Shown here: piece by piece, positions 1 to 21,059 of the stretch
Numbering within the stretch: the first letter of the stretch is position 1
Layout of the letters: each line of letters starts with the position of its first letter
NCBI GenBank assembly: GCA_003153955.1
Contig: PMCB01000107.1
Span: 1,156 to 22,214 of the forward strand
Direction: 5' to 3'
Source: Dehalococcoidia bacterium
GTDB lineage: Bacteria > Chloroflexota > Dehalococcoidia > Dehalococcoidales > Fen-1064
Length of the DNA stretch: 21,059 nucleotides
Translations under genes and position numbers: made by a program
Notes under the pieces: model-generated
What the model was told of the DNA's origin: nothing
Databases searched by the model: none
Seen by the model: the letters and a program-made list of their open reading frames with translations, nothing else

Positions 1-47
1 GTAATCAGCGTCAGCATTGTAACTTGTGTGTCTGCTTTCCCGCGCAT
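1..47 (-). CDS. IS transposase, N-terminal fragment (window edge)
   Basis: An ATG at 47-45 on the minus strand is preceded by a good Shine-Dalgarno (ttGGAGGctaac). It opens a frame that stays open to the window edge and reads MRGKADTQVTMLTLIT. Starts of the type MRGxADxQxxMLxLV are familiar from IS1182/IS5-like (DUF772-type) DDE transposases. Only 15-16 residues are visible, so no catalytic residue can be checked. The terminal repeat just upstream supports the call. It could be truncated or inactive outside the window. Confidence 0.5.
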   Translation of the reverse strand, partial: MRGKADTQVTMLTLI

Positions 48-132
48 GTTAGCCTCCAATGATTTCGTTGACTTAATTTACCATAATCGGCAAGCTACGT
101 CAGCTACATTAAGAGACTTTTTCAGCACCCTG
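1..132 (-). mobile_element. Insertion sequence, partial: 5' end with terminal inverted repeat
   Basis: Read on the minus strand, this stretch starts with CAGGGTGCTGAAAAAGTC (132 down to 115), which resembles the terminal repeats of IS1182/IS5-like elements from memory. About 85 bases later comes a ribosome binding site and a transposase-like start codon at 47. The base next to the putative outer end begins CTAG (133-136), a plausible 4-bp target duplication. The element lies about 33 bases beyond the stop codon of the M50 protease gene. The rest, including the second repeat, is outside the window, so family and completeness are inferred. Confidence 0.55.
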
Positions 133-165
133 CTAGTGCTATATCGTGCGTAATTGTGTGATATT

Positions 166-1017
166 TTAACCGCCGGTATTATGGGACACGAAAGAAAATG
201 GTAAGAGTAGTATATAAACGGCAATGTCCATCAATAATACTAAAAGCATTGCGACGTAAAATATCGAAAAATAGCTAAACGTCCCGCTAAAGATTTTCGA
301 CGTGAAATCACCCGCCCAAACTGTGGCCAGGTTAAAAATAAATATCGCAGCTAATATAATACTCAAGCCTTTAAACGCGCCCTTAAAATCTGATGGGCTG
401 AGAATTATCGAACTCCCTAAAGTAAATGTCAGATATATATATACATAAAGCTGCCAGCTGGAGAAATTATGCCGGGAAAAAATGCCCGTCACTAATGCGG
501 TTAATGATGTCCATAGGTTTTGTAATAGTTGTGCCAACGTACTCCAGGAATAAATATTCGACCCTGTCAGACCGTTATTTATCACAAACTTGAATGGATT
601 CAGTCCTAAAAGTAGATAGAGGAACAAATATATAAGCGCCGTGCCTAATAAGATCGGGCCGATGCCGATGAAAAAATTCCCCGCGAGTTGATAAAGGCTC
701 GAAGTCTCATAAGTATGCTGAACGTAACCCAACGTGCCGGTTTCCGGGTCCGGGTCGAATAATTTCATCTCGGTGATCTTGTGGCGGAATATCAGGCAAA
801 AAAGCGCGTGTCCGAGCTCATGTATGATCGTCCCCAGCCAGCCGAATAATCCCAGGTACCATCCCCGGCCGATGGTGCGCAGCGCGCGCTGCTGCAGTAA
901 TGTGGAAGCATAATTCACTATTAAAGTTAATACCAGGCCGGGCACAAAGAAAATCCCGATTTGAATCAGGCTAGCCAGGGTTGCTTCCCAAATATATAAT
1001 AATACGGTCTCTATCAT
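166..1017 (-). CDS. M50-type membrane zinc metalloprotease
   Basis: A 283-residue polytopic membrane protein with about six hydrophobic segments. The HExxH zinc-protease motif reads HELGH at residues 66-70, inside or at the edge of a membrane helix (IIHELGHALF). This placement is typical of the M50B / site-2-protease-like group, which cleave substrates within or near the membrane. The third zinc ligand (usually an Asp in an NxxPxxxxD-like motif) is not evident: the later GNFFIGIGPILLG segment (about 113-125) occupies the place where M50 proteins have their second conserved block. Function may therefore be proteolytic or degenerate. No PDZ or CBS domain is visible. The start lacks a convincing Shine-Dalgarno. 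An IS element lies directly downstream and a divergent MFS gene upstream. Substrate unknown. Confidence 0.7.
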   Translation of the reverse strand: MIETVLLYIWEATLASLIQIGIFFVPGLVLTLIVNYASTLLQQRALRTIGRGWYLGLFGWLGTIIHELGHALFCLIFRHKITEMKLFDPDPETGTLGYVQHTYETSSLYQLAGNFFIGIGPILLGTALIYLFLYLLLGLNPFKFVINNGLTGSNIYSWSTLAQLLQNLWTSLTALVTGIFSRHNFSSWQLYVYIYLTFTLGSSIILSPSDFKGAFKGLSIILAAIFIFNLATVWAGDFTSKIFSGTFSYFSIFYVAMLLVLLMDIAVYILLLPFSFVSHNTGG

Positions 1018-1317
1018 TGCTTTTACTCTAAACGGTTATCCGGCATCAATTCTCTTGAGAAATAACCCTTTTTACTTTTCGCCGGACAAAACAGCTTAAC
1101 ACCATAATACAATATTATTTCGGCGGAGTTATTATTCTTAAGGCTTAAGTCTGTTGCGGATTTTCTCTCTTGCCGAGCAATTAATTAAACAAACCGGTAA
1201 ACGGCCCGAATTTTTACCAAATCGGTTAAATCATTACGGTTTTCCATCATTTAGGCACAATATCGGGTGGGTTTCACTTTTAAGGTCTACCTGTTATCCT
1301 ATAATAAGAGTTAAATC
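1018..1317. other. Divergent intergenic region between the protease and MFS genes
   Basis: About 300 bases without a credible gene. It should hold the promoters of both flanking divergent genes. Visible items are a CTTAAGGCTTAAG near-palindrome at 1137-1149, an AT-rich stretch around 1101-1120, and a TATAAT at 1300-1305 just before the MFS start. No clear -35 box could be paired with any -10 for the protease gene. Confidence 0.5.
1300..1305 (+). promoter_or_regulatory. Candidate -10 box, MFS gene (near-leaderless)
   Basis: A perfect TATAAT ends 12 bases before the MFS start codon. Transcription would begin about six bases before the ATG. This fits the lack of a Shine-Dalgarno at that start. 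The -35 region (around 1277-1282, CTTTTA) is poor, so the call is tentative. Confidence 0.35.
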
Positions 1318-2604
1318 ATGGAAAAAAGTAAAAAAATATTTTACGGATGGTGGGTAGTTCTCGTTATCACCATCCTGTTTTTTGTCGGCGGCGCTGCCCC
1401 GTTCGCTGTTGTGTTGAAACAACTGATGGTTCAGTTTCACACGGGCAGGGGCGAAGTTTCCTTATCTCAATCAATATCGAGTATTGCCGGGGGCCTTACC
1501 GGAATATTAGTCGGCAGAATAATGAACCGCCATAGCCCGAAAAAATTCATGTTGTGGGGCTCGATCACCAGCGGGTTGTGCATGCTGCTCATTAGTTTGG
1601 CGCACAACCTGGCATTTTTGTACATATTTTTCTTTCTTGGCGGGGTGGCAGGCGCATTCAGTAATGCCATTGCCATGTTCACCATATTGTCGCGCTGGTT
1701 CACACGGAAATGGGGTACCGCCATCGGCATTGCGATGGCCGGCGGTGGTATCGGCAGCATCGCTATTCAGCCTTTGGTGGGTATCCTTGCCCAGAACTAC
1801 GGCTGGCAAGCGACATATATCTTTGCCGGTTCGCTTGTTCTTGCGGTCAATGTGCCGCTGATTCTGTTTGTATTGAAGGACCGCCCGGAATCTATGGGCT
1901 TGTTGTCGGATGGCGATGAGCCTGGTCAAACAGCCGTACCTGAATCCGGCAATCTACCCGTTAAATCTACGGTAAAACTACAAAATACCGGTCCGGATAA
2001 CGAGCGGTTTACTTACCTGAAAAATCCATCGCTCTGGTTGATGGGCATCAGTTTTGCTTTTGTGTCAATCGGTTCCAGCGCGATTACTACCCAGGAGGTT
2101 TCATTCCTTACCGACATGCATGTTTCCGATACGATAGCGGCGACAGCCCGGGGACTTACACTCGGCATCGGAGCGATTGCCGCTCTGTCTTCCGGCTGGT
2201 TAGCCGACCGGTTGATTTCCCGCTACGTCACTATTCTCTTCTTCTTTTTGTCGATGGTCGGAATGCTGATATTGATTCCGGCTGTTTCAATGTCCCAAAT
2301 CTGGCCCTTTGTCATTATCTACGGTCTGGGTATCGGTGCTGGCGGCACGCTGTTACCAATTGTGACCAGGGATATTTTCGGCGCCCGTGACTTCAGCGCG
2401 ATGTTCGGATTTGTTATCGTATTGCTGTCCGCGGGTAATTCTATCGGAGCCCCGCTGGCAGGGTATATGTATGACGCTACCGGGTCTTACCATTCAGTAT
2501 TTATCATCATTACCGCTGTCTACATTGCTGCAATAGTGTTCATTTATTTTGCCTTTGGCGTCAATCCTAAGCCGCTGATGAGACCTTCTAAATTACCAAA
2601 ATAG
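1318..2604 (+). CDS. MFS transporter, monocarboxylate / oxalate-formate antiporter-like
   Basis: A 428-residue inner-membrane carrier with about twelve predicted helices in two halves, separated by a hydrophilic loop at about residues 188-230. The N-terminal FYGWWVVL block (8-15) and the KDRPESMGL block after helix six (187-195) are typical of the MCT/OFA branch of the major facilitator superfamily, which moves small carboxylates. GRIMNRHSPKK (66-76) sits where MFS proteins carry the conserved helix 2-3 loop motif. The substrate cannot be read from sequence. The start at 1318 is chosen because residue 2 onward matches the family N-terminus; no good ribosome binding site precedes it, but a TATAAT does. 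The gene lies upstream of, and in the same direction as, the SDR gene, but a 247-base gap with its own promoter separates them. Confidence 0.85.
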   Translation: MEKSKKIFYGWWVVLVITILFFVGGAAPFAVVLKQLMVQFHTGRGEVSLSQSISSIAGGLTGILVGRIMNRHSPKKFMLWGSITSGLCMLLISLAHNLAFLYIFFFLGGVAGAFSNAIAMFTILSRWFTRKWGTAIGIAMAGGGIGSIAIQPLVGILAQNYGWQATYIFAGSLVLAVNVPLILFVLKDRPESMGLLSDGDEPGQTAVPESGNLPVKSTVKLQNTGPDNERFTYLKNPSLWLMGISFAFVSIGSSAITTQEVSFLTDMHVSDTIAATARGLTLGIGAIAALSSGWLADRLISRYVTILFFFLSMVGMLILIPAVSMSQIWPFVIIYGLGIGAGGTLLPIVTRDIFGARDFSAMFGFVIVLLSAGNSIGAPLAGYMYDATGSYHSVFIIITAVYIAAIVFIYFAFGVNPKPLMRPSKLPK

Positions 2605-2701
2605 GATCGCGTCCCGGGTGGATGCCTTTATGTTAACGTCTCTGGTTTTGTCAGACAGTTTTGTTGCACCACGATATCCGGAAGATATACGATAGATTTC
2701 A

Positions 2702-2729
2702 TTGACTAAAACATATTATAATTTATAAT
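2702..2729 (+). promoter_or_regulatory. Promoter of the SDR gene
   Basis: TTGACT (2702-2707), a 16-base spacer and TATAAT (2724-2729) form a strong sigma-70-type promoter. Transcription is expected to start at about 2736, giving a leader of about 115 bases. A second TATAAT at 2717-2722 is badly spaced and was not preferred. A palindrome covers the predicted start point. Confidence 0.7.
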
Positions 2730-2736
2730 AATAAAT

Positions 2737-2748
2737 ATGATATATCAT
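2737..2748 (+). promoter_or_regulatory. Palindromic operator candidate (MarR box), SDR promoter
   Basis: ATGATATATCAT is a perfect 12-bp palindrome starting 7 bases after the -10 box, so it covers the predicted transcription start. An identical copy with the same promoter spacing occurs at 6338-6349 upstream of the MarR gene. A bound regulator here would block RNA polymerase. Assignment to the local MarR protein is inferred from position and symmetry. Confidence 0.6.
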
Positions 2749-2851
2749 CAGCTATTAATCTCGAACCTGATGCGAGTGTCAAACTTTGCAGTAATCAGCC
2801 GCCGGCATATTTCAGCAATAAAATAATTACAGGAATAAAAGGGGAACAATC

Positions 2852-3637
2852 ATGAGACTGGAAGGAAAAGTTGCGGTCATTACCGGCGCCGGCTCCGGCA
2901 TCGGAAGAGCTACTGCCATACTGTTTGCCAAAGAAGGCGCCAAAATACTGGTTGCGGATTATAACGCTAAATCAGGCCAGGAAACCGTCGAACAAATTAA
3001 AAAAGCCGGCGGTACTGCCGGTTTTATAGAAGTAGATATCGGCAAGATTGCTGATAACGAAAACATGATCGACACGGCAGTAAATTTGTATTCGCGGCTG
3101 GACATTTTATATAACAATGCCGGGCTCGGCGGCCCGACTCTAGAGTTGACAACCGAAGAAAATTGGCGTGCCATGCTGGATGTAAACCTGACCGGGCCGT
3201 TTTTCGCCTGTAAACATGCCATCGAAGTGATGAAAAAACAGGGCAGCGGTAATATCCTCTTTACCGGTTCCGCCGGCGGTTTGAAAGGCACCGGCAGGGC
3301 AAGGTCGCCCAGTTACGCCGTGGTGAAGGCCGGCGTTATCTTACTCACTGATTGTCTCAGCCGATTGGTCGGTCAATATAACATCAGGGTCAATTGTATC
3401 TGCCCCGGCGTGACCAATACCGCCCTGTATGACTCCCATTTCTACGATGCGCAGGGTAATGCCCATACTTTGAACGAGGAAGAAAAACGTGCTTTCATGG
3501 CAGGGTTTAACAAGCAGATTTCGCTTGGCAGAGTCGGAACTCCGGAAGAAATTGCTAACCTGGCTTTGTTCCTGGCATCGGATGAATCGTCTCATATTAC
3601 CGGTGAGGCTATCCTGATTGATGGGGGACGGATGTAA
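2852..3637 (+). CDS. Short-chain dehydrogenase/reductase (classical SDR)
   Basis: A 261-residue cytoplasmic NAD(P)-dependent oxidoreductase. The cofactor motif TGAGSGIG is at residues 11-18, the structural NNAG at 88-91, the catalytic Ser at 140 and YxxxK at Tyr155/Lys159. An acidic residue at the end of strand beta-2 (Asp36 in VADYN) points to NAD rather than NADP. The C-terminus ends with the usual SSHITGEAILIDGG block, so the protein is complete. AGGGG lies before the ATG at good spacing. The substrate is unknown; hydroxyacids, alcohols and ketones are all possible. The promoter carries the palindrome shared with the MarR gene, so expression probably responds to that regulator's ligand. 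It converges with the solute-binding protein gene. Confidence 0.88.
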   Translation: MRLEGKVAVITGAGSGIGRATAILFAKEGAKILVADYNAKSGQETVEQIKKAGGTAGFIEVDIGKIADNENMIDTAVNLYSRLDILYNNAGLGGPTLELTTEENWRAMLDVNLTGPFFACKHAIEVMKKQGSGNILFTGSAGGLKGTGRARSPSYAVVKAGVILLTDCLSRLVGQYNIRVNCICPGVTNTALYDSHFYDAQGNAHTLNEEEKRAFMAGFNKQISLGRVGTPEEIANLALFLASDESSHITGEAILIDGGRM

Positions 3638-3672
3638 TTAACCCGCCATCCCATCGGCATATTTACAATACT

Positions 3673-3697
3673 TTACATAAAGATAACGGGTATGTAA
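3673..3697. terminator. Hairpin between convergent SDR and solute-binding protein genes
   Basis: TTACATA and TATGTAA form a perfect 7-bp stem with an 11-base loop, followed on the plus strand by GTTTTA. It lies in the short gap between two convergent genes, where a terminator is expected. The stem is AT-rich and weak, so its efficiency is doubtful. Confidence 0.4.
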
Positions 3698-3700
3698 GTT

Positions 3701-5383
3701 TTAGCGTTGGTACGTCTTTTTTAGGGTTTTATCCATCCAGAAACGCGCGGTATAGAAACTCAGCATACTGGCGCCGCCTACGCCCATCCAGAGGGAATAG
3801 ATTTGGGCGTGATAACCTTTTATCCAGGGCTGACAGAGCGAGTATTCCAACGGTTGCAGCAGGGAAATGACAAAATGTTTTCTGGCGACGTACTCGTTGG
3901 CGTCTCTTAATACCTGTTTTAACTCGTCTTCGGTTTTAGTGGCCAATGCCTTACCGTAAAAAGCATCGAAATCAGGGTCGGCCACCATCGCGTAGTTGGT
4001 GGCATACCCGGTTTGGAACCGTGTGATCACTCTGAGTGGCGCATAAGTTTGCCCCAAGGGACCATAAGGCCGGTACACCAATTGGTCGTGTTTGCGCTGG
4101 TTTTCCACAAAATCAGTATAGGACGCCGGATCCATCTGGCGTATTTTCATTTTGATACCGATATCCGCGAAATATGACTGGACGATGCCTAGCAATTCCA
4201 TATCCCCGTCAGTGTCTGCAATTACATTGGTCTCAAATCCTTTGGGATAGCCTGCGTCTGCCAGCAGTTTCCGCGCCAAAGCCGGATTATAAGCGTACTC
4301 GTTTTTCAGCTCCTGCGGCCATTCCTCATATGGGAATCCCCACCCTTTCATGTATTTTGTCGCTGTTAAAGTAGAAGGGTAGGAATCTACTGAACCTTCA
4401 TAATGATTTTTAGCGATGGACGGCAGGTCAATCGCCATTTGCATTGCCAAGCGTACCCGGATATCCGTAAATGGCGCCCGGTCATTTCGCGGTTGTATCG
4501 TAACTGTTGGGGTCCGGGGAATGAAAATCTGTAGTATTTCAGGATTGGTTTTCTGAATTGATTTCGCTTGTTTCAGGAAAACCCGGTCCATAATGTCGAT
4601 TTTACCGGCGCGCATCATTTCCAGCGCTTCATTGTCATCGGGGATAATCAGGAACTTTATCATATCCAGATAGGGGAGCCGGTTTTGGGGATAACGTTCA
4701 TCATGTCCCCAGTAATCGGGGTTCTTCCCCAGCGTCGCCGATTTCCCGGGAACAAAATCCTTCTAAATATAAGGGCCTGTGCCGATGGCGTGGTGCCAGT
4801 CGGTGAGGTCGCCCCATTTCTTGACTGCCTCCGGATTTTCCAGACATTGCGCCTGATAGGCATTATGCAGGGTTTCAATGATGTTTTCCGGGTTGAGCGT
4901 CTTAAACCTGAAAACAACCGTATATTTGTCCGCGGCGGTTACGGATATCAGGTCTTTTAATCGGACATCTGTCGTGCGGTAAGGACTTGGGCTTCCCCCA
5001 TCTATACCGTATAAACGGTTATAATGAAAGACTACGTCATCCGCGGTAAATTCACGGCCGTTGGCCGGCAGAATATTCTGCCAGCGCACTCCTTGCCGCA
5101 AGTGGATAATATGCGTGCAGGGGTCTTTAAACTCCCAGCTTTCCGCCAATTGGCCTTTTAAGTATTTTGAGGGATGCCATGTTATTTTATAATCCCATTC
5201 TGCCGGGTCTACCGTCCAGTCATCCGCCACCAGCCTTTCCATCCAGGCGCCGTAAATACTTGTCAGCGTCTCTGTGAAATATGGGTCGAAATTCACGATG
5301 TCCCGATTGGCTCGTATCACCAGTTCCCCGCCGTACTGCGGTTTCCCGAGCTTATCCCACCACTTGCCGGCTGTTTTTTCCAT
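3701..5383 (-). pseudogene. ABC transporter solute-binding protein (family 5, peptide/oligopeptide type), interrupted by an amber codon
   Basis: The reading frame spans 560 codons and matches SBP_bac_5 (DppA/OppA-like) proteins throughout: the YGGELVIR opening, a LAESWEF block, an REFTADDVVFHYNR block, GTGPY and KNPDYWG. It is broken at codon 207 by TAG (complement of 4763-4765). The same frame continues directly after it with KDFVPGKSATL, so this is a point change, not a frameshift; relatives usually have Leu here (TTG to TAG would explain it). The N-terminus is also odd. The protein starts MEKTAGKWWDKLG, at what is normally the mature part, and has no signal peptide or lipobox. An in-frame TAA lies nine bases upstream, so the frame cannot be extended. 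AGGAG lies about 13 bases from the ATG, rather far. No permease or ATPase genes are adjacent. Most likely a decaying gene; readthrough or an assembly error are alternatives. Confidence 0.75.
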
Positions 5384-5642
5384 GCGGCTTCGTTATCTCC
5401 TGAAAAAGCACGTTTTCGCTAAAATCAGATCTCAGGAATTATCATTCATATCAAACCGAACCGGAAAATATCCTGACGGGAGAAAATGGAGAGATAACAG
5501 GAATTAATAGTTGAATCGTGAAAACGGCCCCCGGTTGCCTGTTTATTCTACGCTTCCGGGGTAGTGATACCGGCTAAAATGATGAACAATTGTTCCTGTA
5601 CTTTGGCAGATGAGGCACTTGCGAACCGTTTCCTGGCTTTGA

Positions 5643-6092
5643 TTAACCGTCGATCCCTTCTTTTAGCTTGTTAAACAGTTTCGTCAGACTATCGTGGGCC
5701 TGCTGCAGTTCTTCCGCATCCAGTACGGAATACAACGCGTTGATGGATTTACTCTCTTTACTGATCTTAAGCATTTCGCGTCCCTTGTCGGTCAGTTCCA
5801 TTCTTAAAAGCCTGGATTTAGGTGTATCTTTAATTCTTTGAATCAATCCGTCCCTTTCCATGATGATACTTTGGCGGCAAATGGCATTGATTTTCCGGTC
5901 GGCATGCTTCGCCACTTCGGATAAAGTGGCATTTACGCCCATTTCTTGAATAATGCGTAAAACATACAGTTGCTGTGGGGCAATGTGGTGTTGCGTCAGT
6001 TCTCTTCTTCTTACGAGTTGCGTAAAATGACTGATTTGTCCCAGTAATAAAAACAAATCGTAACCCGATACTGACTGTGTCGTTTTTCCCAT
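5643..6092 (-). CDS. MarR-family transcriptional regulator
   Basis: A 149-residue DNA-binding protein with the MarR layout: an N-terminal dimerisation helix (about 10-35), a winged helix-turn-helix (about 40-100, with LSEVAKHADRKINAICR as helix-turn-helix and MERDGLIQRIKD-RLLRMELT as wing), and a C-terminal helix ending in KLFNKLKEG. Members bind short palindromes as dimers and usually release DNA when they bind small phenolic or other ligands. AGGGG lies about 12 bases before the ATG. The nearest strong promoter is about 260 bases upstream and carries a palindrome identical to the one at the SDR promoter. Autoregulation plus control of the SDR gene is the simplest reading. The ligand is unknown. 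Confidence 0.88.
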   Translation of the reverse strand: MGKTTQSVSGYDLFLLLGQISHFTQLVRRRELTQHHIAPQQLYVLRIIQEMGVNATLSEVAKHADRKINAICRQSIIMERDGLIQRIKDTPKSRLLRMELTDKGREMLKISKESKSINALYSVLDAEELQQAHDSLTKLFNKLKEGIDG

Positions 6093-6337
6093 AAAGTTAA
6101 TTCCCCTTCAGAAAAACATCGCGGAATAAGTTCGTCGCGCGTTTTTCTTACCTATTATAACCTAAATTTAAAATCTGCCGTTATTGTCATGGTGTTAGTG
6201 TTTTAATAAATGGATCGGTTATTTTTAACCTTATTGCCTTATTGGTCAGCATTATTGAGATGGTATTTGTGGTAAAAATCATATCGATAAATTGATGGTT
6301 AGATGTTATACTGCCTCTCAATACTATATTTATTTGT

Positions 6338-6349
6338 ATGATATATCAT
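6338..6349 (-). promoter_or_regulatory. Palindromic operator candidate (MarR box), marR promoter
   Basis: ATGATATATCAT, identical to 2737-2748. On the minus strand it begins 7 bases after the -10 box of the promoter at 6384-6357, exactly as at the SDR gene. Flanking bases agree further: both sites read TATGATATATCATYAGC on the plus strand. Transcription is predicted to start at about 6350. Confidence 0.6.
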
Positions 6350-6356
6350 TAGCAAT

Positions 6357-6384
6357 ATTATAAAGTATTAATGGCATTTGTCAA
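6357..6384 (-). promoter_or_regulatory. Promoter upstream of the MarR gene
   Basis: On the minus strand: TTGACA (6384-6379), 16-base spacer, TATAAT (6362-6357), both boxes perfect. It is the best promoter in the window by consensus. The first gene downstream is the MarR regulator, about 260 bases away. Confidence 0.75.
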
Positions 6385-6474
6385 TAAAGGGAATTAGTAG
6401 AACAGCCTTGGCGCATTCCAATGGAGCGGAACGCATATCCTCAGGCTTCACAATAATATTTCTTTTAAAAATAA

Positions 6475-6512
6475 ATCGGCAGCGGCATGTAATCAAAACT
6501 ACCGCTGTCGAT
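6475..6512 (-). terminator. Rho-independent terminator after the glycoside hydrolase gene
   Basis: An 11-bp stem (ATCGACAGCGG with CCGCTGCCGAT on the minus strand, one G-U pair) with a 16-base loop, followed on the minus strand by TTATTTTTAA. It lies about 50 bases after the stop codon of the gene. A T-tract also follows on the plus strand, so it could work in both directions. Confidence 0.7.
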
Positions 6513-6562
6513 TTTATCTTTCTATTGTGTTAAGTCAGGGCATCCGGCGCTTACAGGTTATG

Positions 6563-8185
6563 CTAATCTCCCATTATTATGCGCAGCACACCGATGTCGG
6601 CTTCGACCCAGGCGCCGGAAACGAGCGGAGTTTTGTTGCGCTCACGGTCGACGACAAATTCGCCGTTCTTGTCAAAATGGCCTTCATCCACAGAGACCTG
6701 CCGGGCATGGGCTAAATCATGGTGATAGAACAAGAGCAGAGTCTCCTCAGGCGGCAATTTGGGCCGGAGGAATAACCGCCAGCCGGTACCGACGAGATAA
6801 AACTCGTTCTTACTCGCCTGGATTAACAGGCCGCGCCCTCTTAAGTATTCTGGTTTGACGTCTGCATCGGCTTGCTCTTTAGGCATCCCCGCCTCTTTAA
6901 CATGGCGCCAATCTTTGCGTTCGAACGGCAACCTGCCGACACCGAATTGGATGCGGCCTACCCAACCGTCCAGATCGACCCATTGGTTTGGCATGTACTC
7001 TTCCTGCACCACCGCGTGCATTTTGTCTGTTCCCTGGTATTTCAGTATCAGCGGTATCGCGGACACGATACACCGCACGGTGTTTACAACTTCCTGCATT
7101 GCGGGGCGCAGCGTGCCGTCTTCAGCCATCAGATTATCGAAACCGCCCATCCAGGAATAACCGATGAGGTTGTAGTCAGCGATCGCGCTGAACAGATTGG
7201 TCGTCGGTGGGGTTTCCGGGAAGAACAAGGGATTATCGGGACGGGAGTATATCGAACACAATTCGTGGTATCTCATGGTATTGTTATATTCTACATCCGG
7301 TGAAATCATATCCACATGCGGCGTAAACCACTTGAAAATATCAAGTACTTTCGGGACCGGGCAGCCTGACGGGTAATGTTCGCCGGCGATTACCAGACTG
7401 GATTCTACCAGCCATACATTGATATACATTGGAAGATCCAGGGCGGATTTGCCTGCCTCTGCGACACCGTCAATGTAGTTCGCAATTCCCCAGGCGGTCA
7501 TAAATTCGCCGGCCGGCCAGCCGAACACCTCCGGCCAGCTGCCTGATTGCTTGCCGCCCGCTTTTTGCCAGGCATCGTATACGGGGCCTTTGCCCGTAGT
7601 TTTCATCGCGGATATCAAAGCCTTGGGCACGGGGCTGTCAAATATTTTCTGGGCTTCCGGACCGTAATCACGGTCGCTGCCTAAAATACCGGATTCGTTT
7701 TCCAATTGGATGCCGATAACGGTGTGCTGCGGGCCGTCTTTAACTTTAAGATGTTTACATAATGTATTGAATGCTTTTTTATCGGCTTCCTGACTGGCTT
7801 TGCAGTGTGAAGACAGGTTCCACAAATCGCCGCCGGTCGGCAGCATCACCCGTTTGAAGCGTTTTTTATCGCTTTTCACCCACTTCGGCACATAATCCAT
7901 GTTGCCGTTCTTCCAGGTGGCAAACCACAATAATATCAATCGGACGCCATACCGGCGGGCGCTGTCAATCAGCGCATCTACCCCGGAAAAATCGAACTTA
8001 CCTTCTTCCGGCTCGATTTGCAGCCAGTATACTGGCATTGTCAGTGTATTGCCGCCAACAAGTCTGATTGTTTTAAAAAAGTGCTCCGATTCGAGGTCGT
8101 TGTAGCCGGCGTCATTATGAGCCTGAGCGGAAACAGGAAAGAATGGTTTTCCATCTACCGTAAATACCCGTTTGATTTTTGTCAT
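6563..8185 (-). CDS. Glycoside hydrolase, GH35/DUF5597-like (beta-galactosidase-type)
   Basis: A 540-residue protein with an N-terminal TIM-barrel of the GH35/GH42 kind (about 1-370). Clan GH-A residues can be placed: the acid/base Glu164 in IGIQLENES (158-165) and the nucleophile Glu324 in LFFPETPP (320-327). PVYWLQIEPEEGKFDF (51-66) is the usual barrel opening. The C-terminal part resembles the DUF5597 beta domain found on such enzymes. No signal peptide is present, so it should act in the cytoplasm on imported oligosaccharides or glycosides; the true substrate is unknown. AAGGAGG sits at good spacing before the ATG. The CapA-like gene lies 199 bases upstream on the same strand and a terminator follows, so the two may be co-transcribed. 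A 10-base match to half of the MarR palindrome region lies about 90 bases upstream. Confidence 0.78.
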   Translation of the reverse strand: MTKIKRVFTVDGKPFFPVSAQAHNDAGYNDLESEHFFKTIRLVGGNTLTMPVYWLQIEPEEGKFDFSGVDALIDSARRYGVRLILLWFATWKNGNMDYVPKWVKSDKKRFKRVMLPTGGDLWNLSSHCKASQEADKKAFNTLCKHLKVKDGPQHTVIGIQLENESGILGSDRDYGPEAQKIFDSPVPKALISAMKTTGKGPVYDAWQKAGGKQSGSWPEVFGWPAGEFMTAWGIANYIDGVAEAGKSALDLPMYINVWLVESSLVIAGEHYPSGCPVPKVLDIFKWFTPHVDMISPDVEYNNTMRYHELCSIYSRPDNPLFFPETPPTTNLFSAIADYNLIGYSWMGGFDNLMAEDGTLRPAMQEVVNTVRCIVSAIPLILKYQGTDKMHAVVQEEYMPNQWVDLDGWVGRIQFGVGRLPFERKDWRHVKEAGMPKEQADADVKPEYLRGRGLLIQASKNEFYLVGTGWRLFLRPKLPPEETLLLFYHHDLAHARQVSVDEGHFDKNGEFVVDRERNKTPLVSGAWVEADIGVLRIIMGD

Positions 8186-8384
8186 CTCTGAATTTCCTCC
8201 TTAAAACAGACGAAAGCTGCCATCAAATGAGTAGCTTCCGTTTCGCCTTTATACTTTTTTTCACTGTAATTTGTGCTAATGATAACACTTGATATTATTT
8301 AGCGACAAAACAAGTAAATGTTACATGCAAGATAATTGGGCACACCGGAAACTGGGGCTTGGGACCCCGGATTTATAAATCAAG

Positions 8385-9533
8385 TTATTCAGGATGTATC
8401 AATACTTCATCACCGTCCCATTCGTATCTGGTAGGGAAATGAACGGCTGCGGTTATTTTTCCCATGTAATCGAATACTTGTTGTCCGCGGTCGTCGTGTT
8501 TGAGTATTTCCGGTTGACCTTGCTTATTTATCAAACAGGGCAGGAAACTAAGTCGCGATAATTTTCCTTTTTCGATGACGCATTTGGCAATGATCGTGAA
8601 CATCGAATTCGGAGCTACCGGCCAGGTCTCGGATTCTTTCAATTCTTGACCGAAAATTTCGAGGAATAATTTCTGCTGCCGTTCCACCAGCCACGGCGAA
8701 CCCGGTGTTGGTTTTGCGTCCGGGTCAAACGGCACGAATTGACCCAATCCGTGGAATATCGGCTTTCCCCTGTAAAATTCAATTCCTCTCAAGGTATGCG
8801 CATGTTCCGCCAGTATCATGTCTGATCCGGCTTCCAGCGCGGCATAAGAGACCTGCTGTTCGTAGGCGGCTAATTTGATGTGCTCCATTCCTAGTCCTTT
8901 ATGGAAATGAACCACCAGTACATCGCATTGCGGCCGGAGGTTGTGGATATCGTCACACATCGCCTTCACGCTTTCCGTTTCGGCAAATGTGTAAATTGTC
9001 GGCATGCCGCCGGGAGTCATGTGGTCCAGTTCGTATGTGGTCAGTACCCGGATCCACGCGCACCCCGGCTTCAGCGGATTTGCCCACGCCTCTCTGGGCC
9101 CGACGCAGTTATAAGCCAGGAAACCGATTTTGGTGCCTTTGCGCTCGATGACTACCGGCTTCCTCGCTTCATCGAGATTCATGCCGGCTCCGACCGGCGC
9201 GATCTGTAATTTACGTAGTTCGGTGAGCGTATCCTCTATTCCGGGAACGCCGGCGTCCCATATTTTGTTGCCTGCCATGCTTATTACATTAAAACCAGCG
9301 GAACGTAAGGCCCCCAGGCGTTTGAGTTCGTAACCGTGCGGCGGTTTGGTACCCATGCCCCATCCCCATAAAGGGCTCACCGCCGGTTTGTCTGTGCATG
9401 GTGTTTCCAGTTGTCCGGCTACAACGTCACCTGTCTTCAGGACAGGGGCGCACAATGCGTACATTTTTTCCGGATTTGTCATGTAAAGTAAGTTATCGCC
9501 GACCGCCAGCAACGTTAATTTCTTTTTTACCAT
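8385..9533 (-). CDS. CapA-family (PGA_cap) metallophosphoesterase-fold protein
   Basis: A 382-residue protein of the CapA/PgsA-like family, named after poly-gamma-glutamate capsule synthesis but with many members of unknown function. The metallophosphatase-like order is visible: GD at residues 12-13, a QLETP strand end (41-45), AGNKIWDAG (87-95, where relatives usually have ANNHxxDxG), HFHKG (209-213) and AEHAHTLRG (242-250, relatives often GHHPH). The His to Lys change in the second block and Gly-His to Ala-Glu in the last mark it as divergent. There is no signal peptide or membrane anchor, unlike capsule-linked CapA, so a cytoplasmic hydrolase role is more likely than capsule export. The Shine-Dalgarno is weak (GAAGG about 10 bases away). 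It lies upstream of the glycoside hydrolase gene and diverges from rlmN. Confidence 0.78.
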   Translation of the reverse strand: MVKKKLTLLAVGDNLLYMTNPEKMYALCAPVLKTGDVVAGQLETPCTDKPAVSPLWGWGMGTKPPHGYELKRLGALRSAGFNVISMAGNKIWDAGVPGIEDTLTELRKLQIAPVGAGMNLDEARKPVVIERKGTKIGFLAYNCVGPREAWANPLKPGCAWIRVLTTYELDHMTPGGMPTIYTFAETESVKAMCDDIHNLRPQCDVLVVHFHKGLGMEHIKLAAYEQQVSYAALEAGSDMILAEHAHTLRGIEFYRGKPIFHGLGQFVPFDPDAKPTPGSPWLVERQQKLFLEIFGQELKESETWPVAPNSMFTIIAKCVIEKGKLSRLSFLPCLINKQGQPEILKHDDRGQQVFDYMGKITAAVHFPTRYEWDGDEVLIHPE

Positions 9534-9628
9534 CTTTCAACCTTCATTTTTTACCCGCATTTTAGGCTGATTTTAACATTACCGTTAAATATCCGCAAAC
9601 CCTGTTGCCTCTGCGGCATATTCCCTCT

Positions 9629-9657
9629 TTGTCCTGTGACGGCAAGTAGATTACAAT
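9629..9657 (+). promoter_or_regulatory. Promoter of rlmN (leaderless)
   Basis: TTGTCC (9629-9634), 17-base spacer, TACAAT (9652-9657). The start codon follows only 7 bases after the -10 box, so the transcript should begin at or within one base of the ATG. This agrees with the absence of a Shine-Dalgarno. Confidence 0.55.
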
Positions 9658-9664
9658 ATTTAGG

Positions 9665-10780
9665 ATGCCTGAAATAAATAATCCCGTAAATTTGTTGGAA
9701 TTAACCCCTGTTCAACTGAAAGAGTTTGTGAAACTTATCGGTGAACCGGCTTCCTCTGCCGAGCGGATTCTAAAATATATTTACCGTGAGTACGCCGCCG
9801 GTTTTACGGAAATGTCAGACCTGGATTCTTCCTTACAGCAAAAACTCGCGGCAGGGGCTGATTTAGGAGAGTTGGCACCACTGGAAGAGCTGGTTTCTGC
9901 CGATGCGCAGACCAGGAAAGTACTTTTCCGTCTCAATGATTTCAATACCATTGAATCCACAATCATGTTCTTTAAAAATCCCGGCTCCGGGCGCGAAAGG
10001 CGCACCGTCTGTATCTCCAGCCAGGTAGGGTGTGCCGTCGGATGCCGCTTTTGTGCGACCGGACAACAGGGGTTTGTGCGTAACCTCAGCACCGGTGAGA
10101 TCATCGGACAAATCCTCTTTTTCCTGCGCCGTTTTCGGGATCAAATGCCGGCCCCGGTCAAAGGGAAAAACCGGGCATGGTTGACCAACGTCGTCTTCAT
10201 GGGCATGGGCGAACCGCTGGCCAATTATGATAATGTCCGGCAGGCAATTGCCATAATTAATTCCCCGAAAGGGATGGGAATGGGGTTTCACCAGGTTACA
10301 CTGTCGACATCCGGTCTGGTCCCGCAAATCCGCCGGATTGGCGCGGAAAATCTGCAATTTCAACTCGCTGTTTCCCTACATGCCGCTGATGATGTATTAC
10401 GCGACCGACTGGTTCCCGTTAATCGAAAATATCCGTTAAGTGAACTGATGCCGGCTTGCAGGGAATACGCTGCCAAAACTGGGCGCAACATTTTCATCGA
10501 ATATGCTCTTTTCGAAAACATAAATGATTCGGTCGGCGAGGCCGAAAAACTAATGCATTTGCTGGACGGACTTCCGTGCTCTATCAACCTGATTACCGGT
10601 AATCCTATCGCTTCCAGTGAATTTCAACCGTCATCCCGTGAGGTTGCACTGATATTTCAAAAGAAGTTGATTGCCGGCGGCATCAGGACAATGCTCCGGG
10701 TTTCCCGCGGCACCGATATTGCCGCCGGTTGCGGTCAGCTGCGCAGCCGTTGGCTGGGTCAGCGGGGTGGGGATATTTAA
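9665..10780 (+). CDS. rlmN: Dual-specificity 23S rRNA / tRNA adenine-C2 methyltransferase RlmN
   Basis: A 371-residue radical-SAM enzyme that methylates C2 of A2503 in 23S rRNA and of A37 in some tRNAs. The iron-sulfur motif CxxxCxxC is at Cys123, Cys127 and Cys130 (GCAVGCRFCATG). The two further catalytic cysteines are present: Cys116, seven residues before the cluster as in E. coli, and Cys356 in AAGCGQLR near the C-terminus. VFMGMGEPLANYDNV (about 176-190) is a further family block. The N-terminal helical domain is intact and the length is normal. The flavoprotein gene begins one base after its stop, so the two are co-transcribed. Translation is probably from a leaderless mRNA. Confidence 0.95.
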   Translation: MPEINNPVNLLELTPVQLKEFVKLIGEPASSAERILKYIYREYAAGFTEMSDLDSSLQQKLAAGADLGELAPLEELVSADAQTRKVLFRLNDFNTIESTIMFFKNPGSGRERRTVCISSQVGCAVGCRFCATGQQGFVRNLSTGEIIGQILFFLRRFRDQMPAPVKGKNRAWLTNVVFMGMGEPLANYDNVRQAIAIINSPKGMGMGFHQVTLSTSGLVPQIRRIGAENLQFQLAVSLHAADDVLRDRLVPVNRKYPLSELMPACREYAAKTGRNIFIEYALFENINDSVGEAEKLMHLLDGLPCSINLITGNPIASSEFQPSSREVALIFQKKLIAGGIRTMLRVSRGTDIAAGCGQLRSRWLGQRGGDI

Positions 10781-10781
10781 A

Positions 10782-12092
10782 TTGAAAAAAAGGATCGTGG
10801 TCATCGGTGCAGGCGCTGCCGGAATGATGGCCGCCGGACGCGCCGCTGAACTGGGCGCCGAAGTTCTGCTGCTGGAAAAAACAGAACGTCCGGGCAAGAA
10901 AATTCTCATCAGCGGCAATGGCCGTTGTAATCTGAGCAATACCTGTGACCTTGAAACGTTTATTCTTCAATATGGGCCTAACGGACGTTTTCTGTCTTCA
11001 GTTTTCCGCCGTTTTTTCCGGGACGATTTAATCTCGTTTTTACACCGTTATGATGTTGAAACGGTCGTAAAATATGGCAATAAGATTTATCCTGCTTCTC
11101 AAAATGCGCGTGAAATTGTGCGGGTTTTTGTGAGTTATCTTGAGGATAACAACGTTACAATCAAATATAATACCGCAGTTAATCATATTTTAGTCGAGAC
11201 TAATAGCGTCATCGGAGTGCAGACAATTACCGATACCTACCCCTGTGACGCGGTGATTCTGGCAACCGGGGGAGCTTCGCACCCGCAGACCGGCTCTACA
11301 GGAGACGGTTACCGTATTGCCAAAGAATTGGGCCACACTATTATACGGTTGCGCCCCGGGTTGGTGCCGCTGGTAGTTGAAGAAACGGAACTTGCCAAAA
11401 GTATGATGGGTTCCAGCTTGCATAATGTACGGTTAACTGCTTTTCAACAGCGCGCTGATGCAATTGATCGAGGTCTCGTGCCGACCAGCGATACCGGCCG
11501 GGGAATCAAAGGTCCGAAACCGCGTTTACCGGTGATTGAAAGCCGGTTCGGGGACCTCATGGTCACTCACTTTGGCCTGAGCGGCCCGATTGCCTTGGAA
11601 ATGAGCCTGGCCATTATCGACGCATTGGAAAAAGGTCCGGTCGGTGTCAGCATCGACCTGAAACCGGAAATCAGCTCAACTGGATTAGCATCAAGATTGC
11701 AGCAGCAGTTCCAGCTTCACGGTAAACGGACTTATCAAACCATCATGCAGTCATTTCTGTCGCACAAAATGATTGAGCCTTTTGTCGCGTTATCAGGTGT
11801 ACCCGGAGAAAAAACGGCTAACCATATTAGTATGTCTGAAACAAACCGTATCGCTGCGTTGTTAAAGTCTTTGCGATTTAATATTAACGGGCCGTATTCC
11901 ATGTCGACTGCAATGGTCACTGCCGGCGGACTTTCGCTCGATGAAATTGACCCTCAAACCATGGCTTCAAAATTGGTAAAAGGGTTATACCTTTGCGGTG
12001 AGGTGCTGGACATCGATGCCAATACCGGAGGTTATAATCTCCAGGCGGCTTTTTCTACCGGTTGGGTATCAGGAGAAGAAGCCGCAAAATAA
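10782..12092 (+). CDS. FAD-dependent oxidoreductase, HI0933/BaiN family
   Basis: A 436-residue flavoprotein. Residues 5-30 (IVVIGAGAAGMMAAG) are the FAD Rossmann motif ending in LLLEK. GKKILISGNGRCNLSN (about 38-53), TGGASHPQTGSTGDGY and the C-terminal LYLCGEVLDIDANTGGYNLQ are hallmarks of the HI0933 family, which includes the bile-acid dehydroxylation enzyme BaiN; the substrate of most members is unknown. The frame is open further upstream inside rlmN, but TTG at 10782 is chosen: it lies one base past the rlmN stop, has GGTGGGGA upstream at good spacing, and places the Rossmann fold at the very N-terminus as in relatives. The gene is translationally linked to rlmN. Confidence 0.85.
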   Translation: MKKRIVVIGAGAAGMMAAGRAAELGAEVLLLEKTERPGKKILISGNGRCNLSNTCDLETFILQYGPNGRFLSSVFRRFFRDDLISFLHRYDVETVVKYGNKIYPASQNAREIVRVFVSYLEDNNVTIKYNTAVNHILVETNSVIGVQTITDTYPCDAVILATGGASHPQTGSTGDGYRIAKELGHTIIRLRPGLVPLVVEETELAKSMMGSSLHNVRLTAFQQRADAIDRGLVPTSDTGRGIKGPKPRLPVIESRFGDLMVTHFGLSGPIALEMSLAIIDALEKGPVGVSIDLKPEISSTGLASRLQQQFQLHGKRTYQTIMQSFLSHKMIEPFVALSGVPGEKTANHISMSETNRIAALLKSLRFNINGPYSMSTAMVTAGGLSLDEIDPQTMASKLVKGLYLCGEVLDIDANTGGYNLQAAFSTGWVSGEEAAK

Positions 12093-12122
12093 CTGTTCAA
12101 ATTTTAAACTGCTGCTATTTGT

Positions 12123-12152
12123 TTGACAACTTACTATATTTAAACCTAATAT
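12123..12152 (+). promoter_or_regulatory. Promoter of coaD
   Basis: TTGACA (12123-12128), 18-base spacer, TAATAT (12147-12152). The expected transcript start at about 12159 leaves a leader of about 75 bases to the coaD ATG. Confidence 0.55.
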
Positions 12153-12234
12153 GAGAATATCAGGCACAACCCGGTTATTTCAGTTTCTTCGGTTCTGAGA
12201 ATCATCGTGAAACTTCTTTTGAGGAGAAATAAAC

Positions 12235-12732
12235 ATGACAGTGGCCGTTTACGCCGGCATGTTTGATCCGGTCACAAATGGGCATGTGGATATCGCGACC
12301 AGGTCTGCCCGGCTGTTTGATAAACTTATCATCAGCATTCTGGAAGACCCCGCCGGGGGACGCTTTTATTTCACTACGGCAGAAAGAGTTGCGATGGTGA
12401 AAGAAGCAACTAAAAATATTCCTAATGTTGAAGTGCAGTCATTTAACGGCATGGTAACTGATTATGCTAAGAGAGTCGGTGCTCAGACTTTGATTCGCGG
12501 TCTAAGAATGTCCTCCGATTTTGAACTCGAATTTGAGCGGGCGCTTTCGAATAAAGAGTTGTATCCTGAGTTGGAGACTTTGTGCCTGATGACCTGCCTG
12601 GAATATCAGTATCTGACCGCCAGAGGACTGAAAGAAGTTGTCAGCCTGGGCGGGAACATTGACAGCATGGTTCCCCAAAATGTCGCTAAAGCGCTTAAGA
12701 AAAAATTATTAATCCAAAAGATGATTTTTTAG
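12235..12732 (+). CDS. coaD: Phosphopantetheine adenylyltransferase
   Basis: A 165-residue nucleotidyltransferase of the CoA pathway; it joins ATP and 4'-phosphopantetheine to give dephospho-CoA. The nucleotide-binding T/HxGH motif reads TNGH (14-17) within AGMFDPVTNGH. The LIRGLR block (86-91) has Arg88 and Arg91, and KEVVSLGGNIDSMVP (133-147) matches the family C-terminus. Two departures are visible: FSSS/ISST, usually before that helix, is YLTARGLK (126-133), and the usual Ser-Phe-Asp opening is Met-Phe-Asp. The fold looks intact. GAGGAG precedes the ATG at good spacing. Its stop codon overlaps the stop of the convergent universal stress protein gene by 4 bases. Confidence 0.9.
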   Translation: MTVAVYAGMFDPVTNGHVDIATRSARLFDKLIISILEDPAGGRFYFTTAERVAMVKEATKNIPNVEVQSFNGMVTDYAKRVGAQTLIRGLRMSSDFELEFERALSNKELYPELETLCLMTCLEYQYLTARGLKEVVSLGGNIDSMVPQNVAKALKKKLLIQKMIF

Positions 12733-13628
12733 CCGGCTCTGGCATGTACCAACAGCAGCGGTGTTTCGCCGTGACGCAGGACTTTTTCTGCCACGTTCCC
12801 AAAAACCCAGCGGCCTAAACCTGACCGTCCGTGGGTGGACATCACCACCAGGTCGGTACCGCTCTTTTTACATAATTCAATGATTTCAACCGCGGCGTCT
12901 GAACCGGTAGTTACGATACTCTTTACATTGAGGCCTTTGCCCTTAAGTTCCTGTTCCAGTAAACCCATCTCTGAAACTGCGTGTTTCTTTTCATCATCGT
13001 TGACCCTGGTGTAATCGATGTAGGGGCCGGAACCGGATACATCATTGTAAAGGCGGACGGTAGTCGCCATCTGGAAGAGTGTTATCGGCACTTTTAACTT
13101 GGAAGATAATTCCTCTCCAGCCGGCAGCGCCAGTTTGCTCAATTCCGAACCGTCCAACGGTACTAAAACATGATTTATCAGGCGGAATTTTCGGTCCGTC
13201 GGTATTTGATTCTGCGGCCTGATCAGCATTACCGGGATGGCTACCGTTTGGCACACGTGGTCGGTTACGCTGCCCAGCATTTTCCCGATTTTCATCCCTG
13301 AGATACTGACCGCAGTCATCACGATTAAGTCGATTTTATTTGTTTCGACCAGGTTGCAGATATTCTCCGTTGGCTCGCCGGCTTCGACGATTGTGGTTAT
13401 TTTAATGTCGGCGCGCTGCGGCTGGCTGCTCCGGATATTTCGCTGCATTATTTCGGAAACTCTTTCGAGGTAAATCAGGTGCATGTGTTCCTGATTCGTG
13501 TGTTCATGACCGTGCACATGATACAAAACTATCTCAGAACCCAGCTTCCCTGCCAATTCTTCAACGTACGGTAGGGTCAATTCGGATAATTCGGAGCCGT
13601 CCAGCGGCAGTAAAATTTTCTCAAACAT
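12729..13628 (-). CDS. Tandem-domain universal stress protein (UspA family)
   Basis: A 299-residue cytoplasmic protein made of two Usp domains (about 1-140 and 150-299), each opening with a (K/H)(I/V)L(L/V)PLDGSEL strand-loop. In the second domain the ATP-binding loop reads STHGRSGLGRWVFGN, close to G-2x-G-9x-G-S but with Ser for the first Gly and Asn for the last Ser. In the first domain only the final Gly-Ser (MLGSV) remains, so that domain may not bind ATP. The ATG at 13628 is preferred over one 12 bases upstream, because the upstream ATG overlaps the GGAGG that serves this start. It follows the MscS gene on the same strand (73 bases) and converges with coaD. Confidence 0.88.
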   Translation of the reverse strand: MFEKILLPLDGSELSELTLPYVEELAGKLGSEIVLYHVHGHEHTNQEHMHLIYLERVSEIMQRNIRSSQPQRADIKITTIVEAGEPTENICNLVETNKIDLIVMTAVSISGMKIGKMLGSVTDHVCQTVAIPVMLIRPQNQIPTDRKFRLINHVLVPLDGSELSKLALPAGEELSSKLKVPITLFQMATTVRLYNDVSGSGPYIDYTRVNDDEKKHAVSEMGLLEQELKGKGLNVKSIVTTGSDAAVEIIELCKKSGTDLVVMSTHGRSGLGRWVFGNVAEKVLRHGETPLLLVHARAG

Positions 13629-13700
13629 CAGGACCTCCATGAATTGTTCATTTTTTCACTGACTCTAAATACTATCAACATAGCATAACGCAGACCGGCG

Positions 13701-14324
13701 CTAACGTATTTTATCGGTCGGCGCCTTTTTTCGTTTAATTACATTTGAAAACATTACCATGCTAGGCACGTAATACCAGTTATCACCGTCCTCTAAAATC
13801 GTGTACATCAACGCTATTTCTTTCACTTCGCCGCTGGATAACAGCACTGTTACATAGTCGCCGATTCTGACCGGCCGCACGATGGCCAGCAGCACGCCCG
13901 CGAAAATATTTCCCACCAGGTTCTGCGTGGCAAAAGCGATAACAATACCGGTGACCGTCCCGATGCCGATTGCCAGGCCGGGATTGGAAGACAAAGAAGA
14001 TACGATACCAATCGCGAGGATGAGGTAAACTATTCCGCGTAATATCGCCCGGACGTTGTGCCCCACCGGTTCGATACCGCGGTGTTTAAATGCCTGGATT
14101 ATGGCCTTACCGATAAATTCCACTAAAATGAGAGCAAAAATAGCCAACTCTGTATTGACTATGGTCTTTTCATGTTTACCGATAAAGCTTAAACCGGAGT
14201 TTTTAGCAATCGCGTCAGTGGTCAAAATAACAGATATAAAAATAATCAGTACCAGCAGCGAAATTAAAGCTGTTCTCGGTGCTCTACTTTTTTGTTTTTC
14301 TTTTTCGTTATCTTTTGTTTCCAT
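13701..14324 (-). CDS. Small-conductance mechanosensitive channel (MscS family, short)
   Basis: A 207-residue membrane channel protein that would release solutes on hypo-osmotic shock. Three transmembrane helices (about 18-37, 56-78, 90-112) precede the pore helix and beta-domain entry GLAIGIGTVTGIVIAFATQN, LVGNIFAGVLLAIVRP, then VRIGDYV, the best conserved MscS region. The protein stops soon after the beta domain (YVPSMVMFSNVIKR), lacking the C-terminal alpha-beta cage of E. coli MscS (286 residues). Such short forms exist in the family, so it is not necessarily truncated. No strong Shine-Dalgarno is seen. It lies between a membrane protein gene and a USP gene on the same strand. Confidence 0.85.
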   Translation of the reverse strand: METKDNEKEKQKSRAPRTALISLLVLIIFISVILTTDAIAKNSGLSFIGKHEKTIVNTELAIFALILVEFIGKAIIQAFKHRGIEPVGHNVRAILRGIVYLILAIGIVSSLSSNPGLAIGIGTVTGIVIAFATQNLVGNIFAGVLLAIVRPVRIGDYVTVLLSSGEVKEIALMYTILEDGDNWYYVPSMVMFSNVIKRKKAPTDKIR

Positions 14325-14424
14325 ATTTTTTACTTAAATACCTTTTTTTGTTTGAACCCGGTGCCTTTATTACCTGTTTTAACTCTCAGACTGTAACATT
14401 TTAATAATACAAATTATTGTTTGA

Positions 14425-14784
14425 TTATTTTCGTACCCCGGTATTATTCACAAATTCTTTTTTTGACAGAATCGTTAATATCAATGAAGGAATTCCAAAA
14501 ACCACCAGGGATGCGCAAATTGAGGCGGCCAGCGCCAACCCCCAGCGGCGCCGTTTCATTGCCATTTCACCGCCGTACACGGTGAATAATCCCACAGCAA
14601 ATAAAATAGCTCCGCCGAATATTATCAGTAATATATGCCCCGGTCCCGGTTGAGATTTAGCATTGTTGCCGGTTAACAAAGCTAAAGGACCCAGAAAACC
14701 GATGGCGGTTATCATTAACCCTACGATAATGTCGATAATCCCTGCGTCAACGGATTTCCTGTATTTCTCCAAATCCCACCTCAT
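14425..14784 (-). CDS. Hypothetical three-helix membrane protein
   Basis: A 119-residue protein I cannot assign to a family. Hydrophobic segments lie at about 15-38, 50-71 and 81-105, with a positively charged loop (MKRRRW) between the last two and a Lys-rich tail, which suggests a small inner-membrane protein with little outside the bilayer. It sits between the small winged-helix-like gene (54-base gap) and the MscS gene (100-base gap) on the same strand, so a role in the same stress unit is likely but unproven. The start has no clear ribosome binding site; a downstream TTG preceded by GAGGTGG is possible but too close. Confidence 0.6.
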   Translation of the reverse strand: MRWDLEKYRKSVDAGIIDIIVGLMITAIGFLGPLALLTGNNAKSQPGPGHILLIIFGGAILFAVGLFTVYGGEMAMKRRRWGLALAASICASLVVFGIPSLILTILSKKEFVNNTGVRK

Positions 14785-14838
14785 GCGGCCGCCCGGGTAT
14801 TAAAAGGCTCTGATGCCTGAATGCGCTGATTTATCTTT

Positions 14839-15033
14839 TTATTCGTGTACCGGCGCCTTTATTTTACCCGCTTCTTCGATAAAAAGTTTGGGATTCTTCC
14901 TGACGACATCTTCAACCTGCCGCGAATTTACCGGTATCGAATATCGCTTTGATACCGCTTCAGCGATGGCAAGCGGAAATAATCCTTCTTTACTTTCATA
15001 TACAATTTCTACAACTTTATCCCTGATATCCAT
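14839..15033 (-). CDS. Small winged-helix-like protein
   Basis: A 64-residue protein, too short for most gene finders. It reads as a compact helical domain with a pattern like a small winged helix: DIRDKVVEIVYESKEGLFPLAIAEAVSKRYS, then VNSRQVEDVVRKNPKLFIEEAGKIK, where the last segment would be the wing. This is a structural guess. The frame runs 25 codons further up, but ATG at 15033 is preferred: GAAGGA lies about 7 bases ahead, and a strong promoter occupies the upstream extension. It appears to be the first gene of a minus-strand unit with a membrane protein, MscS and a USP, and could be its regulator. Confidence 0.55.
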   Translation of the reverse strand: MDIRDKVVEIVYESKEGLFPLAIAEAVSKRYSIPVNSRQVEDVVRKNPKLFIEEAGKIKAPVHE

Positions 15034-15073
15034 CAACTGCTTCCTTCGGTCTCGAATCTTCCTTTTGATTCTG

Positions 15074-15102
15074 ACTATAGTACACGTATCCTTTAATGTC
15101 AA
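15074..15102 (-). promoter_or_regulatory. Promoter of the winged-helix / MscS / USP cluster
   Basis: On the minus strand: TTGACA (15102-15097), 17-base spacer, TATAGT (15079-15074). Expected transcript start near 15067, a leader of about 34 bases before the ATG at 15033. It lies back-to-back with the promoter at 15141-15170. Confidence 0.7.
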
Positions 15103-15140
15103 TATCAATGTTTGCCTGCGCGCACTGCTGCTTTGCTTTT

Positions 15141-15170
15141 TTGACTATTGTGATGAACAGATAGTACAAT
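15141..15170 (+). promoter_or_regulatory. Promoter of the DUF1295 gene (near-leaderless)
   Basis: TTGACT (15141-15146), 18-base spacer, TACAAT (15165-15170). The ATG at 15182 is only 11 bases past the -10 box, which leaves a leader of at most about five bases. No Shine-Dalgarno is present. Confidence 0.55.
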
Positions 15171-15181
15171 TTCTTCCAGCA

Positions 15182-16072
15182 ATGACTGACACTGTACCAA
15201 ATTTGAAAAAGGCTTTTGCCCTTTATACGCTTGTTTATATTCTGGCTTTGATCGTTGCGGGAATCATTGGCTATGCCGTCCGTAATCTGAATCCGGTTTT
15301 CATTGTTTTAGTCGCCGATATTGCCGCGACATTAGTTGTCTTTGGAATGGGGCGTGTGTTTCATAATGCAAGCCTCTATGATGCTTATTGGAGCATAGCA
15401 CCGCTTGCAATTATCCTCTTTTTGGTGCTGGGGGCTTTTCCACACTCCGCTGTAATTCTTCGACAGTTGATCGCATCGGTTTTTGTTTTTCTCTGGGGGT
15501 TTCGCTTAACCTGGAACTGGGCGCATCAGTGGCATGGAATAAAACATGAAGATTGGCGTTATCGCGATTTAAGAGAAAACAATCAGCGATGGTTTTGGCT
15601 TATCGAACTTGTCGGCATCGATTTAATGCCTACGTTAATCGTGTTCCTGGCGTGTTTACCGCTCTATCCCGTGCTGGTTGTAGGTAAAAATTCAATAAAT
15701 CTTCTTGATATGATTGCGTGTGTTGTTACGGCCGGCGCAATTGCCATCGAAGCAGTTGCCGACCGGCAATTATGGCAGTTTTCCCGACAAAAAAGCCGGT
15801 CCGGTGAAATTATGACTACGGGGCTTTGGGCATATTCCAGGCATCCCAATTATTTCGGCGAAATAATGTTCTGGTGGGGTATATTTCTCTTTGGCCTGGC
15901 TGCTGCCCCCGACTGGTGGTGGACTGTCATCGGCCCGGTATCGGTCACGATACTATTTACGTTTGTCAGTGTGCCCCTCATGGATAAAAGGAATCTGGCA
16001 AAAAGGCCGGATTATGCCGCAATCAAAAAGAAAATACCGGCTCTTTTCCCCTGGTTTCCCAAAACATATTGA
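15182..16072 (+). CDS. DUF1295 membrane protein (steroid 5-alpha-reductase / isoprenylcysteine methyltransferase-like)
   Basis: A 296-residue membrane protein with about seven hydrophobic segments. GLWAYSRHPNYFGE (214-227) is the conserved cofactor-site block shared by DUF1295, steroid 5-alpha-reductase C-terminal and ICMT-like enzymes. WGFRLTWNW (105-113), WRYRDLRE (125-132) and the ending DKRNLAKRPDYAAIKKKIPALFPW are also typical of DUF1295. A reductase acting on a lipid or steroid-like substrate is possible; the reaction is not known for bacterial members. The frame is open upstream to 14813, but that extension overlaps the antisense winged-helix gene and does not look like protein. ATG at 15182 starts at the expected family N-terminus and fits the promoter just upstream. 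Confidence 0.82.
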   Translation: MTDTVPNLKKAFALYTLVYILALIVAGIIGYAVRNLNPVFIVLVADIAATLVVFGMGRVFHNASLYDAYWSIAPLAIILFLVLGAFPHSAVILRQLIASVFVFLWGFRLTWNWAHQWHGIKHEDWRYRDLRENNQRWFWLIELVGIDLMPTLIVFLACLPLYPVLVVGKNSINLLDMIACVVTAGAIAIEAVADRQLWQFSRQKSRSGEIMTTGLWAYSRHPNYFGEIMFWWGIFLFGLAAAPDWWWTVIGPVSVTILFTFVSVPLMDKRNLAKRPDYAAIKKKIPALFPWFPKTY

Positions 16073-16091
16073 TCGGAGCTATTTGCCCGTT

Positions 16092-16113
16092 CCGGTTTAT
16101 ATCCCCAAACCGG
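16092..16113. terminator. Hairpin overlapping the lipoprotein gene's stop codon
   Basis: CCGGTTT and AAACCGG form a perfect 7-bp stem with an 8-base loop, in the gap between the convergent DUF1295 and lipoprotein genes. The lipoprotein stop codon (16097-16099) lies within it. No T-tract follows on either strand, so it is at best a weak terminator or a 3'-end stabiliser. Confidence 0.35.
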
Positions 16114-16492
16114 TAACCGTGATGCTCACAGAGTTGCTGCTCAGCCCTTTATATTGCGCCGAAACGGTTACGGTGCCCGCTGCCATGCCTGTTAATAAGC
16201 CGCCTGAAAGTTGCGTAAAATCAGCCACCGTATTATCGGAACTGGTCCATGTAACCTGGCTGGTAACATCTTCCGTAGCGCCGCTGGCGTACAGTGCGGT
16301 AGCATGAAAATTCTGCGTAAAACCCAGTTTCAAATTGGCCGGTGAGACCGGAGATATCGCAAGCGATATTACCGCTTCTGTAGTTTGTGTTGTTGTCGGT
16401 TTTGATGCACAGGCGGTTGTCATTATCATTCCGACTGCTAATAAACCAATCATCAGATAATAGCCGGGGAATCTTAGTTGCTTTGTTTTCAT
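16097..16492 (-). CDS. Lipoprotein with a bacterial Ig-like (Big2) domain
   Basis: A 131-residue exported protein. Residues 1-27 form a signal peptide (basic start, hydrophobic LMIGLLAVGMIM) ending at a lipobox-like TTAC, so Cys28 should carry the lipid anchor. A short Thr-rich linker (32-38) leads to a single Big2-type domain (about 43-128): ISLAISPVSPANLKLGFTQ, then TSQVTWTSSDNTVADF and GTVTVSAQYKG. Such domains are structural or adhesive spacers, normally several in a row; a protein with only one is small but not rare. Surface role inferred. AAGGA lies about 12 bases before the ATG. Confidence 0.82.
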   Translation of the reverse strand: MKTKQLRFPGYYLMIGLLAVGMIMTTACASKPTTTQTTEAVISLAISPVSPANLKLGFTQNFHATALYASGATEDVTSQVTWTSSDNTVADFTQLSGGLLTGMAAGTVTVSAQYKGLSSNSVSITVTGLGI

Positions 16493-16639
16493 TGTTGTCT
16501 TGTTTTCCTTTTTGGTAGTCTTTGATTTAATTTAGTACTCTATTTTGATTCTACATCACTTTCACAGAAAATAGCCAGTTTCCCCGCGAATATTCCTGTT
16601 TTCCGTTATTGTTTAGGTGCCTCGCAGCGCTAATGATTG

Positions 16640-16648
16640 TGCTATGAT
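16640..16648 (+). promoter_or_regulatory. Extended -10 promoter, DUF47 gene
   Basis: TGCTATGAT is an extended -10 element (TGn followed by TATGAT). No good -35 is seen at the proper distance, as is usual for this type. The start codon lies 54 bases downstream. Confidence 0.4.
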
Positions 16649-16701
16649 GAAACTAGTAAAAAAGTAATCGGTTTAAGAAGAAAACAAGCAAGCGGGAATT
16701 A

Positions 16702-17331
16702 ATGCCAAAATTTTCGGTCATGCCCAAAGAAGGTAAATTTTTCAGGCTTTTCGCTGAAAGTGCCCGTAATACCGTTGATGTCTCTCAAAAATTTAAAGAA
16801 CTTGTTTATAATTGGGATAACATTGAAGACCGGGTCGCTGCTATTTCTGATTTAGAACATAAAGGCGATAATGTTACTCATGAGATTATTACCGAATCAC
16901 GCCGCACCTTTTTAACTCCCTTTGACCGTGAAGATATTACCTTATTGGCACAATCGTTGGATGATGTGACGGACTTTATTCACTCCGCGGCTGACTTTAT
17001 TCTTATCTATAGGGTTGAGCAGCCCACCCAGCGCGCCAAAGAATTAGCCGATGTTATCGTAACGTCAACTCTGGAAGTGCAGAAAGCTATCAGTCTCTTG
17101 ACCAATCAGATCGACCAGACGCAGATTCTAAAATACTGCGTTGAAATCAACCGGATGGAAAATGAAGCCGATATCATCTACCGCACTGCCCTGGTTGAGT
17201 TGTTTGCAAATATGACCGATGAAAAACTGCTGATAAAATGGCGCGAGATTTACGAAAACATGGAGACCGTCACCGATAAATGCGAGGATGTCGCGAATGC
17301 GCTTGAAGGATTGGCGCTCAAATATTCCTGA
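16702..17331 (+). CDS. DUF47 / PhoU-like protein
   Basis: A 209-residue all-helical cytoplasmic protein of the DUF47 (PhoU_div, YkaA-like) family. The PhoU-type acidic metal-binding blocks are visible: ISDLEHKGDNVTHEI (48-62), DREDITLLAQSLDDVTDFI (about 74-92) and the C-terminal NMETVTDKCEDVANALEGL. FAESARN near residue 17-23 is the usual family opening. DUF47 proteins normally sit next to a PiT phosphate permease and are thought to control it; no permease gene is adjacent here, either side being unrelated. The ribosome binding site is modest (GCGGGA). Length is normal. Confidence 0.85.
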   Translation: MPKFSVMPKEGKFFRLFAESARNTVDVSQKFKELVYNWDNIEDRVAAISDLEHKGDNVTHEIITESRRTFLTPFDREDITLLAQSLDDVTDFIHSAADFILIYRVEQPTQRAKELADVIVTSTLEVQKAISLLTNQIDQTQILKYCVEINRMENEADIIYRTALVELFANMTDEKLLIKWREIYENMETVTDKCEDVANALEGLALKYS

Positions 17332-17390
17332 AATGACGGTTTCCCTGATTGTTTCCCCGTGTAAACTTGAACCGGTGTCTTGTTTTTTGT

Positions 17391-17419
17391 TTGACAACAT
17401 TTTGAACTGATGCTACACT
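17391..17419 (+). promoter_or_regulatory. Promoter of the NTF2-like gene
   Basis: TTGACA (17391-17396), 17-base spacer, TACACT (17414-17419). The leader to the ATG at 17470 is about 45 bases. Confidence 0.6.
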
Positions 17420-17469
17420 TTGTTTAAAATTCAATTCTAAAATCATATATTTAACATAAGGAGATGAAC

Positions 17470-18051
17470 ATGGACGCTAAAGAAATTGAAGCGAAGATTA
17501 AAAGTCTTGAGGAAAAAATGCAAACCCTGGAAGATATTGAGCAGATAAAGATCGTGCAGAAATCATACGGCTATTATATGGATAACCTGATGTATGATGA
17601 TGCGGCGGACCTCTTCACCGATGACTGTCACGCCTTCCATATCCAGGGCCGGGAGAACCTCAAGGCCTCGTTTAACACTTTTACCACACCGCGTTTTGAA
17701 GGCACTAAAAAATTATTCCTGAAACAACAGTTGATGGGTGTTATCCATGTGGATAAGGGTAACAAAACTGCCAAAGGCAGATGGAACATGCTTTGTTTAA
17801 AGACCGATTATGTCGGCGACGAACTGGAATCGATTATCTCCCACGGTGTTTATGAGTGCGAGTATCGCAAAGAAGACAATATCTGGAAAATCAGCAATCT
17901 GGTCTTCAACAGCAGCTTCCAGACTACTTTGAAAGACGGTTGGGCCAAAAAACCCGTTATTTACCCGAAAAATCCTGGCGATGTGGCCAAAACCTGGGCT
18001 TCGGGATACAAGATGCCGCTGCATTACAAGAACCCTGTTACCGGCAAATAA
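17470..18051 (+). CDS. NTF2/SnoaL-like family protein with N-terminal coiled coil
   Basis: A 193-residue cytoplasmic protein. Residues 1-30 (KEIEAKIKSLEEKMQTLEDI) form a heptad-like helix, followed by a SnoaL-like cone-shaped domain (about 30-155) with the typical IVQKSYGYYMDN, DDAADLFTDDC and TAKGRWNMLC elements and a C-terminal KPVIYPKNPGD tail. This group includes enzymes acting on polyketides and steroids as well as non-enzymatic ligand binders; the substrate cannot be inferred. Related proteins seem common in Dehalococcoidia. Two ATGs are possible; that at 17470 is chosen because AAGGAG is six bases ahead, whereas the ATG at 17464 directly abuts it. Transcribed alone from its own promoter. 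Confidence 0.78.
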   Translation: MDAKEIEAKIKSLEEKMQTLEDIEQIKIVQKSYGYYMDNLMYDDAADLFTDDCHAFHIQGRENLKASFNTFTTPRFEGTKKLFLKQQLMGVIHVDKGNKTAKGRWNMLCLKTDYVGDELESIISHGVYECEYRKEDNIWKISNLVFNSSFQTTLKDGWAKKPVIYPKNPGDVAKTWASGYKMPLHYKNPVTGK

Positions 18052-18131
18052 ATTGTGCCGTTAATATCGGGTGAACCTTATAGTTCGGCTGATTTTGTGA
18101 TTGTAAAGGAAATATTGCCGCCTGTTAAATC

Positions 18132-18160
18132 TTGAAATATCCGGAGTAATTTAATACAAT
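18132..18160 (+). promoter_or_regulatory. Promoter of dhaKL
   Basis: TTGAAA (18132-18137), 17-base spacer, TACAAT (18155-18160), with an expected start near 18167 and a leader of about 39 bases. Confidence 0.6.
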
Positions 18161-18205
18161 TTAGAGACTCGTGGTAATATCAGCGGGCAGGAGGAATTTA
18201 AAATA

Positions 18206-19213
18206 ATGAAAAAATTTATTAATGACCCTTATAAAGTGGTAGATGAAACCATCGCCGGTATCCTCAAGGCTTACCCTTATCATTTACGCATGGCTAAAGA
18301 AAGTTCCCGTGCGCTGGTTCGTGCGGATGCGCCGGTCAAGGGGAAAGTTGCAATTTGCACCGGCGGCGGGTCGGGGCATATCCCGCTCTTTCTCGGCTAT
18401 GTTGGTCCGGGCATGCTGGACGGTGTTGCCGTCGGTAATGTTTTCTCCTCACCCAGCGCGGATGATATGCTGGCTGCGGCCAAAGAAACAAACAGCGGCG
18501 CCGGTGTGCTTTATCTCTTCGGAAATTATAGCGGCGACAAAATGAACTTCGAAATGGCTGCGGAAATGGCCGCAGTTGAAGGTATAACCGCGAAATTAAG
18601 TATTGCTGCCGACGACGTCGCTTCCGCCCCGCACGCGGAGAAAAATCGCCGCCGCGGGATTGCCGGGATTTTCTTTGCTTATAAACTCACCGGCGCCAAA
18701 GCCGATACGATGGCCAATCTCGATGAAGTTAAAGCCACTGCCGACAAAGTTATCGAAAATACCGTAACTATCGGTGTCGCTTTAAGCCCCTGCATCATTC
18801 CCGCCGTCGGTAAACCCAACTTTGTGATCGCCGATGACGAGATGGAATTGGGTATGGGCATTCACGGCGAACCCGGTATCGAGCGGACCAAGTTAAAAAC
18901 CGCTGACGAAGTCGCCGCCATCATGGCCGACAAAGTAATTAAAGACCTTCCTTTTAAGGCCAAAGATGAAGTAGCGGTGCTGGTCAACGGATTGGGCGCC
19001 ACTCCCCCTGAAGAACTTTTCATTCTTTACAGCAAGTTTTACGATATTTTGGGTGCACATGGCATCAAGGTTTACAAGGCGTTTATCGGTGAATACGCTA
19101 CATCCATGGAAATGGCAGGTGCGTCGTTCACTTTACTGAAACTTAATCCGGAATTTAAGAAACTCCTGGATGCGCCTGCGTTCTCGCCGTTCCTGCCCCA
19201 ATGGAGAAAATAA
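18206..19213 (+). CDS. dhaK: Dihydroxyacetone kinase, substrate-binding subunit DhaK
   Basis: A 335-residue subunit that binds dihydroxyacetone (or a related ketose) through a covalent hemiaminal to a histidine. The substrate-site loop GGGSGH is at 53-58, FGNYSGDKMNFEMA (105-118) holds the usual Asn-Tyr-Ser-Gly-Asp block, and the covalent His is His220 in GMGIHGEPGIE. It is complete and of normal length. GGAGG lies before the ATG, slightly far. The TAA stop shares its last base with the start of dhaL (TAATG), so the two are translationally coupled. No DhaM phosphotransfer subunit or PTS gene is present; the pair could use ATP or act on another triose or tetrose. Confidence 0.9.
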   Translation: MKKFINDPYKVVDETIAGILKAYPYHLRMAKESSRALVRADAPVKGKVAICTGGGSGHIPLFLGYVGPGMLDGVAVGNVFSSPSADDMLAAAKETNSGAGVLYLFGNYSGDKMNFEMAAEMAAVEGITAKLSIAADDVASAPHAEKNRRRGIAGIFFAYKLTGAKADTMANLDEVKATADKVIENTVTIGVALSPCIIPAVGKPNFVIADDEMELGMGIHGEPGIERTKLKTADEVAAIMADKVIKDLPFKAKDEVAVLVNGLGATPPEELFILYSKFYDILGAHGIKVYKAFIGEYATSMEMAGASFTLLKLNPEFKKLLDAPAFSPFLPQWRK

Positions 19214-19860
19214 TGAGCAAGACATTAAATACTGCCGGATTGAAAACAGTGCTGAACGAAACTGCCGCGGAATGGCGTACTCATAGCGACACTTTGCAGC
19301 AATTGGATTCTATTCTTGGCGACGGTGACATTGGCGTCACGGTGGACCTCGGCGGCAAAGCGATCATTGACTGTGTTGCTGCTTTTGCTGACGACGACAT
19401 CGGTAAAATGCTGATGAAATGCGGCATGAGCGTCAATAAAGCCAGTCCGTCTACTTTTGGCACACTGCTTGCCTCCGCTTTTATGGAAGCCGGAAAAGGT
19501 TTGGTCGGCAAGAAAGAAATCGACGTTAAAGATATAGCAATCGCCGGACAGGGTGCGGTAGACGGTATTAAAAAACGCGGCGGCGCTGTCGTCGGCGAGA
19601 AAACGATGCTGGATTCTCTCGTTCCCGCGGTAGAAGCCTTCAAGCAGGCCCTGGCGAATAATCCGGATGTAAAAGGCGCCGTAAGCGCTGCGACTGCTGC
19701 GGCCAAAAAAGGCATGGAAGACACGAAAAACATGAAAGCCAAGCACAGCCGGGCCAGTTACCGCCCTGACGGCGGTATCGGTGTGCAGGATGCCGGCGCT
19801 ACTGCCATGTATTACTTGATTGAAGCTTTCGGTAAAAATTTAGCCGCCCAAATCGGCTAA
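19213..19860 (+). CDS. dhaL: Dihydroxyacetone kinase, ADP-binding subunit DhaL
   Basis: A 215-residue all-helical nucleotide-binding subunit. The three Mg-ADP-binding aspartates are present in LDSILGDGDIGV as Asp32, Asp37 and Asp39. Other family blocks are KASPSTFGTLL and the C-terminal HSRASYRPDGGIGVQDAGATA. Two differences from classical DhaL are clear: GDGDHG reads GDGDIG, and the GHxDPGA block reads GVQDAGA, so the usual histidines and a proline are lost. The ATG at 19213 is preferred over one 12 bases earlier, because the upstream ATG contains the GGAG that serves this start. The single-base overlap with dhaK assures equal expression. Confidence 0.88.
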   Translation: MSKTLNTAGLKTVLNETAAEWRTHSDTLQQLDSILGDGDIGVTVDLGGKAIIDCVAAFADDDIGKMLMKCGMSVNKASPSTFGTLLASAFMEAGKGLVGKKEIDVKDIAIAGQGAVDGIKKRGGAVVGEKTMLDSLVPAVEAFKQALANNPDVKGAVSAATAAAKKGMEDTKNMKAKHSRASYRPDGGIGVQDAGATAMYYLIEAFGKNLAAQIG

Positions 19861-19882
19861 AAACCATCAGGTGTTTTTAGTT

Positions 19883-19911
19883 CCCTTTTGTAAGGGGTGA
19901 TTACAAAGGGG
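19883..19911 (+). terminator. Hairpin downstream of dhaL
   Basis: CCCTTTTGTAA pairs with TTACAAAGGGG to give an 11-bp stem with one G-U pair and a 7-base loop, 22 bases after the dhaL stop. There is no T-tract after it (TGTAAATTGGG follows), so it may be a repeat element or a 3' stabiliser rather than a classic terminator. Confidence 0.45.
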
Positions 19912-19996
19912 TGTAAATTGGGTAAGCTTTTAACACAACAAAACGGACACTTGGTTAAAAAATAACAAAGTTCATGCGTAACTATTTTTCACGTTG

Positions 19997-20135
19997 AGCA
20001 GGGCTTGAGTCCGTAGACCGCAGTAGGAGGTACTTTGCGGAGCAGTTCGGAGCAAATGTATACGGGGCGCAGCCCCTCTAAGCAAACTCCTCCCTCGCCG
20101 CGCACGGAGAGGGAGTCAGAGGGTGAGGTTTTTGT
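19997..20135. repeat. Dispersed-repeat-like structured block
   Basis: A GC-rich non-coding block with several short hairpins: CCGCA...TGCGG (around 20019-20040), GGGGCgcaGCCCC and CTCCCTC...GAGGGAG around GCCGCGCACGGA. The ending (GAGGGAGTCAGAGGGTGAGG) resembles a type of interspersed repeat often seen in Chloroflexota genomes (from memory). Only one copy is in the window, so repetition is not shown directly. Confidence 0.4.
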
Positions 20136-20194
20136 GGGGTGAGTAAATATTAACAATCGGAAATATTAAATCCAATTTTATCGTAACTAATAGT

Positions 20195-20220
20195 GTGCCG
20201 CAGCTTTATCACTGCGGCAC
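20195..20220 (-). terminator. Hairpin enclosing the stop codon of the PEP mutase-like gene
   Basis: GTGCCGCAG and CTGCGGCAC form a perfect 9-bp stem (10 with the flanking T-A) with an 8-base loop. The stop codon TGA and a second stop TAA lie in the loop and the last codons form one arm. No T-tract follows on the minus strand, so it may protect the 3' end or act as a weak terminator. Confidence 0.45.
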
Positions 20221-21059
20221 AAATTTATCTTCCAATTCCCGCCATGATGCTGAACCACGCATCTTTCTGGCAATATCCGAACCCTGTTTGTTCGCTTGGG
20301 GTTGATAATCTCCGGTGTCGTAAACTTCCTGATAAACAGCAGCCAGTGCCTGCACCACTGCGCTTCGCGGCGAATATTTCGGCACCCACATTTTCGCGCC
20401 GATATCCTCGCAGTCTTTCGCCGTGAAACCGTGCGGTCCCATACCCCAAATCGACGTCTCCGGTACCCCCATCGCCTTATATAATTGCCTTAAACCCTCT
20501 TTGTCTTTTTCCTTGTAAGTGGCCTGTGGCGGCGGGGTCTGGGGCTGGATGATGTCGACCCCCAGTTTTACGCATGCTTTTGCCCGTGCGATTGCTTCTT
20601 CGTCGCCGATGATCGCGCCGGCGTCGATGCGGGCGATAATCACGAAATCCTTATCTTCTTTGTTTCTTGCTTCGATCACCGCCCCCATTTTTCCCAAATA
20701 TTCCTCAATGGGTAGCACTTCCACCAGGTTATGCGGGGCTCGGCTCAACATTGTGTGTTTCCGATCGCTGATGACGATCCCGGAAATACCTTTCTTGATA
20801 AATTCTCGGGTCGCGCGGTATGCGGCTAATGCGCCCCCGAATCCGTCTTCGGCTTCCACTATCAGCGGAATCTCGATTGCGTCCCCTATGTATCCGGCCA
20901 GATTCAACGTTTCGGTTGCGGTCTCTAAACCGATTGGCGGCAACCCGAATTGGGCATCGCCCGTCATGCTCGAAGCCAAAAGTGCCGCCTTAAATCCAAT
21001 AGCTTCCACAATCCTTGCAGATAAACAGTCATAAACCGCCGGGACAACCAGGACACCAG
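20209..21059 (-). CDS. Isocitrate lyase / PEP mutase superfamily protein, N-terminus outside window
   Basis: The visible 282 residues run to the window edge, so the start is missing. The opening VVPAVYDCLSARIVEAIGF, then SMTGDAQFGLPPIGL, matches the alpha/beta-barrel start of the ICL/PEPM superfamily, whose members make or break C-C or C-P bonds of alpha-oxyacids (oxaloacetate hydrolase, methylisocitrate lyase, PEP mutase, phosphonopyruvate hydrolase). The metal site usually written DADTGYG is EAEDGFG here, and the lid motif K(K/R)CGH of isocitrate lyases is replaced by DRKHTMLSRAPHN. FVIIARIDA keeps the conserved Arg. It is therefore a divergent member, not a true isocitrate lyase. The C-terminal helix (SWRELEDKFVPQ) is complete. 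Confidence 0.8.
   Translation of the reverse strand, partial: GVLVVPAVYDCLSARIVEAIGFKAALLASSMTGDAQFGLPPIGLETATETLNLAGYIGDAIEIPLIVEAEDGFGGALAAYRATREFIKKGISGIVISDRKHTMLSRAPHNLVEVLPIEEYLGKMGAVIEARNKEDKDFVIIARIDAGAIIGDEEAIARAKACVKLGVDIIQPQTPPPQATYKEKDKEGLRQLYKAMGVPETSIWGMGPHGFTAKDCEDIGAKMWVPKYSPRSAVVQALAAVYQEVYDTGDYQPQANKQGSDIARKMRGSASWRELEDKFVPQ

Follow-up and report, generated by a model that had tools for sequence, protein, structure and literature searches.

A predicted local MarR regulon with twin promoter-operator sites in an uncultured Dehalococcoidia bacterium

A stretch of 21,059 nucleotides from a Dehalococcoidia bacterium (hereafter the window) contains a cassette in which a marR gene, a gene for a family 5 solute-binding protein (SBP) and a gene for an SDR oxidoreductase are bracketed by two promoters carrying the same palindrome, and the question raised by this locus is whether these palindromes are operators through which the MarR protein controls its neighbors and itself. 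The SDR promoter (2702-2748, plus strand) and P1, the promoter upstream of marR (6384-6338, minus strand), both read TTGAC(T/A)-16-TATAAT-7-ATGATATATCAT, exactly, in the window sequence (Table 1). The first-pass annotation had described twin promoters with an identical palindrome at identical spacing, and this description is correct, both 12-mers being exact at these coordinates.

Table 1. Features of the cassette and its promoters in the window; L048 denotes the corresponding locus of the related genome G004.
Feature	Position	Strand	Basis or counterpart
-35 box TTGACT, SDR promoter	2702..2707	+	sequence, consensus scan
-10 box TATAAT, SDR promoter, 16-nt spacer	2724..2729	+	6/6 kept in G004
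Operator ATGATATATCAT (predicted) over predicted SDR transcription start	2737..2748	.	G004 ortholog site L048:5079-5090
SDR oxidoreductase, 261 aa	2852..3637	+	PF13561/PF00106; ortholog L048:4087-4872, 80% identical
Family 5 solute-binding protein (SBP) gene	3701..5383	-	profile match; intact relative L048:2294-4000
MarR-family regulator, 149 aa	5643..6092	-	profile and predicted fold; ortholog L048:1810-2268, 63% identical
Possible second marR promoter P2, TATAAT	6154..6159	-	aligned TATAAT in G004
Operator ATGATATATCAT (predicted) over predicted P1 start	6338..6349	.	G004 ortholog site L048:1610-1621
-10 box TATAAT of P1	6357..6362	-	sequence, consensus scan
-35 box TTGACA of P1, 16-nt spacer	6379..6384	-	sequence, consensus scan

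Consensus scans scored the marR-side promoter at 12/12 and the SDR promoter at 11/12, while the number of promoter-like sites in the two upstream regions resembled that of shuffled sequences (5 vs 3.0, sd 1.8; 2 vs 2.3, sd 1.5), such that the two promoters are exceptional only in the quality of their match. When the SDR and marR sides are compared within the window, the 12-mer is identical at 12/12 positions while the spacer agrees at 9/16, the next 7 nt at 2/7 and the following 19 nt at 2/19, and it is the sole same-strand 12-mer common to both promoter regions.

Could such a coincidence arise by chance? The exact 12-mer occurs at 2 places in the window's genome (G000; 2,086,464 bases, 83% complete) and at one place each in 7 of 100 related genomes, the other 93 having none. 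The annotation had conceded that an abundant, randomly placed 12-mer would speak against its proposal; both exact copies in G000 (2/2) lie at these promoters. When the two upstream regions of the window were dinucleotide-shuffled, none of 5000 pairs shared a perfect 12-bp palindrome, with shared perfect palindromes of 10 bp and 8 bp found in 13 and 401, respectively; the perfect palindrome common to the corresponding promoters of G004 measures 10 bp, a length reached in 30/5000 shuffles. As raw numbers of occurrences, on the other hand, neither the 12-mer nor its core does better than a reversed-pattern control. Specifically, the reversed word occurs once in G000 compared with two places for the exact 12-mer, allowing up to one mismatch gives 6 places (2 of them exact) vs 6 for the control, and the 10-mer core and its control give 2 vs 3 places in G000 and 4 vs 2 in G004. 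Similarly, the 3 matches with up to two mismatches in the window were equalled in 7/100 shuffles, and the 2 in L048 in 30/200. The signal is that the 12-mer is exactly identical, stands in the same register at both promoters of a single cassette, and is conserved, and although the mismatch-tolerant and core counts sit at background, register and conservation make chance a very improbable explanation.

Conservation of the site in relatives holding both genes, which had been proposed as a check, is observed in G004, a member of the same genus and, among the candidates scored, the one other genome with both genes in the 156 genomes of the order. In this survey, for which 16 of up to 43 SDR candidates were scored in some genomes, an SDR match at E<=1e-60 was found in at least 5 of the 156 genomes, with identities of 100% (G000), 80% (G004) and, in three, 48-53%. 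The marR-SBP-SDR gene order of G004 is identical, and its orthologous marR and SDR promoters both carry the pattern in the same register. In ungapped comparison of the SDR promoters of G000 and G004, agreement is 5/6 in the -35 box, 7/16 in the spacer, 6/6 in the -10 box, 4/7 in the next 7 nt and 11/12 in the 12-mer, with 6/19 in the following 19 nt and 11/60 in the 60 nt upstream; the corresponding values on the marR side are 6/6, 9/16, 6/6, 4/7, 11/12, 5/19 and 22/60. From operator end to start codon, the distance is 103 nt in the window vs 206 nt in G004 for the SDR gene, and 245 vs 188 nt for marR, yet promoter-operator spacing is unchanged. Between the species, the -35 and -10 boxes, spacing and operator have been kept while the spacer sequences, the flanks and the lengths of the leaders differ. 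The G004 12-mer is symmetric at 5/6 pairs and extends to a 28-mer with 11/14 symmetric pairs, as derived from the scan score. The cassette being present in just this one further genome, the footprint is based on two lineages.

The same comparison bears on the proposal that a strong promoter was duplicated and the palindrome is a by-product that serves no regulator. The two G004 promoter regions have 30 12-mers in common, and may for that reason descend from one duplicated promoter rather than being independent. Against this stand the window, where the palindrome has stayed intact between a diverged spacer and diverged flanks, and the comparison across species, where it is again the kept part at both promoters; duplication without a regulator is accordingly judged quite unlikely. 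Still less credible, indeed extremely unlikely, is the reading that both transcripts carry an RNA element or a leader peptide at their 5' ends: the 12-mer does open with an ATG close to the predicted start and is readable as a mini-ORF, but in the window these mini-ORFs span 16 and 29 codons, vs 4 in both G004 leaders, and the predicted folding of the first 72 nt is not superior to that of shuffled sequences, of which 151, 127, 164 and 196 of 200 folded at least as well.

The assignment of the regulator gene, made earlier from the sequence, is supported by predicted fold and, less firmly, by profile matches. Against PF01047 the window protein scores 21.4 bits, under the cut-off of 24.6, and its G004 ortholog 29.2, while an alignment profile matched 15 PDB sequences (best E 1.2e-10), of which 12 bear the name MarR family or MepR. 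A further 19 MarR homologs of 56-94% identity, encoded on metagenome contigs, were aligned. The AlphaFold model (pLDDT 81, pTM 0.62) has its elements in winged-helix order (H10-34, H39-54, H57-63, H68-80, E84-88, E96-100, H102-112, H117-121, H126-147), the order of helices and strands of the MarR family. The best NCBIfam match is TIGR02337 (HpaR; E 2.2e-7), for which, at 30.7 bits vs a cut-off of 121.2, the protein does not score as an equivalog. A search of genome contigs with the single protein gave no match and one with the alignment gave 2 loci in one MAG; viral contigs contained no relative, and in a plasmid search with the cassette 6 records gave short matches to the SDR region, at a query coverage of 2-3%.

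A palindrome by itself names no protein, and G000 contains 10 MarR-type matches, the cassette marR included. That the sites are operators of another transcription factor, be it a MarR paralog or a member of another family, is nonetheless unlikely, since site and promoter together are confined, in both genomes, to the cassette holding this marR, and one site lies upstream of marR itself. The pattern TATAAT-N7-ATGATATATCA occurs at 4 places in the 156 genomes of the order (reversed control, 0), all of them the marR-side and SDR promoters of G000 and G004. In G000 the core TGATATATCA occurs at the two cassette promoters and nowhere else, and the other 9 MarR-type matches of that genome therefore lack it. 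In G004 it has two places outside the cassette, on contigs C145 and C50. The former lies inside a reading frame of 307 aa. The latter overlaps a possible -10 box upstream of a 194-aa ORF, itself without a Pfam match, and an MFS gene; it was not counted as a regulon member because the MFS piece and the MFS protein of the window share 29% identity over 108 residues. Inspection by eye of 15 single-mismatch contexts (L063-L077), gathered from G000 and its four same-genus genomes, gave no second site in the same promoter register, and the 12-mer as a literal string had 0 matches in papers.

Scans of the regions upstream of MarR genes, covering 25 of 26 matches (that on G004 contig C144, cut by the contig end, was left out), likewise argue against a factor other than the adjacent MarR protein, as two of five reciprocal-best ortholog pairs (C8/4_93 and C19/4_139) share near-palindromes, each different from that described here. 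Pairs C98/4_118b and C85/4_116 share none at a symmetry threshold of 0.84, a value just above the symmetry of the G004 12-mer, for which reason the window pair was missed. Some paralogous repressors seem to have different operators, which would suit the study of how MarR specificity diverges.

Taken together, register and conservation support the regulon that the first-pass annotation proposed. With a probability of roughly 0.8, both palindromes are operators, predicted from sequence, of the adjacent MarR protein, which would act as a local repressor of the SDR promoter and P1. A MarR dimer would bind the AT-rich palindrome with its core and, as this begins 7 bp past the -10 box, would cover the predicted start site and block RNA polymerase at both promoters. 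P1 would transcribe marR and probably also the SBP gene behind it, the intervening gap being 259 nt in the window and 25 nt in G004. The 259-nt gap, the 245 nt separating the marR-side operator from marR and the presence of a closer TATAAT weigh against this model. MarR would dissociate on meeting a ligand, which might be a substrate of either the SDR or the binding protein; recurrence of the palindrome pair in a related bacterium suggests that the regulator probably keeps both transcripts off until such a signal. Autoregulation may be partial, because the TATAAT of a possible second promoter, P2, lies 67 nt upstream of the marR start codon (65 nt in the G004 ortholog); the consensus scans of the marR upstream region listed no -35 box for P2, and this putative weaker promoter may maintain basal repressor while P1 adds feedback.

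The SBP gene of the window is broken in frame by a TAG (4765-4763), leaving pieces at 5383-4763 and 4663-3701, and its product is without a lipobox, a mature-domain motif occurring at residue 8. A lipoprotein leader is absent in 6 of the 9 marR-adjacent SBPs examined. The cassette is part of an expansion of MarR and SBP genes in G000 and G004. A classification of 30 loci left 9 unclassified. It is conceivable, if quite doubtful, that the cassette is one of a family of paralogous MarR/SBP modules that have an operator apiece and in which SBPs that lost their signal peptides are cytoplasmic ligand-binding partners of the repressor; if so, these modules would be an intracellular sensing system made from former transport receptors. 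Judging by titles and abstract openings, none of the papers listed deals with MarR-SBP cassettes in Dehalococcoidia. An uncultured lineage, very probably within Dehalococcoidales, gains a concrete, testable set of regulator, operator and targets.

Comparison with known systems places the cassette among familiar arrangements. Dehalococcoides mccartyi, very probably a member of the same taxonomic order, has MarR-type regulators such as Rdh2R, local repressors adjoining their reductive dehalogenase target genes (PMC6299228, PMC13390414). The predicted repressor of the window likewise lies beside its targets, but these encode an SDR and a solute-binding protein. The dehalogenase family PF13486 has 0 matches in G000 and G004, both incomplete genomes, and 27, 28 and 19 in G021, G057 and G093. 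HpaR, the nearest NCBIfam family though far under its cut-off, acts through inverted repeats to repress an enzyme operon, its operator being printed as TTAA-N4-TTAA (PMC7180172). EstR, a MarR-family protein of Agrobacterium tumefaciens that senses hydroperoxide by a cysteine, represses an enzyme gene and its own gene, which are divergent and share one intergenic region, through two operators: a 14-bp palindrome covers the -10 box of the enzyme promoter, and a sequence homologous to it covers the -35 box of the regulator promoter (PMC5201249). The window resembles EstR in having one predicted operator at an enzyme gene and one at the regulator, and differs in operator sequence (EstR, GTTATCGCGATAAC) and in that its predicted operators lie on either side of a 3.6-kb cassette of convergent genes. 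For SCO3205 of Streptomyces coelicolor, two operators were predicted by comparing the upstream regions of orthologs, and binding was then proven by surface plasmon resonance (PMC3737563). As in the window, the regulator and its neighbor each have an operator upstream, but those of SCO3205 lie within a single intergenic region of 119 nt, whereas the operators of the window are predicted ones. In target and regulator promoters alike the predicted operator stands at a fixed spacing from the -10 box, which is kept in the orthologs of one other genome, as expected of a local repressor that covers the start site; such gene control is of a robust yet commonplace kind, already known from systems such as EstR and SCO3205.

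The first-pass annotation had described an identical palindrome at an identical distance from the -10 box of two predicted promoters, one upstream of the oxidoreductase gene SDR (2852-3637, plus strand) and one, P1, on the marR side (marR, 5643-6092, minus strand), and both arrangements are present as described (see table). Specifically, a scan scored 12/12 promoter consensus matches on the marR side and 11/12 at SDR. The predicted rarity of the 12-bp palindrome ATGATATATCAT, the candidate MarR operator, likewise held: it occurs exactly at two places in G000, the genome carrying the window (2,086,464 bases in 137 contigs, 83% complete), both of them at these promoters, and at a single place in each of 7 among 100 related genomes. 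When both upstream regions were shuffled, none of 5000 pairs shared a perfect 12-bp palindrome. The reversed control word has one exact place in G000; with one mismatch allowed palindrome and control are level (6 vs 6), the 10-mer core gives 2 vs 3, and two-mismatch counts of the 12-mer are not unusual. By themselves palindrome counts are thus weak evidence, and the strength of the case for these putative operators lies in exact identity, register, and conservation.

Coordinates of promoter elements, orthologs, and binding-protein genes (window positions unless prefixed by a locus name; SBP, family 5 solute-binding protein; L048 lies on contig C118 of the same-genus relative G004)
Feature	Position	Strand	Remark
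SDR promoter, -35 TTGACT	2702-2707	+	sequence
SDR promoter, -10 TATAAT	2724-2729	+	16 nt after -35
SDR palindrome ATGATATATCAT	2737-2748	+	7 nt after -10
marR-side promoter, -35 TTGACA	6384-6379	-	sequence
marR-side promoter, -10 TATAAT	6362-6357	-	16 nt after -35
marR-side palindrome ATGATATATCAT	6349-6338	-	7 nt after -10
marR ortholog	L048:1810-2268		63% identical to window MarR
SBP gene, intact	L048:2294-4000		between marR and SDR orthologs
SDR ortholog	L048:4087-4872	-	80% identical
Lipobox-less SBP beside marR	3701-5383	-	motif/lipobox search
Lipobox-less SBP beside marR paralog	L043:5199-6884		motif/lipobox search
Lipobox-less SBP beside marR paralog	L046:1308-2984		motif/lipobox search
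Lipobox-less SBPs beside marR ortholog	L048:1-1194 and 2294-4000		motif/lipobox search
Lipobox-less SBP beside marR paralog	L049:2989-4674		motif/lipobox search

The arrangement of marR, SBP, and SDR in G004 matches that of the window, and the expected conservation of the site was found there, as both promoters read TTGACA-16-TATAAT-7-ATGATATATCAA. Across 156 genomes of the order, TATAAT-N7-ATGATATATCA occurs at four places, two each in G000 and G004, all of them SDR or marR-side promoters, while the reversed control occurs at none. SDR homologs (E<=1e-60, up to 16 candidates per genome scored) are present in at least 5 of the 156, with identities of 100% in G000, 80% in G004, and 48-53% in three others; a 90% identical homolog (P0061) is labelled Dehalococcoidales bacterium. 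Between G000 and G004 the promoter boxes are kept, as are 11 of 12 palindrome positions at each promoter, while the spacers (marR side 9/16, SDR 7/16) and downstream flanks (5/19 and 6/19) have diverged, and the distance to the start codon differs (window vs G004: marR side, 245 vs 188 nt; SDR, 103 vs 206 nt). The window pair has a common flank, GCTR, on one side, and the G004 pair has its own, TATTCC...GGAATA. Kept operators with genome-specific flanks would fit co-evolution with a local repressor; promoter duplication also fits, and the 30 12-mers common to both promoter regions of G004 make it plausible there.

SDR converges on marR and the SBP gene, which share a direction, so that the two candidate operators stand on the outer sides of what are presumed to be two transcription units. 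Between marR and the SBP gene lie 25 nt in G004 and 259 nt in the window, and in the window's gap no promoter or terminator on the minus strand came out of the scan; the two genes are probably co-transcribed. The SBP gene is indeed broken in the window, by an in-frame TAG at 4763-4765 (minus strand), and has an intact relative in G004. A further TATAAT lies 67 nt upstream of marR and 65 nt upstream of its ortholog; the form GTGNTATAAT stands 45-65 nt upstream in 5 of 25 MarR genes, the ortholog included, and the window copy, for which scans list no -35, is without its TG. This element, called P2, may be a promoter for basal marR expression. Both G004 operator regions (L048:1610-1681, 5019-5090) hold an outward promoter-like TTGACA-TAGCAT facing further SBP genes (marR side, 17-nt spacer, listed by the scan; SDR side, 18-nt spacer, read by eye), so that a single operator there may serve two promoters.

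The window MarR (149 aa) scores 21.4 against PF01047, just under the cut-off of 24.6, and its G004 ortholog 29.2, over it. Of the 15 PDB sequences that a 21-sequence MarR alignment matched at E<=1e-5, 12 carry a MarR family or MepR name, and the best match is 5e1w (E 1.2e-10). In the predicted model the helices and strands follow each other as in a winged-helix protein. The helix at residues 68-80, taken from the model as the recognition helix, starts with KINA in the window protein and KINV in the ortholog, and with REIN or RGIN in 6 of 23 other paralogs; a KIN-type start as the mark of this pair is only suggestive. Upstream of marR, two other pairs among the 5 MarR ortholog pairs compared (L044/L058 and L045/L060) have their own, differing palindromes in common, GTATTCAYTARTGAATAC and AGTACGTAYACGTACT, which suggests paralog-specific operators. 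The L054 paralog (G004, 4822-5271) has an upstream 10-bp palindrome, ATGATATCAT, with the half-site ATGAT as here.

The window query finds 10 MarR-type matches in G000, 16 in G004, 5 in G001, and 0-2 in each of the other eleven family members searched; elsewhere in the order matches reach 7-9 (G021, G037, G053, G057). Counted as stretches, with some genes in pieces, SBP_bac_5 numbers 39 in G000, 79 in G004, 7 in G001, 6 in G005, 11 in G007, and 3 in G021. Both families are jointly expanded in G000 and G004 relative to the other same-family genomes searched. The reductive dehalogenase family PF13486 has zero matches in G000 and G004, and 19, 27, and 28 in G093, G021, and G057 of the same order. 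Together with the label of the SDR homolog P0061, these last counts make it very probable that the order is Dehalococcoidales. Among nine marR-adjacent SBPs bearing the mature-domain motif, scored by motif and lipobox, three have a lipobox and six have none, the latter starting 7-13 residues before the motif. Sister SBPs with a lipobox and Thr/Ser-rich linkers occur at the same or related loci.

Taken together, steric repression by MarR at both promoters is the most likely reading: a MarR dimer would sit on the predicted start site, blocking transcription, and a ligand would free that site. Control of this kind is already well known, and what is new is this instance. For EstR, two operators overlie the enzyme and regulator promoters (PMC5201249), as predicted here. 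A review states that palindromes in marR promoters often lead to MarR sites (PMC5487221). The two SCO3205 operators were detected by comparing ortholog upstream regions (PMC3737563).
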